From: Hymenobacter psychrophilus
Lineage (GTDB): Bacteria; Bacteroidota; Bacteroidia; Cytophagales; Hymenobacteraceae
Assembly (NCBI RefSeq): GCF_900107135.1
Contig: NZ_FNOV01000002.1
Span: forward strand, 186,001-250,000
DNA: 64,000 nt
Direction: 5' to 3'
Below the pieces are notes generated by a model. The model had not been told where the DNA came from. It worked only from the letters and a program-made list of their open reading frames with translations, and ran no database searches. A program made the position numbers and the translations under genes. Within the stretch, counting starts at the first letter, position 1. Every line of letters begins with the position of its first letter. This document shows positions 1-64,000 of this stretch, in pieces.

Positions 1-1
1 G

Positions 2-721
2 GCGCTGGATGAGCTGCGCACCACCGATACGCTGCGCCGCGAGCTGGTGGCCAACATCTCCCACGACTTGCGCACCCCGCTGGCCAGCATTGAGGGCTAC
101 ACCGAAACTATCCTGCTCCGCCAGCACCTGCTGGCCCCCGCCGAGCAGCAGCAGTACCTGGAAACCATCCTCAAAAACACCCACAGCCTGAAGCGTTTGA
201 TGTCCGAGCTCTTTGAACTCTCGAAACTCGAAGCCCACCAGACGGTGCCCCAGCCCGAGCCTTTTTCGCTCCCCGAGCTGGTCCACGACGTGGTGCAGCA
301 GCTCAAACCCACTGCCCAAACCCAGGCCGTTACCCTGCGGGTTGAACCCACCCCCGCCGCCCTGCCCTTTGCCTACGCCGACGTGGGCCTGCTGGAACGG
401 GTACTGCAAAACCTGCTCGACAACGCCCTGCGCTACACGCCCGCCGGCGGCGCAGTGTGCGTGCAGGTAACCCCCACCGCCGGCCGCCTCGCGTTGCAGG
501 TGCGCGATACCGGCCCAGGCATTGCCGCCCCCGACCTGCCCCACCTCTTCGATCGGTTCTACCACTCCGACCAGGTGCGCCGCAAGTCGCGGGGCGGGTC
601 GGGGCTGGGGCTGGCGATTGCCCGCAAGATTGTGGAGCTGCACGGCGGCGAGCTGACCGTCAGCAGCACCCAGGGCCAGGGGGCGTGCTTTACGTTTTCG
701 GTGCCGGTATACGAGCCTTGA
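2..721 (+). CDS. Sensor histidine kinase, C-terminal part (5' end outside window)
   Basis: This is the kinase core of a membrane sensor histidine kinase. The reading frame is open from base 2, so the sensor part lies upstream of the window. The dimerisation/phosphoacceptor helix carries the H-box NISHDLRTPL with the phosphorylated His at residue 21 of the fragment. An HATPase domain follows with the N-box LQNLLDNALRY, the G1 box RDTGPGI and the G2 box SGLGLAIARKIVELHGG. The domains look intact up to the TGA. The next gene downstream, on the same strand after a 385-bp gap, starts an RND efflux operon, and that gap holds an array of TTAA half sites typical of OmpR-family regulators. I infer that the kinase and an unseen upstream partner regulator control the pump. 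The kinase class is certain; the signal is unknown. Confidence 0.93.
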   Translation, partial: ALDELRTTDTLRRELVANISHDLRTPLASIEGYTETILLRQHLLAPAEQQQYLETILKNTHSLKRLMSELFELSKLEAHQTVPQPEPFSLPELVHDVVQQLKPTAQTQAVTLRVEPTPAALPFAYADVGLLERVLQNLLDNALRYTPAGGAVCVQVTPTAGRLALQVRDTGPGIAAPDLPHLFDRFYHSDQVRRKSRGGSGLGLAIARKIVELHGGELTVSSTQGQGACFTFSVPVYEP

Positions 722-1000
722 GCAGTCGGGGCAAGCCTGAAGATGCGCCGGCAACTTCTCTCCCCAAAAGCGTTCTGCTGCCGCCAATAGCAGCCACCCG
801 TCAGGCGCTACCGATTTGCTGGTAATTATTCCCGCCGCCGCCGCTGGGATTCTCTTTCTATCAGCCAGCGCATGCAGCCTCTGGTATCCTATATATACAC
901 CCGATAAAATCAGCAGTTCCGAACGGTTTCTCGTCCCTAACGAGGCCGGATTGCCGGCTTTGCGCCTGGTAGCGGGAGTAGCCGGGGGACGGGTAGGGCA

Positions 1001-1037
1001 TTAACGCTTTTTAATGTCGCCTTAACCTGACCCTAAT
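1001..1037 (+). promoter_or_regulatory. Candidate OmpR/PhoB-family binding region ahead of the efflux operon
   Basis: Bases 722-1106 hold no convincing gene. Within them, TTAAC at 1001, TTAAT at 1011, TTAAC at 1022 and a degenerate CTAAT at 1033 repeat with a spacing of 10 to 11 bp, one helical turn. The first two also form a CATTAA-N6-TTAATG palindrome (999-1016). Direct repeats with an 11-bp step are the usual target of OmpR/PhoB winged-helix regulators. The array ends about 70 bp before the adaptor start codon. The assignment is an inference from the pattern and from the adjacent kinase. Confidence 0.5.
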
Positions 1038-1106
1038 CCGGGGGAATGACTTTTGTGCCGTCGGGCTGCCTTCCGACGCACTTCTTTCGTCCCCAACTCC
1101 TCTCCA

Positions 1107-2249
1107 ATGCCCCTGCCCCTGCTCGCCCGTTTCCGTTGGTTGCTGCTGCCGCTGTGCGCCGCTTCGCTCGCCGGCTGCGGGGCCGAAACCCAGGCCGACA
1201 CGCCCAGGAAAGACACGCTGCCCGAAATTCTGGTGACGGCGCTGCACGCCCGCGACACGGTGCTCACCCACGCCTACGTGGCCGACATTCAGGCCGTGCG
1301 CAACGTGGAAGTCCGGGGCCGGGTCGAAGGATTTCTAGAGGAAATTTACGTGGACGAGGGCCAGACCGTGCGCAAGGGACAGACGCTTTTCCGCCTCAAC
1401 GACACCGAGTACCGTAGCCGCCTGAGCCAGGCCCGCGCGGCCTTGGGCAGCGCCCGCGCCGATGCCCGTGTGGCCCAGCTGGAAGTGGAGCGCGTGCAAC
1501 TGCTGGTGAGCAAAAACATCATCTCGAAAACCGAGCTCGATGTAGCCCGCGCCAAGCTGCACGCCGCCCAGGCGGCCGTACAGCAGCAGCTGTCGGCCCA
1601 GGCCCAAGCCAACCTCGACCTATCGTACACACTCGTCAAGGCCCCTTTCGACGGTGTTATCAACCGCATCCCACTTAAGAAAGGCAGCGTGATTGAGGAC
1701 GGAAACCTGCTCACGTCCATTTCCGACGCGGCCGACGTTTTCGCCTACTTCAACGTGTCGGAGGCCGAATACCTGGAATATGTGAAGACCCGCCGCCAAG
1801 ACTCGGCCCGCGCCACCAACGTGGCCACACTCATTCTGGCCGACGGCAGCACCTACCCGGTAGCGGGCAAGGTAGAAACCGTCGAGTCGCAGTTTGCGCC
1901 CAATACCGGTTCCATTGCTTTCCGCGCCCGTTTCGACAACCCCAAGTTTCTGCTGCGCCACGGCGCCACGGGCAAGGTGCTGCTCACCAACACCGTGAAA
2001 GACGCCGTGCTCGTGCCCCAGAAATCGGTGTTTGAGGTGCAGGACAAAAACTATGTGTACCTGCTCGGCACTGGTGGCAAGGTAAGCCAGCAGGCCTTCG
2101 AGCCCGAAGCCCGCCTCGCCGATTACTACGTGGTGAAGGCCGGCCTCAAGCCCGGCGACCGGGTGGTGTACGAAGGCATCCAGGAGCTGCGCGACGGCGC
2201 CATCATCAAGCCCCGGCTGGTTACGATGAAAGAGATGCTGAACAGGTAA
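1107..2249 (+). CDS. RND efflux periplasmic adaptor subunit (membrane fusion lipoprotein)
   Basis: This is the adaptor of a tripartite efflux pump, bridging the inner-membrane RND pump and the outer-membrane channel. I chose the ATG at 1107 rather than an upstream in-frame GTG because it gives a classic lipoprotein signal with the lipobox LAGC and acylated Cys24, and a 380-residue protein, normal for AcrA/MexA relatives. A biotinyl-lipoyl-like half (RGRVEGFLEEIYVDEGQ), an alpha-helical hairpin (about residues 100-155) and a second lipoyl half (VKAPFDGVINRIPLKKGSVI) are visible, followed by beta-barrel and membrane-proximal domains. The gene leads an operon with the pump at 2510 and the channel at 5825. 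Substrate cannot be told from sequence. The upstream TTAA array suggests two-component control. Confidence 0.92.
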   Translation: MPLPLLARFRWLLLPLCAASLAGCGAETQADTPRKDTLPEILVTALHARDTVLTHAYVADIQAVRNVEVRGRVEGFLEEIYVDEGQTVRKGQTLFRLNDTEYRSRLSQARAALGSARADARVAQLEVERVQLLVSKNIISKTELDVARAKLHAAQAAVQQQLSAQAQANLDLSYTLVKAPFDGVINRIPLKKGSVIEDGNLLTSISDAADVFAYFNVSEAEYLEYVKTRRQDSARATNVATLILADGSTYPVAGKVETVESQFAPNTGSIAFRARFDNPKFLLRHGATGKVLLTNTVKDAVLVPQKSVFEVQDKNYVYLLGTGGKVSQQAFEPEARLADYYVVKAGLKPGDRVVYEGIQELRDGAIIKPRLVTMKEMLNR

Positions 2250-2279
2250 GAACAGCGGGGAATAACGGGCTAATAGAAC

Positions 2280-2438
2280 CGTCATGCTGAGCATGTGGCG
2301 CATAGAGCCAGTGTCGGAGCGTAGTCGAAGCATCTCGCGTGCAATGGTAATCCAATCATCACAAGCTACTTCTGCACGCGAGATGCTTCGACTACGGCTG
2401 CGCACCCTGGCTTGATGCGCCATATGCTCAGCATGACG
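2280..2438. repeat. Long REP-like inverted repeat between adaptor and pump genes
   Basis: The outer ends are CGTCATGCTGAGCAT (2280-2294) and its complement near 2424-2438. The inner arms 2321-2343 and 2373-2395 are perfect 23-bp complements. A transcript would fold into one long interrupted hairpin inside the operon. The GTCATnCTGAGC end recurs at 44115-44217, and as partial or degraded copies near 31138, 39193 and 63481, so this is a dispersed family rather than a chance terminator. Confidence 0.85.
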
Positions 2439-2468
2439 TCCTTATAAGCCCCACCCCTACTGAACGAC

Positions 2469-2509
2469 CTAAGCACAAAAAACTAAGCACCAAGCACTAA
2501 CAAGAAAGA
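2469..2509 (+). repeat. Start-proximal 7-bp word array before the RND pump gene
   Basis: From 2469 to the base before the pump ATG the sequence reads as six degenerate 7-bp words. The first and third are CTAAGCA, and later words are variants such as CCAAGCA and CTAACAA. The array is A-rich and ends directly at the start codon. No complementary arm is obvious nearby. It matches the start-proximal arms of the paired elements elsewhere in the window. Confidence 0.6.
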
Positions 2510-5500
2510 ATGCTCGCACTCTTCATTCGCCGGCCGGTTTTGTCGCTGGTTATTTCACTCTTTATTACCCTGCTGGGCGGGCTGGCGCTGTTTACGCTGC
2601 CCATCACCCAGTTCCCCGACATCGTGCCGCCCTCCGTTACGGTGACGGCCAAGTACACCGGCGCCAACTCGGAGGTGCTGGCCAAGGCTGTGGCCACGCC
2701 GCTGGAGCGGGCCATCAACGGCGTACCGGGCATGACCTACATTCAATCGGTGAACAGCAACAGCGGCACCACGCTGATTACCGTGTTTTTTGAGGTGGGC
2801 ACCGACCCCGACTTGGCCGCCGTGAACGTGCAGAACCGGGTGCAGACTGTCATTGACGAGCTGCCCGAGGAGGTAATTAAGGCCGGCGTGGCCACCGAGA
2901 AAGAGGTGAACAGCATGCTGCTCTACCTCAACATCATGAGCGAAGACCCCAAGGTGGGCGAGAAGTTTATTTATAACTTCGCCGATATCAACGTTTTGCA
3001 GGAGCTCAAGCGCATTGATGGCGTGGGCTTCGCCGAAATCATGGGCTCGCGCGAGTACTCGATGCGGGTGTGGCTGCAACCCGACCGCATGGTGGCCTAC
3101 AACGTGTCGGCCGACGAGGTGGTGGAGGCCATCCGGGCCCAGAACGTGGAGGCGGCCCCGGGCCGCTCGGGCGAAAGCTCGGGCTCGCAGGCCCAGGTGC
3201 TGCAGTACGTGCTGCGCTACACCGGCAAAATGTTCGAGCCCAAGCAGTACGAAAACGTGGTGCTGCGGGCCAACCCCGACGGCTCGGTACTGCGTCTCAA
3301 AGACGTGGCCGAAGTCAAGTTCGACGTGCTCAACTACGGCATGACCTCGAAGATTGACGGCCGGCCCTCGGCCGCCATCATGCTCAAGCAGCGCCCCGGC
3401 TCCAACGCCTCGGAGGTAATTGCCAACGTAAAAACGCGCATGGCCGAGCTGAAAGGCACCAGCTTCCCGCCCGGCATGACCTACAACGTGTCGTACGACG
3501 TCTCGCGCTTCCTCGACGCCAGCATCAACGCCGTACTCATCACGCTACTGGAGGCCTTCGTGCTGGTGTTTATTGTGGTGTACCTGTTTTTGCAGGACTG
3601 GCGCTCGACGCTGATTCCGGCCTTGGCCGTGCCGGTGGCGCTTGTTGGCACGCTGTTTTTCATGCAGCTGCTGGGCTTCAGTATCAACCTGCTCACGCTG
3701 TTTGCGCTGGTGCTGGCCATTGGTATTGTGGTCGATAACGCCATTGTGGTGGTGGAAGCCGTGCACGCCAAAATGCACGAAAAGCACCTCTCGGCCATGG
3801 ATGCCACGCTGGAAGCCATGGGTGAAATCGGGGGCGCCATTGTGGCTATTACCCTCGTGATGTCGGCCGTGTTTATTCCGGTGTCGTTCATGGACGGGCC
3901 GGTGGGCGTGTTCTACCGCCAGTTCTCGCTCACGCTGGCCATTGCCATTGTGATTTCGGGCGTGAACGCGCTGACCCTGACGCCGGCTTTGTGCGCGCTC
4001 ATGCTCAAGCCAATTAACGAAGGCGAAGAGGCTAAAAAGGGCCTGATTGACCGCTTCTTAGCCGGCTTCAACCGGCGCTATGAAAACCTAGCCCAGGGTT
4101 ACCAGCGTCTGGTGCGCTACGTGGCCAACCGCCGCGTCATCACCATTGGCCTGCTGCTAGGTTTCACCCTGGCCACCTGGGGCGTGCAGTCGGTGCTGCC
4201 TTCGGGATTCATCCCGACCGAGGACCAGGGCATGATTTACGTGAACGTGACCACCCCGCCCGGCGCCACCGTCGAGCGTACCGAGCGCGTGCTCGACGAG
4301 GTGGAGAAAGTGGCCGCCAGCCTCAAGCCGGTCGAGTCGGTATCGACGCTGGCCGGCTACAGCCTCATGAACGAGGTGGCGGGTTCCAGCTACGGCATGG
4401 CCATGATCAACCTCAAAACGTGGAAAGACCGCGACCAGTCGGTAACTGAGCTGATTGCCGAGCTCAACGAGAAAACCAAGGACATCAACGACGCCGACAT
4501 CCAGTTCTTCCCGCCGCCCACCGTGCCCGGTTTCGGCAACTCGGCCGGCTTCGAGCTGCGCCTGCTCGACCGCACCGGCCGCGGCGACCTGCAGCAGACG
4601 GCCAAGGTCAGCCAGGATTTCGTGGCGGCCCTGCGCCAGTCGCCCGCCATCGGCTCGGCCTTCACCGGCTTCGACGCCAGCTTCCCGCAGTACTTGATTC
4701 ACGTGGATCAGGACCAGGCCGCCAAGAAGGGCGTGACCGTGGACAAGGCCATGAGCACGCTCCAGACGCTGATGGGCTCGTTTTACGCCTCCAACTTCAT
4801 CCGTTTCGGCCAGATGTACAAGGTAATGGTGCAGGCCGACCCCAGCTTCCGCACCCAGCCCGAGGACGTGCTGAAGTTGTACGTGAAAAACGACCGCAAC
4901 GAGATGGTGCCCTACTCGGCCTTCGTGCGGCTGGAGCGCGTGTACGGCCCCGAGCAGCTCACGCGCTACAACATGTACACCTCGGCCATGATCAACGGCG
5001 ACTCGGCCCCCGGCTTCTCGTCGGGCGACGTGATTTCGACTATCGAAAAAGTAGCCGCCACCGAGCTGCCCCGGGGCTACAGCTACGAGTGGAGCGGCAT
5101 GACGCGGGAGCAGATTTTGAGCGGCAACCAGGCCCTGTACGTGTTCGGCATCGTGCTCATTTTCGTGTACCTGCTGCTGGCCGCCCAGTACGAAAGCTTC
5201 CTGCTGCCGCTGCCGGTGCTGCTGAGTTTGCCCACCGGCATCTTCGGGGCCTTCCTGGCCCTCAAGCTGCTGGGCCTCGAAAACAATATCTACGCCCAGG
5301 TTTCGCTGGTAATGCTGATTGGTTTGCTGGGCAAAAACGCCATTCTAATCATCGAATTCGCGGTGCTTAAGCGCAAGGAAGGCCTCTCGGCCCTCGATGC
5401 GGCCGTGGAAGGCGCCTACGCCCGCCTGCGCCCCATCCTGATGACCAGCTTCGCCTTCGTGGCCGGCCTGATTCCGCTCACCATCGCCACCGGCGCGGGC

Positions 5501-5677
5501 GCGCTCGGCAACCGCTCCATCGGCACGGCCGCGGCCGGCGGCATGCTCATCGGCACCCTGTTCGGCGTCATCCTGATTCCGGGCCTGTACGTGCTGTTTT
5601 CGGGCGGCGGCCAGAAGAAGAAAGACAAACCCGCTGAACCGGTGGAAACGCCCGTGGAGGAAGCCGTTCTGGTTTGA
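2510..5677 (+). CDS. RND efflux pump, HAE1 (AcrB-like) inner-membrane permease
   Basis: This is the proton-driven inner-membrane pump of the tripartite efflux system, 1055 residues, the usual length for AcrB/MexB relatives. An N-terminal transmembrane helix follows ARPVLS-type sequence (FIRRPVLSLVIS), then a large porter loop, a helical block at about 335-530, a second porter loop and a final helical block at about 865-1035. The TM4 proton-relay motif reads GIVVDNAIVVVE: Asp409 matches AcrB D407, but the neighbouring Asp is replaced by Asn410. The relay Lys is present in GLLGKNAILIIEFA (Lys942). It sits 260 bp after the adaptor, with a long inverted repeat between them, and 147 bp before the channel gene. 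The family is certain; substrates are unknown. Confidence 0.95.
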   Translation: MLALFIRRPVLSLVISLFITLLGGLALFTLPITQFPDIVPPSVTVTAKYTGANSEVLAKAVATPLERAINGVPGMTYIQSVNSNSGTTLITVFFEVGTDPDLAAVNVQNRVQTVIDELPEEVIKAGVATEKEVNSMLLYLNIMSEDPKVGEKFIYNFADINVLQELKRIDGVGFAEIMGSREYSMRVWLQPDRMVAYNVSADEVVEAIRAQNVEAAPGRSGESSGSQAQVLQYVLRYTGKMFEPKQYENVVLRANPDGSVLRLKDVAEVKFDVLNYGMTSKIDGRPSAAIMLKQRPGSNASEVIANVKTRMAELKGTSFPPGMTYNVSYDVSRFLDASINAVLITLLEAFVLVFIVVYLFLQDWRSTLIPALAVPVALVGTLFFMQLLGFSINLLTLFALVLAIGIVVDNAIVVVEAVHAKMHEKHLSAMDATLEAMGEIGGAIVAITLVMSAVFIPVSFMDGPVGVFYRQFSLTLAIAIVISGVNALTLTPALCALMLKPINEGEEAKKGLIDRFLAGFNRRYENLAQGYQRLVRYVANRRVITIGLLLGFTLATWGVQSVLPSGFIPTEDQGMIYVNVTTPPGATVERTERVLDEVEKVAASLKPVESVSTLAGYSLMNEVAGSSYGMAMINLKTWKDRDQSVTELIAELNEKTKDINDADIQFFPPPTVPGFGNSAGFELRLLDRTGRGDLQQTAKVSQDFVAALRQSPAIGSAFTGFDASFPQYLIHVDQDQAAKKGVTVDKAMSTLQTLMGSFYASNFIRFGQMYKVMVQADPSFRTQPEDVLKLYVKNDRNEMVPYSAFVRLERVYGPEQLTRYNMYTSAMINGDSAPGFSSGDVISTIEKVAATELPRGYSYEWSGMTREQILSGNQALYVFGIVLIFVYLLLAAQYESFLLPLPVLLSLPTGIFGAFLALKLLGLENNIYAQVSLVMLIGLLGKNAILIIEFAVLKRKEGLSALDAAVEGAYARLRPILMTSFAFVAGLIPLTIATGAGALGNRSIGTAAAGGMLIGTLFGVILIPGLYVLFSGGGQKKKDKPAEPVETPVEEAVLV

Positions 5678-5768
5678 CCCGCGTCCCAGGGTTGAAACCC
5701 TGGGCTACGGAGCGTTTTCGTTGCACATGCCCGCTGACTAGCCCAGGGTTTCAACCCTGGGACGCGGG
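5678..5768. repeat. Perfect 29-bp inverted repeat with nested palindromes
   Basis: Arms 5678-5706 and 5740-5768 are exact reverse complements around a 33-bp centre. Each arm is itself nearly self-complementary, because CCCAGGGTT is followed by its own complement GAAACCCTGGG. The left arm begins one base after the pump stop codon. It may form a double hairpin between pump and channel cistrons. It is probably a mobile or REP-like intergenic element rather than a simple terminator, since the operon continues. Confidence 0.88.
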
Positions 5769-5783
5769 AGCCTTTGCCAAGAA

Positions 5784-5818
5784 ATTCCAGCTTCCAGCTC
5801 CTGATTCCTAGCTTCTCC
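5784..5818 (+). repeat. Start-proximal 7-bp word array before the efflux channel gene
   Basis: Five 7-bp words run from 5784, beginning ATTCCAG CTTCCAG, with variants following, and end six bases before the ATG at 5825. They resemble the words in the right arm of the element before lpxC (40489-40523). No matching left arm was found here. Confidence 0.55.
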
Positions 5819-5824
5819 CTAAAA

Positions 5825-7330
5825 ATGCCCCGCTTTTCCCGTTCCGTTCTTTCCTTTCTTACCGCTGCTTCGCTGGCGGCCACGGGCTGCCGGGTGGCCG
5901 CGCCCCCGGCCCTGCCCCGGGCCGCCGCTGTGCCACTGGTCTTTCCGCTGTCCACCGTCACGCCCAGAACTGATTCAGTTGTTATGGCCCCGGCAACCGA
6001 CTCCGCCTCGTTTGCCCGCCAGCCCTGGCGCGAGCTGTTCGCCGACCCGAACCTGGTTTCGCTGATTGACACCGCGCTGCAGGCCAACCCCGATTTGCGC
6101 ATCACGCTGCAGCGCATCGAAATTGCGCGGGCCGATTTGCTGCTGCGGCGCGGGGCATTACTGCCCCAGGTGGAAGGCGTGGCCAGCGCCAGCGTGGAGC
6201 GTTTCGGCGACTACACGCTCAACGGCATTGGCAACTACGACACCAACCTGTCGCCCAATATCGAGGGCAAACAGCGGATTCCGACGCCTACGCCCGACTT
6301 TTTTCTGGGTTTGCGCTCGTCGTGGGAAATTGATTTATGGGGCAAGCTGCGCCAGCGCCGCCAGGCTGCCTACCTGCACCTGCTGGCCACCGAGCGGGGC
6401 CGCCACCTGGTGCAAACCCAGCTGGTAGCCGAAGTAGCCCGGCAGTACTTCACCCTGCTCAGCTACGACAACGAACTGCTGGTACTGCGCAAGAACCAGC
6501 AGCTGCAGGAGCGCGCCCTCGACATTGTGGGCACGCTTAAGCGCGCTGGCCGAGCCAACGAGCTGGCCGTGCAGCAGTTCAGAGCCCAGCTGCTGCGCAC
6601 CCGCGCCCTGGAGGCCGAAACCCAGCAGCGCGTGGCCGCCACCGAAAACACGCTCAACCGCTTACTCGGCCGCTACCCTCGCCCTATTGCCCGCCCTGTG
6701 GCGCTGCTGGAGCAGGCGCTGCCCAACCGGGTAATGGCCGGCCTACCCGCCGCCACCCTGCTGCGCCGCCCCGATGTGCGCCAAGCCGAGCTGGAGCTGG
6801 TAGCCACCCGCGCCGATGTGTCGGCCGCTCGCGCTGCCTTCCTGCCCTCGCTGCGCCTCACGCCCTACGTGGGCCTGAACGCCTACCGGGCCTCGGTCCT
6901 GTTCACCACGCCCGGCTCGCTGGCCTACGGGCTGCTGGCCGGCCTTTCGGCCCCGCTCTTCAACCGCGCCGAGCTGCAGGCCGACTACCGCCGCTCGGTA
7001 GCCGGGCAGCAAATTGCCTACAGCACCTACCAGAAGGCCATTCAGGTGGGTTTTGAGGAAGTGACCACCAACCTGCGCGGCATCGAGAACTACCAGCGCG
7101 TATTCGAGCTGCAGCAGCAGGAAGTGGAGGCCCTGCAACAAGCCGTGAGCATCTCCGACGACCTGTTCAAGGCCAACTACGCCACCTACCTCGAAGTCAT
7201 CAGCGCCCAGCGCAGCGTGCTCGAGGCCGAGCTTAACTTGACCAACACCCGCCGCCAGCAGTTCCTGCAGCTTATCGACCTGTACCGCGCCCTGGGCGGT
7301 GGCTGGACTCCGGTTGCGGCCGGGGAATAA
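5825..7330 (+). CDS. Efflux outer-membrane lipoprotein channel (NodT/OprM family)
   Basis: This is the TolC-like outer-membrane exit duct of the tripartite pump. I chose the ATG at 5825 because it gives a lipoprotein signal ending in TGC, with Cys22 as the likely acylation site; the earlier in-frame ATG at 5774 would put 17 unrelated residues before it. The 501-residue protein shows the duplicated outer-membrane-efflux organisation, with two long coiled helical repeats at about residues 70-270 and 300-495. The motif LLRRPDVRQAELELVATRAD, typical of NodT-type channels, starts the second repeat. It is the last gene of the operon that begins at 1107. An AT-rich island begins directly after its stop codon. 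Confidence 0.93.
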   Translation: MPRFSRSVLSFLTAASLAATGCRVAAPPALPRAAAVPLVFPLSTVTPRTDSVVMAPATDSASFARQPWRELFADPNLVSLIDTALQANPDLRITLQRIEIARADLLLRRGALLPQVEGVASASVERFGDYTLNGIGNYDTNLSPNIEGKQRIPTPTPDFFLGLRSSWEIDLWGKLRQRRQAAYLHLLATERGRHLVQTQLVAEVARQYFTLLSYDNELLVLRKNQQLQERALDIVGTLKRAGRANELAVQQFRAQLLRTRALEAETQQRVAATENTLNRLLGRYPRPIARPVALLEQALPNRVMAGLPAATLLRRPDVRQAELELVATRADVSAARAAFLPSLRLTPYVGLNAYRASVLFTTPGSLAYGLLAGLSAPLFNRAELQADYRRSVAGQQIAYSTYQKAIQVGFEEVTTNLRGIENYQRVFELQQQEVEALQQAVSISDDLFKANYATYLEVISAQRSVLEAELNLTNTRRQQFLQLIDLYRALGGGWTPVAAGE

Positions 7331-7436
7331 TTATCCGTTAATTCACTCTACTTTTATAGTAAATTCGCAAATTGCAGAACTGGATGCATGTATACATTAA
7401 ATTCGTTTGTGAATATTTTAATTAGAATACACATAT

Positions 7437-7820
7437 ATGATAAAGTCTAATTACATACTCAATATTTTAAATTTACTCTTTGATGGAGATATTGAAGGAA
7501 CTTCTGCAAGAAAACAGTTATCCTTTCTCACGCACAAAGATTTAGAATATACTGACACTGGCGTATTTATCAGGTTTTCACATTTGAATGAAATAGAAAA
7601 CTACAGGATAAATAACTTATGTTTGGTTCTTGATGGTGTCCGAATACAATCCTCAGTACACAGAATAGAAGCAGACGCAACCCTATTCTTCAAAAATGGT
7701 CTTGTAGACTATTTGGAGATTTGGTGTTACATAGGCACTTACCCCAAGCAAGAAATAAAGGCATACACATTGACGCAACACTGGGTCAATTCACCTAACA
7801 GAATAATTACAACAGAATAA
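7437..7820 (+). CDS. Hypothetical protein in an AT-rich island
   Basis: This 127-residue soluble protein has no family I recognise, no signal peptide and no membrane segment. Base composition is far richer in A and T than anything around it, codon use is different (many AAA, ATA, TTA), and the AT-rich zone runs from about 7331 to 7850, so the gene was probably acquired by transfer. The start ATG at 7437 follows an A/T-rich leader. The sequence alternates hydrophobic and polar stretches (ADATLFFKNGLVDYLEIWCYIG), suggesting a small alpha/beta fold. Orphan genes of this size and composition are often immunity or defence accessory proteins, but nothing in the sequence shows that, and no toxin gene is adjacent. 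Confidence 0.75.
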   Translation: MIKSNYILNILNLLFDGDIEGTSARKQLSFLTHKDLEYTDTGVFIRFSHLNEIENYRINNLCLVLDGVRIQSSVHRIEADATLFFKNGLVDYLEIWCYIGTYPKQEIKAYTLTQHWVNSPNRIITTE

Positions 7821-7962
7821 CCTACACATCTTTAATCTTACAGCTTCAATGTATACGATGGGCATCGATGACAGGGTCCGCACCTCGTAGTGAGTAGCAG
7901 TAGTAAGTACGAAACCAAATCCGGCAAATTTTCAGCTTGGCGTAGGTAATCCCCCCACTAGC

Positions 7963-10404
7963 CTACCACACCCCACAACCGTCAGAGCCGATGGGGGCGC
8001 CATCGGGCATGGTTAGGGCAGGCGCGGGCTCGAACTTGCCGGGGTTCTCCTCGAACTGCCCGATGGTACGCAGGGCCAGCAGGGCGGCGGCGCGCTGGCT
8101 TTCGTTTTTAGCTGATTTCTGGGTCTTTTGCAGCTGGGTTTTCAACTCTTCGATTTTCAATAACGCCGTAGCCCGCACGCCTGAGGGGGCCGTGGGGGTG
8201 GCGGCCAGCGTGAGCAACTGCCGCAGCGTGAGTTGCTGCACGAGGCGCTGCAACTCGCCCGCCGGGCCGATTTCGGGGCGGGCACGCCAGGTGGCGGCCA
8301 GCAGCTTGTCGAGCACGGCGCTCAGGCCGGGCTGCTCGGGGTGGCGGGCGTGGTAGTCGGCCAGGCGGGCCGCCCGCTGGGGGTTCAGCAGAAACTCCAG
8401 GGTGGTAACCGCCGCCGATTCGGCCGCGCCCAGGGCATCGAAAGTGAGGCCGGTGCGGCTGGGGAAGGTTTCGCGGGAGCGGCCGTAGTTCACGGGCCGG
8501 GGCGGAATCTTAGCCAGCAACTCCTCGGGCAGCCCCAGCTCCCGGGGTGAAATCGTGCGTAGCAGCGCCTCTACGGCCTTCCACTGCTCGGCGGGCGGCA
8601 CGAGCTTGGTGATGATCTGGCCGTCGCCTTTGAGTGCGTAGGTGTAGTAGAGGCCGCCGACCTGCTTGGCCGCCGCCTCTACCTGGTAGCGCTGGAGCAG
8701 GTAAATGGGCACCAGCACTTCTTCCAGCAGCGCCATCGGCTGGCCGGGGGCCAGGGCTTTTTCGGAGAAGCGGGCCAGCAACTGCCCGCGCACGTCGAGC
8801 ACGCGGTTCAGCTCGTCGGCGGCGTTGGCGCCGTCGTCCCACAGGTGGGCCGTGGGGTGGGCGCCCCCGGCGGCGCGGGCATCGGCATCAGCCATAAAGG
8901 CGAAGCCCTCGGCCAGGGTCTGGCGCATAATGGCGGATAGGGCCGTTTTCTCGGCGGCCGCCGAGCCGAAATCCTGGTAGCCGTAGAGGATGGCGCGCTT
9001 ATCCCAGCTGCCAATGCCGGCGGCGTAGGCCTGGCTCAGGTCGATGCTGCCATCGGGGCGCAGCAGGATGCGGGGCATGGGGTAATCCATCACCGAGGCC
9101 CGCTCCTGGGGGCTGGCGGCGTAATTGTGGTAGAGGCCCAGGGTGTGGCCCACCTCGTGGGCGGCCAGCTGGCGCAGGCGGGCCACCGCTATTTGCAGCA
9201 TAGCCGGGTTGGTGGGCTGCCCGTCGTCCCCGTAAGGCTGCAGCAGCCCCTCGGCAATCAGGTAGTCCTGGCGCACCCGCAACGAGCCCAGCGACACTTG
9301 GCCCTTGATGATTTCGCCGGTGCGCGGGTCCACGATGCTCGCCCCGTACGACCAGCCCCGGGTGGAGCGGTGCACCCACTGAATCACGTTGTAGCGGATG
9401 TCCATCGGGTCGGCGTCTTCGGGCAGCAGCTTCACCTGGAAGGCGTTGCGGTAGCCGGCCGCCTCGAAGGCCTGGTTCCACCACGCGGCCCCTTCGAGCA
9501 GGGCCGAGCGCACGGGCTCGGGCGCGCCCCGGTCGAGGTAATACACCAGCGGCTCCACGGCCTCACTCACGGCCGCCGCGGGGTTTTGCTTGCGCAGGCG
9601 GTGGCGCACCAGCTGGCGCTGCATCAGGGGCTGGTTGATGGGGGTGGCGTAATCGGCGAATTCGTTGGCGTAGAAGCCGGCCCGCGGGTCGAAGGCGCGG
9701 GGCTGGTAGTTGGAGTCGGGCAGCTGAATGAAGGAGTGATGCAGGTGCACCGTGAGGGCGCTGGGGTCGGGCGTAACGGAGCTGATTTCGCGGCCCTTGG
9801 CCTTGCCGACCAGCGTCACCATGGCCTCAAACTCCACGTTCTGCGGAAAGCCCTTGGTATTGGGCAGAAACACCGCCGAGCGGCTTTCTTCGGCCTTGTA
9901 GCTGCCCTGCTTGAGTTCCTCCAGCTTGTCGCCGAGCTGATGGGAGTCGCGCAACAGAAAAGGCGTGAGGTCGACCAGCACCCGGTTGCCCTCCCGGGCT
10001 TCGGCCTTGAAGCCCCAGATGACGGACTGGGCAAAGGCCTGCTCCACCGATTTGCGCTCATCGGGGTTGGGGCTCACGGCGCGGAAGTCGTAGTTGGGCT
10101 GGAGCAGCAGGATTTTGGGGCCGCTGCGCACGAATTTCACGATGCGCGTCTGGCCAATCTGCCCCCTATCCAGGCCCAAATCGTTGGAGCCCACGCCGTG
10201 GGGCAGGCTGCTCACGTAGAGGATTTCCTGGTCGAGCTTGTCGATTTCAAGCAGAATCCGCCCGCCTTTTTCATCCCAGTAAAACGGGAAAAAGCCCTCG
10301 AACTTTTGCAGCCCTTTCGTTTTTTCGGCCAGCGTCTGGGCTTTCAGGCCGTGGGCTGCCAGCAGCAGCAGCAGGCTCAGCAGCAATGCGTAGAATTTGG
10401 TCAC
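7963..10404 (-). CDS. Secreted zinc-dependent metalloprotease (DUF5117/DUF5118 type)
   Basis: This is a large exported zinc protease of the metzincin type common in Bacteroidota. The active-site signature HEVGHTLGLYHN (HExxHxxGxxH-like) lies around residue 415. The N-terminal half has the beta-rich DUF5118/DUF5117 sequence, with PFYWDEKGGRILLEI near the start, and the C-terminal region contains the DUF4953-like part. I prefer the GTG at 10404, because it gives a compact signal peptide (KFYALLLSLLLLLAAHGLKAQ); an in-frame TTG at 10449 would add 15 residues. The protein is about 813 residues. It is divergent from an S41-family peptidase at 10487, with less than 100 bp between them, so the two probably share a control region. 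Substrates are unknown. Confidence 0.9.
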   Translation of the reverse strand: MTKFYALLLSLLLLLAAHGLKAQTLAEKTKGLQKFEGFFPFYWDEKGGRILLEIDKLDQEILYVSSLPHGVGSNDLGLDRGQIGQTRIVKFVRSGPKILLLQPNYDFRAVSPNPDERKSVEQAFAQSVIWGFKAEAREGNRVLVDLTPFLLRDSHQLGDKLEELKQGSYKAEESRSAVFLPNTKGFPQNVEFEAMVTLVGKAKGREISSVTPDPSALTVHLHHSFIQLPDSNYQPRAFDPRAGFYANEFADYATPINQPLMQRQLVRHRLRKQNPAAAVSEAVEPLVYYLDRGAPEPVRSALLEGAAWWNQAFEAAGYRNAFQVKLLPEDADPMDIRYNVIQWVHRSTRGWSYGASIVDPRTGEIIKGQVSLGSLRVRQDYLIAEGLLQPYGDDGQPTNPAMLQIAVARLRQLAAHEVGHTLGLYHNYAASPQERASVMDYPMPRILLRPDGSIDLSQAYAAGIGSWDKRAILYGYQDFGSAAAEKTALSAIMRQTLAEGFAFMADADARAAGGAHPTAHLWDDGANAADELNRVLDVRGQLLARFSEKALAPGQPMALLEEVLVPIYLLQRYQVEAAAKQVGGLYYTYALKGDGQIITKLVPPAEQWKAVEALLRTISPRELGLPEELLAKIPPRPVNYGRSRETFPSRTGLTFDALGAAESAAVTTLEFLLNPQRAARLADYHARHPEQPGLSAVLDKLLAATWRARPEIGPAGELQRLVQQLTLRQLLTLAATPTAPSGVRATALLKIEELKTQLQKTQKSAKNESQRAAALLALRTIGQFEENPGKFEPAPALTMPDGAPIGSDGCGVW

Positions 10405-10486
10405 GGGCAGGAATGGTTTGGGAGGTGGCAAGCTGCGGTAAGGTAGCAAGGGAAACCCAGTACGCGCCCGGCTGCTTTGCTCGCGC

Positions 10487-12334
10487 TTGGGTACGGCTGC
10501 AGTTGCAACCGCATACCAGCCGCCCGACTCCTGTAAGGGTCATCCACTCCCGATTCCGTTGACTGCTCTACTCCTCCCGCTGCTGCTGGCCGGCCCCGCC
10601 GCCCCCAGCCCCGCGCCGCCCGATTCGCTCACGCCCCGCGAAACCCGCAACCTCACGGCCCTGGCCCGCGTGGTCGGCGACCTCAAATACTTCTACCCCA
10701 ACCGCCACACGGCCCGCGTAAGCTGGGAAACGGTACTCACCCGCGCCATCCCGGCCGTGCGCCGCGCCCGCACCGACCAGGCCCTGGCTACTGCCCTCGT
10801 CAGCCTGCTGCGGCCGCTGGCTCCCAAAGCCGTTTTCACGATTTCGCCGGTTTCAGCTGCCTCGGCTGCTCCATCAGCAGTTGCCGCCGGCTACTTCTGG
10901 GAGCATCACGGTTTGGGGCTCGACCAGAATGGCCTGGGGCTGGTAAGGAGCCTAATGCGCCTGGGCGGCCTACGCTACGAGAGCCGGATTCGGGCTGCTT
11001 CGGCAACGGAAGTGGCGGTGGCTTTTCCGGCCGGGCAGCCGCAGTACACCGAGCTTCTCACCGATTCGGTGCGCCTGACTTTGCCGCTTGTGCTCACAGA
11101 AGCCCAGCACCAGCAGCGGCTACGTTACCAGCCAGGCCGGCGGGTGCGGCGGCTACGGGCTAACACCCCAGCGCAGCGGCTGGCCGCAACCATCCTCACC
11201 TGGAACATCATCCGCCACTTCTACCCCTACCGCATCGTGCTCGATAGCGCCGGGTGGGCCGATGCGCTGACCGTGGCCCTGCCCCGGGCGGCCCGCGCCA
11301 CCTCTGAAACTGAGCTTGTAACCGCCACCCGCCGAATGCTGGCCCACCTGCCCGACCGCCACATCAACTTCGTGCCCAGCACCCGTACTGGCCTGCACAT
11401 CAGCCCGCCCCCTTACGCCTTGCAGCTGGAACTGGTAGACAGCGCAGTAGTGGTGCGCCAAGTACCCGCCGAACTGCGGCCGCTCGTGGCTCCTGGTGCG
11501 GTCTTGACCCACCTGAACGGCCAATCCATAGGCCGGCTGCTAGACTCAATGCGCCTGATAATTCCGGCTACCTCGCCTGCTGTAGCCCGCCAGTTGGCAG
11601 CTCAGCAACTCGTGTCGAAACTGGGTGCCACGTACCGGGCGGCTGCTTTCACCTTTCAGGATTCGGCGGGCCAGTCCCGCACCTACCATTGGACGTTCCG
11701 TCAGCTGCGCGGCAGCAACTACCACCCACTGCCACCAGTGTGGGAGTTGGCCGCAGGCATTATGTACCTCGATGCGGCCCGCCTGCGCTACAAGGATTTC
11801 CAACGGGCGCTGCCGCAGCTACAGGCGGCCCGGGGTTTGGTAGTTGATTTGCGCCGCCGACCCCACTACGAATTATCGCGCATGTTGCCTCACTTCTCAG
11901 CCGAACCGCTGCTTTCCATCAGTACGGCCACGCCGCAATTGCGGCAGCCCAACTTTCGTCATGCCGTATTTCGATTTCGGGAAAATACGCCCAAAACGCC
12001 CCAGCTACCGCTGCTGGCTATGCCCAAGATATTCCTGACCGGCCCTGACACCTACAGCTACGGCGAAACGGTAGCCGCCATGGTGCGCAACAACGGCCTC
12101 GGCGTGCTGCTGGGCCAACCCACCGGCGGCACTAACGGCGAAATGAATTTCGCTACTATTGGTCGCACTTATAAGCTGAGTTTTACCGGCCGCCGCGTCC
12201 GGCCCACGGGCGAGGCCTACCAGGGCCGGGGGCTGGCTCCTGATATTCTGGTGACGCCTACCCGGCAGCAGCTGGCGCGCGAGCAGGATGCGGCGTTGCA
12301 ACGGGCCGTAGCATGGTTGCGGGAGCACCTGTAG
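10487..12334 (+). CDS. Exported S41-family (C-terminal processing type) peptidase
   Basis: This is a serine peptidase of the S41 family, related to tail-specific and tricorn-core proteases. The catalytic region is C-terminal: GLVVDLRRRP begins the core at about residue 455, PDTYSYGETVAAM carries the nucleophile Ser in an SxGE context at about 525, and GQPTGGTNGEMNFATI follows. A PDZ-like segment is likely around 300-360 (VAPGAVLTHLNGQSI). An N-terminal hydrophobic signal (LTALLLPLLLAGPAAPSPAPP) indicates export. The start is uncertain: no ATG precedes the signal, so TTG at 10487 or TTG at 10559 are the candidates. It is divergent from the zinc protease. The C-terminal half fits the family better than the N-terminal half, which is poorly conserved. 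Confidence 0.85.
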   Translation: MGTAAVATAYQPPDSCKGHPLPIPLTALLLPLLLAGPAAPSPAPPDSLTPRETRNLTALARVVGDLKYFYPNRHTARVSWETVLTRAIPAVRRARTDQALATALVSLLRPLAPKAVFTISPVSAASAAPSAVAAGYFWEHHGLGLDQNGLGLVRSLMRLGGLRYESRIRAASATEVAVAFPAGQPQYTELLTDSVRLTLPLVLTEAQHQQRLRYQPGRRVRRLRANTPAQRLAATILTWNIIRHFYPYRIVLDSAGWADALTVALPRAARATSETELVTATRRMLAHLPDRHINFVPSTRTGLHISPPPYALQLELVDSAVVVRQVPAELRPLVAPGAVLTHLNGQSIGRLLDSMRLIIPATSPAVARQLAAQQLVSKLGATYRAAAFTFQDSAGQSRTYHWTFRQLRGSNYHPLPPVWELAAGIMYLDAARLRYKDFQRALPQLQAARGLVVDLRRRPHYELSRMLPHFSAEPLLSISTATPQLRQPNFRHAVFRFRENTPKTPQLPLLAMPKIFLTGPDTYSYGETVAAMVRNNGLGVLLGQPTGGTNGEMNFATIGRTYKLSFTGRRVRPTGEAYQGRGLAPDILVTPTRQQLAREQDAALQRAVAWLREHL

Positions 12335-12339
12335 CAGGC

Positions 12340-12432
12340 TTTTACACCCAGAAGCGCAGAGGCGGGCACAAGGAAAAAGGGAAGCCCTGCTTTTCAACCT
12401 CCGCCCATGCCTCCACGCTTCTGGGCGTGAAA
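12340..12432. repeat. Imperfect inverted repeat between two convergent genes
   Basis: The left arm 12340-12367 (TTTACACCCAGAAGCGCAGA and following) pairs with the right arm 12402-12432, with small mismatches, around a 34-bp centre. It starts six bases after the stop of the S41 peptidase and ends just before the stop codon of the aldo/keto reductase on the other strand. It could act as a bidirectional terminator; it also resembles the other intergenic palindromes of this genome. Confidence 0.75.
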
Positions 12433-12437
12433 CCCCG

Positions 12438-13427
12438 CTACCCCAACACTTCCTCAATCCGTACCAGCTCTTCCGTGCTGAACGCCAGCTGCTCCAGGCA
12501 GCGCAGCGAATCGTCGAGCTGCGCGGGGCGGCTGGCCCCGATGAGCACCGACGTTACCCGCTCGTCGCGCAGCACCCAGGCCAGGGCCATCTGGGCCAGG
12601 CTCTGGCCACGCTCCTGGGCCAGCTCGTTCAGCGCCCGAATCTGCGCTAGACGCTCCTCCGTGAGGTTGTCTTCGGTGAGGAAGCCCACGCCCTTGGCCA
12701 CCCGCGAATCGGTAGGTATGCCCTGCAGATACTTGCCCGTGAGCAGCCCCTGGGCCAGCGGCGAGTACGGGATACAGCCCACCCCCTCGCAGCCCAGTAA
12801 ATCGAGCAGGCCGTTTTCGGGGCCGCGCTCGAACAGGGAGTATCTGGGCTGATGAATCAGGCAGGGCGTGCCCAGCTCGCGCAGCAGCCGGATGGCTTCG
12901 GCCGCCTCGGCGGGCTCGTAGTTGCTGATGCCCACGTACAGCGCCTTACCCTGCCGCACGGCCTGGGCCAGCGCGCCCATGGTTTCCTCGAGAGGCGTAT
13001 CGGGGTCGAAGCGGTGCGAATAGAAAATATCGACATACTTCAGGCCCATCCGCTTCAGGCTTTGGTCGAGGCTGGAGAGCAGGTATTTGCGCGAGCCCCA
13101 CTCGCCGTAGGGGCCGGGCCACATGTCGTAGCCCGCCTTGGTTGAAATCACCAGCTCGTCGCGGTAGCCCCGGAAATCTTCCTTCAGAATGCGGCCGAAG
13201 TTGGTTTCGGCCGAGCCGGGCGGCGGGCCGTAGTTGTTGGCCAGGTCGAAGTGCGTGATGCCGGAGTCGAAGGCCCGGTGCAGAATAGCCCGGAAATTTT
13301 CCAGCACGTCCACGTCGCCGAAGTTGTGCCACAGGCCGAGCGAGACGGCCGGCAGTTTCAGGCCGCTGCGGCCGCAACGGCGGTAGGGCATGGCGGCGTA
13401 GCGGGCGGGGTTGGGTTGGTACAACAT
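12438..13427 (-). CDS. Aldo/keto reductase, YghZ/Gpr-like
   Basis: This is an NADPH-dependent aldo/keto reductase of the E. coli YghZ (L-glyceraldehyde 3-phosphate reductase) group, which also includes voltage-gated-channel beta-subunit-like proteins. The ATG at 13427 gives an N-terminus MLYQPNPARYAAMPYRRCG that closely matches that group and a 329-residue protein; the frame extends further upstream but without family similarity. The catalytic tetrad is visible: Asp and Tyr in FDLANNYGPPPGSAE, Lys in ISTKAGYDMWPGP and His in FYSHRFDPDTPLEE. The cofactor-binding GASRPAQLDDSLRCLE lies near the C-terminus. It is divergent from fumarylacetoacetase, with 127 bp between the start codons. The substrate is not determined by sequence. 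Confidence 0.92.
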   Translation of the reverse strand: MLYQPNPARYAAMPYRRCGRSGLKLPAVSLGLWHNFGDVDVLENFRAILHRAFDSGITHFDLANNYGPPPGSAETNFGRILKEDFRGYRDELVISTKAGYDMWPGPYGEWGSRKYLLSSLDQSLKRMGLKYVDIFYSHRFDPDTPLEETMGALAQAVRQGKALYVGISNYEPAEAAEAIRLLRELGTPCLIHQPRYSLFERGPENGLLDLLGCEGVGCIPYSPLAQGLLTGKYLQGIPTDSRVAKGVGFLTEDNLTEERLAQIRALNELAQERGQSLAQMALAWVLRDERVTSVLIGASRPAQLDDSLRCLEQLAFSTEELVRIEEVLG

Positions 13428-13502
13428 CAAGTTCCATAGAAGGGTGCGGGGCAAATATCCGAACAAACCACCGCCCCGCCCGGCCCATTCCGCCTACCCT
13501 TC

Positions 13503-13510
13503 TACCTTTG
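13503..13510 (+). promoter_or_regulatory. Promoter -7 box for fahA
   Basis: TACCTTTG fits the Bacteroidota -7 consensus TAnnTTTG and lies 45 bp before the ATG at 13555. No clear -33 TTG is visible at the usual 19-21 bp spacing. Confidence 0.55.
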
Positions 13511-13554
13511 CCCTATCCACTACCCTATTCACCCACCCCAATAAGCCCGCTACT

Positions 13555-14847
13555 ATGGCCAACGCCAACGACCCCACGCTGCGCTCCTGGATTGATATTG
13601 CCCCCGGCAGCGACTTTCCGATTCAGAACCTGCCCTTCGGCGTGTTTGAAACCCCGGAGCGCGGCCCGCGGCTGGGCGTGGCCATTGGCGAATACGTGCT
13701 CGACCTGTACGCTATAGCCCAGTTCGGCTTTTTCGAGGATTTGGAACTGGGGCCGAAGATGCCCAAGGTGTTTCGCCGCCGTAGCCTCAACCAGTTTATT
13801 GCCCTGGGCCGGCCGGCGTGGCGGGCCGTGCGCCAGCGCCTGAGCGAACTGCTGCGCCACGACAATCCCGCCCTGCGCGACCAGGAAGAAGCCATGCGCG
13901 AGTGCCTGCTGCGCCAAGATGCCGTGCAGATGCTGCGCCCCGTCAAACCCCAGAACTACACCGACTTCTACTCCAGCATCGAGCACGCCACCAACGTGGG
14001 CACCATGTTCCGCGACCCCAACAACGCGCTGCTGCCCAACTGGCGCCACATCCCCATCGGCTACCACGGCCGGGCCAGCTCCATTGTGGTCAGCGGCACC
14101 GATATCCGGCGGCCCAACGGCCAGCGCAAGGCGCCTGATGCTACCGCGCCCACTTTTGGGCCCTGCCAGCAGCTGGATTTTGAGCTGGAAATGGCCTTCG
14201 TGGTGGGCCGCCCCACCCAGCTCGGCGACACGCTGCCCGTACAAAACGCCGAGGACTACATTTTCGGGCTGATGCTGTTTAACGACTGGAGCGCCCGCGA
14301 CATCCAGAGCTGGGAGTACGTGCCGCTGGGGCCGTTCCTGGGCAAGAGCTTCGGCAGCAGCGTGGCGCCCTGGGTGGTGACGCTTGATGCGCTGGAGCCC
14401 TTCCGCACCGCGGGGCCGGTGCAGGAGCCCGAGCCGCTACTGTACCTGCGCCAGACCGGCGACCATAATTTCGATGTCAACCTGGAGGTGACCATCCAGC
14501 CCGAGGGCGGCCCTGAAACGGCGGTTTCGTACGCCAATTTCGGCCTCATGTACTGGAGCATGGCCCAGCAGCTGGCCCACCACGCCTCCAATGGCTGCAA
14601 CCAGCAAGTAGGCGACCTGTACGCCTCGGGTACTATTTCGGGCACCACGCCCGACTCGCTGGGCTCGATGCTGGAGCTATCCTGGAAGGGTACCCGGCCC
14701 GTGCCGCTGGCCGATGGCACGGAGCGCAAGTTTTTGCTCGATGGTGACCGGGTAACCATGCGCGGCTTCGCCGAGAAGGACGGCGTACGCATTGGTTTTG
14801 GCGAGGTAACAGGCAAGGTACTGCCAGCGCCCAGTCTGGATTTCTAG
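13555..14847 (+). CDS. fahA: Fumarylacetoacetase
   Basis: Fumarylacetoacetase hydrolyses 4-fumarylacetoacetate to fumarate and acetoacetate, the last step of tyrosine and phenylalanine catabolism through homogentisate. The 430-residue length fits the family. The N-terminal SH3-like domain (about 15-120) is followed by the catalytic beta-roll domain. The active-site stretch YTDFYSSIEHATNVG, the RDPNNALLPNWRHIPIGYHG block and GDLYASGTISG are all present and look intact. The frame is open further upstream, but I start at the ATG at 13555 because MANANDPTLRSW directly precedes the conserved IDIAPGSDFPIQNLPFGVF. None of the other tyrosine-degradation genes is adjacent. A hairpin terminator follows at 14915. 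Confidence 0.97.
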   Translation: MANANDPTLRSWIDIAPGSDFPIQNLPFGVFETPERGPRLGVAIGEYVLDLYAIAQFGFFEDLELGPKMPKVFRRRSLNQFIALGRPAWRAVRQRLSELLRHDNPALRDQEEAMRECLLRQDAVQMLRPVKPQNYTDFYSSIEHATNVGTMFRDPNNALLPNWRHIPIGYHGRASSIVVSGTDIRRPNGQRKAPDATAPTFGPCQQLDFELEMAFVVGRPTQLGDTLPVQNAEDYIFGLMLFNDWSARDIQSWEYVPLGPFLGKSFGSSVAPWVVTLDALEPFRTAGPVQEPEPLLYLRQTGDHNFDVNLEVTIQPEGGPETAVSYANFGLMYWSMAQQLAHHASNGCNQQVGDLYASGTISGTTPDSLGSMLELSWKGTRPVPLADGTERKFLLDGDRVTMRGFAEKDGVRIGFGEVTGKVLPAPSLDF

Positions 14848-14914
14848 AGTCGGCCGCCTTCACCGGTACCCAACAACTCAACGAACCCGAATCACTGTCC
14901 GGGCCAACCATAAC

Positions 14915-14960
14915 GGAGCTGAATCGCCTGCTACTCAGTAGCGCCGATTCGGCTCCTTTT
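14915..14960 (+). terminator. Intrinsic terminator after fahA
   Basis: GGAGCTGAATCG (14915-14926) pairs with CGATTCGGCTCC (14945-14956) with a single wobble, and is followed by TTTT. It lies 68 bp after the fahA stop codon. Confidence 0.7.
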
Positions 14961-15139
14961 CGTTTGTAGGCGCTTCATCGTTCAACTACGGAAACCTTCA
15001 AGCGCCACTGTAGTAACCTTCTGACCAAGCAGAAAGTAAATAAACGGGTGAATGATCAGGCTATGAACGTGTCTATCTGGCTGCTCTTACTCCTGATTTC
15101 CACTCATCTGTTCCCTTTCGTATCCTTTCCCAAATCCCT

Positions 15140-16294
15140 ATGTTAGCAATGGAATACCGGGGCCCTAAGCGGGTCCGCGCCGTGCAGAAACCCATGCCGG
15201 AAATCAAGCATCCCCAGGATGCCATTGTACGCGTGTTGCGCGCCTGCATCTGCGGCTCCGACCTGCACCTATACAACGGCAACATCCCCGACACCCGCGT
15301 GGGCTCCACGTTTGGCCACGAGTTCGTGGGCGAAATCGTGGAAGTCGGCACCGAGGTAACCAAAGTAAAAGTGGGCGACCGGGTGATAGTACCCTTCAAC
15401 GTTTCCTGCGGCGAATGCCACTTCTGCAAGCAGGAAATGTATGGCAACTGCCAGGAATCCAACACCGAATCCGGGGCGATTGGCGGCATATATGGCTACT
15501 CACACACTGCCGGCGGTTTCAACGGTGGCCAGGCTGAGTACGCCCGCGTCCCGTACGCCAATGTGGGCCCGGTTATCATTCCGGCCGATATGGACCTGGA
15601 CGACGCCGTGATGCTCACCGACGTAATTCCGACGGGCTACCAGGGCGCCGAAATGGCTGGCATTCAGGAAGGCGATACGGTGGTCGTATTCGGAGCTGGA
15701 CCCATCGGCATTACGGCCGCCCGTTGCGCGTGGCTGTTCGGCGCGGGTCGGGTTATCATTATCGACAAGCAGGAATACCGCCTCGACTTCGCCCGCAACT
15801 ACGCGTACTGCGAGGCCTATAACTTTGAGGAAATCGGCGACCCGGTGATGTTCATCAAGAAAATCACCGATTTCATGGGGGCCGATTGCGTAATTGACGC
15901 CGTGGGAGCCGAAGCTGAAGGCAACACGCTGCAAACCATTACCGGCCGCAAGCTGCTGTTGCAGGCGGGTTCGGCCACGGCACTACACTGGGCTATTAAT
16001 GCCGTGAAAAAAGGTGGTGTGGTGTCGATTGTGGGCGTGTACGGCCCGACTGACAACCTGATTCCCATCGGCAACGCCATGAACAAGGGCCTGACCATCC
16101 GGGGCAATCAGACCTCGGTGAAGCGCCTGCTGCCGCGCCTGATCAAGCATGTGCAGGATGGCGTGCTGGACCCCAAGGGGCTGATTACGCACCGCCTGCC
16201 GCTGGAAGAGGTGGCCGACGGCTACCGCATGTTCTCCAACAAGCTGGACAACTGCATCAAAACCGTGCTCATGCCCCCAACCGCCAACCAGTAA
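15140..16294 (+). CDS. Zinc-dependent alcohol dehydrogenase (formaldehyde dehydrogenase-like)
   Basis: This is a medium-chain zinc alcohol dehydrogenase of the group often annotated as glutathione-independent formaldehyde dehydrogenase, oxidising alcohols or aldehydes with NAD. Catalytic zinc ligands are seen in CGSDLH and GHEFVGE. The structural zinc site CGECHFCKQEMYGNC has all four Cys. The Rossmann nucleotide motif VVFGAGPIGITAARCA lies at about residues 180-195, followed by IIIDKQEYRLDFA, whose Asp favours NAD. Length is 384 residues. The ATG at 15140 is used; a second ATG at 15149 is equally possible. A 9-12 bp gap separates it from the small membrane-anchored protein at 16306, so the two form an operon ending in a strong terminator. 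Confidence 0.93.
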   Translation: MLAMEYRGPKRVRAVQKPMPEIKHPQDAIVRVLRACICGSDLHLYNGNIPDTRVGSTFGHEFVGEIVEVGTEVTKVKVGDRVIVPFNVSCGECHFCKQEMYGNCQESNTESGAIGGIYGYSHTAGGFNGGQAEYARVPYANVGPVIIPADMDLDDAVMLTDVIPTGYQGAEMAGIQEGDTVVVFGAGPIGITAARCAWLFGAGRVIIIDKQEYRLDFARNYAYCEAYNFEEIGDPVMFIKKITDFMGADCVIDAVGAEAEGNTLQTITGRKLLLQAGSATALHWAINAVKKGGVVSIVGVYGPTDNLIPIGNAMNKGLTIRGNQTSVKRLLPRLIKHVQDGVLDPKGLITHRLPLEEVADGYRMFSNKLDNCIKTVLMPPTANQ

Positions 16295-16305
16295 CCTTGC
16301 TTCCC

Positions 16306-16851
16306 ATGAAAGATAACGCCATAAACACCCCCATCGACCCCAAAACCATTAAGGGTTGGGGCATCGATGCCGACCCCAAAAACGACCCCACTTACCCCAT
16401 GCGCAAGCGCATGAACGCGGACGAAGACCCCGATAGCAAAAGCCGCCCCGATAATCTGCAGCCCGTCGATGAGGAGGTGCTAAAGTCGGTGGAACGCAAG
16501 AACGTGTCGGCCGTATTTGGCACGCCGGAGCCGCCCCGTGGCCTGAGCGGCATGATCCGCCGCCAGGCTTACAAATACCCCGAAAACCAGTATAAGCGCT
16601 GGCTGCCGCTGGTGTTGGCCGACCGCGTTGACGTGGTAGAAAACATAGTAACCGATCTGGCCCACGGCAAGCTGCCCAACATCTGGGCCGAGAAAGGCTA
16701 CGACATGGAGTGGAAGTACAACCGCACGGCCTTCGTTACCAAAATGGCCACCATCGGCGCCGTTACGGCCGGGCTGGTGGTATGGCTTTCTTCAGGCAAG
16801 AAAAATAAGAAGAGCAAGTATGTTAAGAAAGACTATCTGAGCCGCTTCTAG
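16306..16851 (+). CDS. Conserved-looking hypothetical protein with one C-terminal transmembrane helix
   Basis: I do not recognise a family in this 181-residue protein. The first 80 residues are polar and rich in Asp, Asn, Pro and Lys (IDADPKNDPTYPMRKRMNADEDPDSKSRPD), probably disordered. The middle has KYPENQYKRWLPLVLADRVDVVENIVTDLAHGK, which looks helical. A single hydrophobic helix (TIGAVTAGLVVWLS) lies near the end and is followed by a basic tail GKKNKKSKYVKK, so the N-terminal part is either cytosolic or exported depending on topology. I chose the ATG at 16306 over a TTG nine bases earlier. It is in an operon with the zinc dehydrogenase just upstream, which suggests a role tied to that enzyme. 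Confidence 0.85.
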   Translation: MKDNAINTPIDPKTIKGWGIDADPKNDPTYPMRKRMNADEDPDSKSRPDNLQPVDEEVLKSVERKNVSAVFGTPEPPRGLSGMIRRQAYKYPENQYKRWLPLVLADRVDVVENIVTDLAHGKLPNIWAEKGYDMEWKYNRTAFVTKMATIGAVTAGLVVWLSSGKKNKKSKYVKKDYLSRF

Positions 16852-16882
16852 CCGCTTCCTGGCAAGGCCGACTCATGACCAC

Positions 16883-16918
16883 AAAAAGCCCCTTCGCAGT
16901 TGAGCGAAGGGGCTTTTT
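16883..16918. terminator. Strong bidirectional intrinsic terminator
   Basis: AAAAAGCCCCTTCGC (16883-16897) and its exact complement (16904-16918) enclose a 6-base loop. The A and T tracts on the two sides let it end transcription from both the plus-strand dehydrogenase operon and the minus-strand acs gene. Confidence 0.93.
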
Positions 16919-16965
16919 GCTGATTGGATTCCCGGCGGCCTAACGCTGACCGGCGCGGGTTCCTC

Positions 16966-18894
16966 CTACTTCGCGCCCTTGATAATGTCGTCCACCACGG
17001 CCGGATCGAGCAGCGTAGAGGTGTCGCCCAACGAGCCGGTTTCGCCCTCGGCTACTTTGCGCAGGATGCGGCGCATGATTTTGCCCGAGCGAGTTTTGGG
17101 CAGGCCCGTTACGATTTGAATTTTGTCGGGGCGGGCGATTTTACCGATTTCGGCCACCACGGTTTCGATGATACTGGCTTCCACGCGGGGCTCGTCGGCG
17201 GTGTTTTTGCAGGCGCCCTCGCGGCAGATGATATAGGCGTAGATGCCCTGGCCCTTCACCTCGTGCGGGTAGGCCACCACGGCGCTTTCCACTACGTTGG
17301 GGTTCTGGTTGATGGCGTTTTCGATTTCGGCCGTGCCGAAGCGGTGGCCGCTCACGTTAATCACGTCATCGACGCGGCCGATGATGCGGTAGAGGCCGTC
17401 GGCGTCGCGGCGGGCGCCGTCGCCGGTGAAGTAATAACCGGGGTAGGGCGCGAAGTAGGTTTGTACGGCCCGGTTGTGGTCGCCCCAGGTACTGCGGATG
17501 ATGCCCGGCCAGGCCTGCTTGATGGCCAGGTAGCCTTCCTCCTCGTTGCCTTCGATTTCGGTGCCATCCTGGCGCAGCAGCACGGGCCACACGCCGGGCA
17601 GCGGCAGGCCGGCGTGGGTTGGTTTCGAGGGTGTAACGCCCGCCAGGGCCGAAATCATGATGCCGCCGGTTTCGGTTTGCCACCAGGTGTCTACCAGCGG
17701 GCAGCGGCCCTTGCCCACGTGCTCGTTGTACCAGTGCCAGGCCTCCTCGTTGATGGGCTCGCCCACCGAACCAATTACCCGCAGCGAGTCGAGCGAGTAG
17801 CTGAGCACGTTATCGAGCGGCTCGGCCATGAGGGCCCGGATGGCAGTGGGTGCGGTATAAAAAATGCTGACCGAGTGCTTGTCAATCACCTCCCAGAACC
17901 GGCCGGCATCGGGATACGTGGGGATGCCCTCGAACATGAGGGTGGTGGAGCCGGCCAGCAACGGGCCATAAATGAGGTAGGTGTGGCCGGTTACCCAGCC
18001 CACATCGGCGGTGCACCAGAACACGTCGTTTTCCTCTACCTGAAACACGTTGCGGAACGTGTAATCGGCCCACACCATGTAGCCGGCGGTGGTGTGCACC
18101 ACGCCCTTGGGCTTGCCGGTGCTGCCCGAGGTGTAGAGAATGAACAGCGGATCTTCGGCCTTCATTTCCTCGGCGGGGCAGGTTTTGGCCACGCCCTCGG
18201 CCTCCTCGTGGTACCATACATCACGCTCGGCCTCCATCTGCACCGGCCAGCCCAGGTGCTCCACTACCACCACTTTGCGCACCGAGGGGCAGGTTTCGAG
18301 GGCCTCATCCACCACCCGCTTCACCGGAATCTGCTTGGCGCCGCGGTTGAGGCCGTCGGAGGTTATCACCAGTTTGGCCCGGGCATCATTCACGCGGTCG
18401 GCAATGGCGGTAGCCGAGAAGCCGGCAAATATCACCGAGTGCACCGCTCCGATGCGGGCGCAGGCCAGCACGGCAATCGAGAGCTCGGGTATCATGGGCA
18501 TGTAGAGGCACACCACGTCGCCCTTCTCCACGCCATTATTCAGCAGTACGTTGGCAAACTGGCACACGCGCTGGTGCAACTCCCGATACGTCAGGCGCAG
18601 GTGGCGCTCCTTGATGTCGTTGGGCTCGTAGATGAGGGCCAGCTTGTTACCGCGGGCCGCCAGGTGGCGGTCGAGGCAGTTTTCGGTGATGTTGAGCCGC
18701 GCCCCCGCAAACCAGCTCGTTTCGCCGGCCGCCATATCCGACTCCATCACCGTGTCCCACTTGCGGCGCCAGGTAAAGGGCGCGGCCACCTCGCCCCAAA
18801 ACTCGTTGGGGTGACGGGTGCTGAGGTGGTAGGCTTCGTGATAGGCTTCGATGGTACGGATGCGGGCGTGTTGGGGGGCAGTGGCAGTTGGCAT
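16966..18894 (-). CDS. acs: Acetyl-CoA synthetase (AMP-forming)
   Basis: This enzyme activates acetate to acetyl-CoA through acetyl-AMP. The 642-residue protein matches Acs length and all core motifs are seen: the P-loop-like YTSGSTGKPKGVVHT at about residue 265, DTWWQTETGG at about 415, YFTGDGARRD, GRVDDVINVSGHRFGTAEIE, and the C-terminal PKTRSGKIMRRILRK, whose Lys is the known acetylation site that switches the enzyme off. The start ATG gives MPTATAPQHARIRTIEAYHEAYHL, typical for the family. It lies downstream of a second acyl-CoA ligase, a receiver and an SLC5-type sensor kinase on the same strand, an arrangement like the CrbS-acs systems that control acetate use. It ends at a bidirectional terminator. 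Confidence 0.96.
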   Translation of the reverse strand: MPTATAPQHARIRTIEAYHEAYHLSTRHPNEFWGEVAAPFTWRRKWDTVMESDMAAGETSWFAGARLNITENCLDRHLAARGNKLALIYEPNDIKERHLRLTYRELHQRVCQFANVLLNNGVEKGDVVCLYMPMIPELSIAVLACARIGAVHSVIFAGFSATAIADRVNDARAKLVITSDGLNRGAKQIPVKRVVDEALETCPSVRKVVVVEHLGWPVQMEAERDVWYHEEAEGVAKTCPAEEMKAEDPLFILYTSGSTGKPKGVVHTTAGYMVWADYTFRNVFQVEENDVFWCTADVGWVTGHTYLIYGPLLAGSTTLMFEGIPTYPDAGRFWEVIDKHSVSIFYTAPTAIRALMAEPLDNVLSYSLDSLRVIGSVGEPINEEAWHWYNEHVGKGRCPLVDTWWQTETGGIMISALAGVTPSKPTHAGLPLPGVWPVLLRQDGTEIEGNEEEGYLAIKQAWPGIIRSTWGDHNRAVQTYFAPYPGYYFTGDGARRDADGLYRIIGRVDDVINVSGHRFGTAEIENAINQNPNVVESAVVAYPHEVKGQGIYAYIICREGACKNTADEPRVEASIIETVVAEIGKIARPDKIQIVTGLPKTRSGKIMRRILRKVAEGETGSLGDTSTLLDPAVVDDIIKGAK

Positions 18895-18949
18895 GGGAGT
18901 ATGGGGAAACGGTGAATATGTGAGTGGCTGAATAAAGCGGATGCCTTGC

Positions 18950-20896
18950 TTAAACGGGCGAGTCGCCGGCCGTTCTCAGCATTTCGCGCCGGTACAGTAC
19001 GGCCCGGATTTCGTCGAGGATGGCGGGGTCATCAATGGTGGAAGGTAGCGTAAATTCTTCGCCGTCGGCGAGTTGGCGCAGGGTTTTGCGCAGGATTTTG
19101 CCCGAGCGGGTTTTGGGCAGGCGCGCCACCACGGCCGCCCGCCGGAAGCAGGCTACCGCCCCCACTTTATCGCGCACGAGCCGGATAAGCTGCTGCTCCA
19201 GCTCGGTTTCGGGCAGCGTCTGGCCGTCTTTGAGCACTACCAGCCCTACCGGCACCTGCCCGCGCAGCTCATCGTAGAGGCCCAGCACGGCGCACTCGGC
19301 CACGGCCGGGTGGGCGGCCAGAATTTCTTCCAGCTCACCGGTGCTCATGCGGTGACCAGCCACGTTTATTACGTCATCCACCCGGCCCATAATGTAGCAG
19401 TAGCCCTGCTCGTCGCAGTAGCCGCCGTCGCCCGAGAGGTAGTAGCCGGGGAAGGTTTCGAGGTAGGCCTGCTGGAAGCGCGAGTCGTCGTTCCAGAGCG
19501 TGGGCAGGCAGCCGGGGGGCAGCGGCAGGCGCAGCGCCACCAGCCCGGTGGTACCGGCCGGCACGGGCTCGCCCGCCTCGTCGAGAATCTGCAGATCGTA
19601 GCCCGGCACGCGGTGGCCGGCCGAGCCGGCGAGGGGTGCCGGCGCATCGGGGTAGCCCACGCAGGTGGCCAGCATGGGCCAGCCCGACTCGGTTTGCCAC
19701 CAGTGGTCGACCACGGGCACGCCCAGCAACTCGCCGGCCCAGGCATAAGTGGCGGGGTCGCACCGTTCGCCGGCCAGAAACAGGTGGCGCAGCTTGCTCA
19801 GGTCGTAGCGGCGGGCCAGCAGGCCTTCGGGATCTTCCTTGCGGATGGCGCGGATGGCCGTGGGGGCCGTGAACAGCACGCTGGCTCCGTACTCAGCGGC
19901 CAGCCGCCAGAACGTGCCCGCATCGGGCGTGCGCACGGGCTTGCCTTCCAGCAGTACGGCCGTAGCCCCGAGCAGCAGCGGCCCATATACGATGTAGCTG
20001 TGGCCCACGGCCCAGCCGATATCCGAGCCGGTAAACACCGTATCGCCCGGTTGCAACCCGAATACGGCCCCCATGCTGTAGCGTAGGGCTACGGCGTGTC
20101 CGCCATGCTCGCGCACTACGCCCTTGGGCCGGCCGGTAGTGCCGCTGGTGTACAGAATGTAGAGTGGCGCCGTGGCATCGACCGGCACGGCCGCCACCGG
20201 GGCGGCCTCCAGCAGGTGGCCGTAGTTTACAAACCGGGGCCCTGCCAGGCCAGCGGCCGGCCGGGTTTCAGGCAGTTCGGCCGGGCAGAAGTCGCGCTGG
20301 CTGACCACTACGCAGGCGGGCTGGTGGGTGGCCAGCGCCAGGGCCTGCTGCACCAGAGGCAGGTAGGGTATCACGCGGTCGAACTCCATGCCGGCCGAGG
20401 CGCAGATGATAGCACGGGGCAGCGCGTCATCAATACGCACGGCCAGCTCGGGCGGCGCGAATCCTCCAAACACCACCGAGTGCACCGCCCCCAGCCGGGC
20501 GCAGGCCAGCATGGCTACCACCGCCTCGGGCATATTGGGCATGTAAATGAGCACCCGGTCGCCCTGCTCTACGCCCTGGGCGCGCAGGCCCCCAGCCAGC
20601 CGGGCCGTCAGGTCGAGCAACTCGGCGTAGGTGTAGCTGCGGCGCGTGCCGGTTACGGGCGAATCGTAGTGCAGCGCGGGCTGGTCGGCGCGGCCGTTGG
20701 CTACGTGGAAGTCGAGGCACAGCCAGCTGGTATTCAGCCGGCCGCCCCGAAACCAGCGGTAGAAACCAGTGCCCTCGTCCTGGCTCAGCACCGGCCGGGG
20801 CGGGTCGTGGTACCAGGCCAGGCGGGCAGCCTGCCCGGCCCAAAAACCGGCCGGATCGGCGAGGCTGGCGGCGTAATCGGCGGCGTAGGTGGGCAT
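18950..20896 (-). CDS. prpE: Acyl-CoA ligase, propionyl-CoA synthetase-like
   Basis: This is an AMP-forming short-chain acyl-CoA ligase, closest in its N-terminal half to PrpE: residues 10-60 contain DPAGFWAGQAARLAWYHDP and FRGGRLNTSWLCLDFHV. The adenylation motif LYILYTSGTTGRPKGVVREHGG is interrupted here for length; its key residues TSGTTGRPKG sit at about 250. Other motifs are VDHWWQTESGWPM, YLSGDGGYCDEQGY, GRVDDVINVAGHRMSTGELEE and the acetylation-type LPKTRSGKILRKTLRQ. Length is 648 residues. It lies 55 bp upstream of acs on the same strand, so the two probably form one transcript for acetate and propionate activation. Propionate is an inference from the PrpE-like features; acetate or another short acid is also possible. 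Confidence 0.88.
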   Translation of the reverse strand: MPTYAADYAASLADPAGFWAGQAARLAWYHDPPRPVLSQDEGTGFYRWFRGGRLNTSWLCLDFHVANGRADQPALHYDSPVTGTRRSYTYAELLDLTARLAGGLRAQGVEQGDRVLIYMPNMPEAVVAMLACARLGAVHSVVFGGFAPPELAVRIDDALPRAIICASAGMEFDRVIPYLPLVQQALALATHQPACVVVSQRDFCPAELPETRPAAGLAGPRFVNYGHLLEAAPVAAVPVDATAPLYILYTSGTTGRPKGVVREHGGHAVALRYSMGAVFGLQPGDTVFTGSDIGWAVGHSYIVYGPLLLGATAVLLEGKPVRTPDAGTFWRLAAEYGASVLFTAPTAIRAIRKEDPEGLLARRYDLSKLRHLFLAGERCDPATYAWAGELLGVPVVDHWWQTESGWPMLATCVGYPDAPAPLAGSAGHRVPGYDLQILDEAGEPVPAGTTGLVALRLPLPPGCLPTLWNDDSRFQQAYLETFPGYYLSGDGGYCDEQGYCYIMGRVDDVINVAGHRMSTGELEEILAAHPAVAECAVLGLYDELRGQVPVGLVVLKDGQTLPETELEQQLIRLVRDKVGAVACFRRAAVVARLPKTRSGKILRKTLRQLADGEEFTLPSTIDDPAILDEIRAVLYRREMLRTAGDSPV

Positions 20897-20951
20897 ATTA
20901 CGGGCGTTTTAGGTGGGTGAATGCGTGCTTACCGGGGCCACAACGGCCGCT

Positions 20952-21329
20952 TCAACTACTGCCGACAGCCAGCAGCTCTTTTACCTTTTCCATCAGCTGG
21001 CGGGTACTGAAGGGCTTGGTCAGGTAGAGGTTGGCCCCGGCATCGTAGCCCTGCTGCATGTCGGCCTCTTTGCTCTTGGCGCTTAAAAACACCACCCGCG
21101 TGTCGGTTTGCAGGGGCAGCGCACGCACGTGGCGGCACACCTGGTAGCCATCCACGTCGGGCATCATAATATCGAGAATAATCAGGTCGAAGGGCGTCTG
21201 GTTGATGGCTTCCAGCGCCTCCGAGCCGTTACGGGCAATGCTAACGCGGTAGCCGGCCTTGCGCATCAGAAATTCGAGCGACATCACAATATTGGGCTCG
21301 TCGTCGACTAGCAGTATGTGCGGAGTCAT
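20952..21329 (-). CDS. Single-domain response regulator (CheY-like receiver)
   Basis: This 125-residue protein is a receiver domain with no output domain. The acidic pocket is VDDEPN, the phosphorylated Asp is in IILDIMMPDVDG at about residue 53, the conserved Ser is in VVFLSAKSKE and the Lys in LTKPFSTRQLMEKVKELL. It directly follows the SLC5-type kinase on the minus strand, so that kinase is its likely phosphodonor. In CrbSR and CbrAB systems the partner regulator carries a DNA-binding domain; here it does not, so the output must pass through protein contact or another regulator. A paired 7-bp word element separates it from the kinase and reaches three bases from its ATG. Confidence 0.95.
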   Translation of the reverse strand: MTPHILLVDDEPNIVMSLEFLMRKAGYRVSIARNGSEALEAINQTPFDLIILDIMMPDVDGYQVCRHVRALPLQTDTRVVFLSAKSKEADMQQGYDAGANLYLTKPFSTRQLMEKVKELLAVGSS

Positions 21330-21331
21330 AG

Positions 21332-21461
21332 GAATTAAAAATCAAAAGTGAAGAATTAAAAATAAGCGTGAATAGCTTTCATAAATAAGGGATTTATTTT
21401 TCTTATCCGCCGCATATATTCGTGTTTGGATTTATATTTTTAATTTCTCAATTTTAATTCT
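21332..21461. repeat. Paired 7-bp word element between sensor kinase and receiver
   Basis: The left arm (21332-21366) reads as five 7-bp words beginning GAATTAA AAATCAA. The right arm (21437-21461) has T-rich complementary words such as TTTTTAA and ATTTTAA at the same 7-bp step. The right arm contains the stop codon of the kinase; the left arm ends three bases from the receiver ATG. The centre is about 70 bp of unrelated sequence. Confidence 0.8.
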
Positions 21462-24303
21462 CCTGCAAAGGGATTTCCAGCGAAAACCGCGCGCCCTGGT
21501 TGGCTTCGCTTTCCACCCAGATGCGGCCGGCGTGCAGCTCCACTATTTTTTTGGTGATGGCCAAGCCCAGGCCCGTGCCCTCGGGCTTGCGGGTGGTTTG
21601 GTTCTGGGCCTGGTAGAACTTGTCGAACAGCAGGTGGTGGAACTCGGGCGCGATGCCCTTGCCGTTGTCCTGCACCCACAGCAGCAGGCCGCCGGCCGTG
21701 GGCTCCACCCCCACCGCAATGCGCCCCGCCCCACCCGGTTGGCACGATTTGATGGCGTTGCTGAGCAGATTCACCAGCACCTGCATCAGCCGGTCGCGGT
21801 CGCCAGGCAGGGCGGGCAGCGCGGGCGGCACAGCCAAATCCAGCCGAATCTGCTTGGCGCGCAGCTGCGGGCCCACCGCTTCGAGGGCGTCGGTGATGAT
21901 GTCGGCCACATCAAGGGGCACCTTAACGAGGCGCGCCGTGCCCGACTCGTACTTCTCCAGATCGAGCACCAGCGCAATCAGGCGGCTCAGGCGCTCGGCC
22001 TCGCGGGTGATGGTGTGCAGAAAACGGTGGCGCTCCTGCTCCTCCAGATCGGGGTTGTCGCTCAGAATTTCCGACAGCGCCCGGATGCTGGTCAGGGGCG
22101 TGCGCAGCTCGTGGGTAACGGTGTAGAGGAACTCGTCCTTGTGCTGGTCGAGCTCCTGCAGCTGGTCGTAGGCCTGCTGGAGCTGGCTGGTGAGGGCCTG
22201 CAGCTGCCGCTGCTGCTTCTGGAGCTGACGGTTGGCTTCGAGCAGCTGCTGGCTTTCCTTCAGAATGACCACCACATTGTCGAAACTGATATCCTCCACC
22301 CCCACCGAAGAGCGCAGCAGCAGCCGGGCCGAAGCCGGACCGATAGCCCCGGCCAGCAGCTTTTCGGCGTACGCCAGCAGCCGCGGGTCGGCGGGCGCTT
22401 CGGACGCGGCCGGGTCCGGTTTTACCGCGGCGGCGGACAAAGCGGAGCCTACCCCGAGCGAATTTAGCCCGCGTTCGGCCTCCGCCGGGCCGGTGGCGTA
22501 ATCGGAGCGGGCAGGGTTGCCGGGGAAGTGCTCAAGGAAGGCATCGAGGGCCTGCGTGGTGCGCTTGCGGCCCAGAAAGCCCGTCAGCAAAGCCCGCACA
22601 TCGGGCAGCGAAGCCACGCTGTGCCAGCCGGTCGGCCCGGTTTCGAAGCCTGGCTCGTGCCGGAATACGTGCACGAACAGCTGCGCCTGCCGCTGCTCCA
22701 GCGCCGAGGGTGCCCGCCCCAGCAGCGACACGCCCACGTATAGTCCCACATTGAAAAACCAGCTCCAGAACAGCCCGTGCGAAAGCGGATCGAGCCCGTG
22801 CAGGCCCAGCAGCGCCCCTGGCCGCAGCCCGCCCTGGCCCAGCGGCCCCTCGGTCAGCAGCGTTTTTGCCAGCAGCCCCGCCTCCACCATCGTGGGCAAC
22901 ACCAGCGTATACAGCCACACCAGCAGCCCCGCCAGCAGCCCCGCCGTGGCCCCAGCCCGGGTGCCGCCCTGCCAGTACAGCCCGCCCAGCACCACGGGGG
23001 CGAACTGGGCCACCGCGGCAAACGAAATCAGCCCGATGTTGACCAGGGGCAGCACATGGCCCACGGCAGCGTAGTAGCCGAAAGCCAGCGCCAGCACCAG
23101 CACCACGGCCAGCCGCCGGGTGTGCAGGGCCAGCTGCCCGAGGCGGGCAAACCAGCGCGGCCCCTCGGCCCGGCCCACGGGCTCGCGCACGAGCAGCGGC
23201 ATGAGCAGATGGTGGCTTATCATCACGCTCAGGGCAATGGTTTCCACCACAATCATGCTGCTGGCCGCCGATAGCCCGCCCAGGTAAATGAACAGGGCCA
23301 GCCAGGGCCGACCGGCCTGCAGGGGCAGCGCCAGCACGTACATATCAGCGTCCAGCTGCCCGGTCCCATCGAGCAGGCGGCCCCCGAAGGCCAGCGGCAG
23401 CACCAGCAGGTTGATGATGATGAGGTAGAGCGGGAACAGCCACATGGCTTTGCGCAGGTGGTTTTCGTTCACGTTTTCCACCACGCTCACCTGAAACTGC
23501 CGGGGCAGCAGCAGAATGGCCGACATGCTCAGTAGCAGCAGCGTCAGCCACTGCCCGGGCGCGGTGCCGGCCCCTTCCAGCGTAAACAGCCGCCGCAAAT
23601 CGGGCACTGCCGCGGCCTGCTCAAACACGTCGGCAAAGCCATTGAAGAGCCCGTAGGTCACAAACAGCCCGGCCACCAGAAAGGCCACCAGCTTGAACAC
23701 GCTTTCGATGGCCACGGCCAGCACCATGCCCTCGTGCCGCTCGGTGGCCTCAATGGAGCGCACCCCGAACACGATGGTGAAGAAGGCCAGCGCCACCGTG
23801 GTGTAGAACGCCGACGTGACGGCCGCCGCCTCGCCCACGGGCAGCCCCAGCGCGCCGGGCCCATGGGTCAGCATCTCAAACGAATCGGCAATGGCTTTGA
23901 TTTGCAGCGAAATATACGGCACCACACCCAGCACGCAGCCCACCGTGGCCAGCGCCCCCAACCCGGCGCTCTTGCCGTAGCGGGCCGAAATGAAGTCGGC
24001 AATGGAGGTGAGCCGCTGGGTGCGGCAGATGCGGATGATTTTGCGCAGCACCAGCCAGGCCAGCGGAGCCATGAGTGTAGGCCCCAGGTAGATGCCCACG
24101 AACTCCAGCCCAAACTTCGCGGCCCGACCCACCGAGCCGTAGTACGTCCAGGCGGTGCAGTACACGGCCATGCTCAGGGCGTACACGTAGGGGTTGCTCA
24201 CCAAACTCCGCCGCGCTTTAGCCCGCCGTTCGGCCGCATACGCCACCCCGAACAACAGGCCGAGGTAGCCAAACGAAAAACCGATTACCAACAGCGGGCT
24301 CAT
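21454..24303 (-). CDS. SLC5 transporter-like sensor histidine kinase with STAC domain (CrbS/CbrA type)
   Basis: This 949-residue protein fuses a sodium/solute symporter (SLC5) module to a histidine kinase, as in CrbS and CbrA. Residues 1 to about 545 form a 12-13 helix transporter-like region (NPYVYALSMAVYCTAWTYYG near the start is family-typical). Around 560-700 is a STAC-like linker (DPRLLAYAEKLLAGAIG), then a coiled coil of Gln-rich heptads at about 690-725. The HisKA box is YTVTHELRTPLTSIRAL with His at about 731, and the ATPase domain has LVNLLSNAIKSC, VQDNGKGI and GTGLGLAITKKIVELHAG. It lies upstream of a receiver and two short-chain acyl-CoA ligases, so it probably senses or imports acetate-like acids. 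Its final residues and stop codon lie inside a 7-bp word array. Confidence 0.94.
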   Translation of the reverse strand: MSPLLVIGFSFGYLGLLFGVAYAAERRAKARRSLVSNPYVYALSMAVYCTAWTYYGSVGRAAKFGLEFVGIYLGPTLMAPLAWLVLRKIIRICRTQRLTSIADFISARYGKSAGLGALATVGCVLGVVPYISLQIKAIADSFEMLTHGPGALGLPVGEAAAVTSAFYTTVALAFFTIVFGVRSIEATERHEGMVLAVAIESVFKLVAFLVAGLFVTYGLFNGFADVFEQAAAVPDLRRLFTLEGAGTAPGQWLTLLLLSMSAILLLPRQFQVSVVENVNENHLRKAMWLFPLYLIIINLLVLPLAFGGRLLDGTGQLDADMYVLALPLQAGRPWLALFIYLGGLSAASSMIVVETIALSVMISHHLLMPLLVREPVGRAEGPRWFARLGQLALHTRRLAVVLVLALAFGYYAAVGHVLPLVNIGLISFAAVAQFAPVVLGGLYWQGGTRAGATAGLLAGLLVWLYTLVLPTMVEAGLLAKTLLTEGPLGQGGLRPGALLGLHGLDPLSHGLFWSWFFNVGLYVGVSLLGRAPSALEQRQAQLFVHVFRHEPGFETGPTGWHSVASLPDVRALLTGFLGRKRTTQALDAFLEHFPGNPARSDYATGPAEAERGLNSLGVGSALSAAAVKPDPAASEAPADPRLLAYAEKLLAGAIGPASARLLLRSSVGVEDISFDNVVVILKESQQLLEANRQLQKQQRQLQALTSQLQQAYDQLQELDQHKDEFLYTVTHELRTPLTSIRALSEILSDNPDLEEQERHRFLHTITREAERLSRLIALVLDLEKYESGTARLVKVPLDVADIITDALEAVGPQLRAKQIRLDLAVPPALPALPGDRDRLMQVLVNLLSNAIKSCQPGGAGRIAVGVEPTAGGLLLWVQDNGKGIAPEFHHLLFDKFYQAQNQTTRKPEGTGLGLAITKKIVELHAGRIWVESEANQGARFSLEIPLQEN

Positions 24304-24311
24304 ATTTTTTC

Positions 24312-24450
24312 AAGTAAAAATTGAAAGTGAAAAATTAAAAATCTGACAGTTTGATTCGGTATTTTTTTTAAATGGAGCAGCTAAATAAGGTCTTTCGAAA
24401 TCCGGCGTACGGCAATTTTTAATTTTTCACTTTTAATTTTTAATTCCCTT
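24312..24450. repeat. Paired 7-bp word element before the SLC5 sensor kinase
   Basis: The left arm (24312-24346) has five A-rich 7-bp words, for example AAGTAAA AATTGAA. The right arm (24416-24450) has the complementary T-rich words TTTTTAA TTTTTCA and further copies. The right arm contains the stop codon of the small membrane protein; the left arm ends nine bases from the kinase ATG. The two arms can pair over about 30 bp. Confidence 0.82.
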
Positions 24451-24654
24451 CACCAGCCAGCCCGTGAGGGAAACCAGGGCGGCCCAAACGGCCAGCACGT
24501 AGAGGTAGAGCACCGGAATACCGGCCAGGCGGGCATCGTGGCTGAAGGCACCGAGCAACGGGAAGTTCAGCAGCACGCCGAATAGCAGCGCCAGAAACAG
24601 CAGCCGTTGTCCCCGCCGCTGCTCGGGCCGCTCAGATGGTTGGGGGTTAGACAT
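24433..24654 (-). CDS. Small two-helix membrane protein next to SLC5 kinase
   Basis: This 73-residue protein has a charged N-terminus (SERPEQRRGQR) and two hydrophobic helices (LLFLALLFGVLLNFPLLGAF and IPVLYLYVLAVWAALVSLTG). I cannot assign it firmly. By size, topology and position beside an SLC5 module it resembles the small accessory subunits of SLC5 transporters (DUF485/YjcH and DUF4212 proteins), so a partner of the sensor kinase is a fair inference. The ATG at 24654 is used; an in-frame ATG at 24681 would add nine residues. The last codons, GGA ATT AAA AAT TAA, lie inside the right arm of a 7-bp word element, so the C-terminus is partly element-encoded. Confidence 0.75.
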   Translation of the reverse strand: MSNPQPSERPEQRRGQRLLFLALLFGVLLNFPLLGAFSHDARLAGIPVLYLYVLAVWAALVSLTGWLVKGIKN

Positions 24655-24690
24655 GGCGTTGGGAAAAGTGGGGAAATTCACTGTTTAGCT

Positions 24691-24770
24691 TCGTTCTGGG
24701 TTTGCACCTCCCTCTGCCCCCTACTTTTCCGGGACGGGGTCGGAGGGGGGAAGGCGCAAACCCAGAACGA
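24691..24770. repeat. Inverted repeat upstream of the small membrane protein
   Basis: TCGTTCTGGGTTTGC (24691-24705) is exactly complementary to 24756-24770, and the inner parts (CCTCCCTCTGCCCCC and GGAGGGGGG) pair imperfectly. The element lies between the MFS gene and the small membrane protein, about 37 bp before the latter. It could be a hairpin in the leader of the kinase transcript. Confidence 0.7.
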
Positions 24771-24783
24771 CTATCCGCCAAAG

Positions 24784-24826
24784 CAAGCAAAATCCGCCGA
24801 ACCAACGGCCCGGCGGATTTTGCTTG
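24784..24826 (-). terminator. Intrinsic terminator after the MFS transporter
   Basis: CAAGCAAAATCCGCC (24784-24798) is an exact complement of 24812-24826 with a 13-base loop. It lies just after the stop of the minus-strand MFS gene at 24852. This suggests that the porin-MFS pair and the kinase-ligase genes are separate transcripts, or are linked only by read-through. Confidence 0.8.
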
Positions 24827-24851
24827 AGTACGCCCGGGGGGCGTAGTTTGC

Positions 24852-26345
24852 TTACTGTACGTCGCCGGAATTCTCGTCCATCAGCTTCACGTTGCGCACG
24901 TCCTTCACCAGGGCCATACCCACAAAGAAGCAGATGAGTGCAATGGTTACCGGGTACACGAGGCCCAGCAGGCTGCTGTGCTCCTTGGCAAACGTGCCGA
25001 CCGGCTGCGCAGCGGCCCACACACCGATGGCAGTAGCAATAAGCGGCACGAAGCCTCCAAACACGCCATTACCAATGTGATAAGGCACCGAGAGCGAAGT
25101 GTAGCGCACGCTGGTCGGGAACAGTTCGACGAGGTAGGCCGCAATGGGCCCGTATACCATCGTCACGAACAGCACCAGAATGAAGGTGAGCACCGTCATC
25201 ATAAACACGTTGGGAGCCAGCGCCTTCATCACGGCGGGCACGGCAACACCAGCGGCGTCGATGGTGGCGGGCGTGATTTCGCTGAGCGGCCCGGCGTAGG
25301 CTTTGATGCCGTAGAAGAGCGGAATGGTGAACAGGGCCCCGCAAATCATGCCCATCATAATGATGCGCTTGCGGCCAATGCGGTCAGAGAGGGAGCCGAA
25401 GTAAATGAACAGCGGCGTAGCCAGCACCATGGCCACCACCAGAATGGTGCTGGAGTCCACAATATCGAGCTTCAGCGTGTTGTTCATGAACGAGTAGGCG
25501 TGGAACTGGGAGGTGTAGAAAATCACGCCCTGGCCCATTGTTACGCCAAACAGCGCAATAAGCACCAGCCGACGATTAACGGGGTTCATGAACGAGTCGC
25601 GCAGCGGATTCGCGCTAGTGGTGCCGGTGGCCTTGGCCTTGGCAAAAAGCGGCGACTCGTGCAGTTGCTTGCGGATGTAGTACGAGGCAATAATCAGGAC
25701 GCCCGAAAGCAGGAACGGCAGGCGCCAGCCCCACTCTTTGAATGCCTCTTCACCCAGCGTTTTGCGCGTGATGATGATGACCAGAATACTGAGAATGAGG
25801 CCGCCGGTGGCCGTAATCTGGATGAAGCTGGTGTAGTAGCCGCGCTTTTTATCGGGGGCGTACTCGGCGACGTAGGTGGTGGCGCCGCCGTACTCGCCGC
25901 CCAAGGCCAGGCCCTGCAACAGGCGCAGCATCACCACGATAATGGGCGCCGCAACGCCAATTGTATCGTAGCTAGGAATGAGGCCCGTTACGAACGTGGC
26001 CCCACCCATGAGCAGCAGCGTCACCATGAAGGTGTACTTACGCCCAATCATGTCGCCGAGGCGGCCAAAGAACAGAGCGCCGAACGGCCGCACCACGAAG
26101 CCAGCGCCAAATACGGCCAGCGCGCCCAGTAGCGTGTCCTCAATCTTGCCCGCATGCCCAAACAGCACCGGCCCGATGATGGCCGCCAGCGAGCCAAAAA
26201 TATAGAAGTCGTACCACTCGATAACCGTACCCACGGACGAGGCCGTGATAACCTGCCAGATTTTGCTGACTGGGGTTGAATTATTGTCGTGCTCAACCGC
26301 AACCGTAGTGGCCGAAGAGCCGGGACGCTGTACTCCTGATTCCAT
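24852..26345 (-). CDS. MFS metabolite:H+ symporter (ProP/ShiA-like)
   Basis: This is an inner-membrane 12-helix transporter of the metabolite:proton symporter family, which takes up betaine, proline, shikimate, citrate and related acids. The ATG at 26345 gives a 497-residue protein with a 30-residue polar N-terminus before VGTVIEWYDFYIFGSLAAII, the family hallmark of helix 1. The helix 2-3 loop motif GRLGDMIGRKYTF and its second-half copy GSLSDRIGRKRIIMMG are clear, as is GGEYGGATTYVAEYAP. It lies after a porin on the same strand, and both precede the acetate/propionate activation genes, so import of a short-chain carboxylate is likely but unproved. A paired word element lies between porin and transporter. 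Confidence 0.92.
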   Translation of the reverse strand: MESGVQRPGSSATTVAVEHDNNSTPVSKIWQVITASSVGTVIEWYDFYIFGSLAAIIGPVLFGHAGKIEDTLLGALAVFGAGFVVRPFGALFFGRLGDMIGRKYTFMVTLLLMGGATFVTGLIPSYDTIGVAAPIIVVMLRLLQGLALGGEYGGATTYVAEYAPDKKRGYYTSFIQITATGGLILSILVIIITRKTLGEEAFKEWGWRLPFLLSGVLIIASYYIRKQLHESPLFAKAKATGTTSANPLRDSFMNPVNRRLVLIALFGVTMGQGVIFYTSQFHAYSFMNNTLKLDIVDSSTILVVAMVLATPLFIYFGSLSDRIGRKRIIMMGMICGALFTIPLFYGIKAYAGPLSEITPATIDAAGVAVPAVMKALAPNVFMMTVLTFILVLFVTMVYGPIAAYLVELFPTSVRYTSLSVPYHIGNGVFGGFVPLIATAIGVWAAAQPVGTFAKEHSSLLGLVYPVTIALICFFVGMALVKDVRNVKLMDENSGDVQ

Positions 26346-26352
26346 AATGTGC

Positions 26353-26463
26353 GAGGTAAAATGGTGAGTTGGTGAGTTTGCTGCTTGAAGGACCCGGTGA
26401 TAATGGACCAGGTAGCGCACGCTGAGCGGCACTCCTCATCTCCCCATTTCACCATTTCACCTC
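26353..26463. repeat. Paired 7-bp word element between porin and MFS genes
   Basis: Left arm 26353-26380 begins GAGGTAA AATGGTG. The right arm (26436-26463), read on the minus strand, begins GAGGTGA AATGGTG and continues with two more 7-bp words. The right arm starts six bases after the porin stop codon; the left arm lies eight bases from the MFS ATG. The same stop-arm-centre-arm-start layout is seen at several other junctions. Confidence 0.72.
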
Positions 26464-26468
26464 AGCTC

Positions 26469-27953
26469 TTACAAGAAAATCATGGTCTGGAGCGTGATTT
26501 CGGGGCGGTAGTTGATATTCTGGGGGTTGGAGTAGTCGGGGCGGGCGCGGTAGTTGAGCGTGAGCTTGGCGTTGTGGCCGTCGAGCAGTAGGTTGGCCCC
26601 CAGGTCGAGCACGTTCACTTTTTTGGCCCCAATAGTTTCCAGCCCGTCGTAGTCGCCGTGCAGCCAGGCGGCGTAGGGTTGCAGGCGGGCCTTAGGCCCG
26701 AGCACGTTTTTGGGCAGCAGGTAGCCGGCCTGCGCATACAGGGCCGAGCCCGTGCCCACGGTTGGGAAAGCGTTGCCGCGCAGCGTGCCGGCTCCCGGAA
26801 TAGCGGTCGAGCCGCCGGCCGAGCTCGGGTTCAAGATGCCGATGTTGCGCACGTAGTTCGGGCCAAAATCGAAGTTGTAGTACACCGCGTAGGCCGTGAA
26901 AGCCGTGCCGGCTTCCTTGTTGAGGGGAGTATCGAAGAACACGTCGGCCGACCAGATGCCCAGGTTATGGGTTTTGAAGGGCACGTAACTGTAAGGGTCG
27001 GCGCCGGGCTGGCCCGTGGGCGGGGGTGGCAGGGCGCCGGGCCGCGAGAACATGGCGTTCTTGTTGAACAGGAACCCTGCCCCAATATTGAACACCCGCT
27101 TGGTTCCCAGATACGAGCCTACCGCGTAAGGGAGCAGGTTGGCTTCCTGGTCGAGAAACTCGTAGGCGAAGTAGCCCTGGAAGTTCTTGGAGTGGTTGCG
27201 CGGGTAGTATTCGGCCACGTTGGTGGGCACGGTGGCCGGGGTAGCCGTCGGGCTGGTCACAAACGGGTCGTTGACGGCCACGGCATAGTCGAGCTTGCCT
27301 ATCCGGCCCTTGGCATAAATACCCATGTAGCGGGCAAACTGATCGGTTTTTTCGATGGTGGGCCAATTGGTAATAGGCGCATCGAAGGCCAGGAAGTTGA
27401 GCGTGCTGGCCCGCGTCATGCGCGAAATACCGTTCTGGTAATGCAGGCCCGCACCAACGCTGAGCTGGTTAATCACTTTGTACTCCACGATGGCTTCGTG
27501 TACAAACAGCTGGGGTTTCTTGCCGGGGTCGCCGATACCAACGCCGCCGCCCACCGCGTTCTGGTTGTTGATGCCGATGTGGGTCAGAATCAGAAACCGG
27601 GGGTTGAGCTGGGCGTACAGAATCAGGCGGGAGCGGCGCAGGCCCACATCAAACGTGTTGCGCTGCGGGTCGCCGGAGGTATGCTGCGAGCCGGTATTGT
27701 TCTGGTTGAAGCGCGTCCAGACCTGGTGCCAGGTGATGAAACGCAGGTACTTCGAGCCGTCGGGTGAGAGCGGTAACTTGAGCCCCGCGCCGTAGGGCAC
27801 CGACTCGGTGGGGGCGGCCGACGCGGGCGCGGGGGCCTGGGGCGCGGGCGGCGGGGAGGGCTGATTGCCGGCGGGCGGCGGCTGCACCTGGGCCGAGGCC
27901 GCAGCGGCCAGCAGCAAGGCACTCAGGGCCAATGGGTAGCGAACGTTACGCAT
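26469..27953 (-). CDS. Outer-membrane porin (phosphate-selective porin O/P-like)
   Basis: This 494-residue protein has a signal peptide (MRNVRYPLALSALLLAAAASAQ), a Pro- and Ala-rich spacer to about residue 50, and a beta-barrel with alternating aromatic and polar residues ending in TLQTMIFL, a typical outer-membrane C-terminus with a final hydrophobic residue. Strand-like segments include LRRSRLILYAQLNPRFLIL and KLTLNYRARPDYSN. It fits OprO/OprP-type or generic porin families of Bacteroidota. It precedes the MFS symporter on the same strand, so the pair could carry a small carboxylate across both membranes. The substrate is an inference from context. Confidence 0.85.
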   Translation of the reverse strand: MRNVRYPLALSALLLAAAASAQVQPPPAGNQPSPPPAPQAPAPASAAPTESVPYGAGLKLPLSPDGSKYLRFITWHQVWTRFNQNNTGSQHTSGDPQRNTFDVGLRRSRLILYAQLNPRFLILTHIGINNQNAVGGGVGIGDPGKKPQLFVHEAIVEYKVINQLSVGAGLHYQNGISRMTRASTLNFLAFDAPITNWPTIEKTDQFARYMGIYAKGRIGKLDYAVAVNDPFVTSPTATPATVPTNVAEYYPRNHSKNFQGYFAYEFLDQEANLLPYAVGSYLGTKRVFNIGAGFLFNKNAMFSRPGALPPPPTGQPGADPYSYVPFKTHNLGIWSADVFFDTPLNKEAGTAFTAYAVYYNFDFGPNYVRNIGILNPSSAGGSTAIPGAGTLRGNAFPTVGTGSALYAQAGYLLPKNVLGPKARLQPYAAWLHGDYDGLETIGAKKVNVLDLGANLLLDGHNAKLTLNYRARPDYSNPQNINYRPEITLQTMIFL

Positions 27954-28091
27954 GTGGGTGGGGAGAAATGGGACGAAACTGGTTCAATCCGGAACTCACC
28001 AACCCTAAGGCGATGCTCCGGTACCCCCAAATAGAAAATCTCCGCCCGCAAATCCGCACGCTGGCTATACTTCCGCTAAGCGCCTATAGTC

Positions 28092-28514
28092 TCAGGCCTG
28101 CCGGAACCGCTCCCACTTAATCAGCATGTACTTATCGCCCAGCTCCGTTATCATCATGCCCGAGCCTTTGATGTTATCGGGATGCTGAAAAAAATCGGCC
28201 AGTTCTTTCTGGTTGAGGATTTTATACGTCGGATGGTAGTCGGTCTGTCGCGGGGCCTTCACGCCGTACTTCTTCACCCAGTTCATTACGCTCACGTGGC
28301 TCACGCCCAGCAGGCGCTCAATTTCGCGGTAGCTTACTCCTTCCACATACAGCTGTAAGGCCTTGATTACGTAGTATGGATTGGTCTCCTTACCGGCTTT
28401 AGCCACCGAGTAATGGTAGCCGCAATTTCGGCACTTATACCGCTGCCGCCCCCCCACAATGCCACTTTTGGTGGCTTCCATAGATTCGCATTTGGGGCAA
28501 CGGAGCTGAGACAT
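28092..28514 (-). CDS. InsA-like zinc-ribbon and helix-turn-helix DNA-binding protein, no transposase domain
   Basis: The 140-residue protein starts with a zinc ribbon (CPKCES and, 18 residues on, CRNCGYHYS), then a helix-turn-helix segment VSYREIERLLGVSHVSVMNWVKKYG. These match the InsA part of IS1-type transposases. The last 50 residues (YKILNQKELADFFQHPDN, then ITELGDKYMLIKWERF) are not a DDE catalytic domain, and no InsB-like frame or terminal inverted repeats follow. I infer a domesticated DNA-binding protein, perhaps a regulator of the porin gene 138 bp downstream on the same strand; a decayed insertion sequence is the alternative. The intact frame and a specific-looking C-terminal domain argue for function. 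A GAGT tetramer array lies just before its start codon. Confidence 0.85.
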   Translation of the reverse strand: MSQLRCPKCESMEATKSGIVGGRQRYKCRNCGYHYSVAKAGKETNPYYVIKALQLYVEGVSYREIERLLGVSHVSVMNWVKKYGVKAPRQTDYHPTYKILNQKELADFFQHPDNIKGSGMMITELGDKYMLIKWERFRQA

Positions 28515-28517
28515 TTC

Positions 28518-28537
28518 GAGTGAGTGAGTGAGTGAGT
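28518..28537. repeat. GAGT tetramer array at the start codon of the InsA-like gene
   Basis: Five copies of the 4-bp unit lie three bases upstream of the minus-strand ATG. Slippage here could alter leader length but not reading frame. Confidence 0.75.
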
Positions 28538-28564
28538 AAATGCTTACTTAGCTATAGCTAGTTA

Positions 28565-28572
28565 GTAAAGAT
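28565..28572 (-). promoter_or_regulatory. Promoter -7 box for the InsA-like gene
   Basis: On the minus strand the sequence is TATCTTTA, one base from the TAnnTTTG consensus, about 50 bp before the ATG at 28514. Confidence 0.4.
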
Positions 28573-28611
28573 ATAGCAATTGAGCAACTATTGCGTTTTA
28601 TCTTTCCCTCC

Positions 28612-29199
28612 ATGAAGTTCTCTCCACGCAGAAAGTTCAGAGGCAGAAGGCGTCACTCTCGCCGTCTTCTTAGCCTTCAGCCTCAGCCAGGCCCTTTGCC
28701 GCTGGCTTTACTCAATCAGTACCATTATTTTCATCGTCGGCTAGGATTAGGTATCTGGCACTGGCACGGCAGACTACCGCCACGCCAGATCCGGCAACGG
28801 GCTGCTACGCATCTACTCAATACCTTCTTTGCCTGGGAGCATAACCTGCGCAGCCGGTCCGAGCCGTATGTGTTGACGCTTTGGCTCGTTTCCCCGGATT
28901 TCGCGCACGAATCGGAAGTCGTAGTCAGCATTCGGGAAGAAAGGGAGCATTACCAACGCATGAGCCGCGAACACGACTCCACGGGCCCTGCACTGCCGCC
29001 GGAGTACCAGCAGCTACCCGGCGCAGCGCTGCTCACCTGGAAGACCCGACGCTGGGAAATCCTGCTGGATGCCTCGGATTACCCGACTGGCTGGCCGGCG
29101 TGGGGGCTTGCCAAAAACCATCACGAGTACGTGGCCGAAGATGGCTCCCCGTATCTGGTAGTCCAGACCGGCTGGGCTTGGGTGGGGCAGCGGTCCTGA
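28612..29199 (+). CDS. Hypothetical protein with very basic N-terminus
   Basis: I do not recognise this 195-residue protein. The first 25 residues after the ATG at 28612 are Arg-rich (KFSPRRKFRGRRRHSRR), which suggests nucleic-acid or membrane-surface contact, or that the true start is later. The rest is soluble, with Trp-rich blocks (LGIWHWHGRLPPR, YPTGWPAWGLAKNHHEYV) and an acidic-basic helix (VVVSIREEREHYQRMSREHD). No signal peptide is seen. It is divergent from the InsA-like gene and convergent with an M28 peptidase that ends six bases away. Coding bias supports a real gene, but function is unknown. Confidence 0.65.
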   Translation: MKFSPRRKFRGRRRHSRRLLSLQPQPGPLPLALLNQYHYFHRRLGLGIWHWHGRLPPRQIRQRAATHLLNTFFAWEHNLRSRSEPYVLTLWLVSPDFAHESEVVVSIREEREHYQRMSREHDSTGPALPPEYQQLPGAALLTWKTRRWEILLDASDYPTGWPAWGLAKNHHEYVAEDGSPYLVVQTGWAWVGQRS

Positions 29200-29204
29200 C
29201 TCTG

Positions 29205-30116
29205 TCAACCCGCTAGCACCACGGCCAGCAGCGCGTCCACGGCCAGGCCCAGGCGGCGCATATCCAAGCGGGCCAGGGTGTCGGTGGGCTCGTGGTAGCT
29301 CTTGTTGCGGTAGAAGGCCGTGTCGGTGAGCAGCACGGCCGGGTAGCCGAACTGCCAGTAGTTGAGGTGGTCGGAGAAGTCGATGCCGGGCAGCCAGGCG
29401 GGGGCTTTGAAGCGCTTCACGGGCAGCGCGGCGGCCGCTTTGTAGCGGCGCGCGAACTGCCGGCCGAAGCGGCCGTTGCCGAATTTCTGGGCCACGGTTA
29501 CGTAGTTGCCCCGGCTGCCATACACCCATTTCAGCGGGCCCAGCGGGTAATTCTGGCTGCCTTTGCGCTCATCGTAATAGCCCAGCATTTCCAGGGCCAC
29601 CATGCCGCGCACCGGTACGCCGGCCGTGTGCAGCGACTTGGCATGTACATAACTGCCCATTTGCGGGGTCCGGAAAAAGGGTGGCTCCTCCAGCGTGTAG
29701 GCTACCAAATCGATGCGGTAGGGCAGCGCGGGCTGCTGGCCCAGCAGCCGCGCCAGCTCCAGCAGCGCCGCCACGCCAGTGCCATTGTCGTCGGCGCCGG
29801 GCTGCTCGCCGCATACGTCGTAGTGCGCCCCGATGATGAGGCGCGGCCCGGTATCGGGGCCGAAGCTGGCCAGTACGTTACGGTAGGTCTGGCCCTGCAC
29901 CTCGTAGCACTGCGCGGTGGGCCGCCCCCCGGCGGTGGCCAGCTCGGCCGCGATATAGTCGGCCGCCTGGTTGAGGCTGGCCAGGTGCTGGTAGTTGCGG
30001 GGCTCGGGCGTGGTGGTGAGGGCCACGAGGTGGCGGCGTAGCCGGGCCGTGTCGGCCGGGGTTTGGGCCAGGGCCGGGGGGGTAAGCAGCAACAACAGGA
30101 GCAGACGTAACAACAT
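29205..30116 (-). CDS. Secreted M28-family aminopeptidase
   Basis: This is an exported zinc aminopeptidase/carboxypeptidase of the M28 family. The ATG at 30116 gives a signal peptide (MLLRLLLLLLLTPPALAQ) and a protein of about 303 residues; the longer frame adds nine residues before it. Metal ligands are visible in order: His and Asp in GAHYDVCGEQPGADDNGTG, the Glu pair in YTLEEPPFF, Asp in IDFSDHLNYW and His in SYHEPTDTLARLD. The spacing matches the family, so it is probably active. It is divergent from the flavin-reductase-like gene, with about 100 bp between starts. Confidence 0.92.
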   Translation of the reverse strand: MLLRLLLLLLLTPPALAQTPADTARLRRHLVALTTTPEPRNYQHLASLNQAADYIAAELATAGGRPTAQCYEVQGQTYRNVLASFGPDTGPRLIIGAHYDVCGEQPGADDNGTGVAALLELARLLGQQPALPYRIDLVAYTLEEPPFFRTPQMGSYVHAKSLHTAGVPVRGMVALEMLGYYDERKGSQNYPLGPLKWVYGSRGNYVTVAQKFGNGRFGRQFARRYKAAAALPVKRFKAPAWLPGIDFSDHLNYWQFGYPAVLLTDTAFYRNKSYHEPTDTLARLDMRRLGLAVDALLAVVLAG

Positions 30117-30213
30117 ACTATATGCGGGGAAAATGAGTGGCAACTACCTACCGATACCGGGGCGCCGCCTGGCGGCCGGCGGGAAATTACGCGACTATTC
30201 CGACCTTCGCCCC

Positions 30214-31134
30214 ATGTCCTTCCGCACCATCAACCCCACCGACCTCTCCCCGTCCGACTGGCACCCGTTTATGGTGGGCGCCGTAGCCCCGCGCCCGGTG
30301 GCTTTCGTGAGCACCGTAGCCGCCGACGGCAGCGTGAACCTAAGCCCCTACAGCTTCTTCAACTGCTTCGGCTCGAACCCACCCATTCTGGCCTTCTCGC
30401 CCGCCAACCGCGTGCGCGACAACTCCCAGAAGCATACGCTGCAAAACGTGCGCGAGGTAGCGGAGTGCGTCATTCATATTTGCGACTACGCCATGGTCGA
30501 GCAGATGTCGCTGGCCAGCACCGAGTACGCCAAGGGTGTGAACGAGTTTGAAAAGGCCGGCTTTACGCAGGTGCCCAGCCAGCAGGTACGCCCGCCACGG
30601 GTGCAGGAAGCCCCGGCCGCCTTCGAGTGCGTGGTGGAGCAGATTATTGAGCTGGGCCAGAACAACGGAGCTGGCAACATGGTCATCTGCCGGGTGGTGC
30701 TGGCGCACTTCCGCAACGATATCGTGCTGCCCTCCGGCGTCGGCATCGACCCGCGCAAGCTCGACGCCATTGCCCGCCTCGGCGGCGACTGGTACACCCG
30801 CCCCGCCCACAGCCTGTTCGAAGTGCCCAAGCCCAACCGCAACCTGGGCATCGGCATCGACCAGCTCCCCGAGTTCCTGCGCACCTCCGACGTGCTCACC
30901 GGCAACAACCTGGGCCGCCTGGCCAACATCGAGGCCCAATCCATCCCGACGCCCGACCAAGTAGCCGCCTTCCGCCAGGAGCCCATCGTGAGCTACACGC
31001 TCAGCCAGCACGCCGATGCCCCCGCCCGCCAGCGCCACGAACTGGTACTGCTGGGCCAGCAGCTGCTGGAAGAAGGCCGCTTGCTGGACGCCTGGAAAAC
31101 GCTGCTGCTAGCCGAATCAGTGGTTAGTGGTTAG
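30214..31134 (+). CDS. Flavin reductase-like FMN-binding split-barrel protein
   Basis: This protein belongs to the flavin reductase/DIM6-NTAB family of FMN-binding split barrels. The ATG at 30214 gives MSFRTINPTDLSPSDWHPFMVGAV, directly ahead of the conserved APRPVAFVSTVAADGSVNLSPYSFFN, which binds the flavin. Later blocks SNPPILAFSPA and CVIHICDYAMVEQMSLAS also match. Length is 306 residues, longer than minimal members because of a C-terminal helical extension (about 230-300) with DQVAAFRQEPIVSYTL. Family members reduce free flavin or use bound FMN; the substrate here is not known. A GTGGTTAGTG word repeat overlaps its stop codon. Confidence 0.9.
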   Translation: MSFRTINPTDLSPSDWHPFMVGAVAPRPVAFVSTVAADGSVNLSPYSFFNCFGSNPPILAFSPANRVRDNSQKHTLQNVREVAECVIHICDYAMVEQMSLASTEYAKGVNEFEKAGFTQVPSQQVRPPRVQEAPAAFECVVEQIIELGQNNGAGNMVICRVVLAHFRNDIVLPSGVGIDPRKLDAIARLGGDWYTRPAHSLFEVPKPNRNLGIGIDQLPEFLRTSDVLTGNNLGRLANIEAQSIPTPDQVAAFRQEPIVSYTLSQHADAPARQRHELVLLGQQLLEEGRLLDAWKTLLLAESVVSG

Positions 31135-31233
31135 TGAAACGTCATTCGGAGCATGCCGCTGCTATTTGTTTCTTCATGAATTGCCCGGAGCCGGTTGCCT
31201 GAACCGGCCGTGCTCCTCCCCTTTTTACCGCTC

Positions 31234-31653
31234 ATGCCGCTTCCGCACCTGCTCGATTTTCCTGCCACTGGCTCCGCTGAGCTGGGCCACCTGATTATCG
31301 CGGAAGGCGGGCAACTCCCATTCGCGGTGCGGCGCGTGTATTGGACGGCCGGCGTGCCCGCCACCAAAGTAGCCGGCAACCACGCCCACCACGAGTTGGA
31401 GCAGTTGATTGTGGCCGTCCACGGCACCATCGAGCTACTGGTAGAAACGCCCGACCGCCAGCGCCACACCTTCTGCCTCGACCACCCCACGCAGGGCCTG
31501 TACGTGCCGCCGCTATGCTGGCGCGAAATCCGCTTCGGCCCCGGTGCGGTACTTATGTGCCTAGCCTCGCAGGAGTACGACGAGGCCGACTACATCCGCA
31601 ACTACGATGACTTCGCGCAGCTGGTGGGCGGCAGTGGCAATGTGAACGAGTAA
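31234..31653 (+). CDS. FdtA/QdtA-like cupin (sugar-nucleotide ketoisomerase family)
   Basis: This is a small single-domain cupin of the FdtA/QdtA/WxcM family. Characterised members isomerise dTDP-4-keto-6-deoxyglucose at C3/C4 during synthesis of 3-amino-3,6-dideoxyhexoses. The ATG at 31234 gives 139 residues. The family core is seen: RVYWTAGVPATKVAGNHAHH with the catalytic His pair, ELEQLIVAVHGTIEL, and YVPPLCWREIRFGPGAVLMCLAS, then YDEADYIRNYDDF near the end. No aminotransferase of that pathway is adjacent, so a surface-polysaccharide role is inferred only from the family. Confidence 0.88.
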   Translation: MPLPHLLDFPATGSAELGHLIIAEGGQLPFAVRRVYWTAGVPATKVAGNHAHHELEQLIVAVHGTIELLVETPDRQRHTFCLDHPTQGLYVPPLCWREIRFGPGAVLMCLASQEYDEADYIRNYDDFAQLVGGSGNVNE

Positions 31654-31687
31654 AAGCGCAGCATAAACCAGTCAGCGCAACGCCCCA

Positions 31688-32230
31688 CTACTGCGCCACC
31701 GCCTGGGCCCGCTCCTGGCGGCTACCCAGCGGTAGCAGTCGGAAGTACTTGGTTTTGAGCTTGCGGTTGAGGTAAGGCGGGAGCGGCTGGCCCTGCTGGT
31801 AAGCGGCCACCACCCGCTGGTACTGTCGCGGCCCGAAGCGGCTGAGGCGGAATATGCCGTAGCCCGTCATCAAAGCACCAAATACTATATCTTGGTTAGC
31901 CTGCTGATCGAGGTCCTCATAGTGGTCCTGCACATACTCCGGCTGTTTTTTGCGTTTGGAGGCTTTCACCACCACCTTTTTTACCGCACCATCCAGCAGA
32001 ATGCCCGTGCCGGCCTGCAGCCAGCCGCGCGTAGCCTTGGAGCGCTGCATAAACAGGTGTTGCACGGCCCGGAGCGTATCGGAGTGGCCGTAGCGCAGGG
32101 TGCTGAGGCTGGGAAGCGTAACCGGCGCGGCAACTGTATCGGCGCCCAGCGGCAACGATTGGCCCCAAGCTTTCGGCCCCACGGCTACGCTCAACAGCAG
32201 GCCAGCAAAAATAATAGCGAGCTTATACAT
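31688..32230 (-). CDS. Exported hypothetical protein
   Basis: A 180-residue protein with a clear signal peptide (MYKLAIIFAGLLLSVAVGPKAWGQ) and no family I recognise. The mature part has a short Thr/Ser/Pro spacer, a possible glycine-rich helix hairpin (WLQAGTGILLDGAVKKVVVK; DIVFGALMTGYGIFRLSRF) and a basic C-terminus (YLNRKLKTKYFRLLPLGSRQER). The two weakly hydrophobic segments suggest membrane association. It lies after alanine dehydrogenase on the same strand, separated by 105 bp that include a 10-bp word array. Coding bias and the signal peptide support a real gene. Confidence 0.8.
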   Translation of the reverse strand: MYKLAIIFAGLLLSVAVGPKAWGQSLPLGADTVAAPVTLPSLSTLRYGHSDTLRAVQHLFMQRSKATRGWLQAGTGILLDGAVKKVVVKASKRKKQPEYVQDHYEDLDQQANQDIVFGALMTGYGIFRLSRFGPRQYQRVVAAYQQGQPLPPYLNRKLKTKYFRLLPLGSRQERAQAVAQ

Positions 32231-32287
32231 AATCGGATAGCTGAATTTTTCTCAAGAGTCCGAATCAAGTTCAGAAGTTGCAGCGGG

Positions 32288-32338
32288 CTACAAAATCTGT
32301 GCAATCCGTTAAAATCCGCGCTAATCCGTGGTCTGTTA
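32288..32338. repeat. Degenerate 10-bp word array after ald
   Basis: On the minus strand, starting in the ald stop codon, four 10-bp words follow, each with a variant of ACGGATT (ACGGATTAGC, GCGGATTTTA and so on). Unlike most arrays in this window the step is 10, not 7. No inverted arm is evident. Confidence 0.55.
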
Positions 32339-33571
32339 GTTGCGCACGGCAATCATCAGGGCCAGCTCTTTGTAGCGCATATTGAAGCGGCGGGCGATGC
32401 TGGCATTCGTGAGCGAGCCTTTGTAGGCGTACACGCCCGAGCGGAAATGCTCGTTGGTGAACAGCACCTCGTTTACGCCGCCGTGCTGGCTGATTTCCTG
32501 CAGAATGGGCGTAAAAATGTTGCTCAGCGCGTTAGTAGCCGTGCGCGGTACCCGCGAGGCAATATTGGGCACGCAGTAATGGATAACGTCGTACTTGCGG
32601 AAAACGGGCTTGGCATGGCTGGTAATCTCGCTGGTTTCAAAGCAGCCGCCCTGGTCGATGCTGACGTCGATAATTACCGAGCCGGGCGACATCTGCGACA
32701 CCGCCTCCTCGGAAACCATGAACGGAATGCGGCCCTCTTCGGGGTTCAGCGCCCCGATTACCACATCGGCGCGGCGGATTTGCTGGTTGAGGGCGAACGT
32801 ATCGAGGGTGCTGGTGTAGAGCTGGGGCTGGCCCAGGTTCTGCTTGAGGCGGCGCAGTTTGTAGAGGTGGTTGTCGAACACCTTCACCTCGGCGCCCAGC
32901 CCAATGGCGGCCCGGGCCGAATACTCGGCCACCGTGCCGGCTCCCAGAATAACCACCTGCGAAGGCGGCACGCCGGTAATTCCGCCCAGAATGATGCCCT
33001 TGCCCTCGTCGCCGCCCCGGGCCGCCAGGTACTCGGCGGCCACCAGCATCACCGTCGAGCCCGCAATTTCCGACATGGCCCGCACCACCGGCCGCGCTCC
33101 GCTCGGGTCCTTTATCAGCTCGAAGCTGATGGCGTTGATCTTCTTGCGCAGCAGAGCCGTGATGTAATCGGCCGTGAGCGTACCGAACTGCAGGGCCGAA
33201 ATCAGCGTCTGGCCGGCCCGCAGGTACTCCATCTCGTCGTAGGTGGCAGGGGCCACTTTCAGGATGATATCGGCCTCGAATACCTCTTTCTGCGAGTAGG
33301 CAATGGTGGCCCCGGCCTCGGAGTACGCGTGGTCGGAGTAGCGGCTGGGCTCGCCGGCCCCGCTTTCGAGCAGAATCTCGTGCCCTCCTTCCACCAAGTG
33401 CTTCACGGCCTCGGGCGTAAGGCAGATGCGGTTTTCCTGCAGCGACGTTTCGCGGGGCAGCCCGATAAACAGTTTCCGCTTGCGCGTTTCCACGGCCAGC
33501 ATCGATTCCTGGGTGAAATAGGCGCGGCTGGCGGCCAGCGACTCGAAGCCGGATGGTACTGCTTGGGGCAT
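32336..33571 (-). CDS. ald: Alanine dehydrogenase
   Basis: This enzyme interconverts L-alanine and pyruvate with NAD and ammonia. The 411-residue protein has the AlaDH/PNT N-terminal domain (GLPRETSLQENRICLTPEAVKHLV, shown by its key residues ETSLQENRICLTP) and the NAD domain with GAGTVAEYSARAAIGLGAEV followed by VFDNHLYKLRRLKQ. The RPVVRAMSEIAGSTVMLVAA block between the domains also matches. About 25 extra residues at the N-terminus compared with the Bacillus enzyme are common in this phylum. It follows tsaE on the same strand with a paired word element between them that ends seven bases from the ald start codon. Confidence 0.93.
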   Translation of the reverse strand: MPQAVPSGFESLAASRAYFTQESMLAVETRKRKLFIGLPRETSLQENRICLTPEAVKHLVEGGHEILLESGAGEPSRYSDHAYSEAGATIAYSQKEVFEADIILKVAPATYDEMEYLRAGQTLISALQFGTLTADYITALLRKKINAISFELIKDPSGARPVVRAMSEIAGSTVMLVAAEYLAARGGDEGKGIILGGITGVPPSQVVILGAGTVAEYSARAAIGLGAEVKVFDNHLYKLRRLKQNLGQPQLYTSTLDTFALNQQIRRADVVIGALNPEEGRIPFMVSEEAVSQMSPGSVIIDVSIDQGGCFETSEITSHAKPVFRKYDVIHYCVPNIASRVPRTATNALSNIFTPILQEISQHGGVNEVLFTNEHFRSGVYAYKGSLTNASIARRFNMRYKELALMIAVRN

Positions 33572-33578
33572 CTTTTTT

Positions 33579-33690
33579 TAATTAAAAATTAAAAGTGAAG
33601 AATTAAAAAATCGAGAACAGCTCCTTTGGGGTCGGACTGGCCGCCAGCAGAGTAATTTTCGACTTTTAGTTCTCAATTTTTAATTCCCGC
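33579..33690. repeat. Paired 7-bp word element between tsaE and ald
   Basis: Left arm 33579-33613 has A-rich 7-bp words, beginning TAATTAA AAATTAA. The right arm 33656-33690 has complementary words such as CTTTTAG and TTTTTAA. The right arm contains the tsaE stop codon; the left arm lies seven bases from the ald ATG. The sequence is close to the elements at 21332 and 24312. Confidence 0.82.
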
Positions 33691-34085
33691 GAGGCGGGCC
33701 CGGTTACGGTGAGCGTGAGCGTAAGACGGTGGTCGGGTAGCAGGGGTGCCACGCGGCCAGGCCACTCAACCAAGCAAAGATAGCCAGAATCGAAGTACTC
33801 CGAAGCGCCGATTCCCTCGGCTTCGGCAGGCTCATCGAGGCGGTAGAAATCGAAGTGGTACACGGGAGTGTCGGCGGCCGTGCGGTACTCATTTACGAGC
33901 GCGAAAGTGGGGCTGCTAACTTCATCGGCCACGCCCAGCTCGCGGCACAGGGCCTTGATGAAGGTGGTTTTGCCGGCCCCCATCTCGCCTTCGAAACAGA
34001 TGATGGTGTAGCCCTCAAGGGCGGCCCGCACCTGGGCGGCGGCGGCGGGTAGGTCGGCCAGACTGGAAATGGTAATCGTACGCAT
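33666..34085 (-). CDS. tsaE: tRNA threonylcarbamoyladenosine biosynthesis ATPase TsaE
   Basis: TsaE is the ATPase that works with TsaB and TsaD to make the universal t6A modification at position 37 of ANN-decoding tRNAs. The ATG at 34085 gives 139 residues, the usual size. The Walker A motif GEMGAGKTTFIKALCRELG lies at about residues 35-50, followed by SSPTFALVNEY and YHFDFYRLDEPAEAEGIG, whose Asp and Glu are family hallmarks, and LVEWPGRV near the end. The last residues, KIEN, and the stop codon are encoded inside a 7-bp word array. It is divergent from an aminotransferase gene. Confidence 0.95.
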   Translation of the reverse strand: MRTITISSLADLPAAAAQVRAALEGYTIICFEGEMGAGKTTFIKALCRELGVADEVSSPTFALVNEYRTAADTPVYHFDFYRLDEPAEAEGIGASEYFDSGYLCLVEWPGRVAPLLPDHRLTLTLTVTGPASRELKIEN

Positions 34086-34090
34086 AGTGG

Positions 34091-34098
34091 CAAAGGTA
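34091..34098 (-). promoter_or_regulatory. Promoter -7 box for tsaE
   Basis: TACCTTTG on the minus strand matches the consensus and is only six bases from the ATG at 34085, so the transcript would be nearly leaderless. Confidence 0.55.
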
Positions 34099-34136
34099 CA
34101 CCAGCCGGTCGGGGGGCCAAACCGGTAGCCATTGCG

Positions 34137-34144
34137 TACTTTTA
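34137..34144 (+). promoter_or_regulatory. Promoter -7 box for the aminotransferase
   Basis: TACTTTTA, one base off TAnnTTTG, lies 36 bp before the ATG at 34180. Confidence 0.4.
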
Positions 34145-34179
34145 GCCAGCTTTCCTTTCGACCTAAACCAACCATTACC

Positions 34180-35436
34180 ATGCACGTTTCGAAAATGGCC
34201 GCGGGCCTGATTGGCTCCGAAATCATCAAAATCGGCAACGAGGTCAACGACATGATTCGCCGGGGCGAGCAAATCTGCAACCTCACCATCGGCGACTTCG
34301 ACCCAACCGAATACCCGATTCCGGCCGAGCTGAAGGACGGAATTATGTCCGCCTACGAGGCCGGGCAGACCAACTACCCGCCCGCCAACGGCATGGCTGG
34401 CCTGCGCGAGGCGGCGGCAGCCTTCACCGCCAGCCGCCTGGGCCTGGCATACCCGGCCACCGATTTTCTGGTGGCCGGCGGTTCGCGGCCGCTCATTTAT
34501 GCCACCTACCTGGCCCTGGTGGATGCCGGCGACCAGGTGGTATTTCCGGTGCCGAGCTGGAACAACAACCATTACTGCCACCTTTCGGGCGCCGAGGCCA
34601 TAACAGTGGAAACCCGGGCCGAAAATAACTTTATGCCCACCGCCGCCGAGCTGGCCCCGCACCTGCCCGGCGCCACGCTACTGGCCCTGTGCTCCCCGCT
34701 CAACCCCACCGGCACCGTATTCAGCCGCGAAGATCTGGAAGCCATCTGCGACTTGGTGCTGGCCGAAAATCAGCGCCGCGGCCCCAATGAAAAGCCGCTC
34801 TACCTGCTCTACGACCAGATTTACTGGCTGCTGACCTTCGGCGCCACCGAGCACTACGACCCCGTGAGCCTGCGCCCCGCCCTACGCGACTACACCATTT
34901 ACATCGACGGCATCTCGAAGTGCCTGGCCGCCACCGGCGTACGGGTAGGCTACGCCTTTGGGCCGAGCGAAGTCATCAACAAGATGAAGGCCATCCTGGG
35001 CCACGTAGGCGCCTGGGCCCCCAAGGCCGAGCAGGTGGCCGTGGGCCAGTACCTGCCCCAGACCGAAGCCGTTGACACATATATGGCCGCTTTCAGGCAG
35101 AAAATCCAACATAGCCTGAACTTGCTGCACGAGGGCCTGCAGGCCCTGAAGGCCGAGGGCCTGCCTGTTGATTCGCTGGTACCCCAGGGGGCCATCTACC
35201 TCACCGCCAAGCTCGACGTGCTGGGCCGCAGCACGCCCGCCGGCCAGCACCTCGAAACCACCCAGCGAATCACGTCTTACCTCATCAGCGAGGCGAAGCT
35301 GGCGCTGGTGCCCTTCAGCGCCTTTGGCACCGACGGCACCGCGCCGTGGTTCCGGATGTCGGTGGGCGGCGCCTCGGCCGAGGCTATTGCGGCGGCGCTA
35401 CCCCGGCTGCGGGCGGCGTTGGAGGCACTGCGGTAA
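34180..35436 (+). CDS. Class I/II pyridoxal-phosphate aminotransferase
   Basis: This is a fold-type I aminotransferase of the aspartate aminotransferase superfamily. The ATG at 34180 gives a 418-residue protein. Expected features are present: NYPPANGMAGLREAAAAF near residue 65, the substrate/PLP loop CSPLNPTGTVFSREDLEAIC at about 170, the Asp-Tyr pair in LLYDQIYWLLT, the Schiff-base Lys in IDGISKCLAATGVRVGYAFG at about 245, and the carboxylate-binding Arg in APWFRMSVG. The substrate is not determined; close relatives are annotated as aspartate or general amino-acid aminotransferases. A strong terminator follows. Confidence 0.92.
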   Translation: MHVSKMAAGLIGSEIIKIGNEVNDMIRRGEQICNLTIGDFDPTEYPIPAELKDGIMSAYEAGQTNYPPANGMAGLREAAAAFTASRLGLAYPATDFLVAGGSRPLIYATYLALVDAGDQVVFPVPSWNNNHYCHLSGAEAITVETRAENNFMPTAAELAPHLPGATLLALCSPLNPTGTVFSREDLEAICDLVLAENQRRGPNEKPLYLLYDQIYWLLTFGATEHYDPVSLRPALRDYTIYIDGISKCLAATGVRVGYAFGPSEVINKMKAILGHVGAWAPKAEQVAVGQYLPQTEAVDTYMAAFRQKIQHSLNLLHEGLQALKAEGLPVDSLVPQGAIYLTAKLDVLGRSTPAGQHLETTQRITSYLISEAKLALVPFSAFGTDGTAPWFRMSVGGASAEAIAAALPRLRAALEALR

Positions 35437-35466
35437 GCAACTGCAGCCTTGTGTTTAAGACTTAAA

Positions 35467-35500
35467 AGAAAAGGGCCGCCATAACTGGCGGCCCTTTTCT
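35467..35500 (+). terminator. Intrinsic terminator after the aminotransferase
   Basis: AGAAAAGGGCCGCC (35467-35480) pairs exactly with 35487-35500 around a 6-base loop and ends in T-rich sequence. The A-rich side may also work on the other strand. Confidence 0.9.
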
Positions 35501-35581
35501 TTAGTCATCGTATGGAATTTGCGTTACAAAGACATCTGTTATGAGATAGATGTTTCACATTTCAACAATTATCTTCTGCCC

Positions 35582-35953
35582 ATGCACATCCATTTTTATT
35601 GGTCAGCTTTATTTATACTGCTTACGCCCGATGCCCTGCTCGCGCAGGCTTTAACGCCGCGGTTAGTCACTGCAGTGCTACCGCCGGACTCAACGCCGTC
35701 TAAGTCTTTTCGAATCATTTGTTACAATACACTAAAGCCCGGCAACGAACCGCTTTACGTTGTAGACGGTCGTCCGATTTCTGCCGAACAGTTTAAGTTA
35801 TTGAATCCGGCTGAAATTCAAAGAATATCCGTTCTTCAGCGTGCTCAAGCTACCACTTTATATGGCTCCAGCGCCAACAACGGCGCAATACTTGTCACGC
35901 TAAAACAATCCGATGGGGTTCGGACTAAAAAACAGAAAAGGCCGGTCAACTGA
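35582..35953 (+). CDS. Exported orphan TonB-plug-domain protein
   Basis: This 123-residue protein has a signal peptide (HIHFYWSALFILLTPDALLAQ) and then a segment that reads like the plug of SusC-type TonB receptors: PLYVVDGRPISAEQ, LNPAEIQRISVLQRAQATTLYG and NNGAILVTLK. In full receptors a 20-strand barrel follows; here the gene stops. Either it is a free plug-like domain, as found in some small Bacteroidota proteins, or a receptor remnant that kept its frame. The ATG at 35582 starts the signal peptide; an upstream in-frame ATG would add 21 residues. It is bracketed by terminators, so it is a single-gene unit, and its base composition is more AT-rich than its neighbours. Confidence 0.82.
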   Translation: MHIHFYWSALFILLTPDALLAQALTPRLVTAVLPPDSTPSKSFRIICYNTLKPGNEPLYVVDGRPISAEQFKLLNPAEIQRISVLQRAQATTLYGSSANNGAILVTLKQSDGVRTKKQKRPVN

Positions 35954-35966
35954 CCGGCCTTTTCTG
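35933..35966. terminator. Bidirectional terminator overlapping the plug-protein stop codon
   Basis: CAGAAAAGGCCGGTCA (35933-35948) is an exact complement of 35951-35966 with a 2-base turn, followed by TTTT. The stop codon lies inside the stem. The facing gene porX ends 20 bp away. Confidence 0.9.
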
Positions 35967-35985
35967 TTTTCGTTGATTTATCCCC

Positions 35986-37548
35986 CTACCCTTTTGGGCT
36001 CAGCGTGACGTACGGGATGATACACTCCTCCAGGGAGATGCCGCCGTGCTGGAACGTGTCCTTGTAGTAGTTCACGTAGTAATTGTAGTTGTTGGGGTAG
36101 GCGAAGAAGAAGTCGCCGACCGTGAACACGTAGGCGGTGCTCACGTTTTCGCGGGGCAGGAAAATGTTATCGGGCTTGCGCACGGTGTACACGTCCTTGC
36201 TGTCGTCGAAGCCCAGGTTTTTGCCGTGCTTGTAGCGCAGGTTGGTATTCGTGTTCCGGTCGCCCACGATTTTGTAGGGCCGCTTTACGCGAATCGTGCC
36301 GTGGTCGGTGGTGATGATGACCTTGCCCTTGCGCTCGGCAATCTGCTGGAACATTTCGTACAGCGGCGAGTGCAGGAACCACGATTTGGTCAGGCTGCGG
36401 TACGCCGATTCGTCGGCCGCCAGCTCCCGGATCATGGCCATGTCGGTGCGGGCGTGGCTCAGCATATCCACGAAGTTGTAGACGATGACGTTGAGCTTGT
36501 AGTTGTTGTGCAGGTTGGCCATTTTGCCCAGCAAGTCCTTGCCGGCCTGCAGGTTGGTTACCTTGTGGTAGCTGAACTTATGCTTCTGGTTGGCCTTCTG
36601 GAACATAATTTCCAGAAACTCCGCCTCGTGCAGGTTCTTGCCCTCGTCGTCGTCGTCCCATACCCACAGGTTAGGGTATTTCTTCTGGATTTCGCTCGGC
36701 ATCATGCCCGAGAAAATGGCATTGCGGGCGTAGGCCGTGGTAGTGGGCAGAATGCTGTAGTAGGTTTCCTCCGAATCGACGGTAAACATCTCCGCGATAA
36801 TCGGCTCCAGCACCTTCCATTGGTCGTAGCGCAGGTTGTCGATGAGCATGAAGTACACGGGCGTGTCGCCGGTTTCCTTAAGCAGCGGAAACACCCGCTC
36901 CTTGAACAGCTGGTGCGACATGAGCGGCGCGTCGGCGTCGCCGTGCAGCCAGTCCTCGTAGTTTTCCTGAATAAAGCGGCCGAAGTAGGTGTTGGCCTCG
37001 TCCTTCTGCATGTTGAAGACCTCGGCCATGCTCTTGCCCTCGGTTTCGTTGATTTCCAACTCCCAGTACACCAGCTTCTTGTACACGTCGGCCCACTCGG
37101 TGGGGCTGAGCCGGTCGCCAAACTGCATGCCCAGCTGGCGGAAGTCGCGCTGGTAGCCCGAGTTGGTTTTCTCGCTCACGAGGCGCTTGTTGTCGAGCAC
37201 CTTCTTTACGGCCAGCAGAATCTGGTTCGGGTTGACGGGCTTGATGAGGTAATCGGCAATTTTGCTACCGATGGCCTCCTCCATTATGTGCTCCTCCTCG
37301 CTCTTGGTTATCATGATAACCGGCACGGTGGGGCGTAGAGCCTTGATTTCGGTGAGGGTTTCGAGGCCCGTCAGGCCGGGCATGTTCTCGTCGAGGAAAA
37401 CGATGTCGTAGGTTTTTTCCTGGATTTCCTCCACCGCGTCGGTACCGGAATTGACGGCGGTTACGTCGTAGCCTTTCTCTTTCAGAAAGAGGATGTGCGG
37501 CTTAAGCAGGTCGATTTCGTCATCGGCCCAGAGGATACTGTATTGCAT
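35986..37548 (-). CDS. porX: T9SS response regulator PorX (receiver plus PglZ domain)
   Basis: PorX is the response regulator needed for type IX secretion and gliding in Bacteroidota; its PglZ domain is a phosphodiesterase of the alkaline phosphatase superfamily active on cyclic and linear oligonucleotides. The 520-residue protein has a receiver with ADDE and the phospho-Asp in VFLDENMPGLTG at about residue 53, then a helical linker (130-200), then PglZ: FMLIDNLRYDQW, the nucleophile Thr in PTTTAYARNAIF at about 270, YNFVDMLSHARTDM and VIITTDHGTIRVKRP with Asp and His metal ligands. All key residues are present. No porY kinase or secretion component lies nearby, as is usual for this regulator. 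Confidence 0.96.
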   Translation of the reverse strand: MQYSILWADDEIDLLKPHILFLKEKGYDVTAVNSGTDAVEEIQEKTYDIVFLDENMPGLTGLETLTEIKALRPTVPVIMITKSEEEHIMEEAIGSKIADYLIKPVNPNQILLAVKKVLDNKRLVSEKTNSGYQRDFRQLGMQFGDRLSPTEWADVYKKLVYWELEINETEGKSMAEVFNMQKDEANTYFGRFIQENYEDWLHGDADAPLMSHQLFKERVFPLLKETGDTPVYFMLIDNLRYDQWKVLEPIIAEMFTVDSEETYYSILPTTTAYARNAIFSGMMPSEIQKKYPNLWVWDDDDEGKNLHEAEFLEIMFQKANQKHKFSYHKVTNLQAGKDLLGKMANLHNNYKLNVIVYNFVDMLSHARTDMAMIRELAADESAYRSLTKSWFLHSPLYEMFQQIAERKGKVIITTDHGTIRVKRPYKIVGDRNTNTNLRYKHGKNLGFDDSKDVYTVRKPDNIFLPRENVSTAYVFTVGDFFFAYPNNYNYYVNYYKDTFQHGGISLEECIIPYVTLSPKG

Positions 37549-37889
37549 ATGGCGGGTTGAGAGTTACACAAGAAAGCCCGGACCGATGTCCGGCGCGAAG
37601 AAAACTACCTTGGCCAAAATGGTGGGCCGGCCGGGTAGTTCAAAGATGTCGGGCTGCCGGCAAAAGTTGCGGCGGCGGTTTCATAAGTAGCTTTACTCCC
37701 AATCCTTGCCTTTAGGTTGTTATATTTTTCTGCGCTGGCGCCATTTCAGACCAACTCAGCCGTAAAGAAACCAAAAATCAACGGCTTGAGTCCTCGTAGC
37801 TATACAACTGAGCCTACTAGTGTGTTTTGCGGCCCTTACTTCAAGCCCCGCACAACCACCTGAAAACCCGCCGCTTTCCCGAGCTCCCG
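37549..37889. other. Intergenic region between porX and the HD gene
   Basis: No gene is supported in these 341 bp. On the minus strand a CATCTTTG (37641-37648), one base off the -7 consensus, could serve porX. On the plus strand TTATATTTTTC around 37722 could serve the HD gene. AACTACCTTGGCC and GGCCGGGTAGTT (about 37604-37640) form a short imperfect inverted repeat upstream of porX, a possible operator. Confidence 0.4.
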
Positions 37890-39119
37890 ATGAATAAAAA
37901 GAAGATTTTCAACGACCCTGTCTACGGCTTCGTCACCATCCCGACCGAGCTGCTTTTCGACCTGATTGAGCACACGTATTTCCAGCGCCTGCGCCGGATT
38001 CAGCAGTTGGGCCTGACGATGTTCGTGTACCCGGGGGCGCTGCACACGCGCTTTCACCATGCGCTGGGGGCTATGCACCTTATGTCGCTGGCCCTGCGCA
38101 CGCTCAAAGACAAGGGCGTGAACATTTCGGCGGCCGAGGGCGAGGCGGCCATGGCAGCCATTCTGCTGCACGACATCGGCCACGGGCCCCTGTCCCACGC
38201 ATTGGAGCGCAGCATTTTTTACGATATACACCACGAAGCCGTGAGCCTGCACATCATGCGCAAGCTTAACGCCGAATTTGGCGGGGCGCTGGATTTGGCT
38301 ATTGCCATCTTCCAGGGCACCTACGCGCGGCCGTTCTTTCACCAGCTCGTTAGCAGCCAGCTCGATATGGACCGGCTCGATTACCTCAACCGCGACTCGT
38401 TTTATACCGGCGTGCAGGAAGGCCGCCCGGGTGCCGACCGCCTCATTAAAATGCTGACCGTGGTAGACGAGCGGCTGGTGCTGGAGGAAAAGGCCGTGTA
38501 CAGCATCGAGAACTTTCTGGTGAGCCGGCGGCTGATGTACTGGCAGGTGTATTTGCACAAAACCGTTACCAGCGCCGAGCAGATGGTTATTCGCATTATG
38601 CAGCGGGCCCGCGACCTGGCGCGTGGCGGCACCGAAGTACCCGCCTCGCCCAACCTGCAGTTCTTCCTGACCCGCAACGTCACGCAGGAGCAATTCGAAA
38701 CCGACGACACCATCCTGCGCCGCTTCGCCCGCCTCGACGACACCGACGTGTGGGGGGCCGTAAAACTCTGGGCCGACCACCCCGACACGGTATTGCGCTA
38801 CCTGGCCCAAAGCCTGCTCGACCGGCACCTGTTCAAAATCACGCTCCAGACCGAACCCTTCGACGAAGAATTCCAGCTCGGCATTGTGGAGCTCATTGCC
38901 ACCCGCTTCGAGCTGAGCCTCGCCGACGCGGCCCAGCTCATGCTAACCGGCCGCATCAGCAACAACGCCTACGACGCCGACGGCCACGATTCCATCGACG
39001 TGCTCACCAAGCGCGGCGAAGTAGTCAATGCCGCCGAGGCCTCCGACCTGCCCAACATCAAGGCCCTGAGCCAGCGCGTGGAAAAGCACTACATCTGCTA
39101 CCCCAAGGAAATCCTTTGA
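37890..39119 (+). CDS. HD-domain phosphohydrolase (dGTPase/SAMHD1-like)
   Basis: This is a metal-dependent phosphohydrolase of the dGTP triphosphohydrolase-like HD family. The ATG at 37890 gives MNKKKIFNDPVYGFVTIP, the typical start, and 409 residues. Metal ligands are seen in HTRFHHALGAMHLM and LLHDIGHGPLSHALE (the HD pair), with QLDMDRLDYLNRDSFYTG completing the site at about residue 170. Members hydrolyse deoxynucleoside triphosphates or other nucleotides; the substrate is not shown by sequence. It precedes lpxD on the same strand, a neighbour pairing seen in many Bacteroidota lipid A clusters, but is separated from it by 222 bp of repeat. Confidence 0.92.
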   Translation: MNKKKIFNDPVYGFVTIPTELLFDLIEHTYFQRLRRIQQLGLTMFVYPGALHTRFHHALGAMHLMSLALRTLKDKGVNISAAEGEAAMAAILLHDIGHGPLSHALERSIFYDIHHEAVSLHIMRKLNAEFGGALDLAIAIFQGTYARPFFHQLVSSQLDMDRLDYLNRDSFYTGVQEGRPGADRLIKMLTVVDERLVLEEKAVYSIENFLVSRRLMYWQVYLHKTVTSAEQMVIRIMQRARDLARGGTEVPASPNLQFFLTRNVTQEQFETDDTILRRFARLDDTDVWGAVKLWADHPDTVLRYLAQSLLDRHLFKITLQTEPFDEEFQLGIVELIATRFELSLADAAQLMLTGRISNNAYDADGHDSIDVLTKRGEVVNAAEASDLPNIKALSQRVEKHYICYPKEIL

Positions 39120-39121
39120 TC

Positions 39122-39328
39122 AGTGGTTAGTAGTTAGTGGTTAGTGGTTAGTGGTTAGTGGTTAGTGGTTAGTGGTTAGTGGTTAGTGGAAGAACGCCAT
39201 TCTGAGTAGAACGAAGAATGTCAGGCATTACTATTGAAACAGCTGTTGTTCAATAACTTCAAACGCGGTGGTTTGCTGCAGTTGAAACGGCCCTAACCAC
39301 TAACCACTAATCACTAGTCACTAACCCC
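39122..39328. repeat. Paired 7-bp word element (AGTGGTT) before lpxD
   Basis: The left arm (39122-39189) has nine tandem AGTGGTT units, with one variant AGTAGTT, plus a partial unit. The right arm (39294-39328) has five units of the complement: TAACCAC twice, then TAATCAC, TAGTCAC and TAACCCC. The left arm begins two bases after the HD stop codon. The right arm ends at the lpxD -7 box, 13 bases from the ATG. The centre contains a partial GTCATnCTGAG REP-like segment around 39193. Confidence 0.93.
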
Positions 39329-39336
39329 TACTTTTG
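39329..39336 (+). promoter_or_regulatory. Promoter -7 box for lpxD
   Basis: TACTTTTG matches TAnnTTTG and directly abuts the 7-bp word array, which therefore fills the -10 to -45 region. The start codon is only five bases downstream, so the mRNA would be almost leaderless. Confidence 0.5.
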
Positions 39337-39341
39337 CCCTC

Positions 39342-40382
39342 ATGGAATTTACCGTAGGTCAGATAGCCGAGGTTCTGCACGGCACCGTGGAGGGCGATAG
39401 TACCCAGCAAGTAAACCGGCTGGCCAAGATTGAGGAAGCGCGCATGGGCTCGCTCTCGTTTCTTTCCAACCCCAAATACGAGCCTTACCTCTATTCTACC
39501 GAGGCCACGGTGGTTATCGTGAGCCGCACGCTGGAGTTGAAAAAGCCCGTAACGGCCGCCCTGATCCGCGTTGACGACCCCTACACCAGCTTCACGGCCC
39601 TGCTCGAATTTTATCAGCAGGCCAGCCGCACTGGCAAGCGTGGGGTGGAAGAGCCGGCTTATATGGCCACCAGCGCCCGCATCGGGGCCAACCACTATCG
39701 TGGGGCCTTCTCCTACATCGGCGAGAACTGCGAAATCGGGGCCGATGTGGTGATTTTTCCGCACGTATTTATTGGCGACCGGGTGAAAATCGGCGACGGC
39801 ACCATTCTGTATGCCGGGGCCAGAATCTACGCCGAAACCGTGATTGGGCAGCGCTGCGTGGTGCACGCCGGGGCCGTTATTGGCTCCGATGGGTTCGGGT
39901 TCGCGCCCCAGCCCGATGGCTCCTACCGCACTATTCCGCAAATCGGTAATGTGGTGCTCGAAGACAACGTGAGCATCGGGGCCAACGCCACCATCGACTG
40001 CGCCACGCTGGGCTCCACCATCATCCGCGAAGGGGCCAAAATCGACAACCTCGTGCAGCTGGCCCACAACGTGGAGGTCGGCCGTCACACGGTTATTGCG
40101 TCGCAAACGGGCGTGTCGGGCTCCACTAAAATCGGGGATTTCTGCGTGCTGGCGGGGCAGGTAGGCATGGCCGGCCACCTCACGCTGGCCAACCGCACCA
40201 CCGTCACGGCCCAGTCGGGCGTGGGCAAATCCATCAAGCAGGAAGGTGTGCTGCTGCAGGGCTCCCCCGCCTTCGGCCTGCGCGACAGCCTGCGGGCCAA
40301 CGCTATTTTTCGGCACCTGCCCGAGTTGGAGCGCCGCCTGCGCCTGCTCGAACAGCAAGCCCAGCCGCCGGAAAAGCGCTAA
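39342..40382 (+). CDS. lpxD: UDP-3-O-(3-hydroxyacyl)glucosamine N-acyltransferase LpxD
   Basis: LpxD adds the second hydroxyacyl chain in lipid A synthesis. The 346-residue protein has the N-terminal uridine-binding domain (FTVGQIAEVLHGTVEGD, KIEEARMGSLSFLSNPKYEPY) and then a left-handed parallel beta-helix of hexapeptide repeats from about 105 to 310. The catalytic His lies in LVQLAHNVEVGRHTVIASQ at about residue 240, and GSDGFGFAPQPDGSY is typical of LpxD. The C-terminal helix (NAIFRHLPELERRLRLLEQQ) forms the ACP-binding bundle. It is first in the lpxD, lpxC-fabZ, lpxA order, with a word element at each junction. Confidence 0.97.
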   Translation: MEFTVGQIAEVLHGTVEGDSTQQVNRLAKIEEARMGSLSFLSNPKYEPYLYSTEATVVIVSRTLELKKPVTAALIRVDDPYTSFTALLEFYQQASRTGKRGVEEPAYMATSARIGANHYRGAFSYIGENCEIGADVVIFPHVFIGDRVKIGDGTILYAGARIYAETVIGQRCVVHAGAVIGSDGFGFAPQPDGSYRTIPQIGNVVLEDNVSIGANATIDCATLGSTIIREGAKIDNLVQLAHNVEVGRHTVIASQTGVSGSTKIGDFCVLAGQVGMAGHLTLANRTTVTAQSGVGKSIKQEGVLLQGSPAFGLRDSLRANAIFRHLPELERRLRLLEQQAQPPEKR

Positions 40383-40397
40383 CTTTGCGTTTCTGAA

Positions 40398-40523
40398 AGG
40401 AGTTAGAAGCTCGGGGAAGCCAGGAGTTAGAATTCGTTGGCTGCCCTGTTCCGATTTTGCTGCTCTCAGCCTTCCCCATTGACTTTTCTTCCAGCTTCTA
40501 GCTTCCTCAGCTTCTAGCTCCTT
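40398..40523. repeat. Paired 7-bp word element between lpxD and lpxC
   Basis: Left arm 40398-40432 begins AGGAGTT AGAAGCT and includes a second AGGAGTT. The right arm 40489-40523 has complementary words, TTCCAGC TTCTAGC and variants. The right arm ends three bases from the lpxC ATG. Arms pair imperfectly over about 30 bp around a 56-bp centre. Confidence 0.75.
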
Positions 40524-40526
40524 TAG

Positions 40527-41921
40527 ATGAACGACAAGCAACACACCATCAAGGCCCGCGTCACCGTTAGCGGTATCGGGCTGCATACGGGGGTGGTAGC
40601 CACCATGACGTTTTGTCCGGCCCCCATCAACCACGGCTATAAGTTTCAGCGCATCGATTTGCCCGGCCAGCCCATTGTGGAAGCTGATGTGGACAACGTG
40701 GTGGACCTCTCGCGCGGTACAACTATTGAGCAAAACGGCGCCCGCGTAAACACCGTGGAGCACACGCTGGCCGCGCTGGTAGGCCTACAGATCGACAACG
40801 TGCTCATCCAGCTCGACGGCCCCGAGCCGCCCATCATGGATGGCTCCAGCTTCGAGTTCATCAAGCCGCTACAGGCCGCGGGCTTAGAGGAACAGAACGC
40901 GCTGCGCAACTATTACGAGATTCCGGCCGAAATCCGCTACCTCGACAACGCCCGCTCAGTAGAAATTGCCGCTTTGCCGCTCAACGATTACCGTCTCACG
41001 GTAATGGTAGACTACAATTCGCCGGTGCTGGGCTCCCAGCACGCCTCGCTCACCGACATCACCCAGTTTGCCGCCGAAATCGGCTCGTCGCGCACGTTCT
41101 GCTTTCTGCACGAGCTGGAGGCACTCTACAAGTCCAACCTTATCAAGGGCGGTGATTTAAGCAACGCCATTGTGGTCGTGGACCGCGTGGTGAGCGACGA
41201 TGAGCTAAGTGAACTGGCCACGATGCTGGGCAAGCCCAAGGTGTCGGTTAAGAAGGAGGGCATCCTCAACAATGTGGATTTGCGCTACAAAAACGAGCCC
41301 GCCCGCCACAAGCTGCTCGATTTGGTAGGCGACCTGGCCCTGGTGGGCCGGCCGCTGAAAGGCCAGATTCTGGCCGCCCGGCCGGGGCACGCGGCCAACG
41401 TGGCCTTCGCCAAGCGCATCAAGAAAAAGATGATGGAGGCCCATACCAGCCCCATCCCGACCTACGACCCGAGTCGCGAGCCGGTGATGGACATCAACCA
41501 GATTGCCGCCACCCTGCCCCACCGCTACCCGTTCCTGCTGATTGACAAAATCATTCACCTCGACGCCACTACGGTAACGGGTGTCAAGAATGTAACTTTC
41601 AACGAACAGTTTTTCGCCGGCCATTTTCCGGGCAACCCCGTGATGCCGGGCGTGCTCCAGATTGAGGCCATGGCCCAGACTGGCGGCATTCTGGTACTCA
41701 ACACCGTGCCCGATCCCGAAAACTACTGGACTTATTTCCTGGGCATCGAAAACTGCCGCTTCCGCCGCATGGTGAAACCCGGCGACACGATCATCTTTAA
41801 GTGCGAGTTGACGGCGCCCATCAAGCGGGGCATCGCCAAGATGAGCGGCAAGGCCTACGTGAGTGGCAAGGTGGTGATGGAGGCCGAAATGTCGGCCAGC
41901 ATTGTGAAAAAGAACAATTAA
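40527..41921 (+). CDS. lpxC-fabZ: Bifunctional LpxC deacetylase / FabZ dehydratase
   Basis: This fusion, typical of Bacteroidota, joins UDP-3-O-acyl-N-acetylglucosamine deacetylase (LpxC, the committed lipid A step) to 3-hydroxyacyl-ACP dehydratase (FabZ). LpxC spans residues 1-305: ISGIGLHTG-type start, zinc His in [12 protein letters not shown] at about 78, SRTFCF, and the zinc/catalytic pair [17 protein letters not shown] with [11 protein letters not shown] near 295. FabZ spans about 320-462: [13 protein letters not shown], the catalytic His in [14 protein letters not shown] at about 364 and Glu in [10 protein letters not shown]. The 464-residue length is as expected. The stop codon lies at the edge of the 7-bp word element that leads to lpxA. 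Confidence 0.97.
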
Positions 41922-41922
41922 T

Positions 41923-42025
41923 CTGAATTAGTAATTGGTAATTAAGAATGAATAATTCGCTGTTTTGTGCGCTACTTGAGCCAACGGGGAAATTCTTAAT
42001 TATTAATTCTTAATTACTAATTAAA
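41923..42025. repeat. Paired 7-bp word element between lpxC-fabZ and lpxA
   Basis: Left arm 41923-41957 has words ending in AATT (CTGAATT AGTAATT and so on). The right arm 41991-42025 has five words beginning AATT, starting AATTCTT AATTATT, exactly periodic at 7 bp. The left arm begins one base after the lpxC-fabZ stop codon; the right arm ends six bases before the lpxA ATG. This is the cleanest example of the layout. Confidence 0.9.
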
Positions 42026-42031
42026 AAAAGA

Positions 42032-42832
42032 ATGACCCAGCCGCTCGCCTATATTCACCCCGAGGCCATCATTGCCCAGAACGTGGTAGTGGAGCCGTTT
42101 ACGACCATTGACAAGGACGTGGAAATCGGGGAAGGCACCTGGATTGGCCCCAACGTCACGATTATGGCCGGGGCCCGCATTGGCAAGAACTGCCGGATTT
42201 TTCCGGGGGCCGTTATTGCCGCCCAGCCCCAGGACCTGAAGTTTGCCGGTGAAAGAACCACCGTGCATATCGGCGACAACACGGTGATTCGGGAGTGCGT
42301 GACGGTAAACCGCGGTACCGTGGACCGGCTGAAAACCGTGATTGGCAGCAACTGCCTGTTGATGGCCTACGTGCACGTGGCCCACGACTGCGTTATCGGC
42401 GACAACTGCATTCTGGCTAACACCGTGCAGGTAGCCGGCCACGTCGAAATCGGCGACTATGCCATTATCGGGGGCTCCTCAGCCATTCATCAGTTTGTGC
42501 GCGTTGGCCAGCACGCTATGATTTCGGGTGGCTCGCTGATTCGCAAGGATGTGCCGCCCTTCGTGAAGGCGGGCCGCGAGCCGCTGAGCTACGCCGGCAT
42601 CAACAGCATCGGGCTGCGCCGCCGGGGGTTTTCGGATCAGAAAATTTCTGAGATTCAGCAGCTTTACCGCCTGCTGTTTATGAGCGGCCTCAACAACGCC
42701 GCCGCCCTCGAACAGATTGAACTGGAGTTGGCCCCTTCGCCGGAACGCGACGAAGTGGTAAACTTCATCCGCAATTCCGGCCGCGGCGTCATCAAAGGCT
42801 ACGGCCGCGGCTCCTACAACAGCGGCGAGTAG
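42032..42832 (+). CDS. lpxA: UDP-N-acetylglucosamine O-acyltransferase LpxA
   Basis: LpxA performs the first step of lipid A synthesis, transferring a 3-hydroxyacyl chain to UDP-GlcNAc. The 266-residue protein is the normal length. Hexapeptide repeats run from about residue 5 to 190 (IHPEAIIAQNVVVEPFTTI onward), with the characteristic TVHIGDNTVIRECVTVNRGT insertion and the catalytic His in LLMAYVHVAHDCVIGDNC at about 122. The C-terminal helical domain has INSIGLRRRGFSDQKISEI and ends with VVNFIRNSGRGVIKGY. It follows lpxC-fabZ by 110 bp made up almost wholly of a paired 7-bp word element. Confidence 0.97.
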   Translation: MTQPLAYIHPEAIIAQNVVVEPFTTIDKDVEIGEGTWIGPNVTIMAGARIGKNCRIFPGAVIAAQPQDLKFAGERTTVHIGDNTVIRECVTVNRGTVDRLKTVIGSNCLLMAYVHVAHDCVIGDNCILANTVQVAGHVEIGDYAIIGGSSAIHQFVRVGQHAMISGGSLIRKDVPPFVKAGREPLSYAGINSIGLRRRGFSDQKISEIQQLYRLLFMSGLNNAAALEQIELELAPSPERDEVVNFIRNSGRGVIKGYGRGSYNSGE

Positions 42833-42854
42833 GGAGCTGGGGTGGAAGAACGAC

Positions 42855-42963
42855 GTAGGGGCGAGGCTTGCCCCCGCCCGCCGTTGAACAAGCTTGTAGA
42901 ACAAATTCAAGTACGGCCGTTCAAGAGTTCCTACCGGCGGGCAGGGGCAAACCCCGCTCCTAC
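42855..42963. repeat. Inverted repeat between lpxA and the ABC gene
   Basis: Arms 42855-42882 (GTAGGGGCGAGGCTTGCCCC and following) and 42936-42963 are complementary with few mismatches around a 53-bp centre. Each arm also contains a self-complementary GGGGC/GCCCC stretch. It is GC-rich, unlike the A/T word elements, and looks like a member of the GTAGGGGCG-type palindromes that are widespread in bacterial intergenic DNA. Confidence 0.82.
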
Positions 42964-42994
42964 TGAACATCCTAAGCCCTCAACACCTCAACGA

Positions 42995-43627
42995 ATGCAG
43001 ATTACGGCCACCGGACTGAGCAAGCGGTTTGCGCGGGAGTGGATTTTTCGGGGGCTGACCCATACGTTTGCCGCGGGTTCGGCCACGGCCATACTGGGGC
43101 CGAACGGGGCCGGCAAGAGTACGCTGCTTAACACGCTTTCGGGCCAGATTTTTCCCACCCAGGGCACGGTGGAATACCAGGAGAACGGCCGGGCGGTGGC
43201 CGTGGAAGACGTGCCGCAACGGCTGGCTTATGCCGCACCCTATCTGGAGTTGATTGAGGAGTTGACGCTGACCGAGCTTATCCGATTTCACACCCGCTTT
43301 AAGCCCCTGCAGCCCGGCATGTCGAGTGACGAGCTGGTGCGCCTGATGTACCTCGAAAAGTCGCGCCACAAACTCATTCGGGATTTTTCGAGTGGCATGA
43401 AACAGCGCCTCAAACTGGCCCTGGCCCTCTACGCCGATGCCCCGCTGCTACTCCTGGACGAGCCGACCACCAACCTCGACCGCACCGGCGTGGCCTGGTA
43501 CCGCGAGCACGTAGCGGCCACGCTGCCGGGCCGCACGGTGCTGGTGTCGAGCAACGTGCCCGAAGAGTACGACTTTTGCTCTCAGCAACTGCTCATCACT
43601 GATTTCGGGGCCCAGGCGGCCCTCTAG
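42995..43627 (+). CDS. ABC transporter ATP-binding protein
   Basis: This is a 210-residue ATPase subunit of an ABC system. The ATG at 42995 starts directly at MQITATGLSKRFAREWIFRGL; the upstream frame runs through repeat sequence and is not coding. Walker A is GPNGAGKSTLLNTLSG at about residue 35, the signature is FSSGMKQRLKLALAL, Walker B is PLLLLDEPTTNLDRTG, and the switch His is replaced by SSNVPEE, so the H-loop His is not obvious. No permease gene is adjacent. In this phylum such short ATPases often stand near lipid A genes, but the partner and cargo are unknown. Confidence 0.92.
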   Translation: MQITATGLSKRFAREWIFRGLTHTFAAGSATAILGPNGAGKSTLLNTLSGQIFPTQGTVEYQENGRAVAVEDVPQRLAYAAPYLELIEELTLTELIRFHTRFKPLQPGMSSDELVRLMYLEKSRHKLIRDFSSGMKQRLKLALALYADAPLLLLDEPTTNLDRTGVAWYREHVAATLPGRTVLVSSNVPEEYDFCSQQLLITDFGAQAAL

Positions 43628-43685
43628 GCGACTTTTTACAACTCAAGCAGGCAGCTTGAACGGAACCTGGCAAGGTTTCGTCGCG

Positions 43686-43693
43686 TATCTTTG
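43686..43693 (+). promoter_or_regulatory. Promoter -7 box for the acidic protein gene
   Basis: TATCTTTG is a full match to TAnnTTTG, 42 bp before the ATG at 43735. Confidence 0.55.
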
Positions 43694-43734
43694 TAACCCA
43701 ATCCGTTTCATCCTTTACCGCCCCTGACAAGGCC

Positions 43735-44094
43735 ATGACACAGCACGACGACTTCGACGACGACGACCTTTTTGGCGACGACGACGCCCTGGACAACTTC
43801 GCCAAAGCCGGCGGCAGCAAAACCCAGGGCTCGGCCGAGGAACGCCTAGCAGCCAAATACGCCGACTACCTAATGTGGCGCGATACCGGCTCCTCGCACG
43901 ATGAGGCGCTGGACCTGGCCAACATGAGTGAAGACGAGTTTGATGAGGCCGAAGCCGGCAACGACCCCGAAAGCAGCGGCAAGTTCACCTCGCTCGACGA
44001 CCTGGACGACAACGACTTTTCCGACGACGAAAACGACGAGTATGGCTCCTCCGGCTCTTCCCGCAACAGCGGCCGCAACTCCGATTACGATTAG
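43735..44094 (+). CDS. Very acidic, low-complexity hypothetical protein
   Basis: A 119-residue protein with no recognised family. Asp and Glu make up roughly a third of it, in runs near the start (DDFDDDDLFGDDDALDNF) and again at about 85-100 (DDLDDNDFSDDENDEYG), with a Ser/Asn tail. The middle (ERLAAKYADYLMWRDTGSSHDEALDLA) looks helical and could be a folded binding segment. There is no signal peptide. A full -7 box 42 bp upstream and a strong hairpin downstream support an independent transcript. Possible roles include binding basic proteins or metal ions, but nothing shows this. Confidence 0.8.
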   Translation: MTQHDDFDDDDLFGDDDALDNFAKAGGSKTQGSAEERLAAKYADYLMWRDTGSSHDEALDLANMSEDEFDEAEAGNDPESSGKFTSLDDLDDNDFSDDENDEYGSSGSSRNSGRNSDYD

Positions 44095-44114
44095 CAGCAG
44101 TTTATTAAGCGGAT

Positions 44115-44217
44115 AAAACGCTGTCATCCTGAGCAAAGCGAAGGACCTATAAAGAAGCCAACATCAATCGTTAGCTTCTTTATAGGTCCTTCGCTTTGCT
44201 CAGGATGACAGCGTTTT
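44115..44217. repeat. Perfect 44-bp inverted repeat of the GTCAT-CTGAGC family
   Basis: Arms 44115-44158 and 44174-44217 are exact complements around a 15-bp loop. The arm contains CTGTCATCCTGAGCAAAGCG, matching the ends of the element at 2280-2438. It lies between two convergent genes and would form a very stable hairpin, ending in TTTTTT on the plus strand, so it could end transcription both ways. Its perfection suggests recent origin or active maintenance. Confidence 0.92.
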
Positions 44218-44236
44218 TTCGGTAGCCTCCCTCACC

Positions 44237-45010
44237 TTATCCCCGGCCGAACACGCGGCGCAGGATTTCGGTGGTGCGGGCCACGGGATTTTCGCGGATG
44301 TTAGCCTCTTCCTGGGCCACGAGCGTGAACAGGCCGTCGATGGCCTTGCCGGTGGCGTACTGGTTGAGGTCAGTCTGGACGGGCGTAACCAGCGGGATGC
44401 GGTTGTAGCGGGTCGTCAGGTCGGTGTAGTACTTGGTGGCGCCCACCTGGCCGAGGCTACGCTCCATGATGGGCTGGAACGCGGTGGTGAGCTGCGCGGT
44501 AGTGGTGCGCTTGAGGTAGTTGGTGGCCGCGTCATTCTCACCCGTCAGAATGCCCCATACGTCTTTAAACGTGAGGCTTTTGATGGCCGTCAGGAAGATA
44601 GGCTTGGCACTCTGGGCGGCCTGCTCGGCGCCGCGGTTCAGCGTCAGCTCAAACTTATCGACCTGGCTACCCAGGCCCAGCGTGCGGAGCGTGGTGGCTA
44701 CGCGCTGGGCATCGGGCGGGAACGGGATGCGGATGAGGCGGTTAAGGTAAAAGCCGTCGGTTTTGGAGGCTTGGTCGGCCCCTTTGCTGATACCCAGCGT
44801 AAGGGCCTCCTTGAGGCCACGGGCGGCCTCATCCTGGCTTATATTACCGATGCCGGTGCTGGTGCCGGCAGTCGTGGTGCCGGGGCGGGTAGTGGGCGCG
44901 GGCAGGGTTTTGAAGATTTCTCCCAGTTTAGGAAAACGGAACTGCGCGGCGGCGGGCAGCTGCAGGCCCAGAAGCAACAGGGGCAGTGCGAGAAAAGAGC
45001 GGTTGTTCAT
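44237..45010 (-). CDS. Exported DUF4197 domain protein
   Basis: The protein belongs to the DUF4197 family of exported proteins of unknown function. The ATG at 45010 gives a signal peptide (NNRSFLALPLLLLGLQLPAAAQ) and 257 residues; the longer open frame has no family similarity before this point. The family core begins at ISQDEAARGLKEALTLGISKGA and includes LTFKDVWGILTGENDAATNYL and YATGKAIDGLFTLVAQEEANIRENP, ending RTTEILRRVFG. It is divergent from cinA. Function is not established for the family. Confidence 0.93.
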   Translation of the reverse strand: MNNRSFLALPLLLLGLQLPAAAQFRFPKLGEIFKTLPAPTTRPGTTTAGTSTGIGNISQDEAARGLKEALTLGISKGADQASKTDGFYLNRLIRIPFPPDAQRVATTLRTLGLGSQVDKFELTLNRGAEQAAQSAKPIFLTAIKSLTFKDVWGILTGENDAATNYLKRTTTAQLTTAFQPIMERSLGQVGATKYYTDLTTRYNRIPLVTPVQTDLNQYATGKAIDGLFTLVAQEEANIRENPVARTTEILRRVFGRG

Positions 45011-45212
45011 GGCGTAAAGGAAGCGGTTATACTGCGGGTTTTGCACAAACCGGACCAAACTTAACGTCAGCTGGTAAAGCTGAAAGGCAAAACCCAGAAG
45101 CCCTGCCCGGACTCTAAGCGCCGGCCGGATGCTGCTTCGTCTGCTACCTTCGCGCTGCCAGGCGTTGCCTTCCACTTCTTTTTTTCCTGACTTCTTCCCT
45201 CTCCCCTTCCGC

Positions 45213-46469
45213 ATGGTGCCTGATGTTGAAATTATGACCATTGGCGATGAACTGCTCTACGGGCAGGTTATCGATACAAATTCGGCTTTTATGGGCCAGG
45301 AGCTAGGCAAGCTGGGTTTGCGCGTACGCCAGATTACGAGCGTGTCCGACCGGGCCGATGAAATAGTGGCCACCCTCGACCAGGCCCGGCAGCGGGCCCG
45401 TGTAGTGCTGATGACCGGCGGCCTGGGTCCTACCAAGGACGATTTGACCAAGCACGTGCTGGCCCGCTATTTCGGTGCCGAGCTGGTGCTCGATGAAAAC
45501 GTGCTGCGCCATGTGGAGGGCATTTTTGCCCGCTACCAGCGGCCGATGCTAGAAGTAAACCGCCAGCAGGCCATGGTGCCGGCCAATTGCCAGGTGCTGC
45601 ACAACGCCGTGGGCACGGCGCCCGGCATGTGGTTCGAAGACGGCGGCGTAGTATTTGTGAGCATGCCCGGTGTGCCCCACGAGATGAAGTACCTGATGAC
45701 CCACGAGGTGCTGCCGCGCCTGCGGGCCCACTTCCAGACGCCCGCCATCGAGCACCTGGTAGTGCAGACGGTGGGGCTGGGCGAGTCGTTTCTGGCCCAG
45801 CAGATTGAGGACTGGGAAACGGCCCTGCCGGCCTACGTGAAGCTAGCCTACCTGCCTTACCTGGGAGGCGTGCGCCTGCGCCTGACGGGCCAGGACGACG
45901 GCCAGCCCCACCTGCTGGCTCGCATGGAGGCCCTGCTGCCCGAACTACGCCGCTTGCTGGGCTCTCACATTTTCGCCGAGGGCGAAATCAAGCTGGAAGA
46001 AGCGGTAGGCCAGCTCTTGATGACGCGCAGCCTGACGGTAGGCACGGCTGAGAGCTGCACCGGCGGCCTATTGGCCCACCGTATTACCAGCGTGCCGGGC
46101 GCCTCGCGCTACTACCAGGGCAGCCTCGTGGCATATTCTAATGAGCTGAAAATGGCGGAGCTGGGCGTACAGGCTGAAACCTTGGCCACCTATGGGGCCG
46201 TAAGCGAAGCCGTGGTGGCTGAAATGGCCGAAGGCCTGCGCCGCCGCCTGGGTGTTGATGTAGCGCTGGCTACCAGCGGCATTGCCGGCCCCGACGGTGG
46301 CACGCCCGAAAAGCCGGTGGGCACCATCTGCGTAGCTTACGCCGACGCCCACCGCACCGTCACGAAGCAAATCAGCTTCGACCGCGGCCGCCAGCTCAAT
46401 CTGGAGTTCACCGCCACCACTGCCCTGAACCTGCTACGGCTGAACTTGCCGGGCGGCGTGCCGGAGTGA
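45213..46469 (+). CDS. cinA: CinA family nicotinamide-nucleotide amidohydrolase
   Basis: CinA proteins combine an N-terminal MoaB/MogA-like (COG1058) domain with a C-terminal NMN deamidase (PncC) domain that recycles nicotinamide mononucleotide. The ATG at 45213 begins MVPDVEIMTIGDELLYGQVID, the usual start, and gives 418 residues. The first domain contains TGGLGPTKDDLTKHVLA and AVGTAPGMWFEDGG; the deamidase contains TAESCTGGLLAHRITSVPGA, then YSNELKMAELGV and SGIAGPDGGTPEKPVGTICVA, with the catalytic Ser and Tyr context intact. It stands alone between a divergent DUF4197 gene and the E2 gene 99 bp downstream. Confidence 0.95.
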   Translation: MVPDVEIMTIGDELLYGQVIDTNSAFMGQELGKLGLRVRQITSVSDRADEIVATLDQARQRARVVLMTGGLGPTKDDLTKHVLARYFGAELVLDENVLRHVEGIFARYQRPMLEVNRQQAMVPANCQVLHNAVGTAPGMWFEDGGVVFVSMPGVPHEMKYLMTHEVLPRLRAHFQTPAIEHLVVQTVGLGESFLAQQIEDWETALPAYVKLAYLPYLGGVRLRLTGQDDGQPHLLARMEALLPELRRLLGSHIFAEGEIKLEEAVGQLLMTRSLTVGTAESCTGGLLAHRITSVPGASRYYQGSLVAYSNELKMAELGVQAETLATYGAVSEAVVAEMAEGLRRRLGVDVALATSGIAGPDGGTPEKPVGTICVAYADAHRTVTKQISFDRGRQLNLEFTATTALNLLRLNLPGGVPE

Positions 46470-46514
46470 GAGAACGGCAGCAACTCACCAATTCTCCGCA
46501 TTGCGAGTTCTGGT

Positions 46515-46522
46515 TACCTTTG
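46515..46522 (+). promoter_or_regulatory. Promoter -7 box for the E2 gene
   Basis: TACCTTTG is a full consensus match 46 bp before the ATG at 46569. Confidence 0.55.
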
Positions 46523-46568
46523 CACCACCAAACCCCACCCCACCCACCTCTATTAATATCCCGACCGC

Positions 46569-47951
46569 ATGGCACGAATGGAAATGACGATGCCCAAGAT
46601 GGGCGAATCCATCATGGAAGGCACCGTTCTCAAATGGCTCAAACAAGTAGGCGACGCCATCGAGCAGGACGAATCGGTGCTGGAAGTGGCCACCGACAAG
46701 GTTGATACCGAAGTTCCGGCCCTGCACGCTGGTGTTCTGCAGGAAATTCTGGTGGAGGAAGGCCAGGTAGTGGCGGTGGGCGCACCCATTGCCGTGATTG
46801 AAACCGACGCCGCCAACGCCGGCGCTCCGGCCCCCGCCGCTGCCCCGGCCGCGCCCGCCGCCTCCGACAATGGCGCGGCTACAGCTGCTGCCCAGGTGCC
46901 CCACGTGCCGGCCGAGACGCCCCCGGCTGCCGGTGCCGCCCAGCCCCAGGCCGGCCGCTTCTACTCGCCGCTGGTGATGAGCATTGCCCGCGAAGAAGGC
47001 ATCAGCATGGGCGACCTGGAGTACCTGCCCGGTACGGGCAACGAAGGCCGCGTAACCAAAAAAGACATCCTCGACTACGTGGCCGGCGGCAAACAGCCCC
47101 TCACGCCGCAGGCCGCTACCCCGGCCGCTGCTGCTGCTCCGGCAGCTGCCGCTACTCCGGCCGCCGCGCCAACTGCCGCTCCGGCCGCTGCCAAGCCGCA
47201 GGCTGCTGCCACTTCAACCAAGGCAGTACCTTCCATCAGTGGTGGGCAGGAGTTGATCGAGATGGACCGGATGCGCAAGATGATTGCCCAGCGCATGGTG
47301 GACTCGAAACGCATTTCGCCCCACGTAACGAGCTTCGTGGAGGCCGACGTGACCGACATCGTGAACTGGCGCAACAAGCACAAGGATGCCTACAAGAAGC
47401 GCGAGGGCGAAAACCTGACCTTCACCCCCATCTTCATCCAGGCCATTGCCCGCGCCATTCAGGACTACCCGCTGATCAACGTCTCCATCGATGGCGACTA
47501 CATCATCAAAAAGCGCGACATCAACATTGGCGTGGCCGTGGCGCTGCCCTCGGGCAACCTCATCGTGCCGGTTATTCACAACGCCGACCAGCTCAACCTT
47601 AATGGACTGAGCAAGAAGCTGAACGATTTGGCCAACCGCGCCCGCACCAACAAGCTCAAGCCCGAAGACCTGGAAGGCGGCACCTACACCGTGTCCAACG
47701 TCGGCTCGTTTGGCAACGTGATGGGCACGCCCATCATCATGCAGCCCCAGGTGGCCATCATGGCCGTGGGCGCCATCAAAAAGAAGCCCGCCGTCATCGA
47801 AACGCCCCAGGGCGACCTGATTGGTGTGCGCCACTTCATGTTCCTGAGCCACAGCTACGACCACCGCGTGGTCGATGGCTCGCTCGGCGGCATGTTCGTG
47901 CGCCGCGTGGCCGACTACCTGGAGCAGTTCGACCCTAACACGAGCATCTAG
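46569..47951 (+). CDS. 2-oxo acid dehydrogenase E2 (dihydrolipoamide acyltransferase)
   Basis: This is the lipoyl-bearing acyltransferase core of a 2-oxo acid dehydrogenase complex. Domains in order: lipoyl domain (1-78) with the lipoylated Lys43 in ATDKVDTEVP; an Ala/Pro linker; the E3/E1-binding domain (SPLVMSIAREEGISMGDLEYL, about 135-172); a second Ala/Pro linker to about 215; and the catalytic domain with MRKMIAQRMVDSKRISPHVT and the active-site His in SYDHRVVDGSLGG at about 431. A single lipoyl domain and DKVDTEVP are most like branched-chain or mixed-substrate E2s of Bacteroidota; pyruvate or 2-oxoglutarate cannot be excluded. No E1 or E3 gene is adjacent. A 12-copy heptanucleotide array begins just before its stop codon ends. 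Confidence 0.93.
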   Translation: MARMEMTMPKMGESIMEGTVLKWLKQVGDAIEQDESVLEVATDKVDTEVPALHAGVLQEILVEEGQVVAVGAPIAVIETDAANAGAPAPAAAPAAPAASDNGAATAAAQVPHVPAETPPAAGAAQPQAGRFYSPLVMSIAREEGISMGDLEYLPGTGNEGRVTKKDILDYVAGGKQPLTPQAATPAAAAAPAAAATPAAAPTAAPAAAKPQAAATSTKAVPSISGGQELIEMDRMRKMIAQRMVDSKRISPHVTSFVEADVTDIVNWRNKHKDAYKKREGENLTFTPIFIQAIARAIQDYPLINVSIDGDYIIKKRDINIGVAVALPSGNLIVPVIHNADQLNLNGLSKKLNDLANRARTNKLKPEDLEGGTYTVSNVGSFGNVMGTPIIMQPQVAIMAVGAIKKKPAVIETPQGDLIGVRHFMFLSHSYDHRVVDGSLGGMFVRRVADYLEQFDPNTSI

Positions 47952-48033
47952 GGCTTAGGGCTTAGGGCTTAGGGCTTAGGGCTTAGGGCTTAGGGCTTAG
48001 GGCTTAGGGCTTAGGGCTTAGGGCTTAGGGCTT
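47950..48033. repeat. Tandem array of 12 AGGGCTT units
   Basis: Twelve exact copies of the 7-bp unit AGGGCTT start in the E2 stop codon (47949-47951) and are followed by a partial AGG. No complementary arm is seen. A perfect array of this kind is prone to slippage, so copy number should vary between strains. A terminator hairpin follows 12 bases on. Confidence 0.96.
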
Positions 48034-48044
48034 AGGATGTATGG

Positions 48045-48080
48045 AAAAGGCCCCGTCGTGGTTACACGGCGGGGCCTTTT
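48045..48080 (+). terminator. Intrinsic terminator after the E2 gene
   Basis: AAAAGGCCCCGTCGTG (48045-48060) pairs with 48065-48080 with one G-U, around a 4-base loop, ending in TTTT. Confidence 0.88.
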
Positions 48081-48165
48081 CGGTGGCCTGGGCTTACTTT
48101 TGCCTATCGATGGCCTGGTCGGCTGCGCCAATCGGGCCTTTGGCTTTTACTCGTTATTCCTCCTC

Positions 48166-48369
48166 ATGAAAAAATACCTGCCATTGGCGGCGCTACTGGT
48201 TGCGCTCGGCCTCATCCTGTTCCTCTACCAGCGCCTTACCAACACCGAAACGGCGCTGAAGCAGGCTGAGCAACGGTTTCACGACTGCGAGATTGTCACC
48301 TTTCAGCTCCAGAACAAACTCAGCCAGATCAAGCGCGGACCTGTGCCCGACAGTTTGCGGGATAGATAG
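48166..48369 (+). CDS. Small membrane protein with short coiled coil
   Basis: A 67-residue protein starting at the ATG at 48166 has one N-terminal transmembrane helix (YLPLAALLVALGLILFLYQ) and a predicted coiled coil (NTETALKQAEQRFHDCEIVTFQLQNK, key heptad residues Leu, Ala, Phe, Val). The topology is like small bitopic division proteins FtsB/FtsL, but there is no specific sequence match. The frame is open for 129 more bases upstream, running through the terminator, which I do not count as coding. It is convergent with the TonB receptor gene. Function unknown. Confidence 0.65.
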   Translation: MKKYLPLAALLVALGLILFLYQRLTNTETALKQAEQRFHDCEIVTFQLQNKLSQIKRGPVPDSLRDR

Positions 48370-48381
48370 CAAGACGGGGAG

Positions 48382-48469
48382 ACAGTGAAATGGGGAGGTG
48401 ACGTTCTGGAGCCTGATTGCGCTACTTGCGCCGGTCAGTCCCCGGAACATCACCTCCCGTTTCACCTTA
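48382..48469. repeat. Inverted repeat between convergent genes
   Basis: ACAGTGAAATGGGGAGGTGACGTTC (from 48382, key core GAAATGGGGAGGTGA) is complementary with few mismatches to 48445-48469. The right arm includes the stop codon of the TonB receptor. The words resemble those at 26353-26463. Confidence 0.7.
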
Positions 48470-51004
48470 CTGCTGGCCGCCGGTATCGGTGCCGGTGCCG
48501 CCTTCCTTCAGGTCGTCGTTGCTGATGGCGCGGCGGCGGCGGCGGGGCTGCTGCTCGGTGGTGAGTTTGCCGATGCGGTAGCTCAGGTTGACGCGGACAC
48601 CGGCCCGGCGCAGCACGTTCACGCTGTTCTGGTCGAGCACCGGCGACTCGACGCGGCTGCGGATTTTAAACTCGGGCGTAAAGAAGTTATCGGCGCCGAT
48701 ACCGAACGAGCCGCGCTTTTCGGCGAAGTCCTTTTTCACACTTAAGCTATAGATACCGAAACCGCCCTGGTAGCCCTGCAGCTGCACCTGCCGCCCCCGA
48801 TAGAAGGCGAAGCTCTGGAAACCCCAGCCGTTGTCGAAGGTGTACGTGGCGTTGAGCCGGCCGCTGGCCACCCAGCCCGAGTTGCTGGCCGCCAGCTCGG
48901 GGTTGGAAGAGTTGTTGTCGAGCACGGCGTAGAACACGTCGGTTCCACCGCTGAGCGTGAATTTCTTGTTGATGTTGACGTTGGCGCTCAGGCTGCCACC
49001 GTAGGCATTTTCGGTGCCGATGTTGTCGAAACGCGTAATAATGGTATCGAGGCTGGTGGTGCGCACCGGCTGAATGGAGCCGGTGGTGTTACGCGCAAAC
49101 ACCGAGAAGTTGAGCGAAGTCTGCTTGACGAACGTGTTGTAGGCCAACTCGTAGTTGTTGGTGTACTCGGGCCGCAGCTCGGGGTTGCCAATGGTAACCA
49201 GCAGTGGGTTGGAAGCCTGACGGTTGGGGTTGAGAAACTGCAGCGACGGCCGCTGAATCCGGCGGTTGTAGGCCGCTTTCAGCAGGTTGCCGTTGGCGAG
49301 CTTGCGCGAGAGGTTCAGGCTGGGCACCAGCACCCCGTACGACGGAATAGGCTCCACCTGCTGCTCGGTTTTGAAATCGGCGTTGATGCTGGTGTACTCG
49401 TAGCGGACGCCGGGCTTGAAGGTGTAGTTCTTCAGCAGCGTGAGCGTGTAGGCGGCGTAGGCGGCGGCCACATTCTGGTCGTAGGTGAAGATGTTGGACA
49501 GGCCCCGACCCTCCTGGGGCTGGCCGTTGAGCAGCGTGGTATAGTCGCTGTTCACGCGGCGCACAATATCCTTGGCCCCAAACTCCAGAATCTGGTTTTC
49601 CTTGATGGGCGTGATGTAGTCGGCCTGTAGCGTGTACTCCTCGTTATAGCTGTCGTTGACGTTGCGCAGCAGATTGCCCGCTCCCAGCCCCTCGCGGATG
49701 GCGTTGGTGAAGTTGTTGGTGCGCACGTTGCGGCTGTACTGGCCCAGCACGCTGAACTCCTGGCGCGGCTTTTCGAAGGTGCGCGTATAGCTAAGCGTGG
49801 CGTCGAGCGTGATGGAGTTGTCGAGCACCTTTACGTCGCGCAGGCTGCTGATTACCGTATCACCCTGGGCGCGGAAGAAGGTGGTGTTCGAGCGCAGGTC
49901 GTCCTGGTAGCTGGTACCGTCGCGCTGGCCGATCTGCACCGAGGCGGCCACGAAGTTGAGCTTGTTGATTTCGTAATCCCAGCCCAGCGAATAGCGCCCG
50001 AACACGTTGTTCTGGCGGGTATCGGCCTGCTGCAGCGAGCGGCTGACGGCCGTGCGGTTGGCGGGGTCGTTGTTGGCGGGCAGACGGTAGCTGAGCTGCT
50101 CGTTTTCGAAGCGGCCGGGCGTGTTGTACTGGCCCCGCCCCCCGGCGTTGAACGAGAAGCCCATTTTGCCGGTGCGGTAGGCCGCGCTCAGGCCCAGGTT
50201 GCTGCTGCGCGAGCCGGCGCTGATGCGGGTGTCGAGCGTGAAGCCGCGCAGGTTGTTCTGCTTGGTTACGATGTTGATGATGCCACCCGAGCCTTCGGCA
50301 TCGTACTTGGCCGAGGGCGAGGTAATCACCTCCACGCTCTTGATCTGGTCGGCCGGAATCTGCTTGAGGGCATCGGCAATGCTGTTGGCCGAGATGGTGC
50401 TGGGGCGGTTGTTGATGAGCACCCGGATGTTGCTGGAGCCACGCAAACTCACGTTGCCGTCGAGGTCGACGCTGAGCAGCGGTACGCGGCGCAGCACGTC
50501 GGTGGCGTCGCCGCCGCGGGTAGTTTCATCCTTTTCGGCGTTGTATACCGTGCGGTCCACCTTCTCCTCAATCAGGGCGCGCTGGCCTTCCACTACCACT
50601 TCCTTCAGGGCCTGGGCCGTGCTTTCGATGCTGAGGCTGCCCAGGTTCACCGTGTTGCCATCGTCGGTAATCACGATGCCCGGCTTCTCGAAGTTCTTGT
50701 AGCCGATGAAGCTTACCTGCACGATGAACGTACCGGCAGCCACCCGCGGAATCGAGAACTTCCCATTGTCGTCGGCCGAAGTGCCATCGACAGCTTTTTT
50801 GGTTGCTGCGTTCAGCAGCACCACCGTGGCGTAGGGCACTGGTTGCTTAGTGGCGGCATCTAGCACCACACCCAGCACGCGGCCCGTGCCAGACTGAGGC
50901 TGCTGGGTTGGGGTGCCAGTGGGGCGGCCGGAACCGGTGGGGGCCTGGGCCAACGCCAGGGTAGTAGGGGCTGCCAGCAGCAGCAGAAGTACTTGCTTCT
51001 TCAT
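48467..51004 (-). CDS. TonB-dependent outer-membrane receptor with carboxypeptidase-like domain
   Basis: This is an 845-residue outer-membrane receptor. A signal peptide (KKQVLLLLLAAPTTLALA) is followed by a CarboxypepD_reg-like domain at about 40-125 (GRVLGVVLDAATKQPVPYATV), a plug at about 140-240 (TDVLRRVPLLSVDLDGNVSLRG, VEVITSPSAKYDAEGSGGIIN) and an outer-membrane beta-barrel (OMP_b-brl_3 type) ending in an unusual basic and acidic tail (QQPRRRRRAISNDDLKEGG) after the last strand VNLSYRIGKL. No SusD-like partner is adjacent, so it is not a classic Sus pair. The ligand is unknown. The tail is odd for a barrel, which normally ends in an aromatic residue. Confidence 0.92.
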   Translation of the reverse strand: MKKQVLLLLLAAPTTLALAQAPTGSGRPTGTPTQQPQSGTGRVLGVVLDAATKQPVPYATVVLLNAATKKAVDGTSADDNGKFSIPRVAAGTFIVQVSFIGYKNFEKPGIVITDDGNTVNLGSLSIESTAQALKEVVVEGQRALIEEKVDRTVYNAEKDETTRGGDATDVLRRVPLLSVDLDGNVSLRGSSNIRVLINNRPSTISANSIADALKQIPADQIKSVEVITSPSAKYDAEGSGGIINIVTKQNNLRGFTLDTRISAGSRSSNLGLSAAYRTGKMGFSFNAGGRGQYNTPGRFENEQLSYRLPANNDPANRTAVSRSLQQADTRQNNVFGRYSLGWDYEINKLNFVAASVQIGQRDGTSYQDDLRSNTTFFRAQGDTVISSLRDVKVLDNSITLDATLSYTRTFEKPRQEFSVLGQYSRNVRTNNFTNAIREGLGAGNLLRNVNDSYNEEYTLQADYITPIKENQILEFGAKDIVRRVNSDYTTLLNGQPQEGRGLSNIFTYDQNVAAAYAAYTLTLLKNYTFKPGVRYEYTSINADFKTEQQVEPIPSYGVLVPSLNLSRKLANGNLLKAAYNRRIQRPSLQFLNPNRQASNPLLVTIGNPELRPEYTNNYELAYNTFVKQTSLNFSVFARNTTGSIQPVRTTSLDTIITRFDNIGTENAYGGSLSANVNINKKFTLSGGTDVFYAVLDNNSSNPELAASNSGWVASGRLNATYTFDNGWGFQSFAFYRGRQVQLQGYQGGFGIYSLSVKKDFAEKRGSFGIGADNFFTPEFKIRSRVESPVLDQNSVNVLRRAGVRVNLSYRIGKLTTEQQPRRRRRAISNDDLKEGGTGTDTGGQQ

Positions 51005-51237
51005 TCTCGCTAATCAAAAAATGCCTCGCTCCTCCCCGGTTCGCCCCTACCTACTATTGGCCGGCCCCACCGGAGAAAGTCAGCAGGCGTGCGCTACAGA
51101 CGCAACTTTCACTTCCGGGTGGCACGGCGGCGCCAGAATATTTTCGGGGCCGCCCCGAGGCCCGCAGACGTAGCCCGCTCGGGCAGCGGGGAGGGCCGTA
51201 GCATCAGCCCACGCCTGCCATGCCAAACGTAGCGCCC

Positions 51238-53286
51238 CTACTCCCGCATGCCCAGCAACAGCAGCATAAAGGCAAACTGCCGGGCTACATCGTGGATGGA
51301 TTTGAAGCGGCCCGAAGCTCCGCCGTGGCCGGCGGCCAGGTCGGTGTGGAGCAGCAGCAGGTTGTCGTCGGTTTTGAGCTGGCGCAGCTTGGCCACCCAC
51401 TTGGCGGGCTCGAAGTACTGCACCTGCGAGTCGTGCAGGCCGGTTGTTACCAGCATGTTGGGGTAGGCCTGGGCTTGCACGTTGTCGTAGGGCGAGTAAG
51501 ACAGCATGTAGTCGTAGAACTGCTGCTCGTTGGGGTTGCCCCACTCGTCGTACTCGCCCGTCGTGAGCGGGATGGTGTCGTCGAGCATGGTCGTGACCAC
51601 GTCCACGAAGGGCACGGCCGCCAGAATGCCCTTGTAGAGCTCGGGGTGCAGGTTGGCCACGGCGCCCATCAGCAACCCGCCGGCCGATCCGCCCATGGCA
51701 AACAGGCGGTCGGGGGCCGTGTAGTTTTCGGCCAGCAGGTACTTCGAACAGTCGGTGAAATCGGTGAAAGTGTTCTTTTTGAGCAGCTTCTTGCCGCTTT
51801 CGTACCACTGCCGGCCCAGCTCCTGCCCGCCCCGGATGTGGCAGATGACGTAGGCGAAGCCCCGGTCGAGCAAGCTCAGGCGGGCGGCGCTGAACGTGGC
51901 GTCCATGGAGAGGCCGTAGGAGCCGTAGGCGTATTGCAGCAGCGGGGCCGAGCCATCGGGCTTAAAGCCCTTTTTGTATACCACTGACATCGGGATGCGC
52001 GTACCGTCGGCGGCCGGGGCGTAGAGGCGCTCGGTTACGTAGTCCTCTTTGCGGAAGCCGCCCAGCACGGGCTGCTCCTTGCGCAGGGTGCTGCGGCGGG
52101 TGGCCAGGTCGTAGTCGAAGGTGGACGTGGGCGTCGTGAGCGAGGAATACACGTAGCGCAGCACGCTGGTATCGAACTCGGGGTTGAGGCCGATGGCGGC
52201 CGTGTAGGTAGGCTCGCCGAACGGCAGGTAATGCGCTTGAGCGGGGTCGGCCCAGGGGCGCACGCGCAGCTTCAGCAGCCCCTCGTGCCGCTCGCCCAGC
52301 ACCAGGTAGTCGCGCAGCAGCTCCATATTCTCTAAAAACACGTTGTCGCGGTGCCCGATTACCTCCTGCCAGTTTTCCTTGCCCGGAGCCGTCACGGGCG
52401 TTTTCAGCAGCCGGAAATTCGGGGCTTTATCGTTGGAGAGGATGTAGAAATCGTCGCCGAAATGCTCCACTTCGTAGAGGTGGTCGGCCTCGCGGGCCAG
52501 CAGCAGTTGGGGCGCGGCGGTAGGGTCGGCGGCGGGTAGAAACCAGGTTTCGGCCGCCATCGTGCTGCTGAGCTGGATGAAGACGTACTCCCGCGACTTC
52601 GAGCGCGTGACGGCGGTGTAGAACGTGTTGTCGGTTTCCTCATACACCAGCACATCGGTGGCCGGGTCGGTACCCAGCGTGTGGCGGTACACCTGGTAGT
52701 CGAGCAGAGTGTTTTCGTCCTTTTTGGTGTAGAAAACGGTCTGGTTATCGGTGGCCCACACGGCGTTGCCGCTGGTGTTGGCAATGGCCTCGGGGTAGGG
52801 CTGGCCGGTTGCGAGGTTGCGGAAGCGCAGCGTGTAGAGGCGGCGGCTCACGGTGTCGTCGGCGTAGGCCAGCACCCGGTTGTCATTGCTGACTTCGAGG
52901 CCGCCAAGGTGGTAGTAGTCGTGGCCGGCGGCCAGCTCGTTGGCATCGAGCAGCACCTGCTCAGGGGCCTCCAGGCTGCCCGGCTTGCGGCAGTAAATCG
53001 GGTACTCGGCCCCGGTTTCATAGCGCACGTAGTAATAGTAGCCGTTATCGAGGTAGGGCACCGACTCGTCCTGCTCCTGAATCCGCCCCCTGATTTCGCG
53101 CACCAGCGCCGCCTGCAAGTCCTTCACCGGCGCCATCTGGGCCTCGAAATAGGCGTTTTCCGCCGCCAGGTAGGCCAGTACTTCCGGGTTGTCGCGCTCC
53201 TGCAGCCAGTAGTAATCATCGGTGCGGGTGCCGAAGGGCGAAACGAGCGGCTTGGGTCGGCGGGCGGCAATAGGTGGCTGAAGCAT
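51238..53286 (-). CDS. ptrB: Oligopeptidase B (S9A serine peptidase)
   Basis: This is a prolyl-oligopeptidase-family peptidase that cleaves peptides after basic residues. The 682-residue protein has a seven-bladed propeller (about 70-400) and a C-terminal alpha/beta hydrolase. The nucleophile lies in MGGSAGGLLMGAVANLHPELY at about residue 530 (key motif GGSAGG), the Asp in TGLHDSQVQYFEPAKW and the His in DLAAGHGGASGRF near 660. The start MLQPPIAARRPKPLVSPFGTRTDDYYWL is typical of the family. No signal peptide, so it is cytosolic or periplasmic by another route. It follows valS on the same strand after 115 bp with a hairpin. Confidence 0.94.
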   Translation of the reverse strand: MLQPPIAARRPKPLVSPFGTRTDDYYWLQERDNPEVLAYLAAENAYFEAQMAPVKDLQAALVREIRGRIQEQDESVPYLDNGYYYYVRYETGAEYPIYCRKPGSLEAPEQVLLDANELAAGHDYYHLGGLEVSNDNRVLAYADDTVSRRLYTLRFRNLATGQPYPEAIANTSGNAVWATDNQTVFYTKKDENTLLDYQVYRHTLGTDPATDVLVYEETDNTFYTAVTRSKSREYVFIQLSSTMAAETWFLPAADPTAAPQLLLAREADHLYEVEHFGDDFYILSNDKAPNFRLLKTPVTAPGKENWQEVIGHRDNVFLENMELLRDYLVLGERHEGLLKLRVRPWADPAQAHYLPFGEPTYTAAIGLNPEFDTSVLRYVYSSLTTPTSTFDYDLATRRSTLRKEQPVLGGFRKEDYVTERLYAPAADGTRIPMSVVYKKGFKPDGSAPLLQYAYGSYGLSMDATFSAARLSLLDRGFAYVICHIRGGQELGRQWYESGKKLLKKNTFTDFTDCSKYLLAENYTAPDRLFAMGGSAGGLLMGAVANLHPELYKGILAAVPFVDVVTTMLDDTIPLTTGEYDEWGNPNEQQFYDYMLSYSPYDNVQAQAYPNMLVTTGLHDSQVQYFEPAKWVAKLRQLKTDDNLLLLHTDLAAGHGGASGRFKSIHDVARQFAFMLLLLGMRE

Positions 53287-53337
53287 AGGGACGCTTTAGG
53301 GTGATTTGGGGATGAGCAGGAAAGAAATGGGCGTTTT

Positions 53338-53385
53338 ATCAGGTATGGGCAAGAGCTAGCTTTCTAACTCTTGCCCATACCTGAT
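53338..53385. repeat. Perfect 18-bp inverted repeat between valS and ptrB
   Basis: ATCAGGTATGGGCAAGAG (53338-53355) is an exact complement of 53368-53385 around a 12-bp centre. It lies 16 bases after the valS stop codon. No T-tract follows, so it is more likely an intercistronic hairpin than a terminator. Confidence 0.85.
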
Positions 53386-53401
53386 ACTTACCAACCCGAA
53401 C

Positions 53402-56098
53402 TCACAGCCCGGCCAGCTGCTGCTCCAGGGCCGCAATCTGGGCTTCGGCGTCGGCCAGCTTCTGCCGCTCACGCGCCACCAGCTCGGGCTTGGCGTTGGC
53501 CACAAACTTCTCATTGCTCAGCTTCTTGCTCACCGAGTCGCGGAAGCCTTGGGCATAGTCGATTTCCTTGGTCAGGCGCTCCTTCTCAGCCCCGAGGTCA
53601 ATCTGGCCTTCGAGGGGCACGAAGAACTCGGCCCCGCCGGCCACGAAACCCACGGCGGCAGCCGGGGCGGCCTCGACCACCAAAATATCGGTGAGGGCAG
53701 CCAGCTTGCGGATAATGCCGGTGTAGTCGGCCAACAGGGTTTGCAGGGCGGGGTCGGTGGTTTTAGCGGCCAGCGTGAGGGGCTTGTTGGGGCCGAGGCC
53801 CTTCTGGTTGCGGATGGTGCGTACGCCGCCCACTATTTCCAGCGCCTGGGCCATGCGGGCCAGCAGGGCCGGCGCCTCGGCCACGGACTGGGGCTTGGGC
53901 CAGGCTGCCACGCAGGCGTACTCTTTCGGGCCGCGCTCCTGCAGCTCGTGCCAGATTTCCTCCGTGATAAAGGGCATGAACGGGTGCAGCAGGCGCAGCA
54001 GCGTTTCGAGGTAGGCGTTGGTGTGGCGCAGGGTTTCGGGGTCGATGGGAGCCTGGTAGGCAGGCTTGATCATCTCCAGATACACCGAGCAGAAATCGTC
54101 CCAGACCAACTTGTACACCGTCATCAGGGCATCCGAAATCCGAAATTTGACGAAGTGCTCGTCCATCTCGGCAATGGCGGCCTGCAGGCGCGCGCCAAAC
54201 CACTCCACGGCCTTGTCGTTCACGAAGGCAAGCGCGGCATCCACTTCCCAGCCTTTGGTCAGGCGGAAGGCGTTCCAGAGCTTGTTGGTGAAGTTGCGGC
54301 CCTGCTCCACCAGCTTCTCATCATAGAGCAAATCGTTGCCGGCCGGGGCCGAGAACAGCATGCCGGTGCGCACCCCGTCGGCCCCGAACTGGGCAATCAG
54401 GTCGAGCGGGTCGGGCGAGTTGCCGAGCTGCTTGCTCATTTTGCGGCCCTGGCCGTCGCGCACAATGCCGGTGAGGTACACGTTGCGGAAGGGCACTTCC
54501 TTGCGGAATTCCAGCCCGGCCATAATCATGCGCGCCACCCAGAAAAACAGGATGTCCGGGCCCGTTACCAGGTCGTTGGTGGGGTAGAAGTAGTTGACGT
54601 CGGCGTTGTCGGGGTCGGCGAAACCATCGAACACCGAAATCGGCCACAGCCACGACGAAAACCAGGTGTCGAGCACATCCTCATCCTGGCGCAAATCGGT
54701 AAGCTGGAGCGCCGCGTTGCCGGTCTGCTCACGGGCCTGAGCCAGCGCCTCGTCGGGCGTGAGGGCCACCACGTAGGTGCCGTCGGGCAGGTAGTAGGCC
54801 GGAATCTGCTGGCCCCACCAGAGCTGGCGCGAGATGCACCAGTCGCGCACGTTCTCCATCCACACCCGGTAGGTGTTCTTGAACTTGGCCGGGTGCAGCT
54901 GCACGGTGTCGTTTTCGACCACCGCCAGCGCAGGCTTGGCCAAGTGTTCCATTTTCAGGAACCACTGCAAACTCAGCCGCGGCTCAATTACGGCCTTGGT
55001 GCGCTCCGAGGTCTGCACGATGCTGGCGTACTCCTCCACCTTCACCAGGTGGCCGGCCTCGTCGAGGTCCTTCACAATGTTGCGGCGGGCCGCGAACCGG
55101 TCCTGGCCCACGTAGAGCTGCGCTTTTTCGTTGAGCGTGCCGTCGTTGTTCAGAATATCGATGACGGGTAGCTTGTGCTTCACGCCCAGCTCATAGTCGT
55201 TCAAGTCGTGGGCCGGCGTCACCTTCAGGGCCCCGGTTCCGAAATCGATGCTCACATACTCGTCCAGAATCACCGGAATCTCGCGGCCCAGCAGCGGAAT
55301 CCGCAGCTTCGCCCCGTGCAGGTGCGTGTAGCGCGGGTCGTTCGGGTTCACGGCCACCGCCACGTCGGCCATAATGGTTTCTGGGCGGGAAGTAGCTATA
55401 ACTAAGCTTTTAGCTGATAGCTGTTGGCTGTTAGCTTCGGTCGGCGGAGAGCTATCAGCTAACAGCTTTAAGCTATCAGCTGAAAGCTCGTACTTCAAAT
55501 AGTACATCTTGGCCATCACGTCCTTCGGGATGACCTCCTCATCCGACAAGGCCGTCTGGCCCAGCGGGTCCCAGTTGACCATGCGCACGCCGCGGTAGAT
55601 GAGGCCCTTCTGGTGCAGATCCACGAACGTGCGCAGCACGGCATCAGTCAGGGCCGGCTCCATCGTAAAGCGGGTCCGGTCCCAGTCGCAGGAGGCGCCC
55701 AACTGCTTAAGCTGCTCGAGAATAATGCCGCCGTACTTTTCCTTCCAGGCAAAAGCGTGCTCCAAAAACTGCTCCCGGGTCAGGTCCTTTTTCTCGATGC
55801 CCTGCTCCTTGAGCAAGGCCACCACTTTGGCCTCGGTGGCAATGGAGGCGTGGTCGGTGCCGGGCACCCAGCAGGCCTCAAAGCCCTGCATCCGGGCCCG
55901 GCGCACCAGCACGTCCTGAATGGTATTGTTGAGCATATGGCCCATGTGCAGCACGCCCGTTACGTTGGGCGGCGGAATCACGACCGAATAGGGCTGCTTG
56001 CGGGGGTTGGCCTTGGCTTTGAAAAAGCCCTGCTCCTGCCAGCGCTGGTACCACTTGGCTTCAACGTTGGCGGGGATATAGGTTTTGGCGATGGTCAT
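53402..56098 (-). CDS. valS: Valyl-tRNA synthetase with an in-frame palindromic insertion
   Basis: ValRS charges tRNA-Val with valine and edits misactivated threonine. The 898-residue protein carries the HIGH-type motif PPNVTGVLHMGHMLN at about 50, the editing (CP1) domain at about 190-390, KMSKS-type GRKMSKQLGNSP at about 553, the anticodon-binding domain and a C-terminal coiled coil (from about 830, DLGAEKERLTKEIDYAQG). Just inside CP1, between YLKYEL and VIATSRPETIMADVA, about 28 residues (204-232: rich in Ser, Ala, Leu and Asp) are encoded by an inverted pair of 7-bp word arrays. Other ValRS have only a short turn here. The enzyme must tolerate it, as valS is essential. A consensus -7 box lies upstream. 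Confidence 0.96.
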   Translation of the reverse strand: MTIAKTYIPANVEAKWYQRWQEQGFFKAKANPRKQPYSVVIPPPNVTGVLHMGHMLNNTIQDVLVRRARMQGFEACWVPGTDHASIATEAKVVALLKEQGIEKKDLTREQFLEHAFAWKEKYGGIILEQLKQLGASCDWDRTRFTMEPALTDAVLRTFVDLHQKGLIYRGVRMVNWDPLGQTALSDEEVIPKDVMAKMYYLKYELSADSLKLLADSSPPTEANSQQLSAKSLVIATSRPETIMADVAVAVNPNDPRYTHLHGAKLRIPLLGREIPVILDEYVSIDFGTGALKVTPAHDLNDYELGVKHKLPVIDILNNDGTLNEKAQLYVGQDRFAARRNIVKDLDEAGHLVKVEEYASIVQTSERTKAVIEPRLSLQWFLKMEHLAKPALAVVENDTVQLHPAKFKNTYRVWMENVRDWCISRQLWWGQQIPAYYLPDGTYVVALTPDEALAQAREQTGNAALQLTDLRQDEDVLDTWFSSWLWPISVFDGFADPDNADVNYFYPTNDLVTGPDILFFWVARMIMAGLEFRKEVPFRNVYLTGIVRDGQGRKMSKQLGNSPDPLDLIAQFGADGVRTGMLFSAPAGNDLLYDEKLVEQGRNFTNKLWNAFRLTKGWEVDAALAFVNDKAVEWFGARLQAAIAEMDEHFVKFRISDALMTVYKLVWDDFCSVYLEMIKPAYQAPIDPETLRHTNAYLETLLRLLHPFMPFITEEIWHELQERGPKEYACVAAWPKPQSVAEAPALLARMAQALEIVGGVRTIRNQKGLGPNKPLTLAAKTTDPALQTLLADYTGIIRKLAALTDILVVEAAPAAAVGFVAGGAEFFVPLEGQIDLGAEKERLTKEIDYAQGFRDSVSKKLSNEKFVANAKPELVARERQKLADAEAQIAALEQQLAGL
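55404..55490. repeat. Paired 7-bp word element inside valS
   Basis: Left arm (55404-55438) contains TAGCTGA TAGCTGT and variants; the right arm (55450-55490) contains six words starting AGCT, such as AGCTATC AGCTAAC, exactly at 7-bp steps. The arms are complementary around about 12 bp. The element length keeps the reading frame, and no stop codon falls in the used frame. Confidence 0.9.
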
Positions 56099-56129
56099 CG
56101 GTCGGGAAAAATCGGGGCGAATACGGGCA

Positions 56130-56137
56130 CAAAAGTA
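56130..56137 (-). promoter_or_regulatory. Promoter -7 box for valS
   Basis: On the minus strand TACTTTTG matches TAnnTTTG 31 bp before the valS ATG. Confidence 0.55.
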
Positions 56138-56220
56138 GCTATTTCGGGCCGGGGCCGGAAACTACCGGAATTACTTCGCCTTTCGTGGGCGCCGGAGGTG
56201 TTACAACCGCGCTGATTGTT

Positions 56221-56228
56221 TATTTTTG
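56221..56228 (+). promoter_or_regulatory. Promoter -7 box for the nitrilase-type gene
   Basis: TATTTTTG matches TAnnTTTG; it lies 88 bp before the ATG at 56317. Confidence 0.45.
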
Positions 56229-56316
56229 AAGCTTCTTTAGAATATTAGCGGGCGAGACTTCTGCCTAAAGCCCTTTCTGAAGCCCATTTACCTGCTCTCG
56301 TCGTTCCTGCTGGCCT

Positions 56317-57252
56317 ATGGCTCTTTTTACTTTCCGCAAATCTTCCGCGGCCCGGCCAGCTACGGCCCCGACCACTGTGCTTTCTGCAGCCCCGGCTTTT
56401 GCCGGCTCGTTGCGCGTGGGCTTGGGCCAGCTGTTAGTGGAGGGCGGCGAGCCCGAGCGCAACCTCACCCGGGCCGAACGGATGATAGCCGACGCGGCCG
56501 CCCAGAATTGCGACCTGGTGTTACTGCCCGAAACCCTCGACTTTGCCTGGACCCACCCCAGCGCCCTCACCGAGGCCCAGCCCATCCCCGGGCCTTACGC
56601 CGACCGCCTCTGCCAGGCCGCCCGTGTGCATGGCCTTTACGTATGCGCCGGCCTGACTGAACGCGCCGCCGACGGCCGCATCTACAACGCCGCCCTGCTC
56701 ATTAATTCCGCCGGCGAAATCATCTGCAAATATCACAAAATCAATCTTCTCGAAGTTGAATTGCCCTTTTACGCGGTAGGCCAGACGCTGAACGTAGTAG
56801 ATACGCCACTGGGCAAAATCGGCGTCAACATCTGCGCCGATAATTTTCTTGATGGGCTGGCCATCGGCCACACGCTGGCCCGCATGGGGGCCGAGTTCAT
56901 CCTCTCCCCTTCTTCCTGGACCGTGGATTACTCCATCACCGAGGAGCACGACCCCTACGACGAAAAATGGGTAAAGCCCTACTCCATTCTGGCCCAGCTC
57001 TACAACGTGAGCGTAGTGGGCACCACGTCGGTGGGCTACATTGTGGGCGGGCCCTACGAGGGCAAGAAGAGTATTGGCTGCTCGCTGGCCGTCGATGCGG
57101 GCGGCATCCGGGCCCAGGGCGCATTCAACGAGTTTGCCGGCCAGCTCGTGGTGGCTGATTTGCCCCGGCCGGTGCGGGCCGAGCAAGGCACCCAAATCGG
57201 GCAGCGGCTGGCCCGCAAGGGCTTCCGATTTGATGAACTGCCTACTCAATAA
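56317..57252 (+). CDS. Carbon-nitrogen hydrolase (nitrilase superfamily)
   Basis: This is an amidase of the nitrilase superfamily. The catalytic triad is visible: Glu in LVLLPETLDFAW at about residue 70, Lys in CKYHKINLLEVELP at about 145, and Cys in GVNICADNFLDGLAI at about 172. The 311-residue protein begins with about 30 Ala-rich residues before GSLRVGLGQLLVEGG, so the true start could be slightly later, though no better ATG is seen. It lies 53 bp upstream of an N-acetyl sugar amidotransferase gene on the same strand; the pair may belong to surface-sugar metabolism, but the substrate is not shown. Confidence 0.9.
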   Translation: MALFTFRKSSAARPATAPTTVLSAAPAFAGSLRVGLGQLLVEGGEPERNLTRAERMIADAAAQNCDLVLLPETLDFAWTHPSALTEAQPIPGPYADRLCQAARVHGLYVCAGLTERAADGRIYNAALLINSAGEIICKYHKINLLEVELPFYAVGQTLNVVDTPLGKIGVNICADNFLDGLAIGHTLARMGAEFILSPSSWTVDYSITEEHDPYDEKWVKPYSILAQLYNVSVVGTTSVGYIVGGPYEGKKSIGCSLAVDAGGIRAQGAFNEFAGQLVVADLPRPVRAEQGTQIGQRLARKGFRFDELPTQ

Positions 57253-57304
57253 TCGCCTAACTTCGTAACTACCCTACTTTTTCGTTTCTTCTTTCTCGTT
57301 CTGA

Positions 57305-58467
57305 ATGCCTAATATCTACCAGCAATGCAGCCGTTGCATTATGGACACTACCGTGCCCGGCATCACCTTCGATGCCCAGGGCGAGTGTAATTTCTGCGCC
57401 CTGCACGATAAAATGGACCGCGCCTGCCCACTGGGGAAGCTGGCGAGCGGCACGTGCAGGACCTGGCGGCCGATATGAAGCGTGTGGGCCGGGGCCGCCG
57501 CTACGACTGCGTACTGGGCGTAAGCGGGGGCCGCGACTCTTCGTTTACGCTCTGGTATTGCGTGGTGAAGTTGGGTTTGCGGCCGCTGGCAGTGCATTTC
57601 AACGACGGCTTCGGCAACCCCATAGCCGGCGAGAATATGACCAAGGCCTGCCGCATACTGGGCGTGGAAATGCGCACCATCACCTCCGACTGGCGCGAAT
57701 CCAAAGACCTTAAAATTGCCTTTCTGAAGGCTTCGGTGCCCGATATGGAGGAAGGCACCGACGTGGGCATTGCCACCGCTCTTTACGGCGTAGCAGCCAA
57801 GGAAGGCATCCAGCGCATCATCATCGGGCAGTCGTTTCGCACCGAGGGTATTGCGCCGCTGAGCTGGAACTACCTCGACGGCAAGTACCTGAAGGCCGTG
57901 CACAAGCAGTTCGGCACCGTGCCACTGCGCCCCTGGAAACCGGCCGACCCAGGCTTCCACCTCGACCTGAAGGAGATGTTTTACTATGCCTTCATCCGGC
58001 GCATTAAAACCGTTACGCTGCTTTACCACGTCGATTATGTGCGCGCCGATGTAGACCAATTGCTGCAAAAGGAACTCGACTGGGTAAACCCCGGCGCCCA
58101 TTACTTCGATGACCTTTACCAGAGCGTCATCTATTACCTCAACCGCACCAAATTCAACATCGACCGGCGGCTGTTCAACTACTCGGCCCTCATCCGCTCG
58201 GGGCAAATGCCGCGGACTGAGGGTTTGGAGAAAGTGCGCCACGTCAATAGCATCGAAGACGAAAAGGTCATCAGTCTCTGTATTAAGCGCCTTGGCCTGA
58301 CGCGCGAGGAGTTTGAGCATATCGTGGCCACGCCACCTACCACCTTCCGCTCCTACCCCAACAATTACGCCCTCATTCGCCGCCTCCGCTGGCCCATCAA
58401 GCTACTGAGCCAGTTCCGCCTCATCCCCGAATCAGCCCACGACAAGTATTTCAACTGCGGCACCTAA
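57305..58467 (+). pseudogene. N-acetyl sugar amidotransferase, frameshifted near the N-terminus
   Basis: Proteins of this family (PseA/WbpG-like) amidate N-acetyl sugars of surface polysaccharides. The zinc-site start, MPNIYQQCSRCIMDTTVPG then CNFCALHDKMDRACP, is read from the ATG at 57305, but that frame stops at TGA 57476. The rest, from TGEAGERHVQDLAADMKRVG, is in the frame of a GTG at 57454 and includes the ATP-pyrophosphatase P-loop VLGVSGGRDSS and the full C-terminus to 58467. One base missing from the C run at 57427-57429 would rejoin the two. Either the gene is newly broken, or this is a sequence error. The main part is otherwise clean, so the break is recent. Confidence 0.8.
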
Positions 58468-58532
58468 TACTCAACGGTGAGGCCGAAACGCCCGGAAGAC
58501 AGCTAAGCGGTTCGTCCCTTTCAGGGCCCCAG

Positions 58533-58598
58533 AATCAACCGAAGCGCAAAATCCTTGACATCCGTGCTGGAGTCAGGGGCTTTGCGCTTCGGTTGATT
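58533..58598. terminator. Bidirectional terminator between convergent genes
   Basis: AATCAACCGAAGCGCAAA (58533-58550) is an exact 18-bp complement of 58581-58598, with a 30-base loop. It lies between the sugar amidotransferase and the ferredoxin gene. Confidence 0.8.
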
Positions 58599-58620
58599 TT
58601 ATGCGGAGGACGAGCTCTTG

Positions 58621-58971
58621 TTAAGCCTTCTGGTGGAGCCACTGCTGCTTGGCTAGCAGCTTTTCCTGCGATTCGCGGTAGTCGGGGTCGTCTACGCAAC
58701 AGTCGACGGGGCATACGGCAGCGCACTGAGGCTCCTCGTGGAAGCCCACGCACTCGGTGCATTTATCCGATACGATGTAGTAGTACTCATCGGAAACCGG
58801 AGTTTGGGGCGTTACGCCTGATATGGTCTGGCCGCCATCGAGTTGCACGTCCTTTAGCGTAGTGCCGTCGGCCCAGCGCCAGGCGGCGCCGCCCTCGTAA
58901 ATAGCGGTGTTGGGGCATTCCGGTTCGCAGGCACCACAGTTGATGCACTCGTCGGTTATCATTATGGCCAT
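58621..58971 (-). CDS. Ferredoxin with two [4Fe-4S] clusters
   Basis: The ATG at 58971 gives a 116-residue ferredoxin of the YfhL/Allochromatium type. The first cluster motif is [19 protein letters not shown] and the second [22 protein letters not shown], with the extra residues between Cys 2 and 3 that mark this type. About 45 residues separate the motifs, longer than in minimal ferredoxins. It carries electrons in the cytosol; the partner is unknown. It is divergent from the acyl-CoA reductase at 59170, and a consensus -7 box lies 76 bp before its start. Confidence 0.94.
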
Positions 58972-59046
58972 AGCCTCGGGAATCGTTAGGGAGAGAAAAT
59001 CGGGTAAGCAAGGTACGTAAGCGGCCGGGGGCAGGATACGGAAAGG

Positions 59047-59054
59047 CAAAAGTA
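59047..59054 (-). promoter_or_regulatory. Promoter -7 box for the ferredoxin gene
   Basis: TACTTTTG on the minus strand is a full consensus match, 75 bp before the ATG at 58971. Confidence 0.5.
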
Positions 59055-59169
59055 GGCATTCGCCGTACACCCCTATGTATATGCTATGTAATTTCGGGCC
59101 GCCGATATTGTTTTAATCTGCTGGCGGCTTCGGCAGTCCTTCTCCTTCGCATTTTCAGCTTTCCTATAG

Positions 59170-60195
59170 ATGACCTACGCCGACCGCCTTGCCGCTTTTG
59201 TGGCCCTGGGCCAGCGCCTCACCGCTTTGCTCGATCCGGCCCAGGCCGACGAGCTGACCGAGCTTTGCATCCGGGCCCGCAACAATAACCCGTGGTTTGA
59301 TGCGCCCAACGTACGCGCCGCCCTCGAGGGCGTAGCCGAATTGCTACGCGAAGAGCCCCTACGCCAGTGGGCTGGCCGCTACCGGCCCGAGCCCCAGGCC
59401 CCCCGCCTGGTAGGCGTAGTAATGGCCGGCAACATTCCGCTGGTGGGCTTTCACGACGCGCTGTGCGTGCTGCTCAGCGGCCACCATTTGCTGGCCAAGC
59501 TCAGCTCCGACGATACGCTGCTCATGCGCTGGGTACTGAGCGAGCTGACGCGCCTCGAACCCCGCTTCGCCGACGCCGTGCAGCTCGTCGAGCGCCTCAA
59601 CGCCGCCGACGCCTTCATTGCCACCGGCTCCGACAACACGGCCCGTTATTTCGAGTACTACTTCGGCAAGAAGCCCCACATTATCCGGCGCAACCGCACC
59701 AGCCTGGCCATACTCACGGGCCGCGAAACACCCCACGAGCTGGGGCTGCTGGGCGCCGATATCTTCCGCTACTATGGCCTGGGCTGCCGCAACGTCAGCA
59801 AGCTTTACGCCCCGGTTGGCTACAGTTTCCCGCTGCTGCTCGATGCCCTGCAGCCCTGGCACCATGTGCTGCACCACAACCGCTATCAGAACAACTACGA
59901 CTATAACAAGAGCATCCTGCTCGTCAATGCCGTGCCTCACCTCGACTCAGGCTTTCTGCTGCTCACTGAAAGCGCCCGGCTCGTATCGCCCATCTCGGTG
60001 CTGCATTACAGCACGTACACCACCGAAATCGACCTGGTCGACCAGCTAACCGACGTGGCGGCTCAGACCCAGTGCCTCGTATCGGGCGGCGGGCAGTATC
60101 CGGGCTCCTTCGCCTTCGGCCGGGCCCAGCATCCCGGCCTCGCCGACTACGCCGACGGCGTCGATACAATGGCTTTCCTGGCCGATTTGAGTTGA
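59170..60195 (+). CDS. Acyl-CoA reductase (LuxC-like)
   Basis: This protein belongs to the acyl-CoA reductase/LuxC family in the aldehyde dehydrogenase superfamily. The 341-residue protein has the nucleotide-binding segment RLVGVVMAGNIPLVGFHDAL at about 80-100, LNAADAFIATGSDNTARYFEYYFG at about 145 and the active-site Cys region YYGLGCRNVSKLYAP at about 210. Members reduce acyl-CoA to aldehyde with NADPH; the physiological role in Bacteroidota is not established. It is divergent from a ferredoxin, a common pairing in this phylum. Confidence 0.92.
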   Translation: MTYADRLAAFVALGQRLTALLDPAQADELTELCIRARNNNPWFDAPNVRAALEGVAELLREEPLRQWAGRYRPEPQAPRLVGVVMAGNIPLVGFHDALCVLLSGHHLLAKLSSDDTLLMRWVLSELTRLEPRFADAVQLVERLNAADAFIATGSDNTARYFEYYFGKKPHIIRRNRTSLAILTGRETPHELGLLGADIFRYYGLGCRNVSKLYAPVGYSFPLLLDALQPWHHVLHHNRYQNNYDYNKSILLVNAVPHLDSGFLLLTESARLVSPISVLHYSTYTTEIDLVDQLTDVAAQTQCLVSGGGQYPGSFAFGRAQHPGLADYADGVDTMAFLADLS

Positions 60196-60288
60196 AAGAG
60201 AGTTAAATCGACATTAAAAATTAAATTTTAATTGTGTTTTAATAAGTCTGCGAGTAGATTAGACTCACCTCAAACCAACGTCTACGCC

Positions 60289-60588
60289 ATGCTTACGCTA
60301 GCCCAAGTTCCCCAAACCGTTGCCAAAGAGTCTTTGCGTGAGTACCGCTTCGCAGCCCAGGACGTGCTGACTACTGCTGCCGACCGGCAAAGCCGACGCC
60401 ATTATGCCGAGCGGGCCACCACACTGGGCAACGCCCATCACGGCAAGGTCAACATCTATTTCCGCACCGCCGACGGGGACGTTAAGCGAGTGCAAACCAC
60501 CATCTGGGCCACTGACGCCGACCACCTCACACTCAAAGCCGGTAATTTCCTACCCCTGCGTTGCGTGCTGGGTTTCGATTTTTGCTAA
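60289..60588 (+). CDS. Small hypothetical protein
   Basis: A 99-residue cytosolic protein starting at the ATG at 60289, with no recognised family. The sequence has a helical first half (AKESLREYRFAAQDVLTTAADRQ) and a beta-rich second half (GKVNIYFRTADGDVKRVQTTIWA, then DHLTLKAGNFLPLRCVLGF), which could be a small sheet domain that binds RNA or nucleotides. The AT-rich leader and a strong terminator just after it make it a single-gene unit. Function unknown. Confidence 0.7.
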   Translation: MLTLAQVPQTVAKESLREYRFAAQDVLTTAADRQSRRHYAERATTLGNAHHGKVNIYFRTADGDVKRVQTTIWATDADHLTLKAGNFLPLRCVLGFDFC

Positions 60589-60612
60589 ACCTATTCGGTT
60601 CTCTGAATAAAC

Positions 60613-60676
60613 TGACGGCCCAACGCCAAGCCCGCCCAAACAGAATCTGTTGGGCGGGCTTGGCGTTGGGCCGTCA
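60613..60676. terminator. Perfect 27-bp inverted repeat, bidirectional terminator
   Basis: Arms 60613-60639 and 60650-60676 are exact complements with a 10-base centre. It lies between the small hypothetical and the nucleoside phosphorylase genes, which converge. Arms this long are more than a terminator needs, so a REP-like origin is possible. Confidence 0.85.
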
Positions 60677-60726
60677 TATAATTGCACAATACCTGGATAT
60701 GGTATCCAGGAAGTAATTCATCCTGC

Positions 60727-61599
60727 TTAGAGCCGGTCGAGGGTTTTCTGAATCAGGTCGCCCACGATTTGGTCGGCGTTGGTGGCAAACTCGCCGGTGG
60801 TGCGGTTGGCCACGATGGCGTTGAGCGAGAGCACCTCGTGGCCCAGCATGCGGCCCAGCGAGTAGTAGCCGGCCGTTTCCATCTCGAAGTTGGTGAGCCG
60901 GAACTCGCCCTCGGCGCTCTGGTAACGGTAGTTCTGGTAAGCCTCAATGAGATGAGGCATGCGCAAATCAAGACGTAAAACCCGGCCCTGGGGGCCGTAG
61001 AAGCCGGGGCAGGTGAGCGTGTTACCCATAATCATGTCGTGGCCGATTTGCTCGCGCAGCAGGTCGGAGCCGCGCACGCAGTACGGGCGGTAAGGCAGCT
61101 GCAGAGCCTCCTGAATGCCCTGAGCCACTTCTATTTCCAGGCCGGTTTCTACCAGCGGGTAGAACTGCATGAGCGAATCGAGGCCCACGGCGTGCTCGGA
61201 GGCCAGCAACGAGCCCACCGGCACATCGGCCTGCAACGAGCCGCTGGTGCCCACCCGCACAATGCGCAGGCTAATGTGCTCGGCCTGGGGCCGTACCTCG
61301 CGGGTCACGAAGTCGATATTAACCAGCGCATCGAGCTCGTTCATCAGAATATCGATGTTATCGGTGCCCATGCCGGTGCTGATAACGGCCATGCGCTTGC
61401 CCTTGTAGTAGCCTACATGGGTCACGAATTCGCGCTTGTGGATTTTGGTTTCGATGGAATCGAAATGCTCGCTCACGCTGGGCACCCGCTCGGGGTCGCC
61501 GACGGTAATAATGGTGTCGGAAATATGGTCGGGCAGCAGGTTGAGGTGGTAAACGCTACCGTCTTTATTGAGAATGAATTCCGATTCGGCGATGGGCAT
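60727..61599 (-). CDS. Nucleoside phosphorylase (PNP/UDP family)
   Basis: This 290-residue enzyme of the purine/uridine phosphorylase family cleaves nucleosides with phosphate. Key regions are the phosphate-binding VGDPERV at about 33, ISTGMGTDNIDILMNEL at about 75, IVRVGTSGSLQADVPVGSL at about 110 and the base/ribose-binding TNFEMETAGYYSLGRMLGHE at about 240, whose Glu-Met-Glu is the family hallmark. It most resembles uridine phosphorylases, but the substrate is not fixed by sequence. It ends at a strong terminator. The gene stands alone, 81 bp downstream of trhO on the same strand. Confidence 0.93.
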   Translation of the reverse strand: MPIAESEFILNKDGSVYHLNLLPDHISDTIITVGDPERVPSVSEHFDSIETKIHKREFVTHVGYYKGKRMAVISTGMGTDNIDILMNELDALVNIDFVTREVRPQAEHISLRIVRVGTSGSLQADVPVGSLLASEHAVGLDSLMQFYPLVETGLEIEVAQGIQEALQLPYRPYCVRGSDLLREQIGHDMIMGNTLTCPGFYGPQGRVLRLDLRMPHLIEAYQNYRYQSAEGEFRLTNFEMETAGYYSLGRMLGHEVLSLNAIVANRTTGEFATNADQIVGDLIQKTLDRL

Positions 61600-61680
61600 T
61601 GGTGGGAGGTTGGAAAGTGGAGAACTAAAGGAAAGGCTTGTTATCCTTGGCTTTGCGTAGGATGACAGTTTGCGGGTTTG

Positions 61681-62634
61681 CTACTGGCCCGGAGCGCGGT
61701 ACGAAACCAGGCCCTGCTCGGGGCTGTAGTGGTTGCTGAGCTTGGGGTAGGTGCCAGTGCCGTCGTAGGGGCGCTTGGCGGGGTGGGCCTGGCAGGTGGG
61801 CGAGCAGGCGCCGGCCATTTGTTCGGCGCAGGCCTCACAGAGCGGTACGTGGGCGTTGCAGTGCGGATTGGCGCAGTTCACCATCCGGTCGGAGGGCGTG
61901 TGGCAGTGCTGGCACTGGCTGACGATGCTGGGGTTTACCGTGTTTACATCGACGGCCACGCGGCCATCGAACACGTAGCACTTGCCCTCGAAGTCCTCGC
62001 CCCCGGCCTCCAGACCGTACTTGATGATGCCGCCGTGGAGCTGGTACACGTTATCGAAGCCCTGGTCGAGCAGGAAGGCGCTGGCCTTCTCGCACTTGAT
62101 GCCGCCGGTGCAATAGGTCAGGATTTTCTTGTCCTTGTACTGTGCCAGCTCGGCTACTTTCTCCGGGAATTCGCGGAAGTTCTCGATGTCGAGCGTCACG
62201 GCGTTTTTGAAGCGGCCGAGGCGGTGCTCGTAGTCGGAGCGCACATCGAGTACCACCACGTCGGGCTGGTCCTTCAGGTCGCGGAACTGCTCGGGCGAGA
62301 GGTGAATGCCGGTGCGCTCGTAGGGCCGGATGGCGGGCAGGCCCACATGCACGATTTCGGGCTTCACGCGCACGTGCAGCTTCCGGAACGTGTGCTCCGG
62401 GGCTTCTTCCACCTTGAATTCGAGGGCCGCAAAACGCGGGTCGGCCTTCACCAGTCGCATGTACTCTTCGCAGTCGGCCCGGCGGCCCGAAACGGTGCCG
62501 TTAAGACCTTCGGGGGCCACAATGATGCGGCCCAGCAGGTTCAGCTGCAGGCAAAGCCGGTGGTGCTCCTCCCGAAACTGCTCGGGATTCTCCAGCGGCG
62601 TGTAGCAGTAGTAAAGCAGAACGAGAAAGTCCAT
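61681..62634 (-). CDS. trhO: tRNA uridine 5-hydroxylase TrhO (YceA/rhodanese-type)
   Basis: TrhO hydroxylates U34 of certain tRNAs using oxygen. The 317-residue protein has an N-terminal acylphosphatase-like domain (FLVLLYYCYTPLENPEQF, VAPEGLNGTVSG), a rhodanese domain with VVLDVRSDYEHRLGRFKNAV and the active Cys in LTYCTGGIKCEKASAFL at about 176, and a C-terminal Cys-rich tail (VSQCQHCHTPSDRMVNC, PLCEACAEQMAGACSPTC) likely to bind zinc. A word-type inverted element lies between this gene and the acyltransferase upstream. Confidence 0.95.
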   Translation of the reverse strand: MDFLVLLYYCYTPLENPEQFREEHHRLCLQLNLLGRIIVAPEGLNGTVSGRRADCEEYMRLVKADPRFAALEFKVEEAPEHTFRKLHVRVKPEIVHVGLPAIRPYERTGIHLSPEQFRDLKDQPDVVVLDVRSDYEHRLGRFKNAVTLDIENFREFPEKVAELAQYKDKKILTYCTGGIKCEKASAFLLDQGFDNVYQLHGGIIKYGLEAGGEDFEGKCYVFDGRVAVDVNTVNPSIVSQCQHCHTPSDRMVNCANPHCNAHVPLCEACAEQMAGACSPTCQAHPAKRPYDGTGTYPKLSNHYSPEQGLVSYRAPGQ

Positions 62635-62639
62635 TCTTC

Positions 62640-62733
62640 GCTGAGAAGTTGAGAAGGTGAAACCTGAGATGTGAGATGAGGAAATACCTGGTTGGTGGTT
62701 TCGTCCGGCTCACTTCTCAGGTTTCGGAATCCC
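62640..62733. repeat. Inverted word element between acyltransferase and trhO
   Basis: Left arm 62640-62680 repeats TGAG-containing words at 7 to 8-bp steps; GAAACCTGAG inside it is complementary to CTCAGGTTTC in the right arm (62709-62733). The left arm starts five bases from the trhO ATG; the right arm lies about 10 bases from the acyltransferase stop codon. The period is less regular than in other elements. Confidence 0.6.
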
Positions 62734-62744
62734 ATGTCTAAAAT

Positions 62745-63377
62745 TTAAACTTTCGCGGCCGGGTTACCGAAAACCGTCTGGCCCGCAGCTACATCGGCCA
62801 CCACAACCGAGCCAGCCCCTACGCGGGCTTTAGCCCCGATTTTCACCCCGGCCACGATTACGGCACCGGCCCCAATGAAGGCCTGCTCGCCCACCGTTAC
62901 GCCGGCGTTGAGGATGGCCCCGGCCCCTAGTTGGGCGTAGTCACCCACTTCGGACTTTACATCGACTACGGCATTGGCACCCAGAATGCAGCCGTCGCCG
63001 AGGCGGGCGGTACCGGCTACCACGGCGTTGGCGCCCACGAGGTTGCCATGGCCCAGCCAGGCGTGGGCCGATACGCTGGCCCGCTCATGAATGGCGTTGA
63101 CGGGCGCCACACTGTATTCTTCGCGCAGCATGTTGGTGAGGCTGCGGCGGCTGGCCGTGTCTTCGGTGGCCACGAATACCTCACATTTCTTGCCCAGCAG
63201 CTTGAGCAGCTCCTTATCATCGGTGTTGCCCATCACCGACACGTCATTGAGTTCGGTCTGCTGCAGCGCAGCATCGTCGTCGAGCAGGCAGTACACGACT
63301 ACATCGTTGCTCTGGAAGGCATCGAGGGCAGCGGTGCCCACGGCCTGGGCTCCCAGGATGATTACAGGATTTTCCAT
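62745..63377 (-). CDS. Sugar O-acyltransferase, NeuD/PglD family
   Basis: This 210-residue protein joins an N-terminal Rossmann-like domain (VIILGAQAVGTAALDAF) to a C-terminal left-handed beta-helix of hexapeptide repeats (about 95-205: GNLVGANAVVAGTARLGDGC, ILGANAVVDVKSEVGDYAQL), ending in TVFGNPAAKV. This is the NeuD/PglD acetyltransferase pattern. The catalytic His is not certain: the PglD-type region has AHAWLGHGN. Substrate is probably a nucleotide sugar of a surface glycan; no glycan genes are adjacent. The protein is probably cytosolic. A -7 box lies 54 bp before the ATG. Confidence 0.9.
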   Translation of the reverse strand: MENPVIILGAQAVGTAALDAFQSNDVVVYCLLDDDAALQQTELNDVSVMGNTDDKELLKLLGKKCEVFVATEDTASRRSLTNMLREEYSVAPVNAIHERASVSAHAWLGHGNLVGANAVVAGTARLGDGCILGANAVVDVKSEVGDYAQLGAGAILNAGVTVGEQAFIGAGAVIVAGVKIGAKARVGAGSVVVADVAAGQTVFGNPAAKV

Positions 63378-63430
63378 ATCTATTAAAAAACGGCCGCGGG
63401 GCGGCCGATGACGAGTTAAGAACGAAACAG

Positions 63431-63438
63431 CAAAGATA
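63431..63438 (-). promoter_or_regulatory. Promoter -7 box for the acyltransferase
   Basis: TATCTTTG on the minus strand is a full consensus match, 53 bp before the ATG at 63377. Confidence 0.5.
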
Positions 63439-63450
63439 CGGCATGAGATG

Positions 63451-63513
63451 TCAGTTGCCAGTTGCTAATGAAACAACGGGTCATGCTGAGCATTCCCTTT
63501 CACTAGCAACTGA
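63451..63513. repeat. Short inverted word repeat with REP-like segment
   Basis: CAGTTGC repeats twice at 63452-63465, and CACTAGCAACTGA (63501-63513) is its imperfect complement. Between them is GTCATGCTGAGCAT (63480-63493), the end sequence of the REP-like family seen at 2280 and 44115. Confidence 0.6.
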
Positions 63514-63514
63514 T

Positions 63515-64000
63515 TCACTTCAGCCAGCGGCGCACGTAGTTGTTTTGCAGCAGTAGCAGCAGCAGAAACGGCAGGAACGTGGTGCGGTAGCGGCTGAGCG
63601 TGCCCAGGTTAGGGGTGGTGAGGCCCAGCAGCGCGGCCAGCAGCAGGCAGTAGAGTAGCAGCGCCGCTACCACCGCAAAGGGCAGCCGGCCGGCGTGGCC
63701 CCGCATTATGGCCATTAATGCCACGCCCAGCAGCGTCAGTAGCAGCAGGTTTTCGAGGCCCGCAGCTACGTAGCGCACCGAGTCGCCCTCCCAGGGCCAG
63801 GGGCGCACCAGCGTGTTGAGGGCGGCCAGCGGCGCATGTTGCAGCACGCTTGCGGTGGTAGGCTGCAGGTTGGGGTAGTGCAGGTGCGGCCGGTTGGCGG
63901 AGGCGCGGAGCAGAACGGTGTAGTTGCGCTGGAGCTGGGAGGTGAATTTGTTGGGCCGGAACAGCGTGCTCACCTCCCCTGCCGCCCAGCCGCCACCGGC
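63515..64000 (-). CDS. Multi-pass membrane protein, C-terminal part (5' end outside window)
   Basis: The reading frame stays open to the edge of the window, so the gene begins beyond 64000. The visible 161 residues have a polar stretch (TLFRPNKFTSQLQRNYTVLLRASANRPHLHYPN by key residues Arg, Asn, His), then two or three hydrophobic helices (YVAAGLENLLLLTLLGVALMAIM; LPFAVVAALLLYCLLLAALLGL) and a final SRYRTTFLPFLLLLLLQNNYVRRWL. The YR(T/S)xxxPFxxL ending is reminiscent of membrane proteins that handle polyprenyl-linked sugars, such as glycosyltransferase family 39 or O-antigen polymerase relatives, but this is too short to assign. It is upstream of a NeuD-like acyltransferase on the same strand, which fits a glycan role. 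Confidence 0.8.
   Translation of the reverse strand, partial: AGGGWAAGEVSTLFRPNKFTSQLQRNYTVLLRASANRPHLHYPNLQPTTASVLQHAPLAALNTLVRPWPWEGDSVRYVAAGLENLLLLTLLGVALMAIMRGHAGRLPFAVVAALLLYCLLLAALLGLTTPNLGTLSRYRTTFLPFLLLLLLQNNYVRRWLK

Follow-up and report, generated by a model that had tools for sequence, protein, structure and literature searches.

An in-frame heptamer-word hairpin in valS of Hymenobacter psychrophilus, likely a tolerated copy of a genome-wide repeat family

The valS locus and its in-frame element

The window analysed here is a 64,000-nt stretch of the Hymenobacter psychrophilus genome (contig NZ_FNOV01000002.1, positions 186,001 to 250,000 of the forward strand). Its valS gene is an uninterrupted ORF of 898 codons, scoring 1112 bits against NCBIfam NF004349 (valine--tRNA ligase). 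The features of the locus are as follows:

53402..56098, minus strand: valS, valyl-tRNA synthetase, 898 aa (open ORF and profile match)
55404..55490, minus strand: word hairpin inserted in frame (approximately residues 204-232), flanked in the model by strands 189-205 and 231-236
55405..55436: AGCTNNN-type words, plus-strand arm 1 (the 3' arm in the sense of valS)
55437..55456: spacer of 20 nt separating the two aligned arms (repeat alignment)
55457..55488: AGCTNNN-type words, plus-strand arm 2 (the 5' arm in the sense of valS)

The insert is an inverted pair of arrays of the 7-bp word AGCTNNN, placed in frame in an essential gene. An earlier note, made from the sequence alone, had proposed such an element at 55404-55490, and this held: the two arms of 32 nt are inverted and 84% complementary in the repeat search, TRF reports period 7 in both, and the ORF is open. 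Over the 87-nt insert, lag-7 identity amounts to 0.61; 270 windows taken elsewhere in the CDS average 0.26 (SD 0.04) and reach 0.35 at most. When the valS CDSs of H. psychrophilus and 29 relatives were scanned at lags 4-15, lag 7 was hit in 13 of the 30 loci, lag 14 in 9, lag 6 in 2 and the other lags in none. All lag-7 hits with known position fall at the insert; the positions of the two lag-6 hits were not recorded.

The GC content of the insert is 0.48, compared with 0.63 for the remaining CDS. Because the latter is richer in GC, the insert does not have the lowest raw folding energy of valS (-42.6, compared with -43.3 elsewhere); relative to dinucleotide shuffles, its fold reaches a z of -6.7. 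Rfam returned 8 matches over 55200-55700, all of them below the gathering score and belonging to eukaryotic microRNA, snoRNA and lncRNA families, with no intron among them.

The element is not a clean insertion. Some 28 inserted residues had been counted in the earlier note; the net gain over short alleles is 19 (DEEV-to-RPET segment of 56 versus 37 residues), because the element substitutes for the native turn (in many relatives GQEGQ) and, in the word class of this insert (A, see below), also alters the bordering codons. As regards a MITE-like structure, with terminal inverted repeats and a target-site duplication, the borders of filled and empty alleles align poorly and the words extend into native codons. 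Neither a target-site duplication nor mobility machinery was identified for the valS element.

Polymorphism of the valS site within the genus

Among 101 genomes of the genus, 100 gave the N-terminal region of valS and 99 could be located by anchors; G028 (partial match only) and L064 (G037, where the anchors failed) were left out. Sixty-seven of the 99 genes have a short turn, often VVGQEGQFLTVA, 29 carry word inserts and 3 carry other short inserts. The DEEV-to-RPET segment measures 37 residues in short alleles, 49-73 in word inserts and 41-47 in the other inserts. Word classes, assigned by eye, were AGCTNNN (A, 7 inserts), GCAAGC-type (C, 6), ACAACT (T, 9), GAACT (E, 4), GAGTATT (S, 2) and GAGGTGA (G, 1), and the peptides of separate classes differ in both length and sequence. 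In other Hymenobacter ValRS, the insert is in this way present, absent, or of a different length or word.

On a tree built from 843 columns of valS DNA with the insert excluded, presence/absence has to change at least 19 times, starred branches forcing 13 of these changes, and word class at least 25 times. As the tree rests on valS alone, these counts could be inflated by short-tract recombination.

In raw counts, the word found in valS follows the word stock of the genome. Class A genomes have a median of 110 AGCT matches versus 1 (p 3e-4), class T genomes a median of 5 matches to their word versus 0 (p 0.002), and genomes with any word insert 23 matches versus 3 for those with short alleles (p 5.5e-7). 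None of these associations was significant in phylogenetically independent pairs, neither insert presence versus at least 20 matches (3.4 pairs for, 0.3 against, median p 0.25), nor class T versus at least 3 ACAACT matches (2.5 for, 0.3 against, median p 0.5), nor class A versus at least 3 AGCT matches (0.8 for, 0 against, median p 1). The link, strong in raw counts but not significant in independent pairs, is therefore not relied on.

Pairing of the arms and the shared loop core

A fold z below -2 was obtained for 25 of the 29 word inserts, compared with 6 of the 67 short alleles. Summed over the 29 inserts, the pairing energy of each left arm with its own right arm was better than in all 20,000 permutations of right arms. 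The mean for left arms was -32.9 with their own right arm, -31.6 with those of class-mates and -20.5 with those of other classes; the own right arm ranked first for just 5 of 29 left arms. No within-class arm compensation was found over the 29 inserts (own versus class-mates, p 0.137). Since own arms do not pair significantly better than those of class-mates, the complementarity seems to date from the laying down of the word rather than from later repair by selection.

A loop core, CAGAACGA, occurs exactly in 12 of the 32 inserts (C 4/6, T 5/9, E 2/4, other inserts 1/3) and in 0 of the 67 short alleles. In each of the 12, it precedes the SRPET codons by 54 or 57 nt. As it is found across three word classes, and in one other insert besides, but is missing from all empty alleles, the loop seems to be older than the present arms, both of which would have been rewritten around it; at least for the classes that bear CAGAACGA, one old loop with replaced arms is favoured over wholly independent landings. 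The core is absent from all class A inserts (0/7), whose loops read for example CGAACGA or CGGACGA, from classes S and G, and from the remaining C, T and E inserts, which leaves room for independent gains; S, G and part of C, T and E could possibly represent separate gains.

The same core was also seen in one G000 element elsewhere (L152/L153).

Coding behaviour and position in the protein

The earlier claim that the element keeps frame and avoids stops held: none of the 32 inserts contains an in-frame stop, and stops are present in both other forward frames of all 29 word inserts. At would-be stops, C replaces T in 7/7 class A and 9/9 class T inserts, giving CAA or CAG for TAA or TAG. As for amino acid changes, dN/dS of the inserts was 0.55 for class A, 0.46 for T, 0.47 for C, 0.47 for E and 0.16 for S (a single pair), the respective flanks giving 0.09, 0.11, 0.05, 0.12 and 0; only pairs of equal length, 22 in all, were used. 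The constraint on the insert as protein is relaxed, yet not absent.

An AlphaFold model of ValRS (mean pLDDT 87.3, from 37 sequences) sets the insert between strands 189-205 and 231-236, and confidence drops there to block means of 65 (residues 211-220) and 53 (221-230); the helices modelled within it (207-215 and 221-227) are of low confidence. The same place in Thermus ValRS (1gax) is a tight turn. The insert takes the place of this tight beta-turn, which leads into the CP1 editing domain and tolerates 12-36 additional residues. A PDB fold search returned only ValRS, IleRS and LeuRS structures among its top 50. A surface turn at the start of the editing domain had been proposed earlier, and the model agrees in showing a low-confidence turn between two strands, solvent exposure not having been computed. 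We infer, in the absence of transcript or peptide data, that the insert peptide is made and tolerated rather than useful.

The same turn beyond the genus

Of 80 mostly distant Bacteroidota loci, 63 gave a KMY-to-RPET segment and 17 were dropped from the count; 42 of the 63 have just 25-27 residues. Conservation of the same residues in distant Bacteroidota ValRS, which would have spoken for an ancestral loop, was not observed: 67 of 99 genes of the genus are short, the Thermus turn is tight, and most distant segments are of the short kind just given. Some lineages resembling Prevotella have their own, different long loop in this turn, so the site is generally length-tolerant.

Hairpin DNA has used the site repeatedly. 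C-rich palindromes occupy it in two loci of other lineages (L268, z -8.9; L276, z -3.6); two more (L267 and L269) are palindromic by eye, yet reach z values of only -0.9 and -0.8. A MAG (L236) has a perfect palindrome starting with GTAG, L272 a plain hairpin, and L178 and L264 7-bp words. Over the 79 segments found among 101 loci tried in other lineages, z was below -2 for 13 of 34 long loops versus 6 of 45 short ones (Fisher p 0.016), and 21 of the 34 long loops do not fold below this value.

A genome-wide family of word hairpins

Word arrays are also present elsewhere in the window:

24312..24445: inverted 7-bp array pair, TAAAAAT/AATTTTT word
33580..33685: weaker inverted pair, AATTAAA word, 70% complementary
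39122..39330: inverted pair, AGTGGTT/CTAACCA word
41926..42023: inverted pair, AATTANT word
47949..48036: 12.6 perfect direct TAGGGCT copies without an inverted word partner, adjoining a terminator-like hairpin (48044-48081)

The valS insert had been described as sharing the design of these intergenic elements. This held for the design; their words are others than AGCT, which is plentiful elsewhere in the genome. The AGCT pattern, AGCTNNNAGCTNNNAGCTNNNAGCT, gave 273 overlapping matches in H. psychrophilus against 0 for its reversed control. It is present in 67 of the 101 genomes of the genus, with no hit of the control in any of them. The ACAACT pattern is present in 42 of 101, its reversed control also having a few hits in some genomes, and for CAATACT the control was commoner than the pattern itself. 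With strict patterns, the words of classes E and S were scarcely detected elsewhere (2 and 1 of 101 genomes).

A lag-7 scan of 450 kb of the genome yielded 19 segments, corresponding to about ten elements with various words, whereas each of three Markov-3 sequences gave 1. Lags 5, 8, 10, 11 and 13, which are the fair comparison, gave 2, 7, 2, 3 and 1 segments; the codon multiples 6, 9 and 12, not a fair comparison, gave 21, 28 and 25 and are as common as lag 7. Two of the 12 word-array places in these 450 kb lie inside ORFs of at least 100 codons, namely valS and one low-complexity stretch. Seven of 47 loci around AGCT or ACAACT matches have an ORF of at least 100 codons spanning the match. 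Four of these (L104, L113, L115 and L137) were accepted as element copies in genes and L129 is doubtful; L132 and L134 were rejected and taken instead as chance ORFs. The remaining loci look intergenic by eye, and many of their arrays stop just upstream of an ATG. Both words and loops vary among the element copies examined. Members of the family consist of two inverted arrays of a single 7-bp word around a short loop and are mostly located between genes.

Other in-frame cases

In lptE (Pfam PF04390), the lipoprotein signal peptide is written in words, with peptides of the AISYQLLAIS type arising from AGCTATC and of the LACSLWLVACS type from AGCTTGC. A chain of at least three words within 75 nt before the lipobox Cys was found in 22 of 49 located lptE loci; as a control, 14 of 1051 valS pieces had such a chain, all 14 at the insert positions of valS. 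The lptE sample comprised 50 of the 101 genomes (one, L310, was not located), made up of the 30 best matches and 20 chosen ones, ten of these for AGCT richness, so the fraction is biased. From sequence, the lptE case suggests that the same words may become a working signal peptide.

A UvrD-type helicase (L137) contains ACAACT words at two places after its helicase domain, and the ORF of L104 an in-frame inverted pair of AGCT words. The latter has a weak B12-binding match of 20.9 bits, under the Pfam cut-off of 32.1. The proposed ability of the element to move or grow within coding DNA finds support in the presence/absence polymorphism together with lptE, the UvrD-type helicase and this further protein, although the data do not separate jumping from growth in place.

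Relation to known repeat families

Rickettsia palindromic elements (RPEs) are about 150 bp long and contain an ORF for a conserved peptide (PMC10969869). They were reportedly described by Ogata in 2000 and 2002, and are reported to occupy surface positions in their host proteins. The likeness to RPEs, drawn previously, is fair as an analogy: in both cases, palindromic DNA lies in frame inside unrelated protein genes with the frame kept. However, what is constant in Hymenobacter is period 7 and the inverted design, whereas the word varies and one site carries different words in different species; element sequence or peptide conserved among copies, as in RPEs, is not seen in the Hymenobacter words and loops.

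GTAG/CGTC-tagged REPs are short palindromes, mostly intergenic and sometimes in frame, for example in uvrA, and the authors argue mostly against functional constraint on the intragenic ones (PMC3733652). Unlike the 87-nt AGCTNNN arrays of valS, REPs measure 20-40 bp, bear a fixed tag, are linked to tyrosine transposases and are not made of 7-bp words (PMC3733652). The one Y1 transposase gene found in the H. psychrophilus genome is not flanked by the word repeat.

TAACTGA heptamer repeats are 7-bp words, mostly intergenic, with Bacteroidetes among their hosts, some of them in ORFs and following the same stop-codon logic (PMC4679880). They form direct arrays of a single word, apart from one inverted case, and the sets in ORFs are situated chiefly at the protein periphery (PMC4679880). 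The Hymenobacter family resembles them in being made of tandem 7-bp units, multi-copy and mostly intergenic, but it has inverted pairs and several words per genome and so does not fit a direct-only, one-word type. In the P6b stem of the Nostoc tRNA-Leu intron, degenerate heptamers of variable copy number, in two repeat classes, pair into a hairpin (PMC3488679); these repeats were reportedly treated as an 'allochthonous minisatellite'. The valS insert shares the complementary heptamers on both sides of the stem. It differs in lying in coding sequence, the Nostoc repeats being within an intron, and nothing marks it as a group I intron, as the valS frame is continuous and no intron matched in Rfam. 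Palindromic and coding, too, is the palindromic amphipathic repeat coding sequence of Mollicutes and others (PMC2996958).

In the open-licence PMC literature searched, no report of heptamer-word hairpins in valS, lptE or Hymenobacter was found (lptE was not searched by name). Translated repeats are known from Rickettsia and REPs, each family with a recognisable sequence. Here, one codon-level site in an essential enzyme is either empty or filled by any of six words within one genus, and by unrelated palindromes in some other families. Since related bacteria are empty or have a different word at this site, it seems that repeat DNA gets into the gene of a core protein and is rewritten there. The valS alleles provide natural before-and-after pairs bearing on the origin of the element, on arm matching during word change and on the tolerance of a tRNA synthetase.

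Model and rival explanations

The valS insert is most likely a tolerated, near-neutral in-frame copy of the genome-wide family of heptamer-word hairpins. The model assumes that a word hairpin would enter a tolerant turn of an essential enzyme, arriving by copying or by growth from the word stock of the genome. Purifying selection would then keep the frame, the avoidance of stops and solubility, leaving the sequence otherwise to drift. After arrival, the words of both arms may be replaced together while the loop stays, either by template switching in the hairpin or by conversion from other word arrays, neither of which is backed by a test. Empty alleles would persist, or return through homologous recombination. 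A bolder reading, which we regard as no more than possible, is that what defines word hairpins is no particular sequence but a rule (period 7, inverted pair). Under such a rule, the arms at a fixed site would be co-rewritten from one heptamer to another with the loop kept, through hairpin-templated or array-to-array copying, also inside essential genes, yielding the protein loops of valS and the signal peptides of lptE.

The strongest rival assumes many independent landings of a mobile hairpin with a site preference (or with survival only at tolerant sites), each bringing the word of its genome, without any rewriting. It competes with the rewriting step and not with the identity of the element. 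In its favour are the presence/absence changes (at least 13-19) with interspersed classes, the occupation of this turn by unrelated palindromes in other families, and the raw enrichment of class A and T genomes in their own word. Against it, different loops would be expected from independent landings, yet CAGAACGA recurs in 12 inserts (11 from three word classes, 1 from the other inserts) and each time precedes SRPET by 54 or 57 nt. We hold this rival to be possible but less likely than not, and at least for the classes that bear the core we prefer rewriting around an older loop.

Two explanations invoking function are unlikely. As for the first, the hairpin would be kept for a role in valS mRNA, for instance by making translation pause ahead of the editing domain or by protecting the transcript from decay. 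The strong predicted hairpins in 25/29 word inserts, the matching of arms across classes and the location at a domain border are consistent with it; the absence of the hairpin from 67/99 relatives, the lack of a within-class compensatory signal (p 0.137) and the 21/34 long loops of other lineages not below z -2 are not. As for the second, the insert peptide itself would serve a purpose, perhaps by offering a new surface for tRNA, a partner or regulation. This is supported by dN/dS values that in four of five classes are near 0.5, not 1, and by the lack of stops in 32/32 inserts. However, sequence and length differ among word classes, absence is common and the modelled loop is of low confidence; moreover, stop avoidance and solubility alone could push dN/dS below 1.

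It is very unlikely that the inserts are REP-type palindromes moved by a Y1 (RAYT-like) transposase of the genome: one Y1_Tnp gene was found in H. psychrophilus (84.6 bits), but its flanks (L287) hold different palindromes of the CCCTGGG type and no period-7 array at the threshold used. Finally, an ancestral ValRS loop with chance repetitiveness, for which only the variable length of the turn in Bacteroidota speaks, is all but excluded: the ancestral loop is ruled out by the short turn in 67/99 relatives, in Thermus and in most distant Bacteroidota, and chance periodicity by the lag scans of the valS CDS, in which the lag-7 signal was seen nowhere else, with the word pattern itself recurring 273 times in the genome.

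Words within and around coding sequences

In 22 of the 49 located lptE loci (a biased sample; loci L288-L337 were examined), the signal peptide of the lipoprotein is encoded by arrays of AGCTATC or AGCTTGC words, and in other loci it is encoded by ordinary sequence. The locus of this genome is as follows:
G000:C23:461159-461559, lptE locus (L318)

In-frame words were also observed in a UvrD-type helicase gene (L137, G098:C5, at about 1500), where two ACAACT stretches both lie beyond the helicase domain, and in an ORF of L104 (G016:C1, at about 1500), which contains an inverted AGCT pair and whose B12-binding match is weak, falling under Pfam's cut-off.

In other Bacteroidota lineages (L236, L268, L276, L272), the same ValRS turn holds unrelated palindromes. 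The 3' part of valS is partially duplicated on another contig (L101, G000:C19:152328-152975; 92% identity to residues 683-898), and an AGCT word hairpin (C19:158183-158316) is located 5.2 kb from this copy.

Direct arrays and a transposase locus

Terminator-like hairpins immediately followed by long direct AGCTAAC arrays were seen in L102, L145 and L155, a layout recurring at several loci. At 47949-48081 of the window, 12.6 perfect copies of TAGGGCT, without an inverted word partner, adjoin a terminator-like GGCCCCG hairpin. Finally, CCCTGGG-type palindromes adjoin a Y1 transposase gene in L287 (G000:C36:154241-154582), an arrangement which is REPtron-like.
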